From Alphaproteobacteria bacterium (GTDB lineage: Bacteria; Pseudomonadota; Alphaproteobacteria; Micropepsales; Micropepsaceae), in contig CANHNJ010000001.1 in assembly GCA_947462105.1 (NCBI GenBank), forward strand, positions 1 through 64,000: a stretch of DNA of 64,000 nucleotides, read 5' to 3'. Numbering within the stretch: position 1 is the first letter of the stretch; every line of letters starts with the position of its first letter. Below the pieces are notes generated by a model. It searched no databases. It worked only from the letters and a program-made list of their open reading frames with translations, and was not told the DNA's origin. Position numbers and translations under genes: made by a program. This document shows, piece after piece, positions 1-64,000 of the stretch.

Positions 1-83
1 CGGCCAGCGTCAGCAGCTTGACCTGACCGGGTCTTTTTGTACCAAGCGGGTTGAGAGAAACTGACTGGGAAAGGAACCTGGCT

Positions 84-272
84 ATGCCGAAGAAGCGTTT
101 TAGCGCGGAGCAGATTGTGATTTTCTGCGCCAGATTGAGGTTTTGATATCGCAGGGCAAGTCTGCGCCGATAGTGTGCCGGGATATCGCAGCAGAGCTAC
201 TACCGCTGGCGCAAAGAATATGGCGGTTTAGAGCTGGATCAGGCTAGGCGTTTGAAGGATCTGGAGAAGGAG
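84..272 (+). pseudogene. IS3-family transposase OrfA remnant
   Basis: The ATG at 84 opens with MPKKRFSAEQIV, a typical OrfA start of IS3-family elements, but the frame breaks after a few codons. The same protein continues in other frames (LRQIEVLISQGKSAP, then SYYRWRKEYGGLELDQ and RLKDLEKE). At least two small frameshifts or deletions have therefore occurred. The coding trace stops abruptly at 272, where an inverted-repeat end begins. OrfA would be the DNA-binding half of the transposase; no OrfB is present. It is dead. Family assignment rests on recognising the protein motifs. Confidence 0.8.
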
Positions 273-336
273 TGATCTGCCCCCTTCCAAGGTTCCATTA
301 TGATAGTCCCTGGACCACTTGGAAAGGGGCAGATCA
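273..336. repeat. Facing 19-bp IS-type inverted repeats
   Basis: TGATCTGCCCCCTTCCAAG at 273-291 is matched in inverted orientation at 318-336 with one mismatch, leaving only 26 bp between the arms. The TGATCTGCCCC end is of the kind seen at IS3-type element termini. The left arm abuts the truncated OrfA relic, so this looks like the two ends of an element left after internal deletion. The hairpin could also act as a transcription block upstream of the gene at 428; that is inference. Confidence 0.65.
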
Positions 337-427
337 CGGGTGCATTCGTATGAATAGTATGGCCCAGTGACTCGATATTTTGCATTATGCCGCGTCTCTA
401 GACGTGGCGGTAGATATGGGAGTTTCC

Positions 428-2551
428 ATGAGCACTGAGCATGAGCAGTTTGCTGAAATTGCAATAAATCGCAGGACTGAAATGAATGCTCTTTCCTGCA
501 GCCGGCGCCGGTTTTTGGAAAGCGCCGCCATGGCCGCGGTCATGACTGGTGCGACGGCGCCCGCCTTTGCGCAGGGCAGGGCAGCCGCCGACGACTCGCT
601 TTTGCCGGACGGTAGCCCGTTCACGCGCTGGGAGCAGCCGCTCAGTTTCTCGAAGACCTATCATGTCGACGCCAATTCGCCCGCAGCGGACGACAACGGT
701 CCGGGCGATGCCGCACGACCGTTTCGCACAATCAATCGCGCGGCACAGCTGCTGCAGCCGGGTGAGCGCGTCGTCATCGCCTCCGGCACCTATCGCGAAT
801 GTGTCCGCCCTGCGCGCGGCGGAACCGGCCCGTCGCAGATGATCAGCTATGAAGCGGCGCCCGGCGCCACGGTCATCGTCAAGGGCTCCGAGATTCTCAA
901 GGATGGTTGGCGAAGGGAGGTGGTTGCCTCCGGCACGCGCGCGGCCCCCGGACCGGACATCACCGTCTGGCGTTTTGATCTTCCCATCAGCCTGTTCCCG
1001 AACACCTACAATCCCTTTGCCTTGCCAAGCCTAATGGGCTCCTGGGGCTGGCTGGATACGAAAATTGCCGATATGGGCCCCTATCTGCGCCGCCGCGGGC
1101 TGGTCTTCGTCGATGGTAAGCCGCTGGAGCCGATGGAGCAGCTGCGTGAGCTTGCCATGCCGGAGCTGCCGACCGTGCCCGATTTCACGGTGCCGCCCGT
1201 CTCCGTCGCGGGAATGCCGTCGCGCCGCCGCGGCGGGCCCATCATGCAGGAAGTCGGCGGCACGCCCACCGCGCGATTCTGGACCGAAACCAACGGCACG
1301 GCGATTGTCGTTCGCCTGGCCTCCGGCACGCCGGCGGATCACATAATCGAAATCACCACACGCGATGCGGCCTTCGTTCCCGCCGTACCCAGTGCCGGAT
1401 ACATCCGGGTCAAGGGGCTAATCTTCCAGCATGCGGGAAATGTCTATCCCTTCCCGCAATTCGGCATGGTTTCGCTGGCAGGCGGCGATCACTGGATCCT
1501 CGAGGACAACACGCTGGAATGGGCCAATGGCGCCGGCCTGATTGTCGGCAATGACGGCTATGGCGGAATTGCGCCGCGAGCCGGGGCGTCTCAGATCATA
1601 CGCCGCAACACCATCCGCTATTGCGGTATTGCGGGCCTTGCCGGCATGGGCACCGCGGATACGCTGGTAGAAGACAATCTGATCGAATGGTGCGGCTGGG
1701 CGGATGCCGAGCGCGGCTGGGAAGCTGCAGGCGCGAAATTCCACAGGGCGCGCAGCATGCTGTTCCGGCGCAATGTCGTGCGGCACATGCGCCACGCCAA
1801 CGCCGTGTGGTGGGACGTGAACAACGTCAATTGCCGCATCACGTCCAACGTCTTTGCAGATGTTCTGACGGTGGGCGCCGCCGTGCATATCGAAATGACG
1901 CCGGACCAGAACCAGATCGACAACAACATCATCTGGGACGTGCGCAATGCGGAACCCGGCACGCCGGGCCAGCGCGGCTGTGCCGGATCGGGCATTTTCG
2001 ACAATGCCTCCGACAAGCTCATCATCGCCCAGAACCTGATCGGACGCTGCGACAATGCGGGTATATTCGCCATTGTTCGCCCAGACCGCGAGAATAGCGG
2101 CACCGGCACCGGCAACACGGTTGCGAACAACATCTTCGCCAGCTGCAGGCGGTCCGCAATCGTCTTCCTGAACCCGAAGAACCAGGCGGAAGGCAATGTC
2201 TATGTGAACATGCCATCGGTCTTCCAGGGTCTGTTCGAAGGCGTTCCGTCGCCCACTTATGATCCGGACGCCTGGCAGAAGATCCGCTATCGCGACCTTG
2301 CGGGCTGGCAGGCGCTTGGCTGGGACAAAAATTCCGTCCTTGCGGACATGCAGATCGACTTTGATCCCCGCACTCTGCAATTGAAAATCGCCGGCGGCCG
2401 GGCGCTGCCGCGTGCGGCGGCGGTCAACCGGATCCAGGGCGACATGCTAGGCCGCGCCGACGGCGCCACCCGTGTTGCCGGGCCTTTGGCCGATCTGGGC
2501 ACTAGGAGCAGCTGGCAGGTCGACCCGCGGCGGGTGGCCAATCCGGGCTGA
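428..2551 (+). CDS. Tat-exported right-handed beta-helix repeat protein
   Basis: A 707-residue exported protein. The ATG at 428 is chosen because GGGAG lies 5 bases before it; an in-frame ATG at 482 is also possible. A twin-arginine signal (CSRRRFLES, about residue 21, followed by an Ala-rich segment ending AFAQG) predicts folded export. The body opens with a DNGPGDAARPFRTINRAAQ segment typical of DUF1565/pectate-lyase-fold proteins, and the middle carries many Asn-rich turns (NTIRYCGIAG, NNIIWDVRN, NTVANNIFA) that form parallel beta-helix coils. Such proteins bind or cleave polysaccharides, but no catalytic residues can be assigned. It stands alone, bracketed by IS relics on both sides, so acquisition by transposition is possible. 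Confidence 0.8.
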   Translation: MSTEHEQFAEIAINRRTEMNALSCSRRRFLESAAMAAVMTGATAPAFAQGRAAADDSLLPDGSPFTRWEQPLSFSKTYHVDANSPAADDNGPGDAARPFRTINRAAQLLQPGERVVIASGTYRECVRPARGGTGPSQMISYEAAPGATVIVKGSEILKDGWRREVVASGTRAAPGPDITVWRFDLPISLFPNTYNPFALPSLMGSWGWLDTKIADMGPYLRRRGLVFVDGKPLEPMEQLRELAMPELPTVPDFTVPPVSVAGMPSRRRGGPIMQEVGGTPTARFWTETNGTAIVVRLASGTPADHIIEITTRDAAFVPAVPSAGYIRVKGLIFQHAGNVYPFPQFGMVSLAGGDHWILEDNTLEWANGAGLIVGNDGYGGIAPRAGASQIIRRNTIRYCGIAGLAGMGTADTLVEDNLIEWCGWADAERGWEAAGAKFHRARSMLFRRNVVRHMRHANAVWWDVNNVNCRITSNVFADVLTVGAAVHIEMTPDQNQIDNNIIWDVRNAEPGTPGQRGCAGSGIFDNASDKLIIAQNLIGRCDNAGIFAIVRPDRENSGTGTGNTVANNIFASCRRSAIVFLNPKNQAEGNVYVNMPSVFQGLFEGVPSPTYDPDAWQKIRYRDLAGWQALGWDKNSVLADMQIDFDPRTLQLKIAGGRALPRAAAVNRIQGDMLGRADGATRVAGPLADLGTRSSWQVDPRRVANPG

Positions 2552-2685
2552 TGCGGAGATCCCTTGACCTGTCAGTGGTGCCGCGTTCTCAAAAAAAGGG
2601 GGGGCTCAGGGTTGGTTGAACAAATGGAAGTCGCGCTTGTCCGCCGTCAGCGCCTATGGCCCAGAATTGAGGTTGTGATTTAAGG

Positions 2686-2806
2686 AGGGTTTTGGTCTCG
2701 TCGTAGTGACGAAGGAACGAAGATGAGACCAAAACCCTTAAGCGCGAAGAAGCCTGCGGAGCATGCAACAAGAAGGCGCGGCCTGAAGCGCCAGTATGGA
2801 GGGTAA
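2686..2806 (+). mobile_element. Second IS-type OrfA relic with 14-bp inverted repeat
   Basis: A perfect 14-bp inverted repeat (AGGGTTTTGGTCTC at 2686-2699 and its complement at 2725-2738) surrounds the start of a 27-codon ORF at 2723-2806. That ORF begins MRPKPLSAKKPAE, which I recognise as the N-terminus of another IS3-type OrfA, then continues unlike it and stops. The stop lies 2 bases before the next ATG, and the GGAGGG serving the next gene lies inside this ORF. It could therefore act as a short translated leader. The transposase origin is probable but not proven. Confidence 0.5.
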
Positions 2807-2808
2807 AA

Positions 2809-3360
2809 ATGATCCGCATGTCGCTGATCTCAATTGTCGTCATGGGCTTGGCTGCGGCCGCCAACGCGCAACCTGCCGCGCCTGCAAATGCGGATGGGGT
2901 GCGCATACCGCGCCCGCCCACGCCCGCCGAATATGTCGAGCGCCCCAAGGCGCGCGGCCCGGCCTATGACCTGGCGGTGGAAGCCGCCTTGGAAGCGATC
3001 AACCGCTGCAAGGCCGACAAGCAGGATATCAGCGTGCAGGTGACCGATGCGGCCAGCGAGATCGTCGTGCTGATCACCCCCAACGCGGCCGGGATGCGCT
3101 CGCTGCGCCTGCTGAAGGGCAAGGCCGTGACGCCTTACATCACCGGCAAGCCCAGCTCCGCCGCCCGCGAACTTGCGCGCACCGATCCGGTGATCGCGGC
3201 CCGCATCGCCGGCGATGTGGCGGTGGGTTATCCGGGCTCGGTGCCGATCATCGTGGGCAACGAGATGATCGGCGCGATTACCGTTTCGGGCAGCCAGATC
3301 AACAATGACGAAGTCTGCGCCAATGCGGGTCTGTCGAAGATCCAGGCGCGTCTGAAGTAA
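2809..3360 (+). CDS. Secreted GlcG/HbpS (DUF336) family protein
   Basis: A 183-residue protein. GGAGGG about 5 bases upstream supports the ATG at 2809. The N-terminus MIRMSLISIVVMGLAAAANAQ is a Sec signal peptide. The mature part has the GlcG/HbpS alpha-beta fold: an amphipathic helix (AVEAALEAINRCK), a strand pair around VQVTDAASEIVVLI, the helix with KGKAVTPYITGKPS, and the glycine turn YPGSVPIIVGNEMIGAITVSG-like strand near the C-terminus. Family members bind haem or cobalamin or have no known ligand, and the haem role is not provable here. It probably shares a transcript with the epimerase 36 bp downstream; a small GCCGG-AAAA-CCGGC hairpin lies between them. Confidence 0.75.
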   Translation: MIRMSLISIVVMGLAAAANAQPAAPANADGVRIPRPPTPAEYVERPKARGPAYDLAVEAALEAINRCKADKQDISVQVTDAASEIVVLITPNAAGMRSLRLLKGKAVTPYITGKPSSAARELARTDPVIAARIAGDVAVGYPGSVPIIVGNEMIGAITVSGSQINNDEVCANAGLSKIQARLK

Positions 3361-3396
3361 GCCGGAAAACCGGCCACATGAAAATTGGAGGGATCG

Positions 3397-4584
3397 ATGA
3401 ACATCCGTACTTTCGCTCTGGCTGCCGTGATGCTCGCGCCATTGTCACTTATGTCCACTGACGCTTTCGCACAGCCTGCCAAGGCCAGGCCCGGAATCAG
3501 CGGCACGGCGTGGGGCACGACCCAGAAAGGCGAAAAGGTCCAGATCTTCACCCTGACCGGCAAGGGCGGCATGGTGGCCAGGATCACCAATTTCGGCGCC
3601 GTGGTGGTGGACCTGTTCGTGCCGGACCGTAACGGCAAGCCGGTCAATGTGGTGCTGGGCTATGACGATCTCGCATCCTATGAAAGAGGTGGCGTTTTCA
3701 GCGCCCTGATCGGACGCTACGCCAACCGCCTGTCGTTCAAATTTCCCGTTGCGGGCAAGATCTACGAACAGCCGGCGCCGCCGCCGCCCGCAGCGGGCGC
3801 GCCGGCCCAGCCGCCGCGCACCTACATCCAGCATGGCGGTGCCAACGCTTTTCACCGGCGGGTGTGGGAAGCCGTCGCACATGACGGGCCGGAGCCCAGC
3901 CTGTCCCTCACCCTCAAGGATGCGGATGGTACTGGCGGCTTCCCCGGCAATATCGTCGTGACGGTCACTTATACCGTGCGGGCCGACAACACGATTGTGC
4001 TGGATTACAAAGGCACCACCGACAAGCCGACGGTGATGAACCTGACAAACCATTTCTATTTCAGCCTGAATGGCGGGGTCAAAAACATCGACGATCAGAG
4101 TCTGACGCTGTTCTCCAGCCGCTACCAGCCCTTTGATGCCAACGCGATGCCCACCGGCGTGATCGCATCCGTGGCGGGCACGCCCTATGACTTCACCAAG
4201 CCCACCCGCATGGCCGAGCGGCTGTCGCTGCCCGAAGTGTATCAGTTCGTCGGCAATGGCAATCGCATCATGGGCTATGACACCGCCTTCCTCACGGATG
4301 GCGTGGTGGGGCAGTTGCGGCCCGCCGCCCGCCTCGACGATCCCGACACCGGCATCGTGATGGTGACGTTCACCACCCAGCCGGGTCTTGAACTCTACAC
4401 CCAGAACATCGCCGCTCCGGTCAGGGGCAAGGGCGGCGCGATGTATGGCAATCACTGGGCCATCAGCCTCGAGACGCAAAAGGCGCCCGATACGCCCAAC
4501 CATCCCAACTTTACTTCGGCCGAGGTGACGCCCGACAAGCCGCTGCATGAAGTGACCGAATACAGGTTCAGCACATTGCATTGA
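3397..4584 (+). CDS. galM: Secreted aldose 1-epimerase (mutarotase)
   Basis: Interconverts alpha and beta anomers of hexoses. The 395-residue protein starts at the ATG at 3397, preceded by GGAGGG; an upstream TTG at 3385 would place the ribosome site inside the gene. A Sec signal peptide ends at DAFAQ, so the enzyme is periplasmic. Family motifs are visible: GAVVVDLFVPD, the substrate-binding QHGGANAFHRRVW, the catalytic-His segment NLTNHFYFSL, and the C-terminal ETQKAPDTPNHPNF with the catalytic Glu. A Pro/Ala-rich insert (PAPPPPAAGAPAQPP) just before QHGG is not typical. Periplasmic mutarotases usually condition sugars for uptake or for quinoprotein oxidation. Confidence 0.9.
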   Translation: MNIRTFALAAVMLAPLSLMSTDAFAQPAKARPGISGTAWGTTQKGEKVQIFTLTGKGGMVARITNFGAVVVDLFVPDRNGKPVNVVLGYDDLASYERGGVFSALIGRYANRLSFKFPVAGKIYEQPAPPPPAAGAPAQPPRTYIQHGGANAFHRRVWEAVAHDGPEPSLSLTLKDADGTGGFPGNIVVTVTYTVRADNTIVLDYKGTTDKPTVMNLTNHFYFSLNGGVKNIDDQSLTLFSSRYQPFDANAMPTGVIASVAGTPYDFTKPTRMAERLSLPEVYQFVGNGNRIMGYDTAFLTDGVVGQLRPAARLDDPDTGIVMVTFTTQPGLELYTQNIAAPVRGKGGAMYGNHWAISLETQKAPDTPNHPNFTSAEVTPDKPLHEVTEYRFSTLH

Positions 4585-4655
4585 GCCCGTACCGTTGCCT
4601 TCCTGACCTGCGCCGCAATCTTGTATTCTGCTGCGGCGCAGGGGCTGAATGCCCC

Positions 4656-4693
4656 ATGTAGCGCGGGTCCGGGGGTTGGCGTATGGTCCTGTC
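4656..4693 (+). promoter_or_regulatory. Leaderless-type upstream element of moaA
   Basis: The 38 bases before the moaA ATG contain no Shine-Dalgarno sequence but carry TATGGT 12 bases before the ATG, as expected for a leaderless -10 box. The block matches the 38 bases before moaB (27567-27604) at 28 of 38 positions with no gaps, including GGTTGGC, then TAT, then GTC. Shared regulation of the two molybdopterin genes is inferred. Confidence 0.45.
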
Positions 4694-5713
4694 ATGTCCG
4701 CAGCCGCCACCGATATCCGCCCCATGATCGATCCGTTCGGACGAACGGTGGATTATGTGCGCCTGTCGGTGACCGACCGCTGCAACCTGCGCTGCACCTA
4801 TTGCATGCCTGAGGCGATGTCCTTCCTGCCGCGCCAGGATCTGCTGACGATCGAGGAACTGGACCGGCTGGCGGCGCTGCTGGTGCAGCGCGGTGTTCGC
4901 CACATTCGCCTCACCGGCGGCGAGCCGCTGGTGCGGCGGGGCATTATCGACCTGGCGCAGCGCCTGTCGCGCCACCTGCAAAGCGGGGCGCTGGAAGAGC
5001 TGACGCTGACCACCAACGGCGTGCGGCTGCGTCAGCACGCGCAGGGGCTGGCCGCTGCCGGCATCCGGCGGATCAACGTCTCGCTCGACAGCCTGGACCG
5101 CGCCACCTTTGCCCGCATTGCCCGCGCCGACCAGCTTTACCAGGTGCTGGACGGCATCAGCGCGGCGCAGGATGCCGGCATCAGCGTCAAGATCAACACG
5201 GTGGCGCTGAAGCGCGACAATGCTGCGGAACTGCCACGCCTGATCCAGTGGGCGCATGAAAGCGGCATGGATATCACCCTGATCGAGACCATGCCGCTGG
5301 GCCTGGTCGAGGAAGACCGTACCGACCAGTTCCTTTCGCTGCGCGATGTGCGGCGTGAATTGGCGTCATACTGGACGCTGACCGACGTGGCGGATCGCAC
5401 CGGCGGTCCGTCGGCTTATGTCCGTGTGACGGAGACTGGCGGCAGGCTGGGCTTCATCACCCCGCTCAGCCACAATTTCTGCGAGAGCTGCAGCCGGGTG
5501 CGCATCACTTGCACCGGCACACTCTATATGTGCCTGGGCCAGGAGGCCGCTGTGGATCTGCGCGACCCCCTGCGTGCCTCAACCGATGACAGGCTGCTCG
5601 ATGCCTCGCTCGACCGCGCCGTGGCGGCCAAACCCCGCGCCCATGATTTCCTGACGCCTGTGCGCGGTGCGCCGCCCGCCGTGGCGCGGCACATGTCGAT
5701 GACGGGCGGCTGA
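4694..5713 (+). CDS. moaA: GTP 3',8-cyclase (molybdopterin step 1)
   Basis: Radical-SAM enzyme that, with MoaC, converts GTP to cyclic pyranopterin monophosphate in molybdenum-cofactor synthesis. The N-terminal cluster motif is C30-x3-C34-x2-C37 (CNLRCTYC), followed by the TGGEPL motif. The C-terminal second-cluster segment is [11 protein letters not shown] followed by a third Cys in LYMCLGQ. The protein ends in GG, the conserved MoaA tail. The ATG at 4694 fits both the alignment and the leaderless promoter; an ATG at 4649 would add 15 atypical residues. moeA follows after 2 bases, so the two form an operon. MoaC is not in the window. Confidence 0.95.
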
Positions 5714-5715
5714 AA

Positions 5716-6909
5716 ATGGCCGCCTTGCCTGGCGTGGAGGCCGCGCGCGCGACGATGCTGGAAAATGTCGCGGCGCTGCCCAGTGAGCGCGTGGCGCTGG
5801 CGCAGGCGGTGCAGCGCATACTGGCCGAACCAGTTCTTTCGGCGCGCGATCAGCCACCCTTCGCAGTGTCGGCAATGGATGGCTATGCCATCCGGGCTGC
5901 CGATGCGCCGGGTATCTTGCGGGTGATCGGAGAAGCTGCGGCGGGCGCAGGGTTCGAAAGCGCCTGCGGCGTGGGCGAAGCCGTGCGCATCTCCACTGGG
6001 GCGGCGATACCGGACGGTGCCGATACAGTGGTGATCCAGGAGGATGTCCAGCGCGATGGCGATGCGCTCGCGGTGCCTGACGCGCAGCCTGGCGCCAATA
6101 TGCGGCCGCAGGGTGGCGACTTTCGTGCCGGTGTCGCATTGCTGGCGGCTGGCCGGCGCCTGGACGGCGTGGCGCTGTCGCTGGCCGCCGCCGCAGGCCA
6201 TGCCGAACTCTTCGTGCGGCGCAGACCACGCATCGCCCTGTTATGCAGCGGCGATGAACTGGTCGCGCCCGGCACGACTCCCGGCCGCTGGCAGATATTT
6301 GAATCCGCCAGTATTGGCATTGCCGCACTGGTGGAAGACTGGGGGGGAACCGCGCGCAAGCTTGAGATCGAGAAGGATGATGTTGCTGCCATCGCCGGTG
6401 CGGCGGAAGCCGGCTTGCGCGATTGCGACCTGCTGGTGGTGATCGGGGGCGCTTCGGTGGGCGATCACGATCACGCCCGCCCGGCGCTGCAGCAGCTTGG
6501 GCTGAAGTTGATGATCGAGAAAGTAGGCGTGCGGCCGGGCAAGCCGACTTGGTTCGGCGTCACGCCATTGGGGCCGGTGCTGGGGTTGCCGGGCAATCCT
6601 GCTTCGGCGCTGGTCTGTGCGCATCTGTTTCTCAGGCCATTGCTGGAAAAAATGCTGGGCCGCGCTTTCGCTGTCACCTTTGCCAGGGCGCGCTTGATGC
6701 AGGCGCTGCCCGCCAACGGCCCGCGCGAGCATTATCTGCGCGCCTGGCTGGAGGCTGATACGCAGGGCCAGCGCACGGCGCGCGCCTTCGAGGACCAGGA
6801 TTCCTCGCTGCATGCCATTTTTGCCGCCGCCAACGCCTTGATCCGGTTGCCAGCGAACGCGCCCGCGCAGGCGGAAGGCATGCTGGTGGATGTGCTGCCG
6901 CTGGGCTAG
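5716..6909 (+). CDS. moeA: Molybdopterin molybdenumtransferase
   Basis: Inserts molybdenum into adenylylated molybdopterin, the last common step of Mo-cofactor assembly. The 397-residue length is normal. Diagnostic motifs in order are SAMDGYAIR, STGAAIPDGADTVVIQED, the ALLCSGDELV segment, GGASVGDHDHARPAL, GKPTWFGV and GLPGNPASALVC. It starts 2 bases after the moaA stop and is probably translationally linked to it. The gene is convergent with the oxygenase gene only 12 bases downstream. Confidence 0.95.
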   Translation: MAALPGVEAARATMLENVAALPSERVALAQAVQRILAEPVLSARDQPPFAVSAMDGYAIRAADAPGILRVIGEAAAGAGFESACGVGEAVRISTGAAIPDGADTVVIQEDVQRDGDALAVPDAQPGANMRPQGGDFRAGVALLAAGRRLDGVALSLAAAAGHAELFVRRRPRIALLCSGDELVAPGTTPGRWQIFESASIGIAALVEDWGGTARKLEIEKDDVAAIAGAAEAGLRDCDLLVVIGGASVGDHDHARPALQQLGLKLMIEKVGVRPGKPTWFGVTPLGPVLGLPGNPASALVCAHLFLRPLLEKMLGRAFAVTFARARLMQALPANGPREHYLRAWLEADTQGQRTARAFEDQDSSLHAIFAAANALIRLPANAPAQAEGMLVDVLPLG

Positions 6910-6921
6910 GGCGGCGGCCAT

Positions 6922-7512
6922 TCAGGAGAATGTGGCGGCCCGCGAATTGAACGCGATGCTGATCCGGTCTTCGTCCGACTGGCTCATATTGACCCGATGC
7001 TGCAGCCAGGCCGGAAAGATCAGCAGGTCGCCGGTGACCGGCGGGATCACCATGGCGTGGCCGGTAAAGGCGTTGAAGCTGCCCACCAGCTCATCCGAGA
7101 TCGTGTAGGTGTGGGGCGTGATCGGGGTCTTGAATTCCAGTGCCCCCTTGTCGTCGCCGCCCTTCACATAATAGACGCAGGAAAAAAGACTTCCCGGGTG
7201 ATCATGGGAATAGTTGAAGTGACCCTTCTGGTTGATGTTGATCCAGGCCTCGGTGATAACCTGCCGCATGGCGGTATTGAAAGTGAAGGCCTTGTGCACT
7301 TCCTCCAGACGCTGTTGCACTTCCGCAAACAGTTCCGCCAGTTCCGGTGGGACAGGATTTAGATTGTCGCTCTGCCAGCCGCCGCCATTGGAAACCACGC
7401 GCCCCGCGCTGACCTTCTTGCGGGACTGGCAATAGGTTTCGATCCGCGCATTGTCGAGGCGCAGGGAGTCCACAGCCAGAAAGTTTATGAAAATCGGCAT
7501 AATGTTGAGCAT
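6922..7512 (-). CDS. TIGR02466-type 2-oxoglutarate/Fe(II) oxygenase-like protein
   Basis: A 196-residue protein with the double-stranded beta-helix signature of Fe(II)/2OG enzymes: an N-terminal His-x-Asp segment (NYSHDHPGSLFSCVYY), a later His in FPAWLQHRVNMS, and the 2OG-binding Arg in the DRISIAFNSR segment. This set matches the TIGR02466 family, whose substrates are unknown. The ATG at 7512 was taken; an in-frame ATG 12 bases further on (MPIFINFLAV) is equally plausible because no clear ribosome site marks either. It lies 36 bases downstream of the TPR-methyltransferase on the same strand, so the two are probably co-transcribed and may modify the same target. Confidence 0.8.
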   Translation of the reverse strand: MLNIMPIFINFLAVDSLRLDNARIETYCQSRKKVSAGRVVSNGGGWQSDNLNPVPPELAELFAEVQQRLEEVHKAFTFNTAMRQVITEAWININQKGHFNYSHDHPGSLFSCVYYVKGGDDKGALEFKTPITPHTYTISDELVGSFNAFTGHAMVIPPVTGDLLIFPAWLQHRVNMSQSDEDRISIAFNSRAATFS

Positions 7513-7548
7513 CAGGGTCCCCGGCGCCTTGCGAAGCAGAGTGTAATG

Positions 7549-9810
7549 TCAGGCGGGCTTCTGAATCCAGAAGGTGTACATGCCGCCGAACAGGCCGGGA
7601 TGCTCCGCCTCGAATGCCGCCCAGCAGGCCAGGTCAGTGGCGGCGCTGTCCTGCGCAAAGCGCTGGCGGTAGGCGGCCAGCACCACCGCATCCAGTTCAA
7701 AGCCTAGCATGCGCAGGCCGTTTTCACAGGTGAATTGCGCGATCTGCGCCAGCGTCAGGTGATGCTCCTGCACATGGAACAGCAGGTCGCGGCAGGCGCT
7801 GAGACTGAAGAAATCCTCTGATCCGAGGATGGAAGCATCGCCACCCTTCATCAATTCCTGCCGGAAAACGCGAATGTCGGCGGCGCTGCCGCCCAAGCCA
7901 CGTGCCGCGATGCGGCACCGCGCTTCCGCTACCGGGCGTCTCGCCGATGCACTGTATAGCCCCAGCAGCATGACGCCGCCCGGTCGCAGCAGAGAGAGCA
8001 GCATGCGCCAGCCGGAGAAGGGATTTTCCAGGTGGTGCAAAACGCCCAGGCTTTCGATCAGGTCGAATTGCCGTTCCAGTGCATCGAGTTCGAGAATATC
8101 GGCCTGGCCATAGACGATTTTCAGCCCCATCTCTTTCGATTTGCGCTGGGCATAGCCAAGGCTGGCAAGGCTCAGATCGATCGCCAGCATGTGCTGGTCG
8201 CCAAACTTGCGGGCCAAGGTGATGGGGCGTTGGCCGGTGCCGCAACCCGCAATCAGGATGTCCTGCATGGGCCGCGCCGGAGGCGCGAAGCCCGCTTGGG
8301 AAAACTTGGCCGCCATGAAGTTGACGATGCTATCTTGTGTTTCCGGTCCCGATCGCACCCAGCGGGGATAGGGATTTTCCTCATACTGCTGCTGCACGCG
8401 TTGCGAGACCGGGTGCTCGATCCTGGTGAGGCGGGGGAGGCCGGCGCGCAGGCGCTCCTCTTGAAGCGGTTCGCGGATCTGCTGGGTAATCACGCCATCC
8501 AGGGAGGCATGCCAGTTGCGTGCAGAAAATTCTTCTGCGTTGGCAAGGCGGTGCAGCGGAAGCCAGGCCGCTGCCAGCAGCAGCCGCATCGGCGTCAGGG
8601 CTTCCGGCGTTTCCAGCAAGGCGCTAGCCGCCGCCAGCTCCGTATCGTCGGCCACGAAGACATACTCGTTGATGAAGCATTGCTGTGCCAACGCCGCTGC
8701 AAAGATATATGCATGCGGATCGACACATGGGGCTTGCGCCAGTTCCCGCAGCATGGCGCCGCGCAGCAGGGTGAGAAAGCGTTCCAGCGCAATGTCGGTG
8801 TTGGGCGCGGCGTTCAACAGCGCCAGCAGCAGCGTATCCTGCGCCAGTGGCGCGAAACTGGCATCGCCAAGCAAATCTGCCAGGGAAAGTTGCGCAGGCC
8901 AGGCCGCATCGGCCCGTGCCAACAGGGCGCCGTGATGGGCGCGGATCAGTCGCGCTGCGGCAGGGGCAAGGAGGTTAGGTCTGTCCCATACTTCGGTGAT
9001 GGCGCGCGACATGAACGGGCGTATTGCGTCATCGGCGCTGCCAAGCCGTCGCGCCAGTTCGGCGAACAACCTCCTGTCATCTGGCGTTTCCCGGATCGCC
9101 AGGGCGCGGCAGACCAGCGCCATCGCCTCGCTGTCCTTGCCGGTTTCCCGGCAGGTGAGGGCAAGATTGGCCAGTCCTTCGGCATTGCCGGGGTCCATCG
9201 CCACCGCCTGGCGATAGCTGGCTTCCGCCGCACGCAGCGCGCCCTTGTCGCGCTGGATGTTGCCAAGGTTGACGAGGGCGGCAGTCAGACCCGGTTGCAG
9301 GGCAATGGCCTTGCGGAAGCTGGCTTCGGCTTCATCCCGTGCCCCCATCAACCGCTGCACAGTGCCAAGATTGTTGAGCGCCACCGCATTGTCCGGCTGT
9401 AAAGCAAGCAGGCTGAGGAAGGCGGCACTGGCATCCTCCAGCTTGTGCTGCGCCGCCAGTGCGTTGCCCATATTATTATAGATGTTGGGATCATTGGGGT
9501 TCAGCGCCAGGGCTTTGCCATAACCCGCCACGGCGCCGTCCAGGTCGTCCAGGGTCTGCAGCGCCAGCGCATGATGAAAATGGTAGGACGCGTTGCGGTC
9601 ATGCCGCGCGATGGCTTTTGCGATCCATTCAGCGGCTTCGTCGGGCCGGCCTTGTTGCAGCGCAACCATGCCCAGCAGATGCAAGGCGTCGGCATTGTCA
9701 GGCTCCGTCGTCAGCACCTGGCGATAGAGCAGGGCGGCCTTATCGATCTGCCCGGCCTGATGCTGGCGCACGGCCTCCCCCAAGGTTGCGTGAACATCAT
9801 TTCGCGTCAC
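7549..9810 (-). CDS. TPR-repeat SAM-dependent methyltransferase
   Basis: A large fusion of 753 residues. The first 250 or so residues are tandem tetratricopeptide repeats (for example NADALHLLGMVALQQGRPDEA and NIYNNMGNALAAQHKLEDA). A middle helical domain carries ALAQQCFINEYVF. A C-terminal class I methyltransferase domain starts with ILIAGCGTG near residue 520, followed by MLAIDLSLASL and ESLGVLHHLENPF. I prefer a GTG start at 9810, which follows an AAAGGCG-type ribosome site and gives VTRNDVHATLGEAV; the frame is open to an ATG at 9915. The substrate is unknown, and TPRs suggest a protein target. It is a clear paralogue of the gene at 55223-57301, with which it shares QQCFINEYV and EENPYPRW. 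Confidence 0.8.
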   Translation of the reverse strand: MTRNDVHATLGEAVRQHQAGQIDKAALLYRQVLTTEPDNADALHLLGMVALQQGRPDEAAEWIAKAIARHDRNASYHFHHALALQTLDDLDGAVAGYGKALALNPNDPNIYNNMGNALAAQHKLEDASAAFLSLLALQPDNAVALNNLGTVQRLMGARDEAEASFRKAIALQPGLTAALVNLGNIQRDKGALRAAEASYRQAVAMDPGNAEGLANLALTCRETGKDSEAMALVCRALAIRETPDDRRLFAELARRLGSADDAIRPFMSRAITEVWDRPNLLAPAAARLIRAHHGALLARADAAWPAQLSLADLLGDASFAPLAQDTLLLALLNAAPNTDIALERFLTLLRGAMLRELAQAPCVDPHAYIFAAALAQQCFINEYVFVADDTELAAASALLETPEALTPMRLLLAAAWLPLHRLANAEEFSARNWHASLDGVITQQIREPLQEERLRAGLPRLTRIEHPVSQRVQQQYEENPYPRWVRSGPETQDSIVNFMAAKFSQAGFAPPARPMQDILIAGCGTGQRPITLARKFGDQHMLAIDLSLASLGYAQRKSKEMGLKIVYGQADILELDALERQFDLIESLGVLHHLENPFSGWRMLLSLLRPGGVMLLGLYSASARRPVAEARCRIAARGLGGSAADIRVFRQELMKGGDASILGSEDFFSLSACRDLLFHVQEHHLTLAQIAQFTCENGLRMLGFELDAVVLAAYRQRFAQDSAATDLACWAAFEAEHPGLFGGMYTFWIQKPA

Positions 9811-10155
9811 GGTTGCGCCTTTCGCCTTCCAGTTAACGCCCGCAAGCCATCTGAAATCTTGAAGATTCTGTGTGAATTGCTGCGTACAGGCTAGCGGACG
9901 TGTAACGGCGCACAAACTTTACCGAATGCCAATGTTGCACTGCAGAACAGAAATCATATCGTGCATCGCTTGGCGGAAACCGTCAAAGGAAACTGACGCC
10001 TACGGAAGCATTGACGGCTTAAGAGCTCGCTCCTCCATCGTGGCCGCTTGACGGGGTATGTCGCTAGGACAACGATAAAATCGCTTTCGATAAACGTTTG
10101 CTTTCTCGTTCGCGTAATAAATAAAGCCTCACTTCGTGTGAGCAGGGGGAAATGT
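9811..10155. other. Divergent intergenic region, no gene
   Basis: This stretch separates the divergent methyltransferase and TonB-receptor genes and holds no convincing ORF. A TTGACG at about 10048 is the best -35-like element, but no well-spaced -10 box follows. A small CTCAC/GTGAG hairpin sits just upstream of the receptor's AGGGGGA ribosome site, where it could affect translation. Confidence 0.5.
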
Positions 10156-13100
10156 ATGAACAATCTGACGCAGAAGCTTATGCTTGGCTGTTCGGCAGCC
10201 GCGATGATCACGGTCCTGGTAACCGGCGCCAGCGCGCAGCAGGGAGCGGCTAACGAAGTCGAAGAAGTACAAGTCAGTGGCTCGCGCATTTCCATCGGTG
10301 GCTTCGAAGCGCCCACCCCAGTCACGGTGGTTGGCCTCGCGCAACTGGAAAGTAATGCCTATGGCAACATCCAGGACTCAGTACGCCAGCTGCCGATGGT
10401 CAACTCTCCGCCCGCTTCGTATGGCGCTTCGCAAGGCTCGGGGTCGCCCGGAACTGCCGGCGCGAACTTCCTCAATCTGCGCAATCTCGGCGTCAACCGC
10501 ACCCTGATCCTGTTCGACGGACAGCGCGTCGTGAACTCCAACCTCACTGGTGGTGTAGACATTACTACTCTGCCTAGTGCGGTCATTTCTCGCGTAGATG
10601 TCGTGACCGGCGGCGCCTCCGCCGCCTGGGGTTCCGACGCTGTGGCCGGCGTCGTCAACTTCGTGATCGACAAGAATTTTAGCGGCTTTAAGGCTAATGT
10701 GCAGGCGGGCTCCACCACAAGCGGCCTGGTTCGCCAGTTCTCGGCCAACGCGATGTGGGGAACGGAGTTTGACGGCGGGCGCGGTTCGGTGGAAGTCGCC
10801 GGCAGCTATAATTATCGTCCTGACACCGCACTTCTCACCGAGCAGAAGTGGTTTCGCGGTACCTATCTGGTGCAAAATCCGGGATGGACGCAGGCTACTG
10901 CTAGCGAGACCAATACGCAGTATGTCCTCGCCGACCATGTCGGCCTAATCAACACCATTCCGGGCGGCATTATTACATCCAGCCCCGCAGGCACCACTGC
11001 CGGCCAGCCGAACGCGTCCCTGCGTGCACCGGCAAATGCCTTGAAATACATCCGCTTTACGACGGGTGGTCAGATCGAGCGTGTCAACCCCGGCAATGTA
11101 ACTAGCGGCGTTCTGACCAATGGCGGCAGCCTGAATGAGAAGGATGGCTACGCGCCCCTGCAGACCATTGGATATCCCACCACTACCTACACGCTCTTCG
11201 CGTATGGAAAGTATCAGCTGAGCGATTGGGTCCGCGCTTCCGTGATGCTCAATTATGGCTATTTCACCGGCAAGGGTGATGCGCAATCCTACCAGCAGAC
11301 CAGCCTGACGATCCAGCAGGACAACGCCTTCCTGCCGACCGCGCTGCGCAACACCATGATCGATGGTGGTATCCAGAACTTCGTTATGGGTACGATCAAC
11401 ACCAACAATTTCAACGGCCGTACGGTTACGGGCGCCACTTACTTCGACCAGGCGTATGACTCAATGGCGCCGGCAACGACCTTCAACCGCCGCCAGGTTA
11501 TGCGTGGAGTTGCCACTCTCGAAGGTACGCTGGGTGACAATTGGTTCTGGAATGTCTATGCGCAGCATTCGGAGACCCGTTATTCCGTAAAGGTTCGCGG
11601 CGTGGCGATCCTCGCCAATCTGATCGCCGCGCAGGACGCAGTAGCTGTTACGACCGCCAACCGCGGCACGTCTGGTCTGCCGCTGGGCAGCATTGCCTGC
11701 CGTACGACGCTGACGGGTGTTGCTGTGGTTCAGGGAAAGTTCACCGCCCAGCCGAACTGCATACCGCTTAACGTATTCGGTGAAGGCGTCGCCACTCCGT
11801 CGGCCATTCGCTATGTCACCGGCGATAACCAGAACTATCAGAACATGTATATCGGTCTGTCGGCATTCGAGGGGAGCGTGGAAGGAACGTTGCCCTGGGC
11901 GCTGCCCGCGGGCGACGTCGCTGTAGCCTTCGGTGGCGGCTTCCGCCGGGAAAGTGGTAACAACCGGGCCACGCCGATTGGCGAACTTGGCGGATATGCC
12001 GTCGCCAATTACAGCGCCTTCCCCTCAGCTGGCGTCAGCGTGGCGGAAGGCTTCTTGGAGCTTACGGCTCCAATCCTGAAGGACACGGTCGTCCAGTCCC
12101 TGGATTTTAATGCCGCTGGCCGTTTCACCAACTATTCAACCTCCGGCAGTGTTCAGACTTGGAAGGTGGGCCTCACGAGCCAAATTATCGACGACGTTAA
12201 GATCCGCACCATAATGTCGGTAGATATTCGTGCTCCCACAATCCAGGATCTGTTCGCTCCGGCGAACGTCAATACCAGCAACTGCATTGATCCCAAGACC
12301 AACATCACCCAGTCATGTATCATGAACGTTCTGGGCAACCCCGCGCTAACCCCCGAAGTCGCAAGAACTATTTCTGGCGGCGTGGTTCTGACACCGACAT
12401 TTATCCCGGGCCTTAGCCTTTCGTTCGACTGGTTCTCGATGACCCTGAATGATCAGATTAACCCCGTCAGTAACAATGTTATTCTCAACACATGCCGGGC
12501 GCAGTGGCTGGCGGCTGGGAACCTGAATGATCCGCTTTGCAGCGCCTTGGTGTTTGCCGGTGCGAATGGTGCGTTGAGCACCATCAACCGCACGCCGGTC
12601 AACCTCAGTTCGTTGTCCCTCTCAGGAGCGGACATCCAGGCTAGTTACGGCATGGATTTGTGGGGCGGCAACCTCGACCTGAACGCTTCGGCCACCGTGA
12701 TGGATCAAATCACGCTGCAGCAGGCTGGTCAGGTTGATAACAATTATGCCGGAGTTCTTGGTACGGGGACGGCTCCCCAGAGCACGGGCGCATCAAAGTG
12801 GAAGGGTCAGTTTGCGGTCAGCTACGCATCCGGGCCGTACAAGGTCACCACCCAGGTTCGCTGGTTTGGATCTGCCATTCTGAACAACCAGTGGAACACC
12901 GGAAACCAGGCCCCGGCAACGGCGCGCTGGACGGTTCCTGATGATGTTTTCCACGTAGATCCGACCGCTTATGTGGATCTGCGCGCTTCCTATAAGTGGA
13001 ATGGAAACATCGAGCTCTACACGGCCGTGGACAACCTCCTCAACATTCCGCCCCAGATGCGGCCTCCGTTCAGTAACAGCGTACAGTCAAATGGCGGTCC

Positions 13101-13170
13101 GATTCATACGGTCACGCAGTACGATATGCTGGGCCGTGAAGTCCGGGCCGGTGTCCGCTTCAACTTCTAG
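10156..13170 (+). CDS. TonB-dependent outer-membrane receptor
   Basis: A 1004-residue receptor for energy-dependent uptake of an unknown ligand, possibly an oligosaccharide or chelate. The ATG at 10156 follows AGGGGGA. A signal peptide ends at VTGASAQ. A TonB-box-like EEVQVSGSRI comes next, then the plug domain (TPVTVVGLAQLE; VVTGGASAAWGSDAVAGVVN) and a long C-terminal beta-barrel with alternating aromatic strands ending in VRAGVRFNF, the usual C-terminal Phe. A strong terminator follows. No transport partner is adjacent, but two exported FMN dehydrogenases lie directly downstream. It is paralogous to the receptor at 38822-42031. Confidence 0.93.
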   Translation: MNNLTQKLMLGCSAAAMITVLVTGASAQQGAANEVEEVQVSGSRISIGGFEAPTPVTVVGLAQLESNAYGNIQDSVRQLPMVNSPPASYGASQGSGSPGTAGANFLNLRNLGVNRTLILFDGQRVVNSNLTGGVDITTLPSAVISRVDVVTGGASAAWGSDAVAGVVNFVIDKNFSGFKANVQAGSTTSGLVRQFSANAMWGTEFDGGRGSVEVAGSYNYRPDTALLTEQKWFRGTYLVQNPGWTQATASETNTQYVLADHVGLINTIPGGIITSSPAGTTAGQPNASLRAPANALKYIRFTTGGQIERVNPGNVTSGVLTNGGSLNEKDGYAPLQTIGYPTTTYTLFAYGKYQLSDWVRASVMLNYGYFTGKGDAQSYQQTSLTIQQDNAFLPTALRNTMIDGGIQNFVMGTINTNNFNGRTVTGATYFDQAYDSMAPATTFNRRQVMRGVATLEGTLGDNWFWNVYAQHSETRYSVKVRGVAILANLIAAQDAVAVTTANRGTSGLPLGSIACRTTLTGVAVVQGKFTAQPNCIPLNVFGEGVATPSAIRYVTGDNQNYQNMYIGLSAFEGSVEGTLPWALPAGDVAVAFGGGFRRESGNNRATPIGELGGYAVANYSAFPSAGVSVAEGFLELTAPILKDTVVQSLDFNAAGRFTNYSTSGSVQTWKVGLTSQIIDDVKIRTIMSVDIRAPTIQDLFAPANVNTSNCIDPKTNITQSCIMNVLGNPALTPEVARTISGGVVLTPTFIPGLSLSFDWFSMTLNDQINPVSNNVILNTCRAQWLAAGNLNDPLCSALVFAGANGALSTINRTPVNLSSLSLSGADIQASYGMDLWGGNLDLNASATVMDQITLQQAGQVDNNYAGVLGTGTAPQSTGASKWKGQFAVSYASGPYKVTTQVRWFGSAILNNQWNTGNQAPATARWTVPDDVFHVDPTAYVDLRASYKWNGNIELYTAVDNLLNIPPQMRPPFSNSVQSNGGPIHTVTQYDMLGREVRAGVRFNF

Positions 13171-13208
13171 GATGTCATACCGTCCGAACTATTATTTTTA
13201 TAAGTAAG

Positions 13209-13252
13209 AAACTGTCCGGAGCAGATTATAATCTGCGCCGGACAGTTTTTTT
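13209..13252 (+). terminator. Strong rho-independent terminator
   Basis: AAACTGTCCGG pairs with CCGGACAGTTT, and the intervening GCAGATTATAATCTGC is itself a perfect palindrome, giving an unusually long stem followed by a run of Ts to 13252. It ends the TonB-receptor transcript and insulates the dehydrogenase genes. Confidence 0.92.
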
Positions 13253-13272
13253 GATTAGAGACGAGGACTGCG

Positions 13273-14412
13273 ATGCCGACACCGTACAACGAGGTCACCA
13301 TGCCTGATAAAAAAGGCTCTACTGCGGGGGCGTCGCGTCGCCAAGCACTGGGCGTGATGGGGGCGACCACCGCCGGCGTGGTGGGCATGTCGCTCCCGGT
13401 GTCGGCGCAGACCCCCGCCGCAGAGGCGCGCCGCAGGGCGCCCCCGTCACCGGCCTTGGTGCCGCGCGGCGACCTCGTGAATGTGCTGGAATACGAAGTC
13501 CAGGCGCGCCTGGTGCTCGGCGCGGCGAAGCTTGCCCCGGTTGTGGGTAGCGACCGCACCGTCACCGACCGCATCACGCTGCGTCCCCGCTGGAATATTC
13601 CCACCCGCGATCTGGACCTGACCAGCACGCTGTTTGGCGATGAACACTTCACCCCGATTATCGTCGGCCCGATTGCCGATCAGCGGCGCTTTCATCCCGA
13701 GGGCGAACTCGCCATGGCGCGCGGTGTCTCTGCAGCCAAGGCTGCGATGGTCATCAGCAGCGACTCCAGCGTGCCGCTGGCGACAATCGCCCAGGCTGCC
13801 ACGACCCCGCTGTATGTGCAGGCCTATGCCGGCAGCCCCAAGTTGAAGGATGTTCTGGCGCAGGCCGGCGCGGCCAAGGCCAGGGCAGTTTTCGTGACCG
13901 TGGGTGCCGGTGCCTCCGCCAGCGGGCCCGCGACGCCCATCGACTGGGCGGACGTCGAGGCCGTGGTCAAGGGCACGTCCCTGCCTGTTGTCGTGAAGGG
14001 CGTCACGAGCCCGCAAGAGGCGCGCGAAGCCGTCAAGCGCGGCGCCAGGGGCGTGGTGGTGTCGAATTATCGTGGCGGCAATGCTGTTTCGCTCAGAGGC
14101 ACGTTGCTTCTGGTCGCCCCCGTGGTTGAGGCGGTTGGTGGCCAGGTGCCTGTTCTTGTCGATGGCAGCTTCCGCCGTGGCACCGATATCATCAAGGCGC
14201 TCGGTTTCGGCGCGAAGGGCGTGTTGATCGGCCGCCCGGTCATGTGGGGTCTGGCCGCCTATGGTGCCGATGGCGCGCAGGGTGTCGTCGAGATGCTGCA
14301 GACCGAACTGGCGCGCTATATGTGCATGTGCGGTCGCCCTACGCTGGCGTCGGTCAATCCGAGCCTGGTTCGCGTGCACGGAATTCTTCCCACGGTGAAA
14401 AACAATGGCTGA
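13273..14412 (+). CDS. Exported FMN alpha-hydroxy-acid dehydrogenase homologue with altered active site
   Basis: A 379-residue member of the lactate/glycolate oxidase family (TIM barrel, FMN). A Tat-like signal (GASRRQALGVMG, ending PVSAQ) predicts periplasmic location. The barrel Lys is present (LPVVVKGV, K242) and so are the FMN-phosphate segments (DGSFRRGTDIIKALGFGAKGV). The normally invariant SNHGGR catalytic loop, however, reads SNYRGGN: Tyr266 replaces the proton-abstracting His, and the Arg is displaced. It may bind FMN without the normal chemistry, or use a different substrate. GAGGA precedes the ATG at 13273; an ATG at 13300 has GAGG and is an alternative. The next gene, an intact family member, overlaps it by 8 bases. 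Confidence 0.82.
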   Translation: MPTPYNEVTMPDKKGSTAGASRRQALGVMGATTAGVVGMSLPVSAQTPAAEARRRAPPSPALVPRGDLVNVLEYEVQARLVLGAAKLAPVVGSDRTVTDRITLRPRWNIPTRDLDLTSTLFGDEHFTPIIVGPIADQRRFHPEGELAMARGVSAAKAAMVISSDSSVPLATIAQAATTPLYVQAYAGSPKLKDVLAQAGAAKARAVFVTVGAGASASGPATPIDWADVEAVVKGTSLPVVVKGVTSPQEAREAVKRGARGVVVSNYRGGNAVSLRGTLLLVAPVVEAVGGQVPVLVDGSFRRGTDIIKALGFGAKGVLIGRPVMWGLAAYGADGAQGVVEMLQTELARYMCMCGRPTLASVNPSLVRVHGILPTVKNNG

Positions 14413-15622
14413 TATCGAGCGCAACTGGCTTACCAATCCTTCGCGGCGCTCTGCCATCGCGCGCGTGGCTGGGCTCATGGCAGCCTCGCCTGTCGGCGCG
14501 GCGATGGCGCAGATCGACCCCCGGCCGCTGGGTGAGCATCACCGTTTTCTGAGCCTGGCCGAGGTCCAGAATGCGTTCGACTTCGAACCGCATTTTTTCG
14601 GCAATGTCGTGCAGTCCGTCTATGACTATACGGCGCATGGTGATGGGTCGGAGTTCAACCTTCGCCGCAATCGCCAAGCCTTTGATTGGGTCGATATCCT
14701 GCCGGGCCGCGCCATACCAACCTCGCAGGTGGACCTTTCATCCACTCTACTGGGTGTGAATGCGAAATTCCCGGTCTGGGTGGCGCCGACGGCGCAGATG
14801 GTGGCACTGCATCCTGATGGCGAGATCGGAATGTACCGGGCGGCGACGGCGGCTTCGACACTGATGATGCTGAGCATCAACACCGGCACACCGGTGGGCC
14901 AGGTCGCACCGGCGGTGCAGGGCGGCACGCTTTGGGCGCAATATTACCCGCAGGAAAATCTGACCACCACGCAGCGGTCGATCGACACGCTGCAGGGTGC
15001 TGGTTGCAAAGGCATCATCGTTACCATCGACCAGACTGCGTCCTTCTACGAACGCACGCAGCAGGTCCGCAATCTGGGCGGACGTGTCATCCGCCCGGTC
15101 GCTGCTGCCGGCGGCCCGGCACCGGTGCTCACCGGTTCGGCCCGGTACCGGATCAATGGCGGGCGCTGCTGGTACACGTGGCAATATATCGACGCCGTGC
15201 GGAAGATGGTTCCTGGCCCGCTGATCATCAAGGGTATCCTGGAACCGGAAGACGCCGTGCTAGCGATCCAGCACGGTGCGGACTCAATCATCGTATCCAA
15301 TCACGGCGGACGGTCGATGGATTACGGCCCGTCGTCGCTGGAAGCTCTGCCGGCTATCGTGGCCGCCGTGAATGGCCGCGTTCCGGTCCTGTTCGACAGC
15401 GGCATCCGCCGCGGCTCCGACTGTTTCAAGGCGCTCGCACTGGGCGCCAACGCTGTCCTGCTCGGCCGGGCCGCCCGTTGGGGTCTTGCGGCCTTTGGCA
15501 GCACCGGGGCGCAGCGCCTGATCGAAATGATCCAGCAGGAACTTGTGCAGACCGCTGCCGCCGCTGGATGCGCCAAGCTGTCAGATATCAATAAGACGAA
15601 GGTGAAGGCCAACTTCGTTTAA
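14405..15622 (+). CDS. Exported FMN-dependent alpha-hydroxy-acid dehydrogenase
   Basis: A 405-residue enzyme that should oxidise an L-2-hydroxy acid such as lactate, mandelate or glycolate, passing electrons from FMN to a periplasmic or membrane acceptor. The active site looks complete: LWAQYY (Tyr), PLIIKG (K276), and SNHGGR with the catalytic His300 and Arg303, then FDSGIRRGSDCFKALALGANAV for FMN-phosphate binding. The N-terminus has a twin-arginine motif (NPSRRSAIARVAG), with cleavage expected after GAAMAQ. The start ATG overlaps the upstream stop (ATGGCTGA), so translation is coupled and the two proteins are probably made in similar amounts. A strong terminator follows. Confidence 0.9.
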   Translation: MADIERNWLTNPSRRSAIARVAGLMAASPVGAAMAQIDPRPLGEHHRFLSLAEVQNAFDFEPHFFGNVVQSVYDYTAHGDGSEFNLRRNRQAFDWVDILPGRAIPTSQVDLSSTLLGVNAKFPVWVAPTAQMVALHPDGEIGMYRAATAASTLMMLSINTGTPVGQVAPAVQGGTLWAQYYPQENLTTTQRSIDTLQGAGCKGIIVTIDQTASFYERTQQVRNLGGRVIRPVAAAGGPAPVLTGSARYRINGGRCWYTWQYIDAVRKMVPGPLIIKGILEPEDAVLAIQHGADSIIVSNHGGRSMDYGPSSLEALPAIVAAVNGRVPVLFDSGIRRGSDCFKALALGANAVLLGRAARWGLAAFGSTGAQRLIEMIQQELVQTAAAAGCAKLSDINKTKVKANFV

Positions 15623-15653
15623 CGCGAAGAGGTGGTTGCGAAGTCAAAAGAAG

Positions 15654-15679
15654 GGCGCGGAGCGATCCGCGCCTTTTTT
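15654..15679 (+). terminator. Rho-independent terminator
   Basis: GGCGCGGA and TCCGCGCC form a perfect 8-bp stem with a GCGA loop, followed by TTTTTT. It ends the FMN dehydrogenase operon. Confidence 0.93.
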
Positions 15680-16041
15680 GTTCAGTTGCGTGGGCGCGGG
15701 CGGGCTTGCCGCCGTGGAATATTCAATAACACAGATATTTCATGCATAATCCGCGATTCACCAGGCGCCATTTCATCTTCAGGCGCTTTCAGGTCCGGAT
15801 CATTGCCGTTGCCTTCTTTTTCCATGCCCGACCTGCTGCGGCTGCAAGAATCGCTGGACCGGCAAACCCGGCCTGGCGGCGCGGCGGCACTGACCGAGGG
15901 TGGCTGATGGACGAACGCGCGGCTTTAACGGGCTGCGCGGTTCGGTTCAGGCGGGTTCGCGCACGGCTTTTTCCGTGCCAGTGGTGGGCTTGCCAGGCCA
16001 ACTCGCCAATGCCGGGATGCGACCTCGCGCAACTCTATGAC
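15680..16041. other. Intergenic stretch, no recognisable gene
   Basis: Open frames cross this region, but none resembles a known protein or has a good ribosome site. It ends where the recognisable RND-transporter fragment begins. It may be decayed coding DNA from that transporter, although I could not find convincing RND motifs here in any frame. Confidence 0.4.
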
Positions 16042-16191
16042 GAGATGCGCCATGCCATGGGCGTGGCGGTGTTTTCCGGCATGCTGTGCGTCACTGCCTT
16101 CGGCCTGTTCTTGACGCCGGTCTTCTATGTGTTGCTGCGGGCAGTGGAGAAACGCATCACCCGCACGGAGAAGGTGCATCACCACGTCTGA
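16042..16191 (+). pseudogene. C-terminal fragment of an HAE1-type RND efflux pump
   Basis: The last 49 codons read EMRHAMGVAVFSGML, then FGLFLTPVFYVLL and a basic tail. This is the canonical final transmembrane segment of hydrophobe/amphiphile RND pumps of the AcrB type. The roughly 1000 residues that should precede it are absent. It is a truncated, non-functional remnant lying tail-to-tail with the histidine kinase gene 13 bases away. Confidence 0.8.
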
Positions 16192-16204
16192 CGGCTTCTC
16201 CCCG

Positions 16205-17620
16205 CTACTGGGCCGCCAACTGGGCGAGTTCTGGCATCAGGGGCTCGGTGCGCAGCATCGGTAGCGCGACGATGAACTCGACGCCCCGGGCAGAGCCCTC
16301 CGACGGGTCACGGATGATGACGCTGCCGCCATGGGCGTCGGCAATCGCCGCTACCAGCGACAGGCCGAGACCGTGCCCAGGTGAGCTGCGGCTGATGTCG
16401 CGCCGGTAAAAGCGCTGGAAGACCTTGTCACGCTCCTGCTGAGGAATGCCCCAGCCATCGTCCCGGATGGAAATCCGGGCCTGGTCATTCTGGTTTCGCA
16501 GGTTCACGGCAATGACCGTGCCCTTTGGCGTATGGATGATGCTGTTTTCCAGAAGATTGCTCAGCAGCTGAAACAGTAGGTCCTTGTCGCCACTGACGAT
16601 GCCGGGCGCGATCTCCCCGACTTCGAGTTTTCGTCCGCTATCCTCGATTACAGGCCGGTAGATCTCCAGAACGCGCGCCACCAGCGCCGCCAGGTCCAGG
16701 GTCGGGGAATGGTCCGAGCGTTGTCCACCTTCGATCTCGGAAAGCCGCAGCACGGCCGCGAACATCTGGAGGATTTCGTCGCTGGAAACCAGCGCGGTTT
16801 CCAGCTCGGTGCGCAATTCCTCGGTGGTCTTGGGCTCCTCCAGCGCCTTCTCGATGCCCAGGCGCAGGCGCACCATAGGCGTTCGCAGGTCGTGGGCGAC
16901 GTCGCTGCTGACCTGACGCAAGGTGATGACCAGGGCGGATATCCGGGCCAGCATGGAATTCACCACCTCCGACAGCCGGTCCAGCTCGCTGTGTGATGTG
17001 CGCCTGGGCACGCGGTCGCTCAGGTTTCCGTTCATGATGGCGTGGCAGGTCTGGGAAATTGCATCGATGCGATTGAGGAAGCGCCGGCTGAGAAGGTAGC
17101 CGCCCCAAGGGGCGATGATCATGGTTCCGCCCAGCACCCACAGCAGCACGAAGAGCATCTGGTCCCGTGCCGTGTCGAAATACGCAAGGTCGGATCCAAC
17201 AAAGAGATAGATTCCCGGATCGAGTTCCGCGCCGATGCCCAGGGCATGCACGCCCGGGACGAGGGGATTGCGGACTTCATGCAGGCCGATGACGGGCGGT
17301 ATGCTGGGGAGGTTGCCGACAAGCCGCTTTCCCTTGACCTGCAGCACATTATAGGTGGTCGAGCCGGTGCTGGCCTGGTGGCCGGCCAGGTAGCGGGCCG
17401 CACGCTCCAGGCCGGTTTCCAATCCCGAATTGTTGGTCTCCCTGTAAAGCGTGCGGATGCGCGAGAGCGTCATTTCCGAACGCTGCCGGATGAAGCTGTG
17501 CGCTGCATTCTCGGTGAAGGAAATGGCGATCATTCCCAGCAGGCCGATGATGAGGGAGAAGGCGATGCCGAACAGCGCCGGCAGCCAGAAGCTTTCGGCG
17601 CGAAGGTGTCTCGGAAGCAT
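16205..17620 (-). CDS. Sensor histidine kinase
   Basis: A 471-residue membrane sensor. It has a TM helix at about residues 12-35, a periplasmic domain to about 150, a second TM helix at about 155-178, and a HAMP region (LSRRFLNRIDAISQ onward). The dimerisation/phosphoacceptor box is SSDVAHDLRTPM, with His243, and the ATPase domain has an N-box (LLENSIIHT) and G-boxes (DDGWGIP, GHGLGLSLV). GGGGAGG precedes the ATG. It is 24 bases downstream of the beta-propeller gene in the same operon. The likely partner is the OmpR-type regulator at 21945-22610, about 4.3 kb away, which has no adjacent kinase of its own; the pairing is inferred. Confidence 0.9.
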   Translation of the reverse strand: MLPRHLRAESFWLPALFGIAFSLIIGLLGMIAISFTENAAHSFIRQRSEMTLSRIRTLYRETNNSGLETGLERAARYLAGHQASTGSTTYNVLQVKGKRLVGNLPSIPPVIGLHEVRNPLVPGVHALGIGAELDPGIYLFVGSDLAYFDTARDQMLFVLLWVLGGTMIIAPWGGYLLSRRFLNRIDAISQTCHAIMNGNLSDRVPRRTSHSELDRLSEVVNSMLARISALVITLRQVSSDVAHDLRTPMVRLRLGIEKALEEPKTTEELRTELETALVSSDEILQMFAAVLRLSEIEGGQRSDHSPTLDLAALVARVLEIYRPVIEDSGRKLEVGEIAPGIVSGDKDLLFQLLSNLLENSIIHTPKGTVIAVNLRNQNDQARISIRDDGWGIPQQERDKVFQRFYRRDISRSSPGHGLGLSLVAAIADAHGGSVIIRDPSEGSARGVEFIVALPMLRTEPLMPELAQLAAQ

Positions 17621-17644
17621 TCCAGAACCTCCCCGTGAAAACTC

Positions 17645-18757
17645 TCAGTTCGTCCGGCGGTACTTGATGAAGCGGTTGGCGAGCGAGTCGGCGACATAGA
17701 TGGTCTTCATGTCGGGCGCGATCGCCATGTAGTGCGCCTCGGTATAGTCATACGGGCCGGTGCCGAGCTTGCCCATCTTGCCCAGGATACTGCCGTTCCA
17801 GTCGAGCCGGAAGATCATCCCGTCTTCGCCGGCCGTCATCCAGAGATTGCCCGCCTTGTCGACGACCAGGCAGCCGACGCGGTTCTGCATCTGGATGCTG
17901 CGCAGCAGCTTGCCCTGCTGGTTCATCACCAGGATGCGGTGGGTCTCGCGGTCGGAAATATAGAGTTCGCCATTGCTGCGGACGATAAGCGAATGGATGT
18001 TGGCCGACGAGCCATCGGCATGCAGCATGCTCCAGCCGTTGATGTACTTGCCATTCCGGTCGAAATGCAGCACGCGCGGATCGGGTGCGTTGCCGTGGCT
18101 GGTGGTGACCCAGAAATCATCGTTGGGACCGAAGGAAATGTCGTTGGGCTGGTCGAACATGTGCGTGCCGGTGGCCTCGTTCCAGGTGCCAGCCTTGCCC
18201 TTGGTGCCCAGCGTCATCAGCAGCGCGCCGGTAGGGCTCAGTTTCATTACCGTGTTGCAGGTGCCGTCGCTGATCCAGATATTGCCATGACGATCGATTT
18301 TCAGGCCATGCGGGCGCGCCGCGATGTTGTTGTTGAAGGTGCGCACAAGGCGGCCTTCGGGATCATATTCCAGCATCGTGTTCACGGGGCTGCGCTGGAA
18401 GACAATCACATTGCCGTTGGGCATGACATCGATGTTGGCAATACCACCAAAGCTAGTGCCGACTGGCGGCGGCGGCGTGGGAACGGGCTCAAAGGGCAGG
18501 GCCGGGGCGTCGGGAATGAAGACCTCGACAGGCTCGGCCGCCGCTTCGCCACGGCCGCCGCGCCCAGCCGCCCCGCGGCCTGCACCGCCGCGCCCGGCGG
18601 TAGCAGGCGAGGGCGCTGCTGCTGGCTGCACTGCGCCATAGGTGGTGACCTGGCTGCACTGTGCGGTGGCATCGCGCGCGGTGAATTCCTGTCCAATGGC
18701 GGGAGAGGCGGCCAGCAGCAAAGCCATACCCGGAAGCAGTGACTTTATGAATTTCAT
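17645..18757 (-). CDS. Secreted NHL-type beta-propeller protein
   Basis: A 370-residue exported six-bladed propeller resembling the peptidyl-alpha-hydroxyglycine amidating-lyase-like/NHL family. Repeat cores are visible: MPNGNVIVFQRSP, HGLKIDRHGNIWISDG, DISFGPNDDFWVTTSHG, NGELYISDRETHRI and GCLVVDKAGNLWMTAGE, ending in IYVADSLANRFIKYR. A signal peptide ends at SPAIGQ. Between signal and propeller lies an AGRG-rich low-complexity insert. The ATG at 18757 has AGGTGA 9 bases upstream; an ATG at 18766 is also possible. It is first in an operon with the histidine kinase and divergent from the CHRD-quinoprotein operon. Catalytic activity cannot be assigned. Confidence 0.78.
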   Translation of the reverse strand: MKFIKSLLPGMALLLAASPAIGQEFTARDATAQCSQVTTYGAVQPAAAPSPATAGRGGAGRGAAGRGGRGEAAAEPVEVFIPDAPALPFEPVPTPPPPVGTSFGGIANIDVMPNGNVIVFQRSPVNTMLEYDPEGRLVRTFNNNIAARPHGLKIDRHGNIWISDGTCNTVMKLSPTGALLMTLGTKGKAGTWNEATGTHMFDQPNDISFGPNDDFWVTTSHGNAPDPRVLHFDRNGKYINGWSMLHADGSSANIHSLIVRSNGELYISDRETHRILVMNQQGKLLRSIQMQNRVGCLVVDKAGNLWMTAGEDGMIFRLDWNGSILGKMGKLGTGPYDYTEAHYMAIAPDMKTIYVADSLANRFIKYRRTN

Positions 18758-19190
18758 CCTGCGCATTCACCTGTCTCTTTGCTGCGTTTGCGAAGGACGC
18801 CGGCTGCTGTTGTTCGAAAATTCTTTTGGTGCCGTCCCACCTCGGGCCGCGTCGCTTTCCCAAGCCCGCCGCCTCGCATTTGTGGCAATTAGAAACAGAT
18901 CGAAACCGGGTTGGCAACAAAGCGATCTGCCGTGCCGCGACAGAAAATGTTGCGGTGCGACATTGCAGGAGTGTCATCTGCCGTTTCGGTTCTGTGCAAT
19001 GCCTCCAGTGAGGCTGCGCCTCACGCTACAATGGGCTGACGTAAACTTGGACGGGCGCGTGGATTGGTATTACCAAAAAGCGCTTGATGGCGGGCGCCAT
19101 CTGGAACTTGGCTGCTGAGTCCGATATAATTTTTCTGGCGAGGTGGCGCCGCCGCGTGTTTCTCATGTCCCGTCACCAAGGAGAATGATT
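18758..19190. other. Divergent regulatory region, no gene
   Basis: About 430 bases between the propeller-kinase operon and the CHRD-quinoprotein operon, with no convincing ORF. It contains an inverted pair, CATTGCA and TGCAATG, about 30 bases apart near 18960-19003. The larger word CATTGCAG recurs upstream of the response-regulator gene near 22764, so a regulator site is possible but weakly supported. Confidence 0.4.
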
Positions 19191-19646
19191 TTGCGAAAAC
19201 ATGCTCTTGCTGCGGTGGCGGCCCTGTCTGTTGCACTCCTGCTTTGCGCAACCGCCCATGCCGCAGATTTCCAGGCCGATCTCGACCCGGCAGCGCATGA
19301 CAATTCGACCCGCGCACAGGTGCGGGGTGAAGGGCGGGTGACAGGGACGTTGACGGGAAACCGTCTGACCGTGACCGGCCGTTTCTCGGGACTGGCTTCC
19401 AATGCCGCCAAGGCACGCATCGGCCAGGCAATGGTGCTGGGCGCGCCGGCCACCACTTTCTTCGCCGATCTTGTTATCACCAATGCCTCTGCAGGATTGA
19501 TCACCGGCAACGCGACCCTGACACCGGCGCAGCTTGCCAGCCTGGGCAACAGTCCGCTCTTCATCCAGATCGACGCCGTTAACACCACACCCAATGGTAA
19601 TCTGTGGGGCTGGTTCATCCCTGTTGCTGCGAGGAGTGCGCGCTGA
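19191..19646 (+). CDS. Exported CHRD-domain protein
   Basis: A 151-residue protein with a signal peptide (LRKHALAAVAALSVALLL, then cleavage near AHA-A). The remainder is a CHRD domain: FQADLDPAAHDNSTRAQVRGEG, then a Thr/Gly-rich strand region, FADLVITNASAGLITGNATLT and SLGNSPLFIQID. CHRD domains occur in chordin and in bacterial secreted proteins of unknown role. A TTG start at 19191 is preferred because AAGGAG lies exactly 7 bases upstream; the in-frame ATG at 19185 would leave only 1 base. Its TGA overlaps the ATG of the quinoprotein (TGATG), so the two are translationally coupled and may work together in the periplasm. Confidence 0.78.
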   Translation: MRKHALAAVAALSVALLLCATAHAADFQADLDPAAHDNSTRAQVRGEGRVTGTLTGNRLTVTGRFSGLASNAAKARIGQAMVLGAPATTFFADLVITNASAGLITGNATLTPAQLASLGNSPLFIQIDAVNTTPNGNLWGWFIPVAARSAR

Positions 19647-21865
19647 TGTCCCGTTTTTCTTCCCTCTTCAAGAGCAAAACTCTTCTCGCCGGCACCGGCA
19701 GCATCGCGTTGCTGGTTTGTGCCTATGCCGTGGCGCAGGCGCAGAGTGTGCCCAGTGGTGTTGCTGGCACCGGTCCCTTCACGCAAGCGCAGGTGAATGC
19801 CGGGCGCGCCGCCTATGGTCGGGAATGCGCCGACTGTCATGGCACCAACATGGGAGGTGGACCCAACGGTCCCGGCCTTTTCGGGCCCGGCTTCATGGCC
19901 CGCTGGGGCAACCAGACGACGGCGGACTATTACAAGTTCATGTCCTCGACTATGCCGTACGGCAATGAGGGCCGGCTGAGCGCGGACGACTATACCGGCA
20001 TCGCCTCCTACATTTTCGCGGCGAACGGCGCCCGCGCCGGTACCCAGACTTATACGCCTGCCACCACGTCGCCCTTTGCCGGCATGGTCAATGGCCAGCC
20101 GGCCCCGGGCGTCTTCGGTGCACCGGCACAGGTGGCGCAGGCAGCGGGACGCGGGCGCGGTGCCGCGAGCGGCGAGAATGGCGAGGCGCTGCCTGCAGCC
20201 GGGCGCGGTTCGCTGGCCTCGGTCTTTGGTCACACGGTGCAAGGCAACATCCCGAATTATGTCGACATCACCGATGCGATGTTGAAGAACCCGCCGCCAG
20301 GCGACTGGCTGATGTTCCGCCGCAACTATCAAGGCTGGAGCTATTCGCCGCTGAACCAGATCACGCCGTCGAACATCAAGAACCTTCAGCTCAAATGGAC
20401 CTGGAGCATGAACGAGGGCGGCGCCAACCAGCCGACGCCACTCGTTCATAACGGCGTCATGTTCCTGGCCAATTCCCAGAACGTGATCCAGGCGCTGGAT
20501 GCCCGCACCGGCAACCTGATCTGGGAGAATCGCATCGGCCCGGATACGCGCGCCTATTACGGCAATCGCAGCCTGGGCCTGTGGAAGGACAAGGTCTATA
20601 CCGCGACCTCCGACGCGCATCTGGTGGCGCTGGATGCGCGCACCGGCCGCCAGGTGTGGAAGGTCCAGATCGGGCCGCCGCCCAAGGGCGAAACCGGCGG
20701 TGTCATCGTCATCAACGGCAAGGTGCTTGTCGGCCTGATGGGCTGCGACAACTATTCGACCGAGCATTGCTACATCAGCGCCTTTGATGCGCAGACCGGC
20801 GAACGCGACTGGAAATTCCACACCACCGCGCTGACCGGTACGCCGGGCGGCGACACCTGGAACGGGCTGGAAGACAATTACCGCGGCGGTGTCGATACCT
20901 GGATCGCAGGCACCTACGATCCGGAATTGAACACGACCTATTGGGGCACGGCCCAGGCCAAGCCCTGGTTCCGCGCCTCGCGCCAGACCTTTGGCGGCCA
21001 TGCGCTCTACAGTTCCTCGACGCTGGCGCTCAATCCCGATGACGGCAAGCTGAAATGGTACTTCCAGCATATTCCGGGCGAGACGCTGGACCTGGATGAA
21101 GTCTTCGAGCGCGTGCTGATCAATCACGGCAACAGCAAGGAGGTCTTCACCATCGGCAAGTCGGGCATCCTGTGGAAGCTCAACCGCGAGACCGGCAAGT
21201 TCATCTCGCTGCTGCCGACCATCTTCCAGAACGTCTATTCGAACATCAACGCCAAGACCGGTGAACTGACCTATCGCCAGGACATCCTGGACCAGAAGAC
21301 CAACCAGTGGTTCGGTTCCTGCCCCGGTCCGGAAGGCGGCCACAACTGGCAGGCCACCAGCTACAACCAGCCAACCGATCTGCTGATCATCCCGCTTTCC
21401 CAAAGCTGCGTCATGATCACGGGCCGCGACGTGGAGCTGCGGCTGGGAAGCGGCGGCACCGCCAATTCGCAGACCTTCTTCTTCACGCCGGGCAGCAACC
21501 GGCAGATGGGCCGCCTGTCGGCGATCAACACCACCACCATGAAGGAAGCCTGGTCCTTCCAGCAGCGGGCGCCATTCCTTACGGCGGCGCTGTCAACGCG
21601 GTCCGGCGTGGCGTTCATTGGCGATTTCGACCGCACTTTCCAGGCGGTCGATGTGAAGACCGGCAAGCGGCTGTGGTCCAGCCGCCTGGGCAACACGGTG
21701 CAGGGCTATCCGATCTCTTTCTCGGTGGGTGGTAAGCAGTTCATCGCCGTCACCACGGGGCTCGGCGGCGGCAGCCCGCAGCAGAAGCCCACGCTGCTGC
21801 TGTCGAACTATGTGCAGCGCGCCGCGACCGGCCACCAGATCTACGTCTTCGCGCTGCCGGACTAG
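19646..21865 (+). CDS. Cytochrome c-PQQ dehydrogenase fusion
   Basis: A 739-residue periplasmic quinohaemoprotein. After a signal peptide (ending AVAQAQ) comes a single class I cytochrome c domain, with haem site C61-A-D-C64-H65 and a probable axial Met in SSTMPYG. A Gly/Arg-rich linker leads into an eight-bladed PQQ propeller with tryptophan-docking repeats (IQALDARTGNLIWE, VALDARTGRQVWK, ISAFDAQTGERDWK) and the dehydrogenase segment TLALNPDDGKLKWYFQH. It should oxidise an alcohol or sugar and pass electrons internally to haem. The haem domain is N-terminal, whereas classical type II alcohol dehydrogenases carry it C-terminally. GCDNY and GTAQAKPW depart from the usual metal-site residues, so substrate and metal are uncertain. 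Confidence 0.85.
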   Translation: MSRFSSLFKSKTLLAGTGSIALLVCAYAVAQAQSVPSGVAGTGPFTQAQVNAGRAAYGRECADCHGTNMGGGPNGPGLFGPGFMARWGNQTTADYYKFMSSTMPYGNEGRLSADDYTGIASYIFAANGARAGTQTYTPATTSPFAGMVNGQPAPGVFGAPAQVAQAAGRGRGAASGENGEALPAAGRGSLASVFGHTVQGNIPNYVDITDAMLKNPPPGDWLMFRRNYQGWSYSPLNQITPSNIKNLQLKWTWSMNEGGANQPTPLVHNGVMFLANSQNVIQALDARTGNLIWENRIGPDTRAYYGNRSLGLWKDKVYTATSDAHLVALDARTGRQVWKVQIGPPPKGETGGVIVINGKVLVGLMGCDNYSTEHCYISAFDAQTGERDWKFHTTALTGTPGGDTWNGLEDNYRGGVDTWIAGTYDPELNTTYWGTAQAKPWFRASRQTFGGHALYSSSTLALNPDDGKLKWYFQHIPGETLDLDEVFERVLINHGNSKEVFTIGKSGILWKLNRETGKFISLLPTIFQNVYSNINAKTGELTYRQDILDQKTNQWFGSCPGPEGGHNWQATSYNQPTDLLIIPLSQSCVMITGRDVELRLGSGGTANSQTFFFTPGSNRQMGRLSAINTTTMKEAWSFQQRAPFLTAALSTRSGVAFIGDFDRTFQAVDVKTGKRLWSSRLGNTVQGYPISFSVGGKQFIAVTTGLGGGSPQQKPTLLLSNYVQRAATGHQIYVFALPD

Positions 21866-21944
21866 CGAAGCGCAGCGGCCAAAACGGACATGGCGGCCGC
21901 GCGGCCGTCCTGTTCTTTTCAGGCCAGGGCATCAGAATCGGCGT

Positions 21945-22610
21945 TTAGCCGGTCAGGACATAGCCGGTGCCGCGAATGGTCTTGATGAACTCGCTACGAT
22001 GCTTGCAGCCGATCTTGGTGCGCAGCCTGCTCATATGCGTTTCAACCAAATTCGTGCGGGGCGTGAAGCCCACGTTCCAGACATTCTCCAGCAGCATGGC
22101 GCGCGTCACCACCCGCCCGGCATTCAGCATCATGTATTCCAGCAGGTGGAATTCCTGCGGCTGCAGGTCGATGATCTGGCCATCGCGCTTGAGGGTGTGG
22201 CGCACCAGGTCCATTTCCAGGTTTCCGACCTTGATGGTCGAGGTCCGGGACGAATTGCGCCGTGTGATGGCATTGATCCGCGCCAGCAACTCCACGGCGG
22301 CGAAAGGCTTGGTCAGATAATCGTCGGCGCCGCTTTCCAGTCCCGTGACGCGGTCGGTGATCGACACCATGGTCGTCACCAGCAGGATCGGGGTCTGGAA
22401 GCCGTCACGCCGCAAGGCGCGCACGATGCTGAGGCCATCCTTGCCTGGCAACATCCGGTCAATCAGCAGGGCGTCATATCCGCCCTGGCGTGCCTTGGCT
22501 TCGCCCTCGGGCCCGGTGGCGCTTTCGTCCACTTCGAACCCGTTCGACGTCAGGTGCAGCGCGATGTGCTCGGCCGTGCCCCTGTCATCCTCGATCAGCA
22601 ATATTTTCAT
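21945..22610 (-). CDS. OmpR/PhoB-family response regulator
   Basis: A 221-residue two-domain regulator. The receiver has the acidic pair (LLIEDDRG), phosphoacceptor Asp51 (ALLIDRMLPGKDG) and the conserved Lys in YLTKPF. The C-terminal winged helix includes LQPQEFHLLEYMM, the RTNLVETHMSRLRTKI recognition helix and IKTIRGTGYVL. GGAGGGG precedes the ATG. It lies convergent with the quinoprotein operon and is the probable partner of the kinase at 16205-17620; together they bracket the propeller/CHRD/quinoprotein genes they may control. Confidence 0.92.
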   Translation of the reverse strand: MKILLIEDDRGTAEHIALHLTSNGFEVDESATGPEGEAKARQGGYDALLIDRMLPGKDGLSIVRALRRDGFQTPILLVTTMVSITDRVTGLESGADDYLTKPFAAVELLARINAITRRNSSRTSTIKVGNLEMDLVRHTLKRDGQIIDLQPQEFHLLEYMMLNAGRVVTRAMLLENVWNVGFTPRTNLVETHMSRLRTKIGCKHRSEFIKTIRGTGYVLTG

Positions 22611-22849
22611 GGTCCCCTCCAGAAATATTGGCTTTTTTTCCGATGATGGCCTTCAAGGCCCCGGTGTCAATAAATTCCCCTGCGCCGCTGCCGGGTTTTT
22701 GAACCGTGCCCGTACCAGCAGCGGTGATGGTGTCTGAATAGCGGGGTGCCGTGCATGCTGCATTGCAGCCGCAAGCTTCCCTCTCCGTCAGTGTGCGGAA
22801 GGGTGATACCGGGTAGCGGGGGAGGCAGCGCGCCTCCCCATACCGTGCG

Positions 22850-23749
22850 TTAGATCAGATCGATGCTGAAAATCCAGCCGCTATGGGGGCTTTCACTTTC
22901 CTTCCAGGCGGGGTGGTTGCCCGCGTCGCAGGAAATCAGCTTGCCATTGTAGGAGACCAGGCCGTGCGGATCGCAGCTGCCGGGTTCCAGGTCCACCGTC
23001 ATCACAAGCTGGCCGGTCTTGCCGTCATACTTGTTCAGGCCGGCGCGGGCTTCGGCGTAGGTGGTGGCATTGGTGCCTGTCACCACCCACATGTCGCCAT
23101 TGTTGTCGAAGGTTATGTCGTGCAGGCGGGGCTTTTCCGGTGAGGCGACGCGGATCAGCACCTCGGGCACCCAGGTGACAGGATCGACGCGCAGCGCGCC
23201 ACCCAGGCGCAGGGCGGCGATCCAGAGCTTGCCATTGTGCCATTGCAGGCCGTGGGAGCCGCCGCCATTGCCGTCAAAGCTGAGCGGGATCTGGCGGTGG
23301 CTGAGCAGCTTGCCGTTGGGATCGATCTGGAACACGCCATAGGGCGCGTCATTCGCTGCCATCCACAGCGAACCACCGCCCCATCCCGTGCCGGAGCAGT
23401 TGCGGCAGGGCGTGTCGATGGTCTTGAGAAGCTTGCCGTTCCAGTCCACCAGCCAGGCGGCTTCGTCGCGGTTGGCCGGCATCGGGATATTCCAGTCCCG
23501 TGCGACCTGCGTCGTGGTTTTCTGCTGGCCGATCCACAGACCTTCCGGCGCCACCGCCAGGCCATTGGGATAAAGCCCAGGCGACTTGAACAGGCGTGTG
23601 GTCTTGGCGCGGGCGGTCTGCATGCGGCCGCGTCCTGCCGCCGGCGCGGCAGGCGCCTGGACCTGTGCCAGCACCGGTGCCGATGCCGCAGAGGCAGCAA
23701 GGCCCGCGCCCAGGCCCAGTCCCGCCGCCAGAAAATCCCGTTTGCGCAT
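22850..23749 (-). CDS. Exported SMP-30-like beta-propeller protein
   Basis: A 299-residue secreted propeller of the gluconolactonase/SMP-30-like or vgb-type superfamily. GGGGAG 8 bases upstream fixes the ATG at 23749; longer frames to 23815 lack a site. The signal peptide is Tat-like but has Arg-Lys-Arg (MRKRDFLAAGLGLG) instead of a strict RR. Repeats include GLAVAPEGLWIGQQK, GGGSLWMAANDAPYGV, SHGLQWHNGKLWIAAL and DITFDNNGDMWVVTGTN, ending GKLISCDAGNHPAW. A short AGRGR segment follows the signal. Lactonase or ligand-binding activity cannot be told from sequence. It lies upstream of the response regulator on the same strand. Confidence 0.78.
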   Translation of the reverse strand: MRKRDFLAAGLGLGAGLAASAASAPVLAQVQAPAAPAAGRGRMQTARAKTTRLFKSPGLYPNGLAVAPEGLWIGQQKTTTQVARDWNIPMPANRDEAAWLVDWNGKLLKTIDTPCRNCSGTGWGGGSLWMAANDAPYGVFQIDPNGKLLSHRQIPLSFDGNGGGSHGLQWHNGKLWIAALRLGGALRVDPVTWVPEVLIRVASPEKPRLHDITFDNNGDMWVVTGTNATTYAEARAGLNKYDGKTGQLVMTVDLEPGSCDPHGLVSYNGKLISCDAGNHPAWKESESPHSGWIFSIDLI

Positions 23750-24059
23750 GATGGTGTCTCCCCAATGTTGTTGTTTGTTGGCGTGAAGGCTAGCCCCAAG
23801 CCGCAGAGGCTTCAACGGTTGGCCGTCGCAGGCAGGGTGGCTGGAAAATCGCCTCCGGGCGGTGGCGAAGCTTGGGCATTGCCAATGCTGGGGCGCTGAG
23901 GCGGTGCGGCGCTATTTCACCACGAGGCAGGAATGCGTCATAGCGGGAAAGCTGTGCAACGTCGCGAAGTAACGCCGCGTCTCGTTGCAACTGATTTGAA
24001 GGTTCTCCGGCGCTGCGATGTGCGCGCTCAGATCGTCATCCCGCTGATGCGCGGGGTGG
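23750..24059. other. Intergenic stretch, no gene
   Basis: No ORF with a plausible start or family match is visible between the propeller gene and the cspA terminator. The part next to 23750 should hold the promoter of the propeller gene; no clear sigma-70-type boxes stand out. Confidence 0.4.
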
Positions 24060-24086
24060 AAAAGGGGCAGTGAAAATCACCGCCCC
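24060..24086 (-). terminator. Rho-independent terminator of the cold-shock gene
   Basis: On the minus strand, GGGGCGGTGA and TCACTGCCCC form a 10-bp stem (one G-T pair) with a TTT loop, followed by TTTT. It sits 9 bases after the stop codon. Confidence 0.85.
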
Positions 24087-24095
24087 GTCTATTCC

Positions 24096-24299
24096 TTAGG
24101 CGGCGGAGAGATTGACCGCCTTGGCGCCCTTGAGGTCGGGCTTGATTTCAAAGTTGACCTTCTGGCCCTCGTTGAGCGAGCGCATGCCGGCCTGTTCGAC
24201 GGCGCTGATATGGACGAACACGTCCTTGCTGCCATCTTCCGGCGAAATGAAGCCGAAGCCTTTGCTGACGTTGAAGAACTTTACGGTACCAGTGACCAT
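24096..24299 (-). CDS. cspA: Cold-shock domain protein
   Basis: A 67-residue single-domain RNA chaperone of the CspA family. Both RNA-binding motifs are present: RNP1 as KGFGFI and RNP2 as VFVHI. The start MVTGTVKFF at 24299 is the normal family start; the open frame runs further upstream, but those residues do not fit the family. About 260 bases separate it from the next gene upstream, enough for the long structured 5' leader usual for cold-shock mRNAs, though no specific element was identified. It has its own terminator. Confidence 0.93.
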
Positions 24300-24559
24300 T
24301 TGTAGTGCCTTTTGCGTACAAGTTTTCGCCGTCGGCAACATACCGTCGGCGGCGAAGAGGACAATCAGTTCGGGAAGTGGGCTGCCGGAGCCTGGCGCGA
24401 AAGTCGAAACGACTACGGGTCGGGAACTACAGAGGCGCTTCAGGGTCTGACGGAAGGCGTCGCGCCGGTCCTATAGCATCCTGCGGCACTAAGCAGCAAG
24501 CGGAGCAGAAAATGGCGCTTGCCCCGGCTTTTCGGGCGAAGGCTCTCTATGCGTGATTG

Positions 24560-24790
24560 TCACTTCGGGCCGCGCACCTTGCGCACCGGCGGCGGGTTTG
24601 CCGCATCGTGTGCGATCTGGGCGAGGCGGTCGGCTTCCTCCTTGGCAAGACGCAGGGCGCGCAGGCGGATCGTCTTGGCGTCGGTCGCCGCGCGCTCGCG
24701 CGCGATTTCCGCCTTCATCGCATCGTCGCGCCGTTCGGCGGCGGGAAACAGGTTCTGTGCGCGGGCACGGGCGTTGGATTTGCTCGTCAT
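24560..24790 (-). CDS. Small basic coiled-coil hypothetical protein
   Basis: A 76-residue Arg/Ala/Lys-rich protein. After a short N-terminus (MTSKSNARARAQNLFPAAE) comes a continuous charged helix (MKAEIARERAATDAK onward to ADRLAQ) and a Pro-rich tail, VRKVRGPK. AAGG lies a few bases before the ATG. No family was recognised. Composition suggests a nucleic-acid- or ribosome-associated helix. It sits between cspA and two other tiny genes on the same strand, which hints at a stress or stationary-phase gene group. Confidence 0.6.
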   Translation of the reverse strand: MTSKSNARARAQNLFPAAERRDDAMKAEIARERAATDAKTIRLRALRLAKEEADRLAQIAHDAANPPPVRKVRGPK

Positions 24791-24809
24791 AGGAAGCCTT
24801 TCTGGTTCT

Positions 24810-25022
24810 TTAAGGTGCAGTGGCGCGGCCTGCGGGATAACCGCCATTGCCGAAGTCCTGCTCTTTCACAGGGCCGTGCGGGTCATACGCGGATTGCGGA
24901 AATTCATGCGGTGGCTGCTGCGCCTTGTCGTAAACGCTGCCGGCGCTGCCCGCGTAATTGTGCGGCGGGGCGGCGCAGCCACAGGCAAGCAGGCCGATGG
25001 CCGCGAGTGCAAGATATCTCAT
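24810..25022 (-). CDS. Small lipoprotein
   Basis: A 70-residue protein with a lipoprotein signal: MRYLALAAIGLLACGC, where LLAC is the lipobox and the first Cys would be lipidated. The remainder is short, hydrophilic and rich in Gly, Pro and Tyr, with no known domain. Its ATG overlaps the stop of the upstream small gene (ATGA), so translation is coupled. Envelope location is well supported by the lipobox; function is unknown. Confidence 0.65.
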   Translation of the reverse strand: MRYLALAAIGLLACGCAAPPHNYAGSAGSVYDKAQQPPHEFPQSAYDPHGPVKEQDFGNGGYPAGRATAP

Positions 25023-25201
25023 GATGCCTGATGCCGCTTGCGGGCGTCGGCGAAGCCGTCGTTCCAGCGCGCCCGTTCCGGACCGTCTCCATATGGGTTC
25101 GCCATCTGGATAGGCTGGCGCGTGATGGGCGCCAGCTGGCTTCCAGCTTTCCAGCCCTCCGCATAGATGCGGCTCAATTGAAAATCGTCGGGGCTCGTCA
25201 T
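25019..25201 (-). CDS. Rmf/CrpP-like small protein
   Basis: A 60-residue protein whose spacing of key residues (YAEGWKAG, then MANPYG, then RARWNDGFADARK) follows the ribosome-modulation-factor/CrpP pattern of A-x3-G-x2-AG ... NPY ... W-x2-G. Rmf helps dimerise and silence ribosomes in slow growth; CrpP-like proteins have other proposed roles. The resemblance is by pattern only. The start MTSPDDFQL at 25201 is preferred over an open frame to 25345 whose extra residues look non-coding. It overlaps the lipoprotein gene by 4 bases. Confidence 0.6.
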   Translation of the reverse strand: MTSPDDFQLSRIYAEGWKAGSQLAPITRQPIQMANPYGDGPERARWNDGFADARKRHQAS

Positions 25202-25497
25202 GGGCGACTCCAGAAATAAAGGCAGCGGCTGAACGGCGTTTCTGCTGCCCAAACGCGTCCTTGTACGCATTGTGCGCCAGCCAGCGTAGGCGGCGTGATG
25301 AAACGCCAGCAGGCATGGCAAGGGCTGCGCGGGGAACAAATTCAAAAAACAGCGGAAGCAGGTGCTTCAGGTGGCCGGGCGCGTGCCGGCCTAGGCGGGA
25401 CCGCAGATCTGCCGGTCCGTATGAGGAAAATGGTGCGCCCGGGTGCGCATTACAAGGTGCGCAGCCTTATAATAAGTGGGCGGGGTCAAACAGGCCG
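25202..25497. other. Intergenic stretch, no gene
   Basis: About 295 bases between the small-gene operon and the SDR gene, both on the minus strand. No credible ORF. It contains a CTTATAATAAG palindrome near 25464 and should carry the promoter of the Rmf-like/lipoprotein pair. Confidence 0.35.
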
Positions 25498-26226
25498 CTA
25501 GAGCGTGAAGCCGCCATCGACGACGAAGCTCTGGCCGGTGGCGAAGGCGCCTGCATCCGAAGCGAGGTACAGCGCCAGTGGCGCAATCTCGTCCGCCGTC
25601 CCCAGCCGCCCCATCGGCTGGCGGGCATTGAAGGCCTTCCACGCCGCGTCGTAATTGCCGCTGTCGCGCAGCCGCTGCTGCAGCGACGGCGTATCCACCG
25701 TGCCGGGGCAGATGGCGTTGCAGCGAATGCCTTGTGTGATGAAATCCGCCGCCACCGACTTGGTCAGGCCGACCACCGCCGCCTTGCTGGCGCTGTAGAC
25801 ACAGCGGTTGGGCACGCCCTTCTGCACGCCCGCCACCGAGGCGATGTTGATGATCGAGCCGCCGCCGCCTGCCAGCATGGCGGGCAGGAAGGCCTTGATG
25901 GTGTCCGCCAGGGCATAGACGTTGACGGCAAAGGATTTGTCCCACTGCGCCTTGGTCGTTTCCAGGATGGTGCCGCTTTCCACGAAGCCGGCGCAGTTCA
26001 CCAGGATGTCGATCCGCCCTACTGCTGCCGCAAGCGCCGCCACGGCATTGGCGTCGGTCACGTCCAGCGCATGTGGCTTCGCGTTCAGCCCCGCCAGCGC
26101 ACCGGCGTCGCGGTCGGTGGCGATCACGGCGGCGCCTTCCGCCGCATACAGCGCGGCGATGGCGCGGCCCATGCCGGCGCCCGCGCCGGTGACAAGGGCT
26201 GTCTTGCCGCGCAGGAGATCGGTCAT
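25498..26226 (-). CDS. SDR-family dehydrogenase, sugar-acid type
   Basis: A 242-residue classical short-chain dehydrogenase: NAD(P)-binding TGAGAGMGRAIA, the NCAG motif, catalytic Ser in INIASVAGVQ, and Tyr-x3-Lys in YSASKAAV. The ATDRDA segment with an acidic residue after strand 2 favours NAD over NADP. It resembles 2-keto-3-deoxy-L-fuconate dehydrogenase. It lies 7 bases after an enolase-superfamily dehydratase gene, so the pair could dehydrate and then oxidise a sugar acid. That pathway assignment is inferred from neighbour and family; the substrate is not known. Confidence 0.82.
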   Translation of the reverse strand: MTDLLRGKTALVTGAGAGMGRAIAALYAAEGAAVIATDRDAGALAGLNAKPHALDVTDANAVAALAAAVGRIDILVNCAGFVESGTILETTKAQWDKSFAVNVYALADTIKAFLPAMLAGGGGSIINIASVAGVQKGVPNRCVYSASKAAVVGLTKSVAADFITQGIRCNAICPGTVDTPSLQQRLRDSGNYDAAWKAFNARQPMGRLGTADEIAPLALYLASDAGAFATGQSFVVDGGFTL

Positions 26227-26233
26227 CGCATCG

Positions 26234-27496
26234 CTACCAGTTGGTGAAGGTGCCGTCGGGGCGGCGGTTCATCGGGATGGGCATGAAGCGCTCGGTCCAT
26301 TCGCCCACCAGCTTCAGGGGCTTGGTGTCCAGCGTCACGCCCAGGCCCGGACGGTCGTTGGGCCACAGCTTGCCTTGGCGGAAGTCATAAGACTCCGGCA
26401 GATGCGCCCAGGGACGGCGGCCCGCGCCCGTCATCTCCATCAGCGCCACGATCGACGTGGCGGTGAGGCAATGCACCAGCGAGGTTTCGCCGATCGGGCC
26501 AGTGAAGTGCGGGATCATGCCGACATAATGCGTCTCGGCCAGGGCGCAGATCTTCATGAACTCGGTGATGCCGCCGACATTGGGCGAGGTCACGCGGGCG
26601 TAATCGATCAACTGGTTCTCGATCAGCGCAGAGATGTCCCACTTGGCGCCATACTCTTCGCCCACCGCGATGGGCACGTTGGTGCGGGGACGGATCGCCT
26701 TGTAGGTGTCGACATTCTCGACCCGGATCAGGTCTTCGACGAAATAGGGCTTCAAGGGCTGGACCGCATCGCAGAAGGTCATGGCGTCGGGCATGTCCAG
26801 TTCCTGGTGCAGGTCCACCGCCCAGCCACCCGGGCCCGCGCCCTTGGCCAGCAACTGGCAGTCGGCGATGACTTCCTCGACCCGCTTGAAACGATCCATC
26901 ACGCCGGCACGATCAAAGGCGTGACGATAGGCGCGATAGCCTTCGGCGACGCAGGCCCGCGCCGCATCCTCCAGCGTGCCGCCCTGCGGGCGGGGAAACC
27001 CGGTGGCGTAGCATTCGACATGATCGCGGGCCTTGCCGCCCAGCAACTGCCAGACCGGCACGCCCAACGCCTTGCCCTTGATGTCCCACAGCGCCAGGTC
27101 CAGCGCGCCCAGCGCATGCTGCTTCTCGCGGCCCGCCGGATAGAAATAGCCGCGAAACATCTGCTGCCAGAGCTGTTCGCTGCGGAAAGGATCGGCGCCG
27201 ATCAGCATCTCGGCGCATTGCTGCATGGTGTCGGGCGAGCCGCCCTCGCCAATGCCGATCAGGCCACCCGCCGTCTCCACCACCACCACGTTGGTGGACT
27301 GGTTGAAGGTAGGCTGGTGCACCAGCGGCGAATTGGCGCCGCGCCCGGCCGCATCGGCGCCGGTGATATAATAGCGGATGCGCTTGATGGTGTCCTTGGG
27401 CAGGCCCAGCGCATCGGCATCTGGCGGCGTCCATAGTGGCGCGGTCGCGGCGCTGGCGGCCAGCCCGGCCAGCAGCTTGCGGCGGTTGATCTTCAT
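26234..27496 (-). CDS. Exported enolase-superfamily sugar-acid dehydratase-like protein
   Basis: A 420-residue member of the mandelate racemase/mannonate dehydratase branch. The metal-ligand segments in order are VDLHQELD, FVEDLIR and AVGEEYG, followed by the catalytic-His region MIPHFTGPIGE. Such enzymes dehydrate aldonic or uronic acids to 2-keto-3-deoxy acids. Unusually, the N-terminus is a textbook twin-arginine signal (MKINRRKLLAGLAASAATA), so it should be folded in the cytoplasm and exported. The SDR downstream has no signal, so the two would sit in different compartments unless export fails. Confidence 0.82.
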   Translation of the reverse strand: MKINRRKLLAGLAASAATAPLWTPPDADALGLPKDTIKRIRYYITGADAAGRGANSPLVHQPTFNQSTNVVVVETAGGLIGIGEGGSPDTMQQCAEMLIGADPFRSEQLWQQMFRGYFYPAGREKQHALGALDLALWDIKGKALGVPVWQLLGGKARDHVECYATGFPRPQGGTLEDAARACVAEGYRAYRHAFDRAGVMDRFKRVEEVIADCQLLAKGAGPGGWAVDLHQELDMPDAMTFCDAVQPLKPYFVEDLIRVENVDTYKAIRPRTNVPIAVGEEYGAKWDISALIENQLIDYARVTSPNVGGITEFMKICALAETHYVGMIPHFTGPIGETSLVHCLTATSIVALMEMTGAGRRPWAHLPESYDFRQGKLWPNDRPGLGVTLDTKPLKLVGEWTERFMPIPMNRRPDGTFTNW

Positions 27497-27566
27497 GGAC
27501 GCTCCCCGTGTTCTGTTGTTGCGGCAAGTCTAGGGGGCGCCACCGCCGCCGTGCAACGGTTTCAGG

Positions 27567-27604
27567 ATGTGGTGCGGGACGGGCGGTTGGCCTATTGTCG
27601 CGCC
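27567..27604 (+). promoter_or_regulatory. Leaderless-type upstream element of moaB
   Basis: The 38 bases before the moaB ATG lack a ribosome site, carry TATTGT 12 bases before the ATG, and match the equivalent moaA block at 28 of 38 positions without gaps. A common promoter or operator for both Mo-cofactor genes is inferred. Confidence 0.45.
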
Positions 27605-28168
27605 ATGAGCGATACACCGCGTGATATTCCCCCTGGAGGCGGCCGCATAGACGCCGCCATCGCATTCCGGCCATTGCGCATCGCGGTGCTGACGGTTTCG
27701 GATACGCGCGACGAAGCCGGTGACACGTCGGGCAGGTTGCTGGCCGAACGGGTGACGCGCGACGGCCATGTGCTGGCGGAGAAGAAGATCGTCACCGACA
27801 GCGTGGATGAGATCCAGGCACAGGTGCGAAGCTGGATCGCTGATCCGGCCGTGGATGTGGTCGTCTCCACCGGCGGCACCGGCCTGACCGGCCGTGACCT
27901 GACGCCTGAAGCCTTGCGGCCGCTGTTCGACAAGACCATCGAGGGGTTCGAGACGGTCTGGCACATGCTGAGCTTCCAGAGCGTCGGACTTTCCACCATG
28001 CAGAGCCGCGCCTGCGCCGGCCTTGCCAATGGTACGCTGATCTTCGCGCTGCCGGGCTCCAATGGTGCCGTGAAAGACGGTTGGGACAAGCTGATCCGCT
28101 GGCAGCTCGATATCCGGCACCGGCCCTGCAACCTGGCAGAAATCAAATATCGCTTCACCGAGCGCTGA
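27605..28168 (+). CDS. moaB: Molybdopterin adenylyltransferase-family protein
   Basis: A 187-residue MoaB/MogA-family protein that would adenylylate molybdopterin before MoeA inserts the metal. Motifs: IAVLTVSDTRDEAGDTSG, the substrate-binding VVSTGGTGLTGRD, EGFETVWHMLSFQSVG, and FALPGSNGAVKDGWD. The C-terminus follows MoaB rather than MogA. The ATG at 27605 is selected because the 38 bases upstream mirror those of moaA. It is divergent from the enolase-like gene and about 22 kb from moaA-moeA. Confidence 0.9.
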   Translation: MSDTPRDIPPGGGRIDAAIAFRPLRIAVLTVSDTRDEAGDTSGRLLAERVTRDGHVLAEKKIVTDSVDEIQAQVRSWIADPAVDVVVSTGGTGLTGRDLTPEALRPLFDKTIEGFETVWHMLSFQSVGLSTMQSRACAGLANGTLIFALPGSNGAVKDGWDKLIRWQLDIRHRPCNLAEIKYRFTER

Positions 28169-28306
28169 CATGGGCTCTGCCGGGCCGGGATGCTGCGGTG
28201 CATCCGGGCTGATAACGCCCACCGGGCCAGAAATATAACGTTTTCCGGCTTGTCTCCCCCGGTACACGGCCCTTATTGTTCCGCCGCTATTGGGAGGATG
28301 AATAAT

Positions 28307-29611
28307 ATGACAAAAACGATCACAACGGCCCTGTTCCTGGCCTTGATGGCCACCACGGCCTCGGCCCAGACGGTGCCCAACATGGGCAGCCAGAAGCCGG
28401 AAGCCAGCCTTCCCTTCAACATGGCCAAGGTGACGGAGTTCGACACCCAGGTCTGGCGCATGGCGTTCCTGCCCGATGGCCGCATGCTGGTGAACGAGAA
28501 GGGCGGCAAGATCTGGCTGGTGACGCAGGCCGGTCAGAAGACGCCCGTGAGCGGCGTGCCCGAAGTGCTGTATGGCGGCCAGGGTGGCCTCCTGGGCATC
28601 TACCTGTCGCCCAACTATGCGCGCGATAACATGGTCTACATCACGTACTCGGAGCCGTTTGAAGAAACCGCCCCGGTGCCAGCGGGTGGCCGTGGCGCGA
28701 CGCCGGCTTGCCCCGCCAGCATGCCCGGCAAGGTCTGCGGCTCCAGCCTGGCGCTGGCGCGTGCGCGCCTTCAGCTTGGCGCCAATCCGTCCCTGCAGAA
28801 CCTGCAGGTGATCTGGCACGATGCCGCCGGTGGCGCGGGCGGCCAGTTCGGCGCCGCCGTCGCCTTCCGCGACAACCTGCTTTATCTCTCGGTCGGTGAT
28901 CGCCAGCGCATGACGCCGGCCCAGGACCCGAACTCGCCGCTGGGCAAGATCCTGCGCATGACGCTGGACGGCAAGCCGGCACCGGGCAATCCCAACGCGG
29001 GCAAGACCGGCGCGGCCACTATCCCGATCATCCGTCCGCCGACCGATACCGAGCAGGCCAAGACCGCGCCGGTGGTTCGCGAATACACCTTCTCGGGCCC
29101 GAACCTGACGCCGTCCTACACCTGGGCTTCCGGTTTCCGCACGCCTTACGGCATGACCTTCGCGCCCAATGGCGACCTGTGGGAAGTCGAACATGGTCCC
29201 GGCGGCGGCGATGAGCTGAACCTGATCCTGCCGGGCAAGAATTACGGCTGGCCGGTCGCTTCCTATGGCCCCAACTACAATCAGGTTGCGATCCCCAGCC
29301 CGGACACCCGTCCGGACCTCGCCAAGCCGGTGATCCAGTGGACGCCCGTCATCGCGCCGGGCAACCTGGCTTTTGTGCGCGGGCCGATCTTCAAGTCGTG
29401 GGAAGGTTTTGGCCTGGCCGCTGGCATGGGCAGCAAGTCGCTGACACGCATCGTCTTTGACGGCAAGGGCGGTGCCCGCGCGGCCGAACGCTATGACATT
29501 GGCTTCGGTGTGCGCGACGTGGCGATGGCGCCCGATGGTGCGATCTGGCTGTCCGAAGGCGGCCTCAACAACAACGCCAAGGGCGCGCTCTATCGCGTGA
29601 CGCCGAAATAG
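28307..29611 (+). CDS. Soluble PQQ-dependent sugar dehydrogenase
   Basis: A 434-residue periplasmic quinoprotein of the soluble glucose/aldose sugar dehydrogenase family (Asd/YliI type). A signal peptide ends at ATTASAQ. Family motifs: WRMAFLPDGRMLVNEK, GQGGLLGIYLSPNY, the region with LYLSVGDRQRM, RTPYGMTFAPNGDLWEVEHGP, and GDELNLILPGKNYGWP, which contribute the PQQ and calcium sites. It oxidises aldoses to lactones using external acceptors. GGGAGG stands 9 bases before the ATG at 28307. A Gly-rich PAGGRGATPACP insert after EETA is non-canonical. A strong terminator follows. Confidence 0.9.
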   Translation: MTKTITTALFLALMATTASAQTVPNMGSQKPEASLPFNMAKVTEFDTQVWRMAFLPDGRMLVNEKGGKIWLVTQAGQKTPVSGVPEVLYGGQGGLLGIYLSPNYARDNMVYITYSEPFEETAPVPAGGRGATPACPASMPGKVCGSSLALARARLQLGANPSLQNLQVIWHDAAGGAGGQFGAAVAFRDNLLYLSVGDRQRMTPAQDPNSPLGKILRMTLDGKPAPGNPNAGKTGAATIPIIRPPTDTEQAKTAPVVREYTFSGPNLTPSYTWASGFRTPYGMTFAPNGDLWEVEHGPGGGDELNLILPGKNYGWPVASYGPNYNQVAIPSPDTRPDLAKPVIQWTPVIAPGNLAFVRGPIFKSWEGFGLAAGMGSKSLTRIVFDGKGGARAAERYDIGFGVRDVAMAPDGAIWLSEGGLNNNAKGALYRVTPK

Positions 29612-29637
29612 CCGTCTCACCACGGACACAAAAGAAA

Positions 29638-29666
29638 GGGCGCTTCCGCAAGGAGGCGCCCTTTTT
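29638..29666 (+). terminator. Rho-independent terminator
   Basis: GGGCGCTTCC and GGAGGCGCCC form a 10-bp stem (one G-T pair) with a GCAA tetraloop, followed by TTTTT. It ends the sugar dehydrogenase transcript. Confidence 0.92.
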
Positions 29667-29683
29667 CTTTGGCACCGGGCCAG

Positions 29684-29715
29684 AAAAAAACCCCCCGCTT
29701 CCGGAGAAGCGGGGG
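29684..29715 (-). terminator. Second hairpin, terminator in the minus direction
   Basis: CCCCCGCTTC and GAAGCGGGGG form a perfect 10-bp stem with a CGGA loop. The preceding A-run gives a T-tract only for minus-strand transcripts, so it would stop antisense transcription running from the regulator region into the dehydrogenase gene. No minus-strand gene is evident to its right. Confidence 0.75.
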
Positions 29716-29869
29716 TTCAGGTCAGGGACCGGTGGTAGGCCGGGCCCGATTTACGGCGCACGGCTAGTCGACCGCACACCGATGGCGCACCGCATGGAAC
29801 GGCGCGCAATTCTGCTGTTTGCTTTGGCGCGGTGCTTGTTCCCCAAGACCTTCCGGTCTGTCGCCGGTT

Positions 29870-29883
29870 TTGTCTGAGTATTA
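29870..29883 (+). promoter_or_regulatory. Candidate GntR operator, site A
   Basis: TTGTCTGAGTATTA lies about 108 bases before the GntR-type gene. The identical 14 bases occur at 30755, just before the GH51 gene. Both being intergenic and upstream of adjacent genes suggests autoregulation plus control of the arabinofuranosidase. Confidence 0.5.
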
Positions 29884-29991
29884 CTACGCGCGATGGGCCA
29901 CCCTGACAAGCGCCGCCCGGCTGCCAGGCCATGAGACCTGCCGGACAGCCACGACTTTCGCGCTTCCCGCAGTTTCGCTACAGATAAGGCC

Positions 29992-30717
29992 ATGATCGCC
30001 AAGAAACAGCGCATTCCCGGCAAGATCGCCGAGGAGATCGGCATCCAGATCGTCTCCGGCAAGCTCAAGCCGGGCACCACCCTGGCCGACGAGATATCGG
30101 CCAGCGGCAAGCGCAAGGTCTCGCGCTCCGCCTATCGCGAAGCCATCCGCATCCTGGTGGCGAAAGGTCTGGTGGCGTCGCGGCCCAAATCGGGCACTCG
30201 GGTCTGCCAGATGGCCGAGTGGCACCTGATGGATCCGGACATCCTGTTCTGGATGTTCGCGCAGGAGCCGCCGCTGGAACTGCTCATCGCCCTGTTCGAA
30301 TTGCGCCGTGTCATCGAGCCGCCCATCGCCGCCCTGGCTGCCGAGCGCCGCACGCTGAAGCAGGCGAACGAGATGGGGCAGTCGCTGGAGATCATGGCGC
30401 GCGAGACGCTGCGCACCGCGGAAGGCCGCGCCGCCGACGAGGCTTTCCATGCCAAGCTGATCGAGGCCTGCGGCAATCCCTTTCTCACCAGCCTGAGCGG
30501 CAGCATCTCCGCCACTGTGATCTGGAGCACCATCTTCAAGCACCGCACCGAGGGGCTGAAGCGCGATTCCATGCCGGAGCATCTGCGGGTGTACGAGGCG
30601 GTGGCCGCCCGCGACGCCGCCGGGGCCCGTGCGGCGATGCAAGAGCTGATCGACCTGGCCCTGGCCGACACCGCCGACATTGTCGCCACCGTCAAACCTC
30701 GCCGGAAGAAGCGCTGA
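29992..30717 (+). CDS. GntR/FadR-type transcription regulator (FCD domain)
   Basis: A 241-residue regulator. It has an N-terminal winged helix (ISASGKRKVSRSAYREAIRILVAKGLV, with the wing SRPKSGTRV), then a helical FCD effector domain whose opening WHLMDPDILFWMF resembles sugar-acid regulators of the DgoR/UxuR group, with metal/ligand-type residues in DEAFHAKLIEACGNPF and MPEHLRVYEAV. It lies 87 bases before the GH51 gene on the same strand. A repeated 14-bp motif before both genes is the probable binding site. The effector is probably a sugar or sugar acid released by the enzyme; this is inferred. Confidence 0.88.
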   Translation: MIAKKQRIPGKIAEEIGIQIVSGKLKPGTTLADEISASGKRKVSRSAYREAIRILVAKGLVASRPKSGTRVCQMAEWHLMDPDILFWMFAQEPPLELLIALFELRRVIEPPIAALAAERRTLKQANEMGQSLEIMARETLRTAEGRAADEAFHAKLIEACGNPFLTSLSGSISATVIWSTIFKHRTEGLKRDSMPEHLRVYEAVAARDAAGARAAMQELIDLALADTADIVATVKPRRKKR

Positions 30718-30754
30718 CGCCGGCAGGCGTTGTCAGCGCCGGGCCAGCCCCCTA

Positions 30755-30774
30755 TTGTCTGAGTATTATAAGAC
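30755..30774 (+). promoter_or_regulatory. Candidate GntR operator, site B
   Basis: TTGTCTGAGTATTA followed by TAAGAC makes an imperfect 18-bp palindrome (GTCT ... AGAC) 30 bases before the GH51 start. Its first 14 bases repeat site A exactly. The position is consistent with repression of the arabinofuranosidase gene. Confidence 0.55.
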
Positions 30775-30804
30775 GGCATCATGCCGCGCAGGGGAGCTAG
30801 GGGA

Positions 30805-32376
30805 ATGAGGAAATTCGCAAGCGCGGGGCTGCTCGCGTTCTTGCTGGCCGGATCGGCAACCGCCCAGAATCCGCAGGCGCCGGTGGTGGATGTCCGTGTT
30901 GACCTCAGCCGGCCGGGTGCCCCCATCGCGCGGCAAATCTACGGCCATTTCGCCGAGCATCTGGGACGCGGCGTTTATGAAGGCGTCTGGGTCGGTCCGG
31001 ACAGCAAGATTCCCAACATTCGCGGTTATCGCACCGACGTGGTCGATGCGCTGAAGAAGCTGCAGGTGCCGGTGATCCGCTGGCCGGGCGGTTGCTTCGC
31101 CGACCTCTATGACTGGCGCGACGGCATCGGCCCGCGCGCCAAACGGCCCACCCGCATCAATGTTCATTGGGGTGGCGTCACCGACAACAATGCCTTCGGC
31201 ACCCACGAATTCATGGATTTTTCCGAACTGGTGGGCGCGGAAGCCTATGTCTCTGGCAATGTCGGATCGCTCAGCCCTTACGAGATGTCGCAATGGGTCG
31301 AGTACATCACCTCGACCGAGAACGCGACGCTGGCCAATGAGCGGCGCAGCAACGGCCGCGAAAAGCCCTGGACGCTCAAATATCTTGGCATCGGCAACGA
31401 AACCTGGGGCTGCGGCGGCAACATGCGCCCCGAGACGGCGGCGGCGGCGAACGCCCGCTACATGGCCTTCGTCAACGCACCTGCCAGCATGGGCATGATC
31501 AAGGTGGCGAGCGGCGCGTCGGGCAATCTCGACAAGTGGCATGACTACAAGGCCTTCACCGAGGAGATGATGAAGAATGGCGGCCCGACCTTTGGCGGGC
31601 ACATGGAGGCGCTGAGCTACCATTACTACGCCATGCCGCCCGATCTCGCGCCCAAGGGCCCGGCCACCGGCTTCACCGAGGAGGGCTGGGCGAAGCAGCT
31701 GATGTACACGCTCGATCTCGAGCGCCAGCTCAAGGATGTGATCGGGATCATGGACCGCTACGATCCGCAAAGGCAGACGGCGCTCTATGTCGATGAATGG
31801 GGCGCCTGGTACCAGCCGGAGAAGGGCTCGACGCCGGGGTTCCTGTATCAGCAGAACACGCTGCGCGATGCGCAGGTGGCGGCGCTGAGCTTCAATATCT
31901 TCCACCGCCATACCGACCGCATCAAGATGGCGAACATCGCCCAGATGATAAACGTGCTGCAGGCGGTCATCCTCACCGACAAGGAGAAGATGATCCTGAC
32001 GCCGACCTATCACGTCTTTGATCTCTACCGGCCCTTCATGGAGGCGACGCCGTTCCCCGCCACCGTCTCCAGCGCGGAGTATCGTTTCGGCGATGTCCGC
32101 CTGCCGCTGGTCGATGTCTCGGCGGCGCGCACCCGGGACGGCAAGATCGTGCTTGCCATCGTCAACACCGACCCGCACCGGGCGGTGACGGTGCGTACCA
32201 GCCTGCCGGGCACGGCGGCCAGTGGCCGCATTCTGGCGTCCGACCGCATGGATGCGCATAACAGCTTCGACGCCCCCAACACGCTGGTTCCGAAGCCTTT
32301 CAGCGGCAAGGTGGAAAATGGCCGCCTGGTGTTCCAGATGCCGGCGATGGGCGTGGCCGTGGTCACGGTGGAATAG
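30805..32376 (+). CDS. GH51 alpha-L-arabinofuranosidase, exported
   Basis: A 523-residue glycoside hydrolase of family 51, which releases L-arabinose from arabinan or arabinoxylan side chains. Clan A retaining residues are clear: acid/base Glu199 in GIGNETWGCGG and nucleophile Glu331 in YVDEWGAWYQ. Other family segments are RQIYGHFAEHLGRGVYEG, RWPGGCFADLYDWRDGIGP and SYHYYAM. A Sec signal peptide (ending GSATAQ) puts it outside the cytoplasm. The ATG at 30805 has AGGGGAGC upstream; an in-frame ATG at 30781 lacks one and would spoil the signal peptide. Confidence 0.93.
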   Translation: MRKFASAGLLAFLLAGSATAQNPQAPVVDVRVDLSRPGAPIARQIYGHFAEHLGRGVYEGVWVGPDSKIPNIRGYRTDVVDALKKLQVPVIRWPGGCFADLYDWRDGIGPRAKRPTRINVHWGGVTDNNAFGTHEFMDFSELVGAEAYVSGNVGSLSPYEMSQWVEYITSTENATLANERRSNGREKPWTLKYLGIGNETWGCGGNMRPETAAAANARYMAFVNAPASMGMIKVASGASGNLDKWHDYKAFTEEMMKNGGPTFGGHMEALSYHYYAMPPDLAPKGPATGFTEEGWAKQLMYTLDLERQLKDVIGIMDRYDPQRQTALYVDEWGAWYQPEKGSTPGFLYQQNTLRDAQVAALSFNIFHRHTDRIKMANIAQMINVLQAVILTDKEKMILTPTYHVFDLYRPFMEATPFPATVSSAEYRFGDVRLPLVDVSAARTRDGKIVLAIVNTDPHRAVTVRTSLPGTAASGRILASDRMDAHNSFDAPNTLVPKPFSGKVENGRLVFQMPAMGVAVVTVE

Positions 32377-32519
32377 CCAGGGTTCCGCCATGTTACCGTT
32401 GGCGGCAATTCCAGGCTTTTGCATCGGCCCGCAGGGCTGATTAGTCTGAGGAATGAGGGCTAGCCTCGAGTCTGGCCCCAGGGGAAATCGCGCACAGCAT
32501 CAGGCCGGGCATCGTCACC

Positions 32520-35500
32520 ATGAGATATTTCATCGCCGCTGCATTCGTTTGCGCCGCCACGGCCGCGCAGGCACAAGGCGCGCCAAAATTGCAGCAGCAA
32601 TTCACCGCCCAGGTGCAGCCCTTCCTGGCGAAGAACTGCGCCGGTTGCCACAGCGGCGCAACGCCTGCGGGCGGGCTGGATCTCAAGTCGATCACATCGA
32701 TGGATCAGGTGACGGCGGATTTCGCGCGCTGGTCGCTGGCGGCGGATCGCGTCGCGGCCAATGAGATGCCGCCCAGGCCGATGGCGCCATTGCCCGCTGC
32801 GCTGACAAAGCCGTTCGTGGACTGGGTGCATGGCGTGCGTGCGGACGAACTGCGCAAGGGTGCGGGCGATCCCGGCATCGTGCTGGCGCGCCGCCTGTCC
32901 AACGCCGAGTACAACGCCACCATCCGAGACCTGACCGGACAGGATTTGCAGACGGCGAAACAATTCCCGGTCGATCCGGCCAACACGGCCGGCTTCGACA
33001 ATTCCGGCGAGTCGCTGACCATGTCGCCGGCGCTGCTGAACAAGTACCTGCAGGGCGCGCGCAGCATCGCTGACCATGCCGTGTTCACCAATGACGGCAT
33101 TGAATTCGCGCCGCACCCGATGCGGGTGGAAACCGACCGCGAGAAATATGCCATCCAGGAAATCCTGGCCTTCTATGCCGCCCAGCCCACCGACACGGCG
33201 AAGTATTTCGAGGCCGCCTGGCGCTATCGCCATCGTGCCGCGCTGGGCAATCCGAAGGCGACACTGGCGTCCACTGCCGCTGCCATGAAGGTCAGCGCCA
33301 AATACCTGCCGCTGGTCTGGGGCATCCTGAACGACAAGAACGCCATCGGTCCGGTGGCCAAGCTGCAGGCGATGTGGAACGCGCTGTCCGCGCCGTCCAA
33401 TCCTGCAGGCCTACCGGCGCAGACCGTTGCCATGCGCGATTTCGTGACGAAGATCCGCAGCCACACCGCCATGCAGTTCGCCGCGCCCGCAGTGCGCGGC
33501 CTGCCGGGCCAGGCGCAGCCGCTGCATGATTGGCGGCTGAAGCTTTACGCGGAAAATCATCGCAACAGCGATCCCGCCGCGCTGCGTGCCGACAACGAGC
33601 CCGCGCTGAAACGGGCTGACCCCGGCCGAATGCCCAACCTGCATGCCGACGCTTCGCCGCGCTGGGCCATCCTGATGAACAATGCCCGCATCGATGACGC
33701 CGACCTGGTCTATCCGGCAGGCCAGAAGGCGGCCTACCAGAAAGCCTTTGCGCGCTTCGCCTCGGTTTTCCCCGACACCTTCGTGGTCAGCGAGCGCGGC
33801 CGTTACTGGCCCGACAATTCAGAGGACCAGGGCCGTTTCCTGTCGGCGGGCTATCACAACACCGGCGGCTATTATCGCGATGACACGGCGCTGATGCAGT
33901 TGATCCTGGATCAGAAGGGCCAGCAGCAGCTCGATCGGTTGTGGTGGAATTTCGATTTCTATGCCGACCAGACCGCCGTCAACTGGACGCAGTATTTCCT
34001 CAACAATGCCGGTCAGGTCGATGGCAAGGGCGCGGAGTCCGGCCTGCCGCGTCCGGTGGGTCATCGCATCATCGACACCGCCGTGATCATGGAATTGCGC
34101 GACAAGCACCTCGCCAAGGCAAAAGCCGATCCGCGCAACGACATTGCCGAGGCCGTGAAGGCGATCAACTGGCACTTCGCCCGCAAGGATGCGACGCTGC
34201 GCAAGCTGGAGATGGCGCGCATTGCCGCCCAGCCGAAGCAGCTTGCCACGCTGCAGGCCTTTGCCGCCCGCGCCTGGCGCCGCCCGCTGACGCAGGCCGA
34301 GAAGACCAACCTGTCTGCCTATTACCGGACGCTGCGCACGAAAAACCAGCTTTCCCATGAAGACGCGCTGCGCGACTCCCTGGTGGGCGTGCTGATGTCC
34401 CCCGACTTCCTCTACCGCTTCGATCCCGGTGCGGCGCGCCTGGCTAAGGCGGGTGCGGGCAGTGACTTCGCCGCCCAGCCGATCAGCAGTACCGGGCTGG
34501 CCAGCCGTCTCAGTTACTTCCTGTGGTCGTCGATGCCCGATGCGCAACTGGCGCGGCACGGCGCGGCGGGCGATCTGAACAACCCGCAGGTGCTGCTGGC
34601 GCAGACCCGCCGCATGCTGAAGGATGGCCGCATGAAGGGGCTGGCGACTGAGTTCACCGGCAACTGGCTGGGCGTGCGCCAGTTCGAGACCGCCAACTCG
34701 GTGGACCGTGCCCGCTTCCCCGGCTTCGATGATGACCTGAAGTCGGCGATGTTCCAGGAGCCGGTGCGCTTTGTCGCCGACATGGTCGCCAATGACCGTT
34801 CGGTGCTCGACCTGCTCTATGGCGATTACACCTTCGTCAATGCGGCGCTGGCCGGGCATTACGGCATGCCGTCTGTCACCGGCGGCAACGACAACTGGGT
34901 GCGGGTGGACAATGCGGCGCGCTTCCAGCGTGGCGGCCTGCTGCCGATGGCGGTGTTCATGACGCAGAACTCGCCCGGCCTGCGCACCAGCCCGGTCAAG
35001 CGCGGTTCCTGGGTGGTGCAGAAGGTGCTGGGCATCAAGATCCCGCCGCCGCCGCCGGTGGTGCCGGAACTGCCCGCCGACGAAGCCAAGTCCGATCTTT
35101 CGGTGCGCGATACCCTGGCGCAGCATCGCGCCAATCCGCTCTGTGCTGGTTGCCATGCCCGTTTCGACTCGTTCGGCCTGGCGTTTGAAGGCTTCGGCCC
35201 GGTGGGCGAGGCGCGGACGAAAGATCTGGCGGGCCGTGCCGTCGATACCAGCGTACTTTTCCCCGGCGATGTGAAGGGTGAGGGCGTTTCCGGCCTGAAG
35301 TCCTTCATCAAGGATCACCGCCAGGACAATTTCGTCGACAATCTGAGCCGCAAGCTGGTCGCTTATGCGCTGGGCCGCTCGCTGCAATTGTCGGACGAAG
35401 GGCTGATCGACACGATGAAGGCCAACCTGAAAGCGAAGGACTATCGCTTCAGTGCCCTGGTCGAGACCATCGTGCTCAGCCCGCAATTCCGCGACCGCCG

Positions 35501-35582
35501 CGCCGCGCTGGTTACGGCCTCTACCCCCATGCCTGCGGGGCTTCTGCAGAAGATAAATTTCCAGAAGGAGAAATCCCGATGA
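32520..35582 (+). CDS. DUF1592/DUF1588 family haem-type exported protein
   Basis: A 1020-residue exported protein of the planctomycete-type cytochrome family (DUF1587-DUF1595-DUF1592-DUF1588-DUF1585 architecture). A signal peptide ends at AQAQ. A CxxCH haem site (C40-A-G-C43-H44) follows at once, then LARRLSNAEYNATIRDLTG, a landmark of the family. The C-terminal half has LSYFLWSSMPD and a second CxxCH (PLCAGCHARFDSFGLAFE). No ribosome site is obvious before the ATG. A partial copy of the GntR-site word (GTCTGAG) lies at 32444. The stop overlaps the DUF1552 start. Function is unknown; electron transfer linked to polymer oxidation has been suggested for such pairs only from context. Confidence 0.85.
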   Translation: MRYFIAAAFVCAATAAQAQGAPKLQQQFTAQVQPFLAKNCAGCHSGATPAGGLDLKSITSMDQVTADFARWSLAADRVAANEMPPRPMAPLPAALTKPFVDWVHGVRADELRKGAGDPGIVLARRLSNAEYNATIRDLTGQDLQTAKQFPVDPANTAGFDNSGESLTMSPALLNKYLQGARSIADHAVFTNDGIEFAPHPMRVETDREKYAIQEILAFYAAQPTDTAKYFEAAWRYRHRAALGNPKATLASTAAAMKVSAKYLPLVWGILNDKNAIGPVAKLQAMWNALSAPSNPAGLPAQTVAMRDFVTKIRSHTAMQFAAPAVRGLPGQAQPLHDWRLKLYAENHRNSDPAALRADNEPALKRADPGRMPNLHADASPRWAILMNNARIDDADLVYPAGQKAAYQKAFARFASVFPDTFVVSERGRYWPDNSEDQGRFLSAGYHNTGGYYRDDTALMQLILDQKGQQQLDRLWWNFDFYADQTAVNWTQYFLNNAGQVDGKGAESGLPRPVGHRIIDTAVIMELRDKHLAKAKADPRNDIAEAVKAINWHFARKDATLRKLEMARIAAQPKQLATLQAFAARAWRRPLTQAEKTNLSAYYRTLRTKNQLSHEDALRDSLVGVLMSPDFLYRFDPGAARLAKAGAGSDFAAQPISSTGLASRLSYFLWSSMPDAQLARHGAAGDLNNPQVLLAQTRRMLKDGRMKGLATEFTGNWLGVRQFETANSVDRARFPGFDDDLKSAMFQEPVRFVADMVANDRSVLDLLYGDYTFVNAALAGHYGMPSVTGGNDNWVRVDNAARFQRGGLLPMAVFMTQNSPGLRTSPVKRGSWVVQKVLGIKIPPPPPVVPELPADEAKSDLSVRDTLAQHRANPLCAGCHARFDSFGLAFEGFGPVGEARTKDLAGRAVDTSVLFPGDVKGEGVSGLKSFIKDHRQDNFVDNLSRKLVAYALGRSLQLSDEGLIDTMKANLKAKDYRFSALVETIVLSPQFRDRRAALVTASTPMPAGLLQKINFQKEKSR

Positions 35583-36904
35583 CCGGTTCTTACAGCCCCC
35601 ATGCCTTCTCCCGCCGCGCCGTCTTGCGCGGCTCCGGCTGTGCCATGGCACTGCCCTGGCTGGAATCGGTCGCCGCGATGGCGGCAGAGCCGGCGGCCGC
35701 CGATTTCCCCAAGCGCTTCGGCGTGATGTTCTTCGGCTGCGGTATCCATGAGGATCACTGGAGCGCCAGTGGCGAAGGCGCGTCGATGACGCTGTCGCGC
35801 ACGCTGCAGCCGCTGGAGGCGGTCAAGACCAAGATCAACGTGCTGGATGGTCTTTATGTGCCGTCGCTGGTGGGGCAGGGGATTCATCCCGGCCAGACCG
35901 GCTCCATCCTGTCTGGCGTGCCCATCGCCAAGGGCGCGCTGATCCATTCGGGCATCAGCGTCGACCAGATGATTGCCAACGCGGTCGGCCAGGACAATTC
36001 GCAGCAGAGCATCGTGCTGGCCTGCGACCAGCCCATGACCGGCTATCACGAGACCAATTTCAGCCTCGCCTATTCCTCGCACATTTCCTGGCAGACGCCG
36101 GATTCGCCGGTGCCGCTGGAAGTCTATCCCTCGCTGGCCTGGGACAGCCTGTTCGACAATCGCGGCAGCCTGCTCAATCTCTCGGTGCTGGATCGGGTCA
36201 AGGACCGCGCCACCGACCTGTCGCGGAAGGTTTCCAGCAGCGACCGCGCCAAGCTGGATGAATTCCTCACCAGCGTGCGCGATGTGGAAAAGCGCGTCGA
36301 AGTCATGCGCAATGTCAAGAACAATGCCGATGACGCCGCCCAGGCCCGGAACATGCAGGCGATCATGATGGATCGTCCCGCCAGCGGCCTGCCGGAAGAT
36401 TTGCGCGAACATACCAGACTGATGTGCGATATCATCGCCATCGCGTTCCAGACCAACAAGACCAGGGTCGCTTCGCTGATCACCACGCGCGACCTTTCGG
36501 CGATGTACTATCCCTTCCTCAATGTCTCGGAAGGTCACCACGCCGCCTCGCACAACAACAATTCCGACGGCTATGAGCGCATCGCCCGCTTCCACCTGTC
36601 CCAGTTCGCCTATTTGGCGCAGAAGCTGGACAGCATGAAGGAAGGCGAGGGCACGGTGCTGGATCATTCCTGCCTGATGTTCCTGTCCAACCTCTGGATC
36701 GGCCGTAATCACAACAACAGCCGTTTGCCGGTGGTGCTGGCCGGTGGCCTTGGCGGCACGCTCAAGACCGGGCGGGCGCTGAACTATCTCGCGTCCGGCG
36801 ATGAGAACCGTCGCATGCAGAGCCTCTACCTCTCGCTGATGGATCGCTATGGCGTGAAACTGGATAGTTTCGGCGACACGCGCGAAAGGCTGTCGTTGCT
36901 GTAA
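35579..36904 (+). CDS. DUF1552 protein, Tat-exported
   Basis: A 441-residue DUF1552 protein. The twin-arginine signal (FSRRAVLRGSGCAMALPWLES) predicts export as a folded protein. Typical segments are KRFGVMFFGCGIHEDHW, GIHPGQTGSILSG, SIVLACDQP, SLAWDSLF, SSDRAKLDEFLTSVRDVEKRV and EGHHAASHNN. DUF1552 genes nearly always follow DUF1592-type genes, as here with a 4-base ATGA overlap, so the two probably act as a periplasmic unit. The fold resembles DUF1501/sulfatase-like proteins, but the activity is unknown. Confidence 0.87.
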   Translation: MTGSYSPHAFSRRAVLRGSGCAMALPWLESVAAMAAEPAAADFPKRFGVMFFGCGIHEDHWSASGEGASMTLSRTLQPLEAVKTKINVLDGLYVPSLVGQGIHPGQTGSILSGVPIAKGALIHSGISVDQMIANAVGQDNSQQSIVLACDQPMTGYHETNFSLAYSSHISWQTPDSPVPLEVYPSLAWDSLFDNRGSLLNLSVLDRVKDRATDLSRKVSSSDRAKLDEFLTSVRDVEKRVEVMRNVKNNADDAAQARNMQAIMMDRPASGLPEDLREHTRLMCDIIAIAFQTNKTRVASLITTRDLSAMYYPFLNVSEGHHAASHNNNSDGYERIARFHLSQFAYLAQKLDSMKEGEGTVLDHSCLMFLSNLWIGRNHNNSRLPVVLAGGLGGTLKTGRALNYLASGDENRRMQSLYLSLMDRYGVKLDSFGDTRERLSLL

Positions 36905-36967
36905 CGGTTGCGGTCCCGCTTGCGCCTGCTATCCTCCGGGCAAATATAAAGAGCCTGGGGGATCTCC

Positions 36968-38053
36968 ATGAAATTTCGCCATCTGCTGACTTTGCCGCTG
37001 CTGCTGTGCGGCGTCGCCCTGGCCCAAAGTCCTGCAACGCCCCCGCCCGCCTCGCTGCTGGAGCTGGAATCGGCGTTGCAGGAAACGCCCAAGCGGCGCG
37101 AGGAGTTTCTCACCCCGCTCACCACCCAGGTGACCGAGCCCGCCTCCAACATGGCCACCGGCGTCAGTATCGACCGCTATATCGGCGAGGCCGACAAGTC
37201 GCCGTCGCGGCGCTGGCGCAACGTGATGTTCGTGCAGAACATCTTGCGCACCGGCGATCCCGATGTGGCCAGGCCTGGAAATCCCGGCGCGGTGCTGAAG
37301 AACAACCGCTCGATGGATCTGGGCACGCTGCCGGCGCGCAACATCACGCCGCTGACCGCCGCCACCGACCAGTTTATCCTCTATGTCGAAAGTGGTGCGG
37401 GCCGTCTCGATGACGCCACGGCCTATTGGGATCTGCGGCCCGGCGTCGCCGTGCTGGTGCCGCCCGGTGCCATGCACCGTTTTACCAACACTGGCGATGC
37501 GCCGCTGAAGATGCTGATCCTGACCCAGGCGCTGGATCCTGGCTTCGTGCCGCGCAAGGACATGCTGGTGCGCGACACCAATCTGATGGCGATGTCGGAA
37601 GAGAATGTGCACTGGTCGAACATGTCCAAATTCGTCTTCCAGGGAAATGACGGCATGGCCGGTGGCGGCCGCATCCTGCTGGTCTTTATGGGGCCGATGA
37701 CCATCGCGGGCCCGCATAGCCATGTCCCTAACACCGAAGAGATGTGGGTGAAGGTGACGAACGGCCCGGCCCTGATGCAGATGGGCAGCGAGATCCGTCC
37801 CTGGCGGCAGAATATGGGTATCGTCGCCCCGCCCAATGGCCGTACGGTTCATGCTGCACTCAACACCAGCAACCAGATCCAGCACTGGTTCTATTTTGGC
37901 GCCTTCCCGCCCAATCCGAATGCGGGTCGTGGCGGTGCTGGTCGTGGCGTGCAGCCTGCCGGGCCACCCAGCTTCGCGCAACAGGCGGCGCAGCGTTCCA
38001 CCGTGGCGGGTAAGCCGCTATCGACGCTGCCGCCCGACGCCTATCGCTGGTAG
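36968..38053 (+). CDS. Exported bicupin protein
   Basis: A 361-residue secreted protein with two cupin barrels. The signal peptide ends at VALAQ. The first barrel holds LRPGVAVLVPPGAMHRFTN and the second IAGPHSHVPNTEEMWVKV, with His-x-His and Glu metal ligands. The C-terminus has an AGRGGAGRG low-complexity segment and ends LPPDAYRW. The second cupin looks metal-competent; the first has a single conserved His. Gene position after the DUF1592/DUF1552 pair suggests a related role, possibly binding or oxidising a product. No specific reaction can be assigned. Confidence 0.78.
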   Translation: MKFRHLLTLPLLLCGVALAQSPATPPPASLLELESALQETPKRREEFLTPLTTQVTEPASNMATGVSIDRYIGEADKSPSRRWRNVMFVQNILRTGDPDVARPGNPGAVLKNNRSMDLGTLPARNITPLTAATDQFILYVESGAGRLDDATAYWDLRPGVAVLVPPGAMHRFTNTGDAPLKMLILTQALDPGFVPRKDMLVRDTNLMAMSEENVHWSNMSKFVFQGNDGMAGGGRILLVFMGPMTIAGPHSHVPNTEEMWVKVTNGPALMQMGSEIRPWRQNMGIVAPPNGRTVHAALNTSNQIQHWFYFGAFPPNPNAGRGGAGRGVQPAGPPSFAQQAAQRSTVAGKPLSTLPPDAYRW

Positions 38054-38298
38054 TCAGTATTCGCCCTGGATGTGACGGCTGACCGCCTTGGCGGGCAATT
38101 CGCCAAAGCGATAGCTGCGCAAGCATTCCAACCTTAGTTCTGCTGCCTTGTGCCAGACGACGCGAGCCCCACGGGACCGTGCGGCGTGTTGTCACCCGCT
38201 TCTCTTCTTTGCTGCACATGCCCACACATCAGAACTGGCTGGTACTCTAGCGGGGCAATAGTTTCTCGCGACTGGCGAGCATACTCAAAATTCGAAGA
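38054..38298. other. Region with unrecognised decayed reading frame
   Basis: No intact gene. On the minus strand an open frame of about 43 codons ends at 38054 (containing ELRLECLRSYRFGELP and ending HIQGEY) and reads like the tail of a real protein, but it has no start and no family match. It may be a small relic beside the ABC-permease fragment. Confidence 0.25.
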
Positions 38299-38607
38299 AT
38301 GTACCATTTTTTTAGTAATTCTCTGGCCAACCTGCTGTTGGGCTATACCTTCTCCATCATCGCAGAAAGCCAGTTTCAGGCGATGCAGATGATGACCTTC
38401 TGCCTGCTGCCCGCGATGCTGCTGTCAGGCTTCGTCTTCCCAGTCGCCGGCGTGCTGGTCTGGGGGCAGTATCTCGGCGAGGTGCTGCCCGCGACGCATT
38501 TCCTTCGCATCATTTGCGGCGTCATGCTCAAGAATACCGACATGGCGGAAATCTGGCCGAACCTCTGGCCGCTGCTGCTGTTTGTGTTCGGCAGGATCAG
38601 ATATTAA
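38299..38607 (+). pseudogene. C-terminal fragment of an ABC-2 type permease
   Basis: The frame reads NSLANLLLGYTFSIIAESQ, FQAMQMMTFCLLPAMLLSGF, VFPVAGVLVWGQYLGEVLP and ATHFLRIICGVMLKN, which is the last three membrane segments of YhhJ/YbhR-like ABC-2 exporters. The N-terminal two-thirds and the ATPase gene are missing, and the tail is lost after LLLFVFG. It is a relic, with AT-rich sequence immediately downstream. Confidence 0.8.
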
Positions 38608-38821
38608 ATAATATTTTTATTCTCTCAATCTGAGAGCAGAAAATCTTGCGCGAATAGACTGTTATTAGCCACCGGCCACCGAAACCGCGTTGTCGCTATG
38701 GCTGCCCTGCGGTTTCACTGCGCTGCACCTCCGGCCGGCTATAGTTCTGGAGGCTGGAATGTGATAAGAAAAAAAATACCCCAGAGTGGGTGGCGATCAA
38801 TGTTATTCCGGGTGGTGTCAT

Positions 38822-41800
38822 ATGCTGAAATCTAAGCAGTTTCTGCTTGGTGGATCCGCCACTCTGCTCATCACAGCGGCGACCTTCAGCGCGGCCGTCG
38901 CCCAGGACAATTCCGCACTGGATATCGAGGAGATCAGATCTTCTGCTTCTCGCATCGACCTCAAGGGCTTTGAAGCGCCCACCCCGGTCAGCGTCATCGG
39001 CATTGAGACCCTCAACCGCGACGCCAAGGTCAATGTCGGTGACCAGATCCGCGAACTGCCGCAGGTGCGCGGCGGCGCCGGCATCAACAGCGGCTCTAGC
39101 TCGCGCAACGTGGCTCAGGCCAACGCTGCAATCGACACCGTAGCCATCCGCGGTTTGGGCGCTAACCGCAACCTGGTGCTGATCGACCGCCAGCGCGTTG
39201 TCGCCTCCTCGATCCAGTCAAACGAAGTTGATATCGCAATGATCCCGTCCTCGGTGGTCCAGCGTGTGGACGTCGTGACCGGTGGCGCCTCCGCCGCCTG
39301 GGGCTCCGACGCGGTAACCGGCGTCATTAACCTGGTGCTCAATAAGACCTTCGAAGGATTCAAGGGTAGCGTTTCTTACGCTAACAAGACCGAAGTGCCG
39401 CACGGCCAGTACCGCGCTGAAGTGGCCTGGGGCAAAAGCTTCCTAGGCGGCAAGGGCCATGTAATGGCTGCCGCCAACTGGACCATCAGCAACGATGCCG
39501 TCTTCGCCGGCCAGCTCAAGCCCGAAAATCGCGCCTTTGTCTACAACCCCGCCTATTGCAACACGGTCAGCTATCCCACCGCGACCCCGACCGCGAGCGG
39601 CACCTGCTCCAGCCTCTCGAGCCAGCCGCTGCTCACCTATGCCTATCAGACTGGCAGTTCGACCTCTACCGGCGGTGGCCTGATCAACAGCCATGCCGCC
39701 GGCAACGCAGGCTCTGGCCTGGTCAAGGACGGTCTGAAGGGCCAGATGTTCGTTGGCCAGGACAAGACGGTAACGCAGTTCAACTACGGCACCGTCTACA
39801 ACAACTCTATCTGCTATAATGGATGTACCAACGACGCCACCACCGGCCTAACGCCCTGGGATCCGGTCCCCGCCGCGCCCTATCACAGCTCCAACTACTT
39901 CGCCCACTCCAGCTATAAGCTCACGCCGGATATCACGGCCTCCCTCCAACTGAACTATGCGAGCCTCTCCACCCGCACATTCGGTGGTGAACGCCTGAAC
40001 TCCGGCGTAGTTGTCTTTGCAGACAATCCATTTCTGCCAACTGAAATCGCGCAGCGCTTCGTCTGCCAGCCCGGCATCACCTCGGGCACCTGCGCGGCGG
40101 GTACCTCAGTGCTGTCGAACGGCTACAACCCCTTTACCTTCCAGAATGAAGCCGGCGCTGTCGGTTCGACTTATGCCTCGCTGGCCCAGCGCCAGGCCCG
40201 CCCGACCCAGAGCCTGACTATAGGCCTTGACTATCTCAACAACGCTGTCTCCACCGGTGCCAATTCGTCCGACCTCAAATCAAAGTGGACACTGGACAAT
40301 CTCTGCGATGCGATCGGCGTGCCCTGCTCCTATGCCAGCAAGGTGCTGTCGCGTGGCGTCTTCGGCTTGGATGGCGCCCTGGGTGATACCTTCACCTGGA
40401 ACGCCTATATCCAAACTGGCACGACACGCATTCGGCAATATGCGCCGCAGAACGCGATCAGTGCCCGCTTCAACAACGCCCAGGACGCTGTGCGCATCAC
40501 CTCGGGCAATGTCGGCACCTCGGGCCTGTCGATCGGCTCGATCCAGTGCCGCGGCCTGCTCAACCCGGCCGTGGCACAGCGGACCGCGGGCTTGCCCGTC
40601 GGCCAGGACGACATCGCCGGCTGCTCGCCTATGGATCCGTTCGGCTACCAGAATGTCTCTAACGCCGCCCGCATGTTTATCGAGCCGGGCCTGAACCCCG
40701 TGAAGACGGGCATTCAGCATTCCATCACCACCCAGTTGACGCAGAGCACGGGAGCGCTGTCAGTCTCGGGTGTGCTGCCCTGGGTTCTGCCGGCCGGCGA
40801 GATCGGCGTTGCCTTCGGCGGCGAATGGCGCCTGGAGCAGGGCTGGCAATCCACTCCCGACGTCCGCGCACTTAATGCGGGCTGGGGCGTTGGTAACATT
40901 GGCGCCTTCAAGGCCCATTACCATGTAGAGGAAGGCTTCGTGGAAGCCGACGTGCCCATCCTCAAGGACACGATCGTCAATACGCTCAACATAAGTCTCG
41001 GTGGTCGCCTCACCAGCTATTCCACAAGCGGCCTGGTCGAAACTTGGAAGGTCGGCATCAGCAGCCAGATCACGGATGATCTCCGCTTCCGTGGCACCTG
41101 GTCGTATGACATCCGCGCCCCCAACTTGTGGGACCTCTACTCACCCGGCGCCTACGGAGGCGGAACCTGCGCAGCCTTCCTGCCGGGCAGCACGGCTGGC
41201 AACAATCCCTGCTTCACCGTCACCGGCGGCAATGCCAACCTGAATCCGGAACGCGCCAACACGGCGTCAGCGGGCCTGGTCTTCACCCCGACATTCTTCG
41301 AGGGCTTCACCGCCTCGGTCGATTGGTACCAGATCCACCTGCATGGCGGCATCACCACGCCTAACTCGACGCTCATCCGCCAGCGCTGCCTGGCTGGCGA
41401 GCAGGTCTATTGCAACCAGATCAAGTTCCGCACCCCCGGTGACCAGACAACCCCGATCGATTTCATCTATTCGACCCGCGTCAATGCCGCCCTCTACACC
41501 ACTGCCGGTTTCGACGCTGCTATCGCCTATGGCTTCGACCTTTTCACTGGCACGATGGAAGTGTCGGCAAACGGCAACTATGTCTATGACTTTAGCCAGA
41601 ACCTGAACGGCGTTAATTTCAACGGCGCCGGTGGCACAAATTCGTATTACAGCGGCGGCCCCAAGTTCCAGGGTACGTTCTCGTTAAACTATCGCGAGGG
41701 TAACTGGACCTGGGGCGCGCAGACCCGCATTACTGGCGATTCCCTGATCGAGCTGGGCACCCAGGCCCAGCCTGGCCTGAAACTGCAGAGCCCGATCTAC

Positions 41801-42031
41801 TCCTTGGTCAATGGCCAGAACGTTCCGGTGGTCACCAATACCGACCGTCGCGACGACAGCATTCTTGGGGTCAACAATCTCAACGAGATCGAAGCCCCCC
41901 TGGACTTGCGCGTGCAGTATCGCTGGAGCAACAACGTTACCCTGTTCGGTGCACTGGATAACGTCCAGAACCTGCCGACTGACACCACTCTGCGCCGCGC
42001 CTACCGTATGGGCGTCCGCTTTAACTACTAA
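38822..42031 (+). CDS. TonB-dependent outer-membrane receptor
   Basis: A 1069-residue receptor. A signal peptide ends at SAAVAQ, and the plug contains FEAPTPVSVIGIETL and VVTGGASAAWGSDAVTGVIN. The C-terminal barrel ends MGVRFNY. Paralogous to the receptor at 10156, with matching plug and barrel landmarks. The TonB-box region reads LDIEEIRSSASRI, lacking the usual hydrophobic VVTG-type core, which may weaken TonB contact. The ATG at 38822 has a GGGTGG upstream; an ATG at 38786 would add residues before the signal. The 214-base upstream region is AT-rich near 38600 and contains a CTCTCA/TGAGAG hairpin. A terminator follows. Confidence 0.92.
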   Translation: MLKSKQFLLGGSATLLITAATFSAAVAQDNSALDIEEIRSSASRIDLKGFEAPTPVSVIGIETLNRDAKVNVGDQIRELPQVRGGAGINSGSSSRNVAQANAAIDTVAIRGLGANRNLVLIDRQRVVASSIQSNEVDIAMIPSSVVQRVDVVTGGASAAWGSDAVTGVINLVLNKTFEGFKGSVSYANKTEVPHGQYRAEVAWGKSFLGGKGHVMAAANWTISNDAVFAGQLKPENRAFVYNPAYCNTVSYPTATPTASGTCSSLSSQPLLTYAYQTGSSTSTGGGLINSHAAGNAGSGLVKDGLKGQMFVGQDKTVTQFNYGTVYNNSICYNGCTNDATTGLTPWDPVPAAPYHSSNYFAHSSYKLTPDITASLQLNYASLSTRTFGGERLNSGVVVFADNPFLPTEIAQRFVCQPGITSGTCAAGTSVLSNGYNPFTFQNEAGAVGSTYASLAQRQARPTQSLTIGLDYLNNAVSTGANSSDLKSKWTLDNLCDAIGVPCSYASKVLSRGVFGLDGALGDTFTWNAYIQTGTTRIRQYAPQNAISARFNNAQDAVRITSGNVGTSGLSIGSIQCRGLLNPAVAQRTAGLPVGQDDIAGCSPMDPFGYQNVSNAARMFIEPGLNPVKTGIQHSITTQLTQSTGALSVSGVLPWVLPAGEIGVAFGGEWRLEQGWQSTPDVRALNAGWGVGNIGAFKAHYHVEEGFVEADVPILKDTIVNTLNISLGGRLTSYSTSGLVETWKVGISSQITDDLRFRGTWSYDIRAPNLWDLYSPGAYGGGTCAAFLPGSTAGNNPCFTVTGGNANLNPERANTASAGLVFTPTFFEGFTASVDWYQIHLHGGITTPNSTLIRQRCLAGEQVYCNQIKFRTPGDQTTPIDFIYSTRVNAALYTTAGFDAAIAYGFDLFTGTMEVSANGNYVYDFSQNLNGVNFNGAGGTNSYYSGGPKFQGTFSLNYREGNWTWGAQTRITGDSLIELGTQAQPGLKLQSPIYSLVNGQNVPVVTNTDRRDDSILGVNNLNEIEAPLDLRVQYRWSNNVTLFGALDNVQNLPTDTTLRRAYRMGVRFNY

Positions 42032-42055
42032 GCGGGTTCCGCTTGCCGTCTTCAG

Positions 42056-42083
42056 CCCCGGGTCGTGAGGCCCGGGGTTTTTT
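42056..42083 (+). terminator. Rho-independent terminator
   Basis: CCCCGGG and CCCGGGG pair around an 8-base loop and are followed by TTTTTT. It ends the receptor gene, so the porin downstream needs its own promoter. Confidence 0.9.
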
Positions 42084-42119
42084 CTTGCCCTGATCGCGCC
42101 CCTCCCGTATGCGATATTC

Positions 42120-43421
42120 ATGACAGTCCGCTCTGCCGCCGCCGCGCTCGTCTCACTCCTGCTGTCCGCTTCCGCCGTCCAGGCGCAGGACGTTCTGGAC
42201 GCGCTGGTTTCCGGCAAGCCCTATGCCGATCTGCGTCTGCGCTACGAAACCGTGACCGACAAGTCGCGCACGCTTTTGGGCGATGGCGCCGCCTTCCGTG
42301 GCCGCCTGGGCTATGACACGGCGCGCTGGCACGGGCTGGGACTGGGCGTCGCGTTCGATTTCCTCGTGCCTGTGGGCGCCCCCAACTACAACACCACCCG
42401 CAACGGCAAGACGCTCTATCCCCAGATCGCCGACACGCCGCTGGCGGCGCTCAAGCATCTCAACCTCAGCTACGTCTCCACCGAGCTGGGCACCACCGTC
42501 ATCGCCGGACGCCAGCGCCTGGCGCTGGGAGGCCAGCGTTTCCTCGCCAGTCCCGACTGGCGCATGCACGGCCAGAGCTTTGACGCGGTTCAGTTGGTCA
42601 ACACCTCTGTGCCGGGACTGACGCTGACCTATATCTGGATCGACCGCGTCAACCGCATCTATGCCGAGACCAGCCCCTTCGATCTCACCACGGCGGCAGC
42701 GGGCGCCAACCAGGCAAGCTATTTCAAGAGCAATAGCCATGTGCTGGGCGCCGCCTATACCGGCATCAAGGGCCTGCGGCTGGAAGCCTATACGCTGCTG
42801 CTGGATCTGATGCCGCCGGCCTTCGCGAAAACGGCAGCGCAGCGGAACGCGATGGCGCTTTACTCCACCGCCACCAACGGCGCGCGCGCCGAGTACACCA
42901 TGCCGCTGGACGAGGGGCTGAGTGCACGGCTGGTGGGCGATTATGCGCGCCAGAGTCCTTACGCCGCCAATCCACTTTCCTATGGGCTGGATTACTGGCT
43001 GGCCGAAGGCAGCGTCACCTGGGGCCGCCTTACCGGCGCTGTCGGCTATGAAGTGCTGGGTGGCAACGGCGTCATCGGCCTTTCCACACCCATTGGCTCG
43101 CTGCATATCACCAATGGCTGGGCCGATTTCTTCAGCACCACGCCGGTCAACGGCCTGACCGATTTTTCCTTCAGCGGCATCTATGCCTGGCCGGGCTTCC
43201 TCGGGCTGCGCAGCCTGACCACCACCATCGCCTATCACGACTTCGGGAGCGCGAAGCTGGATCTCGGCATCGGCACGGAGTGGAATGCCCAAGCCGAGTT
43301 CGTGCTGGATGCGAACTTCTCAATCCTTGCCAAATATGCCGACTATGCCGGTTCGGGCCTGACCGCTGGTGGCACGCCCGACAAGCGCATCTTCTGGCTG
43401 CAGACCGTCTTCCGTTATTGA
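42120..43421 (+). CDS. AlgE-like outer-membrane porin (alginate-export family)
   Basis: A 433-residue beta-barrel. The signal peptide ends at AVQAQD. The mature protein opens with the family landmark ADLRLRYETV, then GAAFRGRLGYDTARW, LNLSYVSTELGTTVIAGRQRL and many amphipathic strands with aromatic girdles, ending WLQTVFRY. Family members form channels for anionic sugars or other small solutes. No ribosome site precedes the ATG; instead TATGCG lies 12 bases upstream, as at moaA and moaB, suggesting a leaderless mRNA. Confidence 0.8.
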   Translation: MTVRSAAAALVSLLLSASAVQAQDVLDALVSGKPYADLRLRYETVTDKSRTLLGDGAAFRGRLGYDTARWHGLGLGVAFDFLVPVGAPNYNTTRNGKTLYPQIADTPLAALKHLNLSYVSTELGTTVIAGRQRLALGGQRFLASPDWRMHGQSFDAVQLVNTSVPGLTLTYIWIDRVNRIYAETSPFDLTTAAAGANQASYFKSNSHVLGAAYTGIKGLRLEAYTLLLDLMPPAFAKTAAQRNAMALYSTATNGARAEYTMPLDEGLSARLVGDYARQSPYAANPLSYGLDYWLAEGSVTWGRLTGAVGYEVLGGNGVIGLSTPIGSLHITNGWADFFSTTPVNGLTDFSFSGIYAWPGFLGLRSLTTTIAYHDFGSAKLDLGIGTEWNAQAEFVLDANFSILAKYADYAGSGLTAGGTPDKRIFWLQTVFRY

Positions 43422-43476
43422 GATCCCTGGGTTTTCGGGCCGGGTAGGGAGCCGAGCTTTTTCGGCTTGCGGGGCG

Positions 43477-43505
43477 CTACAAATGTAGTCAGGCTACAAA
43501 TGTAG
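43477..43505 (+). promoter_or_regulatory. Tandem BlaI/MecI-type operators
   Basis: CTACAAATGTAG occurs twice, at 43477-43488 and 43494-43505, 17 bases centre to centre. Each is a perfect palindrome of the TACAnnTGTA class bound by BlaI/MecI repressors. They end 10 bases before the blaI start, so binding would block transcription of the operon. Confidence 0.88.
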
Positions 43506-43515
43506 CGACCGGGAT

Positions 43516-43899
43516 ATGAGTCCGATGCTGAACCAGTTGGCACCGCGCGAGCGGCAGATTGTCGACATGCTCTATGCCCGCGGGGTGTCCACCGTGGGCG
43601 ACCTCTGCGAGGCGCTGCCGGTGGAGCTGTCGGCGTCGGCTGTGCGTGCCATGCTGGCGCGGCTGGAAGCCAAGGGGTTCGTCAGCCGCAATGCGTCCGA
43701 GCGCGGCTTTATCTATGCGCCGTCCGTTTCCGAGGACGCCGCGCGCAAATCGGCGCTCAGCCAGGTGGTTAGCACCTTCTTCAATGGCTCGCCGGCCAGC
43801 GCCGCCACGGCGCTGCTGGGCATGTCCACCAAGCTCAGCGAAAACGAGCTGGCCGATCTAGAACAACTGATCGCCAACGCCCGCAAGGAAAAGCGCTGA
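43516..43899 (+). CDS. BlaI/MecI/CopY-family repressor
   Basis: A 127-residue repressor. An N-terminal winged helix (LAPRERQIVDMLYARGVSTVG, SASAVRAMLARLEAKGFVSR) is followed by a dimerisation helix region (SALSQVVSTFFNGSPASAATALLG). It should bind the two adjacent TACA-TGTA palindromes and be inactivated by proteolysis from a BlaR1/M56 membrane protease. That partner would be the next gene, which is reduced to a fragment here. The ATG at 43516 was taken; ATG 43525 is an alternative. Confidence 0.9.
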   Translation: MSPMLNQLAPRERQIVDMLYARGVSTVGDLCEALPVELSASAVRAMLARLEAKGFVSRNASERGFIYAPSVSEDAARKSALSQVVSTFFNGSPASAATALLGMSTKLSENELADLEQLIANARKEKR

Positions 43900-44123
43900 T
43901 GATGTGGGATATCCTGCCCGACATGGTGTTGAAATCGGTGGTGACGCTGTGCGTGACGTTGACGCTGCTGCAGTTGCTCAAGTGCCGTTCCGCCGCGCAG
44001 CGCGCCTGGGTGGCGCATATCGGCATGGGTGCGACGCTGCTGTTGCGCGTCGGCGGTTCGATGACCGTGCGCGTGGTCAAGGATGGCCCCGCCCGCATGG
44101 TGGTGACTGGCCCCGAACGCTAG
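43899..44123 (+). pseudogene. Truncated M56/BlaR1-type sensor fragment
   Basis: The ATG overlaps the blaI stop (TGATG). The 74 codons encode one or two membrane segments (LPDMVLKSVVTLCVTLTLLQLL) and the SAAQRAWVAHIGM stretch typical of the N-terminus of M56-family proteases. They then switch directly to VGGSMTVRVVKDGPARMVV, which is the beginning of a GIN/DUF2807 domain, and end at a TAG. The HExxH protease domain is missing, so this cannot cleave BlaI. The downstream GIN-domain ORF continues in exactly the same frame after the TAG. An internal deletion plus a nonsense mutation is the simplest reading. Confidence 0.7.
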
Positions 44124-44594
44124 GTGCGGCGTGTCACGCTCGATCAGGGCCTTATCGGCATGGAAAATAGTGGCTGGCTGGACAATTTTGACAGCAAGGA
44201 TGTCGAGATCATCGTCAGTGGCGTTGCGCTGGAAGATGTCACGGTCAGCGGCAGTGGCCAGCTTCTGCTCGGCACTGTGCGGCAGCCGGAACTGACGGTG
44301 AATGTCAGCGGCAGCGGTGGCGTGCGGGCGGAAGGCCGGGTGGAGCGGCTAGACGCACATGTCTCCGGTTCCGGCGGCGCGCGGCTTTCGGGCCTGGCAG
44401 CAGGGCTGGGCCGTATCACGGTATCGGGCAGCGGCAATGTCGTGATCACGGCCCTGGACGATGCGCGGGTGCGCGTTTCGGGCTCTGGTCATGTCAGCAT
44501 CAGCGACAGGCCGCGCGCGTTTTCCCATGCCGTATCGGGGTCCGGCCGGATCGAGGCGGGCGACAGTTCCTACACGCGGCGGGATAGAGACTGA
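44124..44594 (+). CDS. GIN-domain (DUF2807) protein, 5' end interrupted
   Basis: Up to 156 residues following the TAG at 44121-44123 in the same frame. Repeated beta-helix turns rich in VSGSG (DVTVSGSGQLLLG, TVNVSGSGGVRAEG, AHVSGSGGARLSG, ITVSGSGNVVI, VRVSGSGHVSI) are typical of DUF2807 putative adhesin-like domains. GTG 44124 or ATG 44160 could restart translation, but neither has a convincing ribosome site and no signal peptide remains. If not read through, the product would be cytoplasmic and probably non-functional. Confidence 0.7.
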   Translation: MRRVTLDQGLIGMENSGWLDNFDSKDVEIIVSGVALEDVTVSGSGQLLLGTVRQPELTVNVSGSGGVRAEGRVERLDAHVSGSGGARLSGLAAGLGRITVSGSGNVVITALDDARVRVSGSGHVSISDRPRAFSHAVSGSGRIEAGDSSYTRRDRD

Positions 44595-44680
44595 CGCGCG
44601 GCGTTTCCAGCAAACATCCCAAGGAGCGGTTTCCCCGAGGAACCGGTTCTCAACTGGGCCGCATCCGCAAAGCTGTGGCC

Positions 44681-46024
44681 TTATTTTTGACGATCCCAGC
44701 TCGTGTTGACGGTGAAGCGGCCGGTGGTGCGCAACTGCTCCAGCACATCGCGCGAGCGAACCAGCCAGCCCTCCTGCTTTTGCGGCGTGATGTGGTTGTG
44801 GTCGGATTCCACCATCGGCACCATTTCCTTCGGGCCCGCGATGGCGTTGAAGGCTGCAATTACGCCATAGGGCGGCGAGGTGACATCGAGCAACCCGAAC
44901 GCCACCACGCTGGCCGCTGTCACCTCGGGCGCAAAACTCATGGAATCGAAATAGGGCCCGGTGGCGGCGATGGCGGCTTCGCTGGTGGTCCAGTTGGGAT
45001 AACCGGCGCGCTGGCCGAAACGGTCGCCCACGATGTTGGCGCCCGCCGGCACATTGACCAGCATGGCGGTGATGCCGGGTACAAGCCCCGCCACGGCATA
45101 GCTTTGCTGCCCGCCCATGCTGGTGCCCATGATGACGATGGTCTTGCCGTCCCAGTGGGGGTTGCTGCGGATAAAATCGATGGCGCGGACATCGCGCAGA
45201 TACATGTTGAGGAAATAGCTGCTGTCGCGGTCATTGTTGCCCAGCGATGCATAGTTGCGCGGCGCGGTCGCTTCGGTGGGCGGCATGTCGTGGGAATCGA
45301 CATTGAAGGCCAGCCAGCCTTCGGCGGCGCGGTTGACCGCGGTTTCCTTCTCCAGCGCATAGACCCCGGCATACTGGTAGATCACCAGCGCCGGATACTT
45401 GCCGTCGCGATCCGGCCGGGCGAGATAGCCCTGGACCTTGGAACCCACACTGTCGATCACGATGGTGCTGAGGGTCACGCCCGCGCGGCCGCTTTCCACC
45501 GGCGTCAGATCGGCGCGCAGGGGAATGGCGCGCAACGCCGCCAGCTTGCCGTCCCAGAACGCCTTGAAGTCGGCGGGGCGCGGGCTTGCGGGGCGGATAT
45601 CCCGAATGCCGATAGCGGCAGCGGCACTGATCGCCGCCTGAACCGGGCCGGTGACATTGGGCGCGGGGGCGTTGGCGGCCTGCACCGGCTTCAGCACCAG
45701 CGTGATCATGCCGGGGCGCGGCAGCGCGCCGCTCACCACCGCCATGCCGGATGACAGGTCGAGCGCCCCCGACGACAGCACCGCCAGGTTGTTCTCGCGT
45801 ACTTCATAGGTGTAGCGCGCAGCGGGCATGCCCAGCGGCTGGCGCACCGTCCATGACACGTTCTCGCCCACGGCATAGAGGCCGCTGGCCCGCGCCCCGG
45901 TGATGGTGATGTTGGGGCTGAAAGGCGGGGCTGGGGTGACGGCGACTGGCGGCGCGGCCACCTGTGCCTGTGCAGAGGTGATCGCGAAGGCCGCAGCGAG
46001 CAGGAATGCGGAAATCTGGCGCAT
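44681..46024 (-). CDS. Secreted acetyl-xylan-esterase-like alpha/beta hydrolase (CE7 type)
   Basis: A 447-residue exported hydrolase. The signal peptide ends at SAQAQ, an N-terminal beta-rich domain runs to about residue 150, and then an alpha/beta-hydrolase domain of the acetyl xylan esterase/cephalosporin-C deacetylase type follows: nucleophile in GTSMGGQQS, acid in FGLLDVTSPP, His in ESDHNHITPQ, and oxyanion segment QYAGVYALE. It would remove acetyl groups from sugars. It lies 8 bases downstream of the sialate O-acetylesterase gene, giving a two-gene deacetylation operon. Confidence 0.82.
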   Translation of the reverse strand: MRQISAFLLAAAFAITSAQAQVAAPPVAVTPAPPFSPNITITGARASGLYAVGENVSWTVRQPLGMPAARYTYEVRENNLAVLSSGALDLSSGMAVVSGALPRPGMITLVLKPVQAANAPAPNVTGPVQAAISAAAAIGIRDIRPASPRPADFKAFWDGKLAALRAIPLRADLTPVESGRAGVTLSTIVIDSVGSKVQGYLARPDRDGKYPALVIYQYAGVYALEKETAVNRAAEGWLAFNVDSHDMPPTEATAPRNYASLGNNDRDSSYFLNMYLRDVRAIDFIRSNPHWDGKTIVIMGTSMGGQQSYAVAGLVPGITAMLVNVPAGANIVGDRFGQRAGYPNWTTSEAAIAATGPYFDSMSFAPEVTAASVVAFGLLDVTSPPYGVIAAFNAIAGPKEMVPMVESDHNHITPQKQEGWLVRSRDVLEQLRTTGRFTVNTSWDRQK

Positions 46025-46032
46025 GACGGCTC

Positions 46033-48009
46033 CTAGCGAATGGGGGCTTCGAACGGCCCGGCGGGCAGGCCAGACGCATCATATAAAGTGCAGACCGGGC
46101 TTTCCCCCCAGCAATAGCGCACCCGCGTAGCGGCTCCTGCATTGGGCAAGACGATGCTGGCGCCATCGATACGGCTGTCGGCCCAGCGGCAGCTCGCTTG
46201 CGCCGCGCCGCACAGCTCGAAGCCCAGCGGATTGCCGCTGCGGCCTGACAGCACGCCCGTGACATCGCGGAACGCCACCACCGCGTCATTGCCGCGCCGT
46301 GTCACCGCGCCCACTACCGGACCGGACGGTGGAATTTTCTCGCCATAGACCACATTGCGCGCCGCGATGGCGAGGCGGCGGCCCACATCCAGCTTGTTGC
46401 CGGGATGCAGGTTGGTGGCGTCGCCGATATCGATGTTCACGGTCAGGGCGGCGTGGCTGTCTTCCAGCACCGCCAGCCGCTGCGCCTCGCGCACATCGGC
46501 CCATCCTGACGCTGTGGGCTGCGCCGGAATGATGCCGTAATTGGGCACCTGCACGATCAGGAAGGGCATGTCCGGGTTCTCGAACTGCCGCCGCCAGTCC
46601 TGCATCATCGCCTTCAGCGTGGTGCGGTAATTGCTGGCGAAGAAGATGTTGGATTCGCCCTGGTACCAGAGCGCGGCCCTGAAACCGAACGCGCCCAGCG
46701 GTGCGACCATGCCGTTATAATCCATCGTCAGGCCATGCGTGACGCCCCAGGGCATCTGCGGCGCGATCACGCCATCGGGGAGCTGGTTGTATTTCCAGCT
46801 TTTTGACAGCGGCACGCTGGTGCCATCCGCAAAGCGGATGGCGCGTTGCTCGGCCGGGCCACGGATGCCGCAGTTGCGCCAGCTACAGAAGATGTTGGTG
46901 GCGATGACGTTGACGCCTTCCTTCAGCACGCCTGCGCGCAACGCATATTGCGTGCGGTTGGCGAAGGAGGATGAGCCGACATCCATCCCGTTGATCCAGG
47001 TTTCGTCCTCTTCGTTGACGGACGACAGATCGAGCACCGCGCCCGCCTTCTTCGCCTGCTCGGCGGTCAGCGTCACTTCGGTGCGGTACCACATCTGGCC
47101 GATGAAGCCGTCAGGGTTGCTGCCGTTCCACAGCGCCCAGGCGCCCAGCGCTTCGGGCGCGGTGGGCCACTTACTGTCATCGAAATTCACGGTCCAGGGT
47201 TCGCCGCCATTGGGCATCGCCTGTTTGAACCAGGCCTGCCATGTCGTGGCCCAGCGCCGCTGCGCCGCTGCCGGGTCTTTGCGGTAAAGCTGCAGCATCT
47301 CCAGGTCGTCCTGGAAAGTGCCCAGCTTCGCCAGTGCGGCTTCGCTCACCCAGTTGCGCACCCGCGCGCCGCCCCAGGCGGCTACCACCATGCCCATCGG
47401 CACGTTGACGGTCTTTTTCAATTCGCTGACGAAATAATAGCAACTGCCGGAAAAGCCGCCGACGGTCTCCCGGCTGCCCACCACCCAGCGCACGACATGG
47501 GCGGGGCGCGAAATCGGCGTGATGCTGCCATTGTTGGCAATGGTGATCTGGCGGATGGTGCCATCGGTGGCGCTCTGGGCGTCCTGTGCCGCGCCATTGG
47601 CGGCGCGCTGCGCCAGCGCCATGTTGGACTGGCCGGTGCAGAAGAAGACATCGCCGACCAGCACATCGCTGGCCGTGGCGGTGCGCTCGCCTGCTGTGGC
47701 ACTCAGGGTATAGGGCCCGCCGGCGGCCATCGCGGGCAGGGTGGCGCTCCAGCGTCCATCATTGCCGGCGCGAACTTGCGCGCTGTTCGCGCCCAGCGAG
47801 ACGCGCACCGCAGTGCCTGCCGCAGCTTCGCCATAGACCTTGATGGGACGGTCACGTTGCAGCACCGCATGGTCCGCGAACAGCGGGTGCAGCAGTTGCG
47901 GCTCGGTGGGCGCAACCTGCGGCGGCTGGAAAGCGGGCGGCGGGGCGGGCTGTGCCAGGGCGCCCAACGCCGTGCTGCATAGCAGCAAAACGCCTGCGAA
48001 TTTTTTCAT
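46033..48009 (-). CDS. Secreted sialate O-acetylesterase family protein
   Basis: A 658-residue exported esterase. After the signal peptide (ending LGALAQ) an Ig-like segment leads to the SASA domain with the catalytic Ser in FFCTGQSNMAL, a family ALWYQGESN block, and a late acidic/His-containing block near IGDATNLHPGNKLDVG. In non-pathogens these enzymes remove acetyl groups from plant xyloglucan or xylan side chains. A middle jelly-roll insert (SSVNEEDETWINGMDVGS) is typical. GGGGAG precedes the ATG. It is the first gene of the operon with the CE7-like esterase. Confidence 0.9.
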   Translation of the reverse strand: MKKFAGVLLLCSTALGALAQPAPPPAFQPPQVAPTEPQLLHPLFADHAVLQRDRPIKVYGEAAAGTAVRVSLGANSAQVRAGNDGRWSATLPAMAAGGPYTLSATAGERTATASDVLVGDVFFCTGQSNMALAQRAANGAAQDAQSATDGTIRQITIANNGSITPISRPAHVVRWVVGSRETVGGFSGSCYYFVSELKKTVNVPMGMVVAAWGGARVRNWVSEAALAKLGTFQDDLEMLQLYRKDPAAAQRRWATTWQAWFKQAMPNGGEPWTVNFDDSKWPTAPEALGAWALWNGSNPDGFIGQMWYRTEVTLTAEQAKKAGAVLDLSSVNEEDETWINGMDVGSSSFANRTQYALRAGVLKEGVNVIATNIFCSWRNCGIRGPAEQRAIRFADGTSVPLSKSWKYNQLPDGVIAPQMPWGVTHGLTMDYNGMVAPLGAFGFRAALWYQGESNIFFASNYRTTLKAMMQDWRRQFENPDMPFLIVQVPNYGIIPAQPTASGWADVREAQRLAVLEDSHAALTVNIDIGDATNLHPGNKLDVGRRLAIAARNVVYGEKIPPSGPVVGAVTRRGNDAVVAFRDVTGVLSGRSGNPLGFELCGAAQASCRWADSRIDGASIVLPNAGAATRVRYCWGESPVCTLYDASGLPAGPFEAPIR

Positions 48010-48027
48010 CGAAATCTCCCCAATGGC

Positions 48028-48039
48028 GAAAACGGTTTC
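48028..48039. promoter_or_regulatory. Candidate LacI-type operator
   Basis: GAAAACGGTTTC is a near-palindrome with the central CG typical of LacI-family sites, placed 19 bases before the sialate esterase start in the divergent region shared with the Nif3 operon. A wider AAAACGG/CCGTTTT hairpin covers it. No LacI-type gene is in the window, so this is tentative. Confidence 0.35.
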
Positions 48040-48157
48040 ATCCGTTTTTCTTGGCGCATACAGGCTTTCAAGCCTTCGGCCGATGGCGAGAGCTTGGCAT
48101 ATATCCTATGGTCCTCCCAATAATAAAAGTGCTTCGAACAGTTCTTGGGGAGGCTTC

Positions 48158-49069
48158 ATGACAATCAAGACGGCGCTGTCGCGCCGCCGGTTCATGGCGG
48201 CAGGCGTGGGCAGCGCAAGCCTTGCTGCGACGGGCGCGCAGGCACAGGCGACGCTGACGGCGGGCGCGATCCTGGAACGCATGAAGACCGAGATCGGCGG
48301 CCCCTGGCGCGACGGTGGCGTCGATCACTTGACGGCGGGCGGGCCCGACACGGTGGTGCGCGGCATTTCCACCGTGATGATGTGCAGCCTCGATGCGCTG
48401 AAGGATTCGCTCAAGGCCGGCTGCAACATGGTCATCACCCATGAGCCGACCTACTGGTCGCACCAGGACCGGCTGGACGAACTGCAGGACGACCCGCTCT
48501 ACAAGGTCAAGCTGGATTACGTCACCCGCAACAACATGGCCGTCTATCACATGCATGATCACTGGCACGCGCTGCGCCCGGTGGACGGCATCCATGTCGG
48601 CACCGCCAATGTGCTGGGCTGGACGCAATACATGCACAAGGACAATCCGCGCTATTACACCGTGCCGTCGATGACGCTGCTGGAGATGGCCCGGCACATC
48701 CAGTCCCGGATGAAGGCGCGCACCATGCGCGTCATCGGCGATCCCACCATGCCGGTGCGCGAACTTTATGCGTCTTACGGCAATTTCGGCGGCTTGGGCG
48801 GGGCGCAGATCCTGGACAATGTCGATGTCATGGTGATCGGCGAGGCGCAGGACTGGGACCTGCCCATGTTCGTGCAGGACAGCGTCGCGGCGGGCCGGAA
48901 AAAGGCCTTCATCGTCATCGGCCATGTCCTGTCCGAACAATGGGGCATGGAATATGCGGCGCAGTGGCTGCGCGGCTTCATCCGGGAAATTCCCTGCAAA
49001 TATGTTCCCATCATCGAGCCCTACTGGAATCCCAGCCGGCCGGTGATGGAAATCAACCCGAAGATCTGA
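48158..49069 (+). CDS. Tat-exported Nif3-family protein
   Basis: A 303-residue Nif3-like (dinuclear metal centre) protein. Metal-site segments are VITHEPTYWSH (H95, E96), YHMHDHWH (D134 region) and IGHVLSEQWGMEY (H256, E260). Nif3 proteins are usually cytoplasmic hexamers of uncertain hydrolase function, yet this one has a clear Tat signal (LSRRRFMAAGVG, ending TGAQAQ). GGGGAGG lies just before the ATG. The next gene, a second Nif3 homologue, is in the same frame, separated only by TGA and one codon. Confidence 0.8.
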   Translation: MTIKTALSRRRFMAAGVGSASLAATGAQAQATLTAGAILERMKTEIGGPWRDGGVDHLTAGGPDTVVRGISTVMMCSLDALKDSLKAGCNMVITHEPTYWSHQDRLDELQDDPLYKVKLDYVTRNNMAVYHMHDHWHALRPVDGIHVGTANVLGWTQYMHKDNPRYYTVPSMTLLEMARHIQSRMKARTMRVIGDPTMPVRELYASYGNFGGLGGAQILDNVDVMVIGEAQDWDLPMFVQDSVAAGRKKAFIVIGHVLSEQWGMEYAAQWLRGFIREIPCKYVPIIEPYWNPSRPVMEINPKI

Positions 49070-49072
49070 ACC

Positions 49073-49975
49073 ATGGCCGAGATAAGTCTTGCACAGGCAA
49101 CGCCGCCCGCACCGCCGCCGCCCGCTGGCCCCGGTCGCGGCCCGCAACGCACCGGCCCCGTCATGGCGGGGCAGTTGATCGACCTGATCCTGACGCGGTT
49201 GGGCACGCCGGGCCGTCCGCGCAGCAATGATCGCTTCATCGCGGGCGATCCGCTGACACCGGTCACCGGCATCGCCACCGTAGCGATGGCGACCTTCGAC
49301 GCGCTGAAGGCCGCCGCCGCCGCGAAAGCCAACCTGATCTTGACGGCAGACGCCACCTTCTGGGGTGACAATGACGCGGTCACCGGCCTGGAAGGCAACG
49401 AAACCTTCAAGGCCAAGCGCGACTTCATCCGCGCCAACAATCTGGTGATCTACCGCATCGCCGATCACCTGGCCGACAGTGCGCCCAATCCCATCCGCGC
49501 GGGCATGGCGCGTGAACTGGGCTGGCAAGAGACGGCGCAGGGCGGCGAAGCGGCGCGCTTCCGCCTGCCCCCCACCAACCTGTTGCAGCTTTCGCAACTC
49601 CTGCAGACCCGGCTTGGTGCGCGTACCCTGCGCGTGATCGGTGATCCCACGCTGCCGGTGAGCAATGTCGCCGCCATCTGGGGCCGCGCGGCGCAGATGC
49701 CCGCCATCCGCACCCTGCGCAGCGACATCGATGTGCTGCTGGTGGGCTACACGTTCGAATGGGAAGCGGTGCTCTATGCCCAGGACCAGATCGCCATCGG
49801 CATGAAAAAGGGCCTGATCCTGCTGGGGCAGGTGCCGTCGCTGCAGGGCGGGATGAAATACTTTTCCGAATGGCTGGCGGGGCAGGTGACCGAAGTGCCG
49901 GTGCGCCACATCCCGCTGGTGGAAACCTGGTGGAACCTCGATCGCCCGGTCAACGAGATCAAGACAACCATATAA
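49073..49975 (+). CDS. Degenerate Nif3-family paralogue
   Basis: A 300-residue protein aligning end to end with the preceding gene (shared TMRVIGDPT-like/TLRVIGDPT and GGMKYFSEW/WGMEYAAQW landmarks). Its metal-site residues have changed: THEPTYW becomes TADATFW, HMHDH becomes RIADH, and GHVLSEQ becomes GQVPSLQ. It should not form the normal dinuclear centre. It has no signal peptide but starts like a mature exported protein (AQATPPAPPPPAGPGRG). The ribosome site is weak. It may pair with the upstream protein and be co-exported, or be made by read-through of the TGA; both are inference. Confidence 0.75.
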   Translation: MAEISLAQATPPAPPPPAGPGRGPQRTGPVMAGQLIDLILTRLGTPGRPRSNDRFIAGDPLTPVTGIATVAMATFDALKAAAAAKANLILTADATFWGDNDAVTGLEGNETFKAKRDFIRANNLVIYRIADHLADSAPNPIRAGMARELGWQETAQGGEAARFRLPPTNLLQLSQLLQTRLGARTLRVIGDPTLPVSNVAAIWGRAAQMPAIRTLRSDIDVLLVGYTFEWEAVLYAQDQIAIGMKKGLILLGQVPSLQGGMKYFSEWLAGQVTEVPVRHIPLVETWWNLDRPVNEIKTTI

Positions 49976-49990
49976 GAAGAGGGAAAAGAC

Positions 49991-51331
49991 ATGCGGACCA
50001 TCACCCGTCTTGCCGCCGCTGTGCTGCTGCTGGCGTCGTTCACCGCGCCCGCGCTGGCCGACAACTGGGTCGGGGCCTGGGCCTATGTTCCCGCGCCGCT
50101 GCCGCCGGGCCTGAACCCAGCGCCGCTGGCGCCCGCCAATGTCGGCCCGTCCAATGGCGCGCCGATCCTGCCGCTGGGGCCTTCGCCGGTGCCGCCGGTG
50201 AACAATGCCGCGCCCGCCGCCCCCCGGATCGAGAATCCGGGCAATGTCGGCATCCTCGACAATTTCGTGCCGCTGACCAACGTCACGGTGCGCCAGCTGG
50301 TGCGGGTTTCGGCGGGCGGCACGCAAATTCGCCTGCGCTTTTCCAACGAGAACGGCACCGACATGCTGCCGGTGGGGGCGGTGCGCGTCGGGCTGGCCGG
50401 GCCGAATGGCGATGTCCTGCCCAATAGCAGCCATGTGGTGACGTTCGATGGCCGCAGCGGCGGCGTCATGATCCCGGCTTCCGCACCGCTCTACAGCGAT
50501 CCGGTTGGCATCACGGTGAAGCCGCTCGACCGGTTGCTGATCTCCATCCATGTTCCGGGCGCGGTGCCGCGCACGGGCCGCAGCCTCTTCATGTATGTGA
50601 CGCAGGCCGGTGGCGACCGCACAGCCGAGGCGCGGCTGCCCGATGCGAAGCTCACCCGCGTCACCACCTATGTGACCCAGGTCGAGGTCAATGCCGACGC
50701 CCCCACCAGCGCCATCGTCACCATTGGCGATTCCATTACCGAAGGCTCGCAATCCACCTTCAATGCCTTCCGCTCCTATCCCGACCGGCTCGCCGAACGG
50801 CTGGTGGCGGCGAAGAAGAGCTGGACGGTGGTCAATGCCGGCATCGGCGGCAACCGCGTGCTGCGCTATGGCACCGGCCCCAACCTGCTGGCCCGCTTCG
50901 ACCGCGATGTGCTCAGCGTGCCCGGCGTCAAGGCGGTGATCCTGCTGGAAGGCATCAACGATATCGGGCGCGGCTTCACCAACACCGGCCCGCGCGAGCC
51001 CCTGACGGCAGAAGCCCTGATCGCCGGGCACAAGCAGATCATCGCCCGCGCCCATGCGCTTGGCATCAAGGTCTATGGCGGGCTGCTGACGCCGTATGGC
51101 GGTGCGGGCTATGCCTCGCCGGACGGTGAACAGGTGCGCCAGGCCCTGAACAACTGGATCCGCACATCGAATGCCTTTGACGGCGTGATCGATTTCGCCG
51201 CGCCCACCGCCGACAAGGCCAACCCGCTGACGTTTGCTGCCGGGTTCAATGATGGCGACAAGCTGCATCCCAACGATGCCGGCTACCAGGCGATGGCCGA
51301 TGCCATCGACCTGGAAATGGTAACGCGTTAA
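49991..51331 (+). CDS. Secreted SGNH/GDSL hydrolase
   Basis: A 446-residue exported esterase. The signal peptide ends at APALAD. A Pro-rich beta-domain occupies the first half. The SGNH blocks follow: block I TIGDSITEGSQ with the catalytic Ser, block II GIGGNRVL (Gly), block III EGINDIG (Asn), and block V GDKLHPNDAGY with Asp and His. Such enzymes deacetylate or de-esterify carbohydrates. It follows the two Nif3 genes after 15 bases, preceded by AAGAGGG, so the three form an operon divergent from the two esterases. Confidence 0.88.
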   Translation: MRTITRLAAAVLLLASFTAPALADNWVGAWAYVPAPLPPGLNPAPLAPANVGPSNGAPILPLGPSPVPPVNNAAPAAPRIENPGNVGILDNFVPLTNVTVRQLVRVSAGGTQIRLRFSNENGTDMLPVGAVRVGLAGPNGDVLPNSSHVVTFDGRSGGVMIPASAPLYSDPVGITVKPLDRLLISIHVPGAVPRTGRSLFMYVTQAGGDRTAEARLPDAKLTRVTTYVTQVEVNADAPTSAIVTIGDSITEGSQSTFNAFRSYPDRLAERLVAAKKSWTVVNAGIGGNRVLRYGTGPNLLARFDRDVLSVPGVKAVILLEGINDIGRGFTNTGPREPLTAEALIAGHKQIIARAHALGIKVYGGLLTPYGGAGYASPDGEQVRQALNNWIRTSNAFDGVIDFAAPTADKANPLTFAAGFNDGDKLHPNDAGYQAMADAIDLEMVTR

Positions 51332-51340
51332 TCAATAACG

Positions 51341-51366
51341 CGCGGCGGGGTTTCGCCCGCCGCGTT
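51341..51366 (+). terminator. Probable terminator
   Basis: CGCGGCGGG and CCCGCCGCG pair perfectly around a short GTTTCG loop, but only TT follows. The stem is strong and placed 10 bases after the SGNH stop. Confidence 0.55.
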
Positions 51367-51400
51367 CCTGCGCGAGGATGGCCGCTCACGGGGGCCCTTC

Positions 51401-51781
51401 ATGCACAAATCCATCCTGCTTGTCATGCCGCTGCTGCTGGCGGCGGCCCTGCCGCTCAAGGCCCAGGAAGGCCATGTCTCCTGCCGCCAGATCGCGGCGC
51501 TGCCGGACGAGGCGCTGGGGCTGTATGTCGGCGGCGTGATGGACGGCATAGGGCTGTCCTTTGCCATTTCCGACGTCACGGCACAGGCGCTGGCGAACCG
51601 CGCCGCCACCGAAGGCGAGAAAACCAATATCGAGCAGATGCGCCGCCTGCCGCAGGAATATTTCGATCCCGGTCCGGCCATGACGCGGTCCGATGTGCTG
51701 ACGGCGGTGATGGACCGCTGCAAGGCTGCGCCGGAACTGACGGTGGACAGCGTCTTCATGGCAGTGGTCGGAAAGTCCTGA
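51401..51781 (+). CDS. Small secreted hypothetical protein
   Basis: A 126-residue protein with a signal peptide (MHKSILLVMPLLLAAALPLKAQ). The mature part has two Cys (HVSCRQI and MDRCKAAP) that could form one disulphide, a LYVGGVMDGIGLSF segment and a helix-rich C-terminus. The overall layout recalls Rap1a/Tai-type small periplasmic proteins, but I cannot assign it. It stands alone between a terminator and feoA. Confidence 0.6.
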   Translation: MHKSILLVMPLLLAAALPLKAQEGHVSCRQIAALPDEALGLYVGGVMDGIGLSFAISDVTAQALANRAATEGEKTNIEQMRRLPQEYFDPGPAMTRSDVLTAVMDRCKAAPELTVDSVFMAVVGKS

Positions 51782-51884
51782 TCCGGGCGCGGAGCTTTTG
51801 GTCGCCGCCTGTGCGGCCCGTCCTATCAACCATTTGATCCAGAACTGTTTTATGGCCTTGCCGGGCTTGTTGCTGCGGCATTCT

Positions 51885-51903
51885 TGCAACTGGTTCTCAA
51901 ATT
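51885..51903. promoter_or_regulatory. Candidate Fur-type site before feoA
   Basis: TGCAACTGGTTCTCAAATT resembles alphaproteobacterial Fur boxes (TGCAA-n-TTCTCAA-type) and lies about 57 bases before the feoA start. Iron-dependent repression of feoAB would be expected. Recognition is by eye only. Confidence 0.4.
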
Positions 51904-51959
51904 CACTATGCCCTGTCATAGTCGGGCCCGGTCCGGGTGACCAAAACAGGGAATAAGCC

Positions 51960-52217
51960 GTGCGTTTGAGCGGGTTGGCCAAGGGTGAGCAGGGCGTGGT
52001 CCAGGGGCTGGATGTCACCGGTCATGGCGGCGCCATTGAAGAAGCCGAGCTGGAGCGCCGGCTGCTGGAGATGGGCTTTGTCGAAGGCGCCCATGTGAAG
52101 GTGCTGCATGAAGGCCTGTTCGGGCGCGATCCCATCGCCGTCAAGCTGGACGACATGCGCGTCGCCCTGCGCCGCCGCGAGGCCGACGCCATCCTGATGG
52201 ACGCGGTCCCGGCATGA
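51960..52217 (+). CDS. feoA: Ferrous iron transport accessory protein A
   Basis: An 85-residue SH3-like FeoA protein that supports FeoB. It has LERRLLEMGFVEGAHVKVLHEG and DPIAVKLDDMRVALRRREADAI, the standard family core. The start is GTG at 51960, preceded by AGGGA. It overlaps feoB by 4 bases (ATGA). Confidence 0.92.
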   Translation: MRLSGLAKGEQGVVQGLDVTGHGGAIEEAELERRLLEMGFVEGAHVKVLHEGLFGRDPIAVKLDDMRVALRRREADAILMDAVPA

Positions 52218-54070
52218 GCGACACGGCCCTGCCGACGCGCATCGCGCTGGTCGGCAATCCCAATTCCGGCAAGACCGCGCTGTTCAACGCCCTGACGGGT
52301 TCGCGCCAGAAGGTTGCCAACTATCCCGGCGTCACGGTGGAGCGCAAGGAAGGCAGCGTCACCACCCCGGCCGGACGCCGCGCCCTGGTGCTCGACCTGC
52401 CGGGCACCTATTCGCTGCGCGCCCGCAGCCCCGACGAAATGGTCACGCGCGACGTGGTGCTGGGCCACCTCGCAGGCGAAACCCCGCCCGACATCCTGGT
52501 CTGCGTCGCCGACGCCACCAATTTGCGGCTGGTGCTGCGGCTGGTGCTGGAGCTGAAACAGGTGGGCCGCCCGATGGTGCTGGCGCTCAACATGTTCGAC
52601 ATCGCCGAACGCCAGGGCATCCGCATCGACCTTGCAGGACTGTCACAGGCACTGGGCGTGCCCATCGTCACCACCGTGGCGGTGCGCAAGCGCGGCCTGG
52701 AAGCACTGCTGGCCGAAGTGGACCGTCTCACCGGGCAGGCGGCTATCGCGGCGGCCTGGCATCAGCCATCGGCCGGCGATCTGCGCGAGTCCGCCCGCCA
52801 GGCCGAGCGCATCCTGAAGGCGCATGTGAAGCCGCCGCTGCGGCCCGATACGCTCACCGGCAAGCTGGATGGCCTGCTGCTGCACCCGGTGGCAGGCACG
52901 CTGATCCTGTTCGCCATCCTGTTCCTGATGTTCCAGGCGGTGTTCACCTGGGCCTCACCGGCGATGGACCTGATCGATGCCAGCTTCGCGCAGATCGGCG
53001 GATGGGTGGGCGCCGTCTTGCCCGATGGGTTGCTGCACAGCTTCATCGTGGACGGCATCATCGCCGGCGTCGGCAGCGTGGTGATCTTCCTGCCGCAGAT
53101 CCTGATCCTGTTCTTCTTCATCATCCTCCTGGAAGATTTCGGCTACATGGCGCGCGCCGCCTTCCTGATGGACAAGATGATGGGCGTGGCGGGACTGCAT
53201 GGCCGCGCTTTTATTCCATTGTTATCAAGCTTTGCCTGCGCCATTCCCGGCATCATGTCGGCGCGCGTCATCGACAACCGGCGTGACCGCCTCACCACCA
53301 TCCTGGTGGCGCCGCTGACCACCTGTTCGGCGCGCATCCCCGTCTACACGCTGATCATCGCCGCCTTCATCCCGCCGCGCCAGGTCTATGGCATGAGCCT
53401 GCAGGGCCTGGTGATGCTGGGCCTCTATGCGGCAGGCATTTCCAGCGCGCTCATTGTCGCCTTTATCATCCGGCGCATCATCTGGCGCAGCGCGTCGGAG
53501 CCGTTCCTGATCGAGCTGCCCGCCTACAAGACGCCCGATGCCTGGAACGTGGCGCGCGGCGTCTGGCAGCGTGGCCAGATCTTCCTGCAGCGCGCCGGTA
53601 CCACCATTTTCGCCATGATGGTGCTGATCTGGGTGCTGGCGACGTTCCCCTATGCGCCTGCGGACGCGACCGGCCCGGCGATCAATTACAGCTTTGCGGG
53701 CATGATCGGCCACGCCATGCTGCCGGTCTTCGCCCCCATCGGCTTCAACTGGGAGATGGCGGTGGCGCTGGTCCCGGGCATGGCGGCGCGCGAAGTCGCG
53801 GTCGGCGCGCTGGGCACGGTCTATTCGATTGCGGGCGACAACACGGCGGGACTGGCGGCGACGCTGGCGAGCAAATGGTCGCTCGCCTCCGCGCTGGCCT
53901 TCCTCGCCTGGTATGTCTTTGCGCCGCAATGCATGGCGACGCTGGGCGTGGTCCGGCGCGAGACCGGCGGCTGGTTCTGGATGTGGGTGATGTTCGGCTA
54001 CATGACCGGGCTGGCATACATCGCCGCCCTGATCACCTATCGCATCGCGCTGAGTTTTGGCGCGGGCTAG
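52214..54070 (+). CDS. feoB: Ferrous iron transporter B
   Basis: A 618-residue inner-membrane Fe(II) transporter. An N-terminal G-protein domain has G1 GNPNSGKT (residues 14-21), the switch region NYPGVTVERKEG, G3 DLPGTYSL and G4 NMFD. A helical spacer leads to the membrane domain with two Gate segments (FGYMARAAFLMDKMMGVAGL and WQRGQIFLQRAGTTIFAMM regions) and the conserved SFACAIPGIMSAR. It is somewhat shorter than E. coli FeoB but complete. There is no feoC; the downstream gene is a convergent PilZ protein. Confidence 0.95.
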   Translation: MSDTALPTRIALVGNPNSGKTALFNALTGSRQKVANYPGVTVERKEGSVTTPAGRRALVLDLPGTYSLRARSPDEMVTRDVVLGHLAGETPPDILVCVADATNLRLVLRLVLELKQVGRPMVLALNMFDIAERQGIRIDLAGLSQALGVPIVTTVAVRKRGLEALLAEVDRLTGQAAIAAAWHQPSAGDLRESARQAERILKAHVKPPLRPDTLTGKLDGLLLHPVAGTLILFAILFLMFQAVFTWASPAMDLIDASFAQIGGWVGAVLPDGLLHSFIVDGIIAGVGSVVIFLPQILILFFFIILLEDFGYMARAAFLMDKMMGVAGLHGRAFIPLLSSFACAIPGIMSARVIDNRRDRLTTILVAPLTTCSARIPVYTLIIAAFIPPRQVYGMSLQGLVMLGLYAAGISSALIVAFIIRRIIWRSASEPFLIELPAYKTPDAWNVARGVWQRGQIFLQRAGTTIFAMMVLIWVLATFPYAPADATGPAINYSFAGMIGHAMLPVFAPIGFNWEMAVALVPGMAAREVAVGALGTVYSIAGDNTAGLAATLASKWSLASALAFLAWYVFAPQCMATLGVVRRETGGWFWMWVMFGYMTGLAYIAALITYRIALSFGAG

Positions 54071-54444
54071 ACGGCCCGCTGTTCCCACATGCGCTTGAGA
54101 TAGCCCAGCGCCGGGTCGGTGATGGCGTTCATGTCGAAGCTGGTGGTGAAGGAAAGACCGGCTTCGTTCGCCGTCACCCAGGCGATATGGGCGCGATGGC
54201 CCTGTCCGGCCCAGGTGTCCACCAGGAAGAAATCAGAGGGCATCATCTGGCCCTTCTTGAAGGCGATGCGGGCGCCGTCTTCCGAAATGTTGCGGATGGT
54301 GCAGGGGAACGAGAAACGCCCGCCGCTATGCACCACCATGCCGCCCAGCAGGGCGCGGCGGCGGCTTTTCGGGCGGCGCTCGGCCACGGGCGGCGTGTGG
54401 GTCTGCATCGAAGCTGGCTCGCGCTGGAACATCATGACCGTCAT
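54067..54444 (-). CDS. PilZ-domain protein
   Basis: A 125-residue single-domain protein. It has the Arg-rich lead (RRPKSRRRALLGG), the core CTIRNISEDGARIAF matching the (D/N)xSxxG cyclic-di-GMP motif, and PSDFFLVDTW. The arginines before the motif would support c-di-GMP binding. An ATG at 54432 is an alternative start. It overlaps the feoB end by 4 bases tail to tail, so there is no shared regulation. Confidence 0.82.
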   Translation of the reverse strand: MTVMMFQREPASMQTHTPPVAERRPKSRRRALLGGMVVHSGGRFSFPCTIRNISEDGARIAFKKGQMMPSDFFLVDTWAGQGHRAHIAWVTANEAGLSFTTSFDMNAITDPALGYLKRMWEQRAV

Positions 54445-54560
54445 ACTGCAAGCCTGGTGCCGGTTTCATGAATGACAACGCGCCCAGCGCGCGTGGTTTC
54501 CGCAAAAGCGTGTCCCAGATCAGGACACTTTATTTATGGTCGCACCGCCTGACGCGAAGT

Positions 54561-55226
54561 CTACAACTGCGCGGGGCCGTCGCTCCCGCGCAGCGCCTGC
54601 CTGGCCTGCAGCCGCCACTGCCGCGCAATGCCCTCCATCCCGGCCATAGCTTCCAGCTCGTCGCGGGTCGGGTTGCGGCGATAGACCAGCGACACCAGCC
54701 GGGTGAAGGCAAAGCCCGGATGCGGCCGTGTCTCAAGCGTCACGGTATCGCCCGCCTGCACGATGCCTGGCTGCACCACGCGATAATACCAGCCGGCGCG
54801 TTCGCTCTTCACCATCGCCTTGACCATCATGGGATCGTCGAAGCGCAGTCCCAGCTTGAAGCAGGGCTGGCGCGGCTGGCAGGCCTGCAGCAGGACGGTG
54901 CCGATGCGATGGATGTCGCCGACGCAGATGTCGGCCTCGGTCATCCCGGCGATGGCAAGATTCTCGCCCATCACGCCCGGCGCGAACATCGCGGCATGCC
55001 GGGGGTGATCGGTGACCCAGCCGTGATAGTGCGCGCTCGCATAGGCATAGACCGCCTTGTCGGGCCCGCCATGCACCGAAAGATCGGCCTGCGCGTCACC
55101 TTCCAGTCCCAGCTCTCCCACCGCCACGGCGCCATCGCGCCGATGCTTGACGAAGCCGCTGGGTTCGCCGTCCGGGCCTAGCGGCGCAACCTTGCCGGTG
55201 TGAATGGAAACGAGACTCGCGCTCAT
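54561..55226 (-). CDS. MOSC-domain protein (YiiM-like)
   Basis: A 221-residue MOSC protein of the YiiM type: LGLEGDAQADLSVHGGPDKAVYAYA, MFAPGVMGENL, IGTVLLQACQPRQPCFKL with the candidate molybdenum-ligand Cys, and SERAGWYYRVV. YiiM-like proteins use a Mo cofactor to reduce N-hydroxylated compounds. That fits with moaA, moeA and moaB elsewhere in the window. Its ATG overlaps the stop of the TPR-methyltransferase gene by 4 bases, so the two are co-translated. Confidence 0.88.
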   Translation of the reverse strand: MSASLVSIHTGKVAPLGPDGEPSGFVKHRRDGAVAVGELGLEGDAQADLSVHGGPDKAVYAYASAHYHGWVTDHPRHAAMFAPGVMGENLAIAGMTEADICVGDIHRIGTVLLQACQPRQPCFKLGLRFDDPMMVKAMVKSERAGWYYRVVQPGIVQAGDTVTLETRPHPGFAFTRLVSLVYRRNPTRDELEAMAGMEGIARQWRLQARQALRGSDGPAQL

Positions 55227-57301
55227 TTTTTCTGCACCCAGAATTGATACATGGCCGCAAAGGTGTCCGGGTTCTCCCGTTCGAAGTGTGACCAGTTGGC
55301 AAGGCTGCCGCCACCGGGGTCATCGGGAAAACGGGCGCGATAGGCGCTGCGGGTGGTCTCGCTCACTTCCATGCCGATGAAGGTCAGGCCATTCGCGTCG
55401 AGGAACGCCGCGATCTCCTCCAGCTCAAGATTGTGTTCCTGCACATGGAAGAGCAGGTCGCGGCAGGCGCTGGTGGTGCAGAAATCGGGCGAGGTCAGGA
55501 TGTTACGCAAGGCGCCCGCCGCATCATTCTGCATCAGTTGCGCGCGCACGGCGCGGATGCCATCGGGCGTGGCCGCAAAACCCGCCTGTTTGATCCAGTC
55601 GCGCGTCCTGGCGATCGCGGTGCGCGCCGTGGCGCTGTAGAATGCCGCCAGCATGATGCCGCCCGGCTTCAGGCAGCCCAGCAGCGCCCGCCAGCCCGCA
55701 AAGGGATCGGCCATGTGGTGCAGCACGCCCGAACATTCGATCACGCCGAAGCTGCGGCCCAGCGTGCCGATCTGCAGGATATCCGCTTGGCCGAACGCCA
55801 CGCTGGTAACGCCCGCTTCGCGCGCCTTGCGCGCGGCATGGCCCAGGCTGGCGCGCGACAGGTCCACCGCCAGCACGTCGCCCACGGCGAATTCCCGCGC
55901 CAGTTCCAGCGCGTACTGGCCGGTGCCGCAGCCCGCCACCAGCACATCCGGCTTTTCCGGCACAACTTTCTGTGCAATGGCGGCGAAGGGAAAGCGGCTG
56001 CCCAGAAACTGGCCCAGCCGCACCGGCGTGATGGGTTCCTGCAGCCGGGCCCAGCGCGGATAGGGATTTTCCTCGTACATCGCACGCACGGCCTGGCTGA
56101 CGGCATCGTCGATGGGCGTCAGCACCGGCATGGCTTCGGCCAGGGCGCGTTCTTCCGCCGGTTCATCGCGCTGTTGCGTCAGCAGCGCGGCCGGGGCGTC
56201 GGCCAGTTGTGCGGCGGTGAGCGACCCCAGCGGCAGGTAACAGGCCAGCGCCACCAGTTCGGCTGCGGAAGGCGAGGGCTTGGCCTTGAGATGCGCGATT
56301 TGCGCCGCTTCGTCGGCGGCGATGCCCCAGACATATTCATTGATGAAGCATTGCTGCGCCAGCGCCACGGCGAAATCATCCGCCGCGCCGCCCGCCAGCA
56401 GGAGCGCGCGCCGCGCCGCCGTAAGCTTGCGTTCCAGTTCCACATCGCTGTTGGGCACAGCCCGCAGCAGCGCCCGCAGCAATAGGTCGTCCTGGATGCG
56501 GCCACCCGCCGCCAGCCTTGTCCTGATCAGCCCATGCGCGGTCCCTGCAAAGATGGCGGGGCGGCTCCAGGCTTCGGCAATGGCGCGGGTGAGCAGGGCG
56601 CGGATCGCATCATCATCCTCGTCCCAGGTCAGGCCCTGCACGATATCGGCGAAGATGCGATGGCTGCGGGGACTGTCGTCGCGCAGCACCGCTTCGCGCA
56701 GGCGTTGCATGGCGGTGGCGGCATCGCCGCGCCCCAGCGCCAGCAGGGCCAGGCTCTTGAAGGTGTCGGCATCGCCGGGATTCAACGCCAGCGCTTTCAG
56801 GTGACAGGCCTCGGCCTCTTCCAGCTTTCCCTGCGCCCACAGCGCGTCGCCCAAATTGGCCTGCGCGGCGGCAAGATTGGGGTTGAGCGCGACGGCGCGG
56901 GCGAAGGCCGCCGCCGCCGCATCGACCTTGCCCTGTTCCAGCAGCGCGTTGCCCAAATTGCTGTGCGTCTCCGCCACATCGGGCTTGAGGGCGAGGGCGC
57001 GGCGGAAGCTGGCGGCAGCGTCCTCGATCCGGCCCACCGCGCGCAACGCCAGGCCAAGATTGGAATGCAGCGCCGCCGAACCGGGATCGCGCGGCGCGGC
57101 GCGCGTCAGCAGGTCCACCGCCAGGTCATGCTGCCCGACCTGATAGGCCATCAGCCCCACCATGTGCAGCGTCGGTCCGTGGCGCGGGTCCGCTGCCAGG
57201 ATGCGCTCATACCGCGCCTTGGCGTCGGCCAGGCGGCCGGCCTGGTGCAGGTCTTGCGCGTCCTCGAAAAGCTGCGCCAGGGATGGCGATATGGTCGTCA
57301 T
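55223..57301 (-). CDS. TPR-repeat SAM-dependent methyltransferase, second copy
   Basis: A 692-residue paralogue of the gene at 7549-9810, with the same layout. TPR repeats run to about residue 220 (HGPTLHMVGLMAYQVGQHD, ALHSNLGLALRAVGRIEDA, ETHSNLGNALLEQGKVDAA), then a helical middle with ALAQQCFINEYVW and a YEENPYPRW landmark, then the methyltransferase domain (VAGCGTG near residue 457, LAVDLSRASLG, ECSGVLHHMADPF). The C-terminus ends MYQFWVQKK, as the other ends MYTFWIQKP. The start MTTISPSLAQ at 57301 is preferred over an open frame to 57406. It is divergent from bioF with under 50 bases between, and coupled to the MOSC gene. Confidence 0.82.
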   Translation of the reverse strand: MTTISPSLAQLFEDAQDLHQAGRLADAKARYERILAADPRHGPTLHMVGLMAYQVGQHDLAVDLLTRAAPRDPGSAALHSNLGLALRAVGRIEDAAASFRRALALKPDVAETHSNLGNALLEQGKVDAAAAAFARAVALNPNLAAAQANLGDALWAQGKLEEAEACHLKALALNPGDADTFKSLALLALGRGDAATAMQRLREAVLRDDSPRSHRIFADIVQGLTWDEDDDAIRALLTRAIAEAWSRPAIFAGTAHGLIRTRLAAGGRIQDDLLLRALLRAVPNSDVELERKLTAARRALLLAGGAADDFAVALAQQCFINEYVWGIAADEAAQIAHLKAKPSPSAAELVALACYLPLGSLTAAQLADAPAALLTQQRDEPAEERALAEAMPVLTPIDDAVSQAVRAMYEENPYPRWARLQEPITPVRLGQFLGSRFPFAAIAQKVVPEKPDVLVAGCGTGQYALELAREFAVGDVLAVDLSRASLGHAARKAREAGVTSVAFGQADILQIGTLGRSFGVIECSGVLHHMADPFAGWRALLGCLKPGGIMLAAFYSATARTAIARTRDWIKQAGFAATPDGIRAVRAQLMQNDAAGALRNILTSPDFCTTSACRDLLFHVQEHNLELEEIAAFLDANGLTFIGMEVSETTRSAYRARFPDDPGGGSLANWSHFERENPDTFAAMYQFWVQKK

Positions 57302-57348
57302 GCCGGGGACTATGCCGACGCGCCTTGCCCTTTGAAAGAGCCTGTGGA

Positions 57349-58485
57349 ATGGATCGCGCCATGAAGCCGCATGAAACCGCGCTCGCGGCGCTGGCCCGCA
57401 AGGCAAGGCTGCGCCGCCTGTCGCCCCGCGCCGGACGGGACTTCACCAGCAATGATTATCTCGGCCTGGCGGAAAGCGACGCCCTGCGTGATGCGGCGGC
57501 GGCGGCGCTGGCGCGCGGCGTGCCGGTGGGCGCGGGCGGCTCGCGCCTGCTGCGCGGCAATCACCCGGAGCATGAAGCGCTGGAAGCCGAAGCCGCCGCC
57601 TTTTTCGGGGCGCAGGTCGCGCTGTATTTTCCCACCGGCTTCGCCGCCAATGCCGCCCTGTTCGCGGCGCTGCCCCGGCGCGAGGATGTCATTCTCCATG
57701 ATGCATTGATCCATGCTTCGGTGCGCGAAGGGCTCGATCCCACCCGCGTGCCGGTGATCGAGACACCGCACAATGATGTCGGCGCCATTGCAGATGCGAT
57801 CAAGGGGTGGCGCGCCAGGGGCGGCACGGGTCGCGCCTGGATCGCGGCAGAGACCTTGTATTCGATGGATGGCGACCGCGCGCCGCTGGCCGATCTGGTG
57901 GCGCTGGCCGCTGCCACGGACTCGATGCTGGTGCTGGACGAGGCGCACGCCACCGGCGTCTATGGCCCGCAGGGGCGCGGGCTGGCGGCGGCGTTTGAAG
58001 GCCGAGAGAACATCATCACGCTGCACACCTGCGGCAAGGCGCTGGGCGCGGCGGGTGGCCTTGTCACCTGTGCGCAGGTTTACAAGGACTACCTGGTCAA
58101 TCGTTCGCGCAGCTTCGTCTATTCGACCGCGCCGTCGCCGCTGATGGCGGCGGTTGTGCGTGCGGCGCTGAAACTTGCCGCCGGGGCCGACGCCCCGCGC
58201 ACCCGGCTGATGGCGCTGGTGGCGCATGTGGAAAAACTTTTGCGTGGGCATAACCAGTGGCGGGCGAGCGGGTCGCCGATCCAGCCCATCATCCTGGGCG
58301 CCGATGCGCGGGCGCTGCGCTTTGCCGAAGCCTTGCAGGGACACGGCCATGATATCCGTGCCATCCGCCCGCCCACCGTGCCGGAAGGCACGGCGCGTTT
58401 GCGGCTGGCGATCACCACCCATGTGACAGAAGGTGATCTCGACACGGTCTTCGCCGCTCTCGCTGCCGAACTGGAACGCGCATGA
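57349..58485 (+). CDS. bioF: 8-amino-7-oxononanoate synthase
   Basis: A 378-residue PLP enzyme that condenses pimeloyl thioester with alanine in biotin synthesis. Landmarks: DFTSNDYLGLAES, GAGGSRLLRGNHPEHEALE, LDEAHATGVYGPQGRGL, and the PLP Lys in LHTCGKALGAAGG. The first biotin gene of a tight operon (bioD overlaps by 4 bases). The start could be ATG 57349 or 57361 (MKPHETA); neither has a strong ribosome site. bioB and a pimeloyl-making bioC/bioH are not in the window. Confidence 0.92.
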   Translation: MDRAMKPHETALAALARKARLRRLSPRAGRDFTSNDYLGLAESDALRDAAAAALARGVPVGAGGSRLLRGNHPEHEALEAEAAAFFGAQVALYFPTGFAANAALFAALPRREDVILHDALIHASVREGLDPTRVPVIETPHNDVGAIADAIKGWRARGGTGRAWIAAETLYSMDGDRAPLADLVALAAATDSMLVLDEAHATGVYGPQGRGLAAAFEGRENIITLHTCGKALGAAGGLVTCAQVYKDYLVNRSRSFVYSTAPSPLMAAVVRAALKLAAGADAPRTRLMALVAHVEKLLRGHNQWRASGSPIQPIILGADARALRFAEALQGHGHDIRAIRPPTVPEGTARLRLAITTHVTEGDLDTVFAALAAELERA

Positions 58486-59099
58486 GACTGGTTGTGACCG
58501 GCACCGATACCGATATCGGCAAGACGGTGTTTGCCGCCGCGTTGTGCGCGGTGAGTAGCGCGCCCTACTGGAAGCCGGTGCAGGCGGGGTGGGTTGATTC
58601 AGAAGAGGGGCCGGAAGGCGACAAGGAGACGGCGGCCCGGCTGGGCGCCACCGTGCTGCCGGAAAAGTACCGCCTGACGCTGGCCGCTTCGCCGCACCAG
58701 GCGGCGGCGGAAGAGGGCGTCACCATCGACACCGATGCGTTGACGCCGCCCGATGGGCCCGTCGTTATCGAGGGCGCGGGCGGGCTGATGGTACCGCTGA
58801 CCCGCGCCACGCTTAATATAGATGTCTTCGCGCGCTGGGGCCTGCCGCTGGTGCTGTGTGCCCGCACCGCGCTGGGCACCATCAATCACACGCTGCTGTC
58901 GGTGGAAGCGATCCGTGCCCGCAACCTTCCGCTGCTGGGTATCGCCTTCATCGGCGATGCCCATGCCGAGAGCGAAGGCATCATCATCGAGAAATCCGGC
59001 GTGAAACGGCTGGGCCGCCTGCCGCGCCTCGCTGCCCTGAACCGCGAAACGCTGGCCGCCGCCTTCATGGCGAATTTCCGGCTGGATGATTTCGCGTGA
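58482..59099 (+). CDS. bioD: Dethiobiotin synthetase
   Basis: A 205-residue ATP-dependent carboxylase that closes the ureido ring of dethiobiotin. The P-loop GTDTDIGKT is at residues 7-15. The substrate Lys region is PYWKPVQAGW, and the ATP/Mg segment is VVIEGAGGLMVPL. ATGA overlap with bioF and GTGA overlap with bioA show tight translational coupling. Confidence 0.94.
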   Translation: MRLVVTGTDTDIGKTVFAAALCAVSSAPYWKPVQAGWVDSEEGPEGDKETAARLGATVLPEKYRLTLAASPHQAAAEEGVTIDTDALTPPDGPVVIEGAGGLMVPLTRATLNIDVFARWGLPLVLCARTALGTINHTLLSVEAIRARNLPLLGIAFIGDAHAESEGIIIEKSGVKRLGRLPRLAALNRETLAAAFMANFRLDDFA

Positions 59100-60322
59100 G
59101 TGGCATCTGGCACCCCTTCACCCAGCACGCTACCGCGCCTGCGCCACTGGCGGTGGCGCGGGGTGCGGGCGCGTCGCTCATTCTTGAGGATGGCCGCCGC
59201 ATCCTTGACGGCATTTCGTCCTGGTGGGTGACGACGCACGGTCACAGCCATCCCCGCATCATGGCGGCGATCCGCAAGCAGACCGAACAACTGGATCAGG
59301 TGATCTTCGCCGGCTTCACGCACCAGCCCGCCGAAGACCTTGCTGCCGAACTTCTCAAGATCGTGCCGCCCGGCTTGCGCCAAGTCTTTTATTCCGACAC
59401 CGGTTCGACGTCGGTGGAAGTGGCGCTGAAGATGGCGCTGGGCTTCTGGCACAATAGCGGTAAACCGCGCACCCGGATCATCGCGCTGGAACACGCCTAT
59501 CATGGCGACACCATCGGCACGATGGCGGCGGGCGCGCGCGGCGTCTTCAATGCGGCGTATGAGCCGCTGCTGTTCGACGTGGCGCGGCTGCCTTTTCCAT
59601 CCGATCCCAAAGCCACGCTGGCGGCGCTGGAACGCGAAGCCCCCAATGCCGCCGCCCTGATTGTCGAACCGCTGCTGCTGGGCGCGGGCGGCATGCTGAT
59701 GTATGGCCCGGACATCCTGCGCGAGATGAAGGCGATCTGCGAGAAACACGGCACGCTCTTCATCGCCGACGAAGTGCTGACCGGTTTTGGCCGCACCGGC
59801 ACGCTGTTCGCCTGCGAGCAGGCGGGCGTGACGCCGGATATTCTCTGCCTCGCCAAGGGGCTCACGGGCGGGGCGCTGCCGCTGGCGGCGACACTGGCGA
59901 CGCCCGCGATCTTCGAGGCGCATTATTCCACCGACCGCCGCAAGACCTTCTTCCATTCCAGTTCCTACACCGCCAATCCCATCGCCTGCGCCGCCGCGCG
60001 TGCGAATCTGGGCGTCTGGCGCGACGAACCCGTGCGCGAGCGCATCACCATGCTGGCGCAGATGCAGGAAGAACGGCTGGCGCCGTTCCGCGCTGATCCG
60101 CGCGTCACAAACGTGCGTAGAATTGGCACGGTCGCGGCGCTGGACCTGAAAGTGTCCGACCCCGGCTATCTCGCAGATGCGGGGCCGAAGCTGACGGCGC
60201 ATGCCCTGGATCGCGGGGTCCTGCTGCGCCCGCTGGGCAACACGATCTATGTGCTGCCGCCCTATTGCATCACGGGGGCGGAACTCGACATTATTTACGC
60301 CGCCATCCTCACCGCCTTGTAA
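59096..60322 (+). CDS. bioA: Adenosylmethionine-8-amino-7-oxononanoate aminotransferase
   Basis: A 408-residue class III PLP aminotransferase that makes 7,8-diaminopelargonic acid with SAM as amino donor. It has the BioA N-terminus IWHPFTQH, SSWWVTTHGHSHP, FYSDTGSTSVEVALKMA, HAYHGDTIGTM, FIADEVLTGFGRTG, and the PLP Lys in LCLAKGLTGGALPL. It starts with GTG inside the bioD stop codon. Last gene of the biotin operon. Confidence 0.94.
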   Translation: MSGIWHPFTQHATAPAPLAVARGAGASLILEDGRRILDGISSWWVTTHGHSHPRIMAAIRKQTEQLDQVIFAGFTHQPAEDLAAELLKIVPPGLRQVFYSDTGSTSVEVALKMALGFWHNSGKPRTRIIALEHAYHGDTIGTMAAGARGVFNAAYEPLLFDVARLPFPSDPKATLAALEREAPNAAALIVEPLLLGAGGMLMYGPDILREMKAICEKHGTLFIADEVLTGFGRTGTLFACEQAGVTPDILCLAKGLTGGALPLAATLATPAIFEAHYSTDRRKTFFHSSSYTANPIACAAARANLGVWRDEPVRERITMLAQMQEERLAPFRADPRVTNVRRIGTVAALDLKVSDPGYLADAGPKLTAHALDRGVLLRPLGNTIYVLPPYCITGAELDIIYAAILTAL

Positions 60323-60367
60323 CCTTCGCGCCATCCGGCACGAAGTGAGAGCAAAGGAAGGAACACC

Positions 60368-61042
60368 ATGAAGACCGCTATCGCTCTCCTGTTCTCGCTG
60401 GCACTCACCGGTTCCGCTTTCGCGGCGGAACTGAACAAGCCGATCCCGGCGCCCGCCGCCGATCCCGCCAGCATGGCGGCGACGGAAAAGGCCGTGTTCG
60501 CGGGCGGCTGCTTCTGGGGCATCCAGGGCGTCTTCCAGCATGTGAAGGGCGTCAGCCGCGCCGTCTCCGGCTATTCCGGGGGGGCCAAGAACACCGCCAC
60601 CTACGACCAGGTCACCAGCGAGACCACCGGCCATGCCGAGGCGGTGGAAGTCACCTATGACCCCAAGGTGGTGTCGTATGGCACGTTGCTGCAGATCTTC
60701 TTCTCGGTGGCGCATGACCCCACCGAAGTGAACCGCCAGGGCCCTGATAGCGGCCCCAGCTACCGCACCGCCATCTTCCCGCAGTCCCCGGCGCAGGCCG
60801 CGACGGCCCGCGCCTATATCGCCCAGCTCGATGGGGCGAAGCTGTTCGCCCGCCCCATCGCCACCAGGATCGAAGCCTTCAAGGGCTTCTTCGCGGCCGA
60901 GGCCTATCACCAGGATTTCCTGACCCTGAACCCGTCCTATCCCTATATCGTCATCAACGACCTGCCCAAGCTGCGCAATCTGGCGCGCGTCTGGCCGCAA
61001 TACTGGCGGGCCGAGCCGGTGCTGGTCATGGCCAAGAAGTAG
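60368..61042 (+). CDS. msrA: Exported peptide-methionine (S)-S-oxide reductase
   Basis: A 224-residue MsrA that reduces methionine-S-sulfoxide in proteins. A signal peptide (ending GSAFAAE) places it in the periplasm. The catalytic GGCFWG motif has Cys48, and SGYSGG, TGHAEAVEVTYDP and AYHQDF are also present. There is no other Cys in the mature protein, so this is a one-Cys form without the usual resolving cysteine, and the reductant must differ from the classic relay. AAGGAAGG lies upstream of the ATG. Confidence 0.93.
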   Translation: MKTAIALLFSLALTGSAFAAELNKPIPAPAADPASMAATEKAVFAGGCFWGIQGVFQHVKGVSRAVSGYSGGAKNTATYDQVTSETTGHAEAVEVTYDPKVVSYGTLLQIFFSVAHDPTEVNRQGPDSGPSYRTAIFPQSPAQAATARAYIAQLDGAKLFARPIATRIEAFKGFFAAEAYHQDFLTLNPSYPYIVINDLPKLRNLARVWPQYWRAEPVLVMAKK

Positions 61043-61245
61043 GTTCCGGCCCCGGCGGGGCAAAAAGCGGGAAAAGCTGACAAAATCGTCATCGCCGGAT
61101 TTACCAAGTCCCGGATTCCGGGGCAAAAAACCCGGGTTAACCGGTTTCCTTCGGCGGATGTTTCTGCTACCTCCTCACGCCGGTTTGAGACCCGCGGAAC
61201 GCCTTGGGGGCGTTCTCGCGCAACTTGCGAAGCGAAACTGAAAAC

Positions 61246-61830
61246 ATGAACAAGAATATGGAACGCCTTGCCATTGGCGGCGGCGCGCTTGTGCTGGGCC
61301 TGTTGCTCGGCTGGGCCGTGCGCGGCGTGGCGACCTACAATGTCGCCACCGAGACCACCACGCCGTATGACGACTGGCGCACCTACTGCCCGGCGGCAGC
61401 GGTCGAGCAGACCTCGTGCGAAGTGATGGGCGATGTCGTCGATCCGGCCCTCAAGGCCACGGTGGCGCGCATCTCCATCGTCTACGACATGCGCAACAAG
61501 GAAAAGCCCGGCCAGGAAATGATCGCCTTCATGCTGCCGCATGATGTGCTGCTGGATGCCGGCGTCGGCGTGCAGGTCGGCAAGGACCCGGTCAAGGTCT
61601 TCCAGTACCGCACCTGCAACAATGTCGGCTGCCTGGCGGTGACGCCGCTGGAGCCCGCCATGAAGTCGGCGCTCCGGTCCAACACCGAGACCAAGATTTC
61701 CTTCACCGGTGCGGCGGCGAACGCCAAGGCGCAGACGCTGGCCGTTTCGTTCAAGGGCTTCAACAGCGCCCTGTCCGCCTATGAGCGTGGCGAAGGCCGC
61801 CGCTCGTCCATGTTCTGGAGATTCTTCTGA
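61246..61830 (+). CDS. IalB-family membrane-anchored protein
   Basis: A 194-residue member of the invasion-associated locus B family. An N-terminal membrane segment (LAIGGGALVLGLLLGWAVRG) lacks an obvious cleavage site, so it is probably anchored with the domain in the periplasm. The IalB core follows: YDDWRTYCP, CEVMGDVVD, MIAFMLPHDVLLDAGVGVQV, RTCNNVGCLAVTPL and SFKGFNSAL, with four Cys for two disulphides. The role in free-living bacteria is unknown. The stop overlaps the next IalB gene (TGATG). ATG 61246 was taken; 61258 is possible. Confidence 0.83.
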   Translation: MNKNMERLAIGGGALVLGLLLGWAVRGVATYNVATETTTPYDDWRTYCPAAAVEQTSCEVMGDVVDPALKATVARISIVYDMRNKEKPGQEMIAFMLPHDVLLDAGVGVQVGKDPVKVFQYRTCNNVGCLAVTPLEPAMKSALRSNTETKISFTGAAANAKAQTLAVSFKGFNSALSAYERGEGRRSSMFWRFF

Positions 61831-62384
61831 TGAAAACCGCCTCCATCCTCGCCGGTGCCGCGCTCGCGGCGCTCGCTTCCACCGCTGTCCTGGCGCAGAC
61901 GCCGCAGGGCACGCCGGACGTCCGCACCTTTGGCGACTTTCAGGTGCGCTGCTTCCAGGTCCAGGGCGGCAGCCCCTGCGATATGTTCGAGCAGGTGCGC
62001 AACCGCGACACCGGCCAGCCGCTGATCAATTTCAGCATCGCCTTCCTGCCCGCCAACAACCGCTATGTGATGGTGCTGGGCGTGCCGCTGGGCGTCTCGC
62101 TCGCGGCGGGCGCGGTGATCCAGACCAACACTTTCGCCACGCCGGTGATGAAGTTCCGCCGTTGCGACCGCGCCGGCTGCTATGTCGAAGCGGCGGTGGA
62201 AAAGCCACTGATCGATGCCTTCATGAAGTCCAGCGGCGAAGGCAAGCTGCGCCTCACCGCTGATGGCGAAGACAAGGCCCGCGAGTTCCCGATTTCCTTC
62301 AACGGCTTCAACGCCGCCCATGACAACATGGTGGAATCGAACCGTTCGCGCTCCAAGCCTGCTGCTGCGCCCGCCGCGCCGTAA
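61830..62384 (+). CDS. IalB-family secreted protein
   Basis: A 184-residue second IalB homologue with a cleavable signal peptide (ending TAVLAQ). Core segments: FGDFQVRCFQV, SPCDMFEQVRN, MVLGVPLGVSLAAGAVIQT, FRRCDRAGCYVEAAV and SFNGFNAAHDNM. The spacing of the Cys pair matches the upstream paralogue. Coupled translation suggests the membrane-anchored and soluble forms are made together. A terminator follows. Confidence 0.85.
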   Translation: MKTASILAGAALAALASTAVLAQTPQGTPDVRTFGDFQVRCFQVQGGSPCDMFEQVRNRDTGQPLINFSIAFLPANNRYVMVLGVPLGVSLAAGAVIQTNTFATPVMKFRRCDRAGCYVEAAVEKPLIDAFMKSSGEGKLRLTADGEDKAREFPISFNGFNAAHDNMVESNRSRSKPAAAPAAP

Positions 62385-62404
62385 GCGAGGTTGTTTTCAA
62401 ACGA

Positions 62405-62435
62405 AAAGCCCGCGCAGTGATGCGTGGGCTTTTTT
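62405..62435 (+). terminator. Rho-independent terminator
   Basis: AAAGCCCGCGCA and TGCGTGGGCTTT form a 12-bp stem (one G-T pair) with a GTGA tetraloop and a T-run to 62435. It ends the IalB operon. Confidence 0.92.
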
Positions 62436-62446
62436 GTTAAGCGCGA

Positions 62447-62574
62447 GCCCGGCAGCGGAGCCGCCGGGCGACCCGCAGCATCCGCCAGCTTCCTTCCCAC
62501 TTCGGCGCGAAGCGCCAGGAAGGGGGAAGGTGTCGCAAGAAGGTGTTTGCCACTTGGCAAACCCGACTTGCGAC
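62447..62574. repeat. Cluster of three intergenic inverted repeats
   Basis: Three hairpins stand in a row: GCCCGGC/GCCGGGC (62447-62469), GGCGC/GCGCC (62504-62516) flanked by CTTCC- and GGAAG-type arms, and a nested structure of GTCGCAAG/CTTGCGAC enclosing GTTTGCCA/TGGCAAAC (62532-62574). No ORF is evident. The arrangement resembles REP/BIME-like or small palindromic elements, but copy number cannot be judged here. Confidence 0.6.
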
Positions 62575-62626
62575 GGATGGGGGTTCAAGAATGAAACGGC
62601 AGCCAACGCAGACCGCCCAAACAGTC

Positions 62627-63130
62627 TCAGGCAGCCGGTATGAACTTCAGCGCCGCGCCATTCATGCAATAGCGCAGGCCGGTGGGCTTGGGCCCGTCAT
62701 CGAAGACATGGCCCAGATGCCCGCCACAGCGGCTGCACTGCACTTCCACCCGCACCATGCCGTGGCTGTCATCGCGGTTTTCGATCACCACCGTCTTGGC
62801 GATCGGCTGGTAGAAGCTGGGCCAGCCGGTGCCGCTCTCGAACTTGGTCTGGGATGCGAACAGGGGCAGGGCGCAGCCCATGCAGGCGAACACGCCCTTG
62901 CGATGCTCCTTCAGCAGCGGGCTGGTGCCGGGATATTCCGTCGAAGCCAGGCGCAGCACTTCATAGGATTCCTTGGGCAGGATTTTCTGCCATTCGGCGG
63001 CAGTTTTGTTCACGGCAAAGGTGGCGGCCAGGGCTTCACCACCGGCGCCGCGCGTCAGCAGGGCGCCGCCGCCAGCCGCCAGGGCGGTGCCGCCCAGCAG
63101 CAGGGTCGTCAAGAACCGGCGTCTATTCAT
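62627..63130 (-). CDS. msrB: Tat-exported peptide-methionine (R)-S-oxide reductase
   Basis: A 167-residue MsrB that reduces methionine-R-sulfoxide. It has a twin-arginine signal (MNRRRFLTTLLLGG), zinc-binding pairs CMGC and CSRC, SGTGWPSF, the HLGHVFDDGP segment, and the catalytic Cys in RYCMNGAALKF. Zinc enzymes often use Tat, which fits. No separate resolving Cys is visible. It is convergent with the IalB operon, beyond which lies msrA, so both Msr activities are exported from this locus. A TATAGT near 63158 is a possible -10 box. Confidence 0.92.
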   Translation of the reverse strand: MNRRRFLTTLLLGGTALAAGGGALLTRGAGGEALAATFAVNKTAAEWQKILPKESYEVLRLASTEYPGTSPLLKEHRKGVFACMGCALPLFASQTKFESGTGWPSFYQPIAKTVVIENRDDSHGMVRVEVQCSRCGGHLGHVFDDGPKPTGLRYCMNGAALKFIPAA

Positions 63131-63265
63131 GGTCCGTCTCCATTCCGTGCTGGCACTATACGCGATCTTGTCCCTGTTTGGTTCGTCCGGATGGCGAAAA
63201 AGTTACATGGGAACTGCCGGCGCCGTCCCCCGTTCTCATGACACCCCACCCCCAAGGAGCATGAC

Positions 63266-63457
63266 ATGGACAAGGATCGTATCGAGGGCTCGGCCAAGCA
63301 GGCCCAGGGCGCGCTCAAGGAAGTTGCCGGCAAGCTCACCGGCGACAGCAAGCTCAAGGCCGAAGGTGCGGCCGACAAGCTGACCGGCAAGCTGCAGAAC
63401 GCGGTCGGCGGCGCCAAGGATGCGCTGCGCGACGCCCTGGACGACGCCAAGCACTAA
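63266..63457 (+). CDS. CsbD-family stress protein
   Basis: A 63-residue hydrophilic helical protein with the CsbD pattern: MDKDRIEGSAKQAQGALKE, then KLTGDSKLKAEGAADKLTGK and QNAVGGAKDALRDAL. Abundant general-stress proteins of unknown mechanism. AAGGAG lies 6 bases before the ATG. It has its own strong terminator. Confidence 0.92.
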   Translation: MDKDRIEGSAKQAQGALKEVAGKLTGDSKLKAEGAADKLTGKLQNAVGGAKDALRDALDDAKH

Positions 63458-63477
63458 AGTCTTTCTGCATCACGGTG

Positions 63478-63507
63478 AAAGCCCGGCGACAATGTCGCCG
63501 GGCTTTT
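63478..63507 (+). terminator. Rho-independent terminator
   Basis: AAAGCCCGGCGACA and TGTCGCCGGGCTTT form a perfect stem around a single base (effective loop a little wider), followed by TTTT. It ends the csbD gene. Confidence 0.92.
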
Positions 63508-63548
63508 CGTGTGTTATAGCTGCCCAGTCGAACCAGGTGGAGGATTAC

Positions 63549-64000
63549 GTGGGCAAGTTTTTTGGATGGACGAAATCCATCTTCCTCTCCGTCCTGAACA
63601 GCTTGGCCCGCTTCGTCATGGGCCTGATCCTGCTGCTGGCGGTGATCGTGGTGATCGTGCTGGCGCGGGGCGACGGCATGCCGTCCAGCATGGTGCTGAC
63701 GCTCGATCTGCGCGAGGCCATTGCGGATTCGTCCAACGGCCAGGCCGGGCTGCTGATCCCCCAGCCCGTGACGGTGATGGATCTGGTGCTGGCACTGGAA
63801 AATGCCCGCAAGGATGCGCGCGTGAAGGGCGTGGTGCTGCGGCTGGGCAATGGCGCGATCCCGTTGGCCCAGGCGCAGGAGCTGCTGCCATCGCTGGCCA
63901 AGCTGCGCGCCAGCGGCAAGTTCGTGCTGGCGCATGCCTCGGGCTTCAATGGCGCCGGGCTGGGCGACTATGTCACCGCCACCGCCGCCGAAAGCATCTG
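63549..64000 (+). CDS. sppA: Signal peptide peptidase SppA, N-terminal part
   Basis: The first 150 codons of an S49-family membrane protease, cut by the window edge. A GTG start at 63549 follows GGAGG by 5 bases. An N-terminal membrane anchor (FVMGLILLLAVIVVIVLA) is followed by the typical SppA opening: MVLTLDLREAIADS, TVMDLVLALENARKDARVKGVVLRLGN and SGKFVLAHASGFN. It degrades cleaved signal peptides in the inner membrane. The catalytic Ser and Lys lie partly beyond or near the cut and cannot be confirmed. Confidence 0.88.
   Translation, partial: MGKFFGWTKSIFLSVLNSLARFVMGLILLLAVIVVIVLARGDGMPSSMVLTLDLREAIADSSNGQAGLLIPQPVTVMDLVLALENARKDARVKGVVLRLGNGAIPLAQAQELLPSLAKLRASGKFVLAHASGFNGAGLGDYVTATAAESI

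Follow-up and report, generated by a model that had tools for sequence, protein, structure and literature searches.

NIF3/DUF34 proteins are nearly ubiquitous, but there is no agreement on the reaction they catalyze, and their annotation as "GTP cyclohydrolase" is disputed. A locus that encodes two adjacent members of this family, one with an export signal and an intact metal pocket and the other with neither, raises the question of what the second protein does for the first and in which compartment the two would act. The locus lies in a window of 64,000 nucleotides, the whole stretch of DNA analyzed here, from an alphaproteobacterium of the family Micropepsaceae (contig CANHNJ010000001.1 of assembly GCA_947462105.1), whose 2.17 Mb genome (41 contigs, 98% complete) encodes TatC and holds no further DUF34 gene. 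As the original prediction had it, gene A (48158..49069, plus strand; 303 aa) and gene B (49073..49975, plus strand; 300 aa) are adjacent open reading frames of the Nif3 family, here in the same frame, and the tandem recurs in eight assemblies. Both exceed the curated 23.4-bit cut-off of the Pfam model DUF34_NIF3 (PF01784), A with 48.3 bits (1.3e-12) and B with 32.4 bits (9.4e-8); they are 35% identical over 277 aa, and each separately spans the whole NIF3 domain rather than one half of a shared domain. Coordinates of both genes come from direct reading of the sequence; GC-based gene prediction put a few genes in the wrong place, the window's A among them.

The N-terminus of A, MTIKTALSRRRFMAAGVGSASLAATGAQAQA, carries by motif and hydropathy a twin-arginine signal peptide (residues 1-30, 48158..48247, plus strand; SRRRFM motif and hydrophobic stretch) with its arginine pair at 48182-48187, a pair present in all eight A proteins and in 7/7 single-copy relatives of the genus. 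The export signal foreseen for A therefore stands, but not the idea that an exported Nif3 is without precedent, since Reed et al. 2021 (PMC8469502) name the Tat signal as the most frequent "fusion" partner among bacterial DUF34 proteins. The predicted pocket motifs are likewise intact: A retains THEP, HMHDHWH and GHVLSE, and its pocket is made up of H95 and E96 (THEP; 48440..48445), H133 to H137 (HDHWH; 48554..48568), E229 (GE motif; 48842..48844), and H256 and E260 (GHVLSE; 48923..48937), all on the plus strand, with each residue named here unchanged across the 20 non-B relatives. Set against E. coli YbgI, they fall on positions that we take to be metal-binding (H95=H63, E96=H64, H137=D101, E229=E194, H256=H215, E260=E219), the H137=D101 match being an ungapped reading of HxxxD/HxxxH at a point where the automatic alignment is shifted.

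The two exchanges relative to YbgI, H64 to E and D101 to H, are common to all 20 non-B rows, XynX included, and are thus a marker of the XynX subgroup rather than a loss; the XynX-type pocket set of A does not vary across XynX and relatives from four phyla. Among solved structures, both proteins come closest to XynX (PDB 9g9u; A 1.2e-41, B 4.3e-28) of Geobacillus proteiniphilus T-6, which earlier papers call G. stearothermophilus. A belongs to the XynX subgroup by sequence and pocket, B by sequence and fold only. A shares with XynX the pocket variant (HE, HxxxH, GE, HxxxE) and a hemicellulose context; unlike XynX, which is cytoplasmic by sequence and of which we know no twin, A carries an export signal and is paired with a protein that lacks the pocket. 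With YbgI and the housekeeping hexamers SA1388 and YqfO the pair shares the Pfam family and the fold (B model Z 23-25), in contrast to which cytoplasmic homohexamers A shows the two pocket exchanges and scores 25.9 bits against a cut-off of 130.55 for the YbgI equivalog TIGR00486, a model that B does not match. A housekeeping Nif3 role for A was considered and rejected on this score, yet the genome has no other DUF34 gene. Closer parallels are the Tat-tagged single-copy DUF34 proteins of the same genus and of Spirosoma, which like A combine a twin arginine with an intact XynX-type pocket but, unlike A, have no twin. Reed et al. (PMC8469502) describe XynX as a DUF34 family member that negatively regulates the secreted xylanase gene xynA; the export signal of A argues against a XynX-like role at a cytoplasmic promoter.

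B starts with MAEISLAQATPPAPPPPAGPGRGPQ, which has neither a twin arginine nor a hydrophobic signal stretch, and replaces the motifs at A's pocket sites with TADA, RIADHLA and GQVPSLQ. The original prediction of a signal-less protein with substituted ligands was correct on both counts, and B homologues with their own signal and intact ligands, the finding it had named as fatal to it, did not appear: no export signal was found in any of the eight B proteins, and all eight have lost the pocket. When the 29 columns invariant across the 20 catalytic-type (non-B) relatives are compared with the eight B, 17 are kept in every B and four are missing from every B, all four of them pocket positions: H95 (replaced by Y, L or A), H137 (R or A), E229 (always Y) and H256 (Q, D or E). 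E260 is missing in seven of the eight, and Tyr226 (49748..49750, plus strand), which stands in place of Glu229, is the sole residue that is invariant in B and occurs in no other row. The chance that four all-B losses would all fall within the six pocket columns, picked by homology to YbgI, is about 6e-4, a generous figure as the H137 column was picked after the result had been seen; with the earlier column set, which had D134 instead of H137, it is 0.02. HDH had been put forward as a ligand motif, but its D, which B keeps, is probably not a ligand, so the loss in B is more complete than first stated. Eukaryotic NIF3 proteins also have Tyr at the first His position (PMC8469502), so that the H95 change alone is no proof of a dead site; the combined pocket losses make a dead site in B likely.

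B evolves faster than A, most of all in the window's lineage, with dN/dS in the closest pairs of 0.16 (G018/G009) and 0.53 (window/G007) for B and 0.07 and 0.20 for A, rough values given that synonymous sites are near saturation. B is thus a DUF34/NIF3 protein by descent and fold, lacking the metal pocket of the family. With its losses confined to the pocket and 17 invariant columns kept in all copies, B is, on this substitution pattern, a conserved pseudo-subunit under purifying selection, neither a relic nor a sequencing error. The catalytic-type/non-catalytic pairing that had been claimed is borne out and kept as such in eight genomes. No description of such a NIF3 pair was found in the open literature, a result that covers open papers only and weighs little.

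The genome survey proposed at the outset found the tandem in eight genomes of one genus (the window's own, G007, G009, G011, G016, G018, G030 and G100) and nowhere outside that genus in the samples searched. It was absent from 27 genomes belonging to the family's other genera; a class sample of 386 genomes gave the window and G030, of the same genus, and no more, and a phylum sample of 397 genomes gave the window and no other. One scan of genome contigs used a single-protein query and finds close relatives only. Viral contigs yielded nothing; seven plasmid records, the only route by which other phyla were reached, gave single matches, and in the four regions inspected (Spirosoma, two Deinococcus, Paenibacillus) the Nif3 gene had no second one next to it. 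Another five genomes of the genus have a single-copy Tat-tagged relative, as do G009 and G018 beside their tandem, and B without A was never found among the genomes searched. In a maximum-likelihood tree all A form one clade (99/97) and all B another (100/99), with similar inner branching, so a single duplication preceded the eight lineages and was followed by co-inheritance. Distances among A and among B correlate at 0.85, a value that shared species history alone could yield.

Two further observations deserve mention. In G018 there is a second Nif3 twin, divergent and with the gene order reversed (contigs 345 and 472; L039:1-1419, minus strand, and L040:1-600, plus strand): the first protein has neither signal nor pocket residues, the next is Tat-tagged and retains the HDHWH and HxxxE motifs, and the two sit behind a pectate-lyase/SMP-30-type gene. 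The twin on contig 345 has no place in the tree (branch 2.9), and its host is unsure, the G018 MAG having 74% completeness and 5% contamination; the same layout could here have arisen independently. The other observation concerns a contig assigned to Thalassovita (L027:5911-6792; GC 35%), which has one Nif3 relative, whose signal is Sec-like; the genes around it look like those of Bacteroidota, so the contig is probably misbinned.

The junction between the two genes (49067..49075, plus strand) reads TGA, ACC, ATG, a gap of 3 nt without a good ribosome site, the window's site energy being -1.0 kcal/mol for B versus -10.8 kcal/mol for A; across loci, B sites range from -0.2 to -6.8 and A sites, in six of eight, from -7.1 to -10.8 kcal/mol. 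A weak site right behind A suggests that B may be translationally coupled to A, which would yield the two proteins in matched amounts. The original prediction had also drawn from the shared frame, the single codon after TGA and the weak ribosome site the possibility of low-level stop read-through, giving an exported A-B fusion. These features are present in the window, TGA ends A in all eight pairs and six pairs are in frame, but the shared frame is not conserved (gaps of 3, 3, 9, 9, 2, 3, 3 and -4 nt, of which 2 and -4 break it), and a fusion is impossible in G011 and G100, whose pairs are out of frame. The base after the stop is A, G or C, with none shared, B starts from an ATG or GTG of its own, and six in-frame pairs out of eight are a weak argument because two pairs of the loci are closely related; we therefore consider read-through very improbable and the fusion claim abandoned. 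Still less credible is that B is a decaying copy, or that a TGA error has split one gene. The faster evolution of B, greatest in the window's lineage (dN/dS 0.53), would fit decay, but comparison across the eight genomes refutes both readings, as B is full length in all of them with dN/dS below 1 and the 17 invariant residues kept in 8/8, TGA ends A in every assembly, and A and B each contain a whole NIF3 domain.

Alone, B is predicted to adopt the NIF3 fold (pLDDT 78.7, pTM 0.77), and the nearest structure to the model is XynX 9g9u (Z 31.6, rmsd 2.0, 261 aligned), followed by SA1388, a B. cereus NIF3 protein and YbgI (Z 23.3). A and B modeled as one chain through the TGA, as a modeling device only, gave a pTM of 0.76 over 605 residues from a shallow alignment of 7 sequences with 4 rows of full pairs. 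Freely floating halves would be expected to give a pTM nearer 0.5, and the model accordingly suggests a definite contact between the A and B halves; a homodimer contact, as known in this family, could produce a similar result, and the model does not discriminate between that and an A:B contact. A C-terminal tail of A, PV(F/M)EIN(T/P)K (49040-49066 in the window), is conserved in all eight tandem A and missing from the single-copy relatives, and the B proteins of the window and G007 have a similar tail; the tail of A may be a contact with B or a piece of the coupling signal.

The neighboring genes point to hemicellulose side groups. Directly behind B lies a secreted SGNH/GDSL hydrolase (49991..51331, plus strand; PF13472 1.4e-31), and on the minus strand are a divergent secreted SASA-type carbohydrate esterase (46033..48009; PF03629 6e-17) and a secreted acetyl-xylan-esterase-type (AXE1) hydrolase (44681..46024; PF05448 4.5e-28). 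The G007 locus keeps the SASA homologue near the pair and the SGNH homologue downstream of it, with a gene for a GPR1/FUN34/YaaH-family transporter directly behind B. In five of the eight loci a glucuronoyl-esterase-family gene (PF22244) lies within 1.2 kb of A; the genomes concerned, G007, G009, G011, G018 and G030, hold 2, 5, 1, 8 and 1 such genes, and for the single-copy cases, G011 and G030, such proximity would arise by chance with a probability of about 0.002 per genome (~5 kb in 3 Mb). The orientation of this gene varies among loci, which argues for more than inherited gene order. Among the other tandem genomes, G016 and G100 have no such gene and G000 has one, on another contig only; none was found beside the single-copy Nif3 relatives, which are near GntR, flavin oxidoreductase, arabinofuranosidase and SMP-30 lactonase genes. 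TonB receptors and FecR/sigma-factor-like genes are found near the pair in G009, G018 and G011, and the XynX-type gene of Paenibacillus adjoins a GntR regulator and an alpha-glucuronidase. The polysaccharide role first proposed from the window is thereby better supported than from the window's sequence alone, and the part of that proposal that fails is its novelty, as the nearest solved relative, XynX, is itself part of a xylan system.

In the reading that we favor, with moderate confidence, A and B form a hetero-oligomer in which B hitch-hikes through Tat with A and which acts on hemicellulose fragments in the periplasm. A, bearing the Tat signal, would fold and load metal in the cytoplasm; B, made from A's mRNA by translational coupling, would join it via the usual Nif3 dimer/hexamer contacts and cross the membrane with folded A, as in some two-subunit Tat substrates. 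In the periplasm the metal sites of A would act on a hemicellulose breakdown product, most likely a xylan fragment that bears a uronic acid or an ester, and B, holding no metals, would shape or gate neighboring sites. Such hitch-hiking is known for hydrogenase 2 of E. coli, where HybO has the twin arginine and HybC is its folded, signal-less partner; the same division holds in all eight A-B pairs, although HybO and HybC, in contrast to A and B, are not paralogues, and co-export here is putative. We infer the oligomer, co-export, substrate and role of B from these data, and regard heteromer and co-export as plausible. For the oligomer we count the tandem in eight genomes with no lone B, the parallel clades, the pocket-only losses, B's dN/dS of 0.16-0.53, the weak B ribosome site, the one-chain pTM and the architecture of the family, homohexameric toroids whose rings are built from dimers (PMC8469502); against it, single-copy Tat-tagged relatives manage without a twin. 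The xylan substrate, at which the neighbors hint, is favored by PF22244 in five loci, the window's esterases and the Paenibacillus alpha-glucuronidase, and opposed by the loci of G016, G100 and G000. A fuller version, in which this is the first hetero-oligomeric Nif3, an exported metal-active A with an obligate, metal-less, hitch-hiking B that acts on glucuronoyl-ester or uronic-acid xylan fragments, is offered tentatively.

The absence of a signal from every B could also mean that B stays in the cytoplasm, as a dedicated assembly or proof-reading partner that keeps hold of A before export or as a ligand-sensing regulator resembling XynX, and that A is a periplasmic homohexamer; the existence of single-copy Tat-tagged relatives indicates that an A-type protein can act alone, and XynX itself, which lacks a signal, is reported to regulate a xylanase gene (PMC8469502). 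XynX, however, keeps the pocket that B has lost, and a separate regulator would need no such tight coupling to A, without which B was never found, so that we hold a cytoplasmic B to be possible but somewhat unlikely. The same coupling and strict co-occurrence weigh against B being merely co-transcribed with A and acting by itself as a homo-oligomeric binding protein or metal-independent enzyme, an explanation that we judge decidedly unlikely, even though purifying selection and the invariant new Tyr at the E229 position would fit a new function. The hetero-oligomer that we prefer would, if true, give the family an assayable substrate class and a compartment. In this lineage Nif3 is exported, split in two and repeatedly a neighbor of glucuronoyl and acetyl-xylan esterases, which confines the question to these two points, and B, as a natural site-less subunit, offers a control for Nif3 function.

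Export signals are also present on usually cytoplasmic enzymes near the pairs (L028:2464-6662, L032:8482-9768), namely an RraA-type aldolase, a SelA-like PLP enzyme and an amidohydrolase in G007 and an aldolase-like protein in G030, which suggests a wider periplasmic catabolism in the genus.
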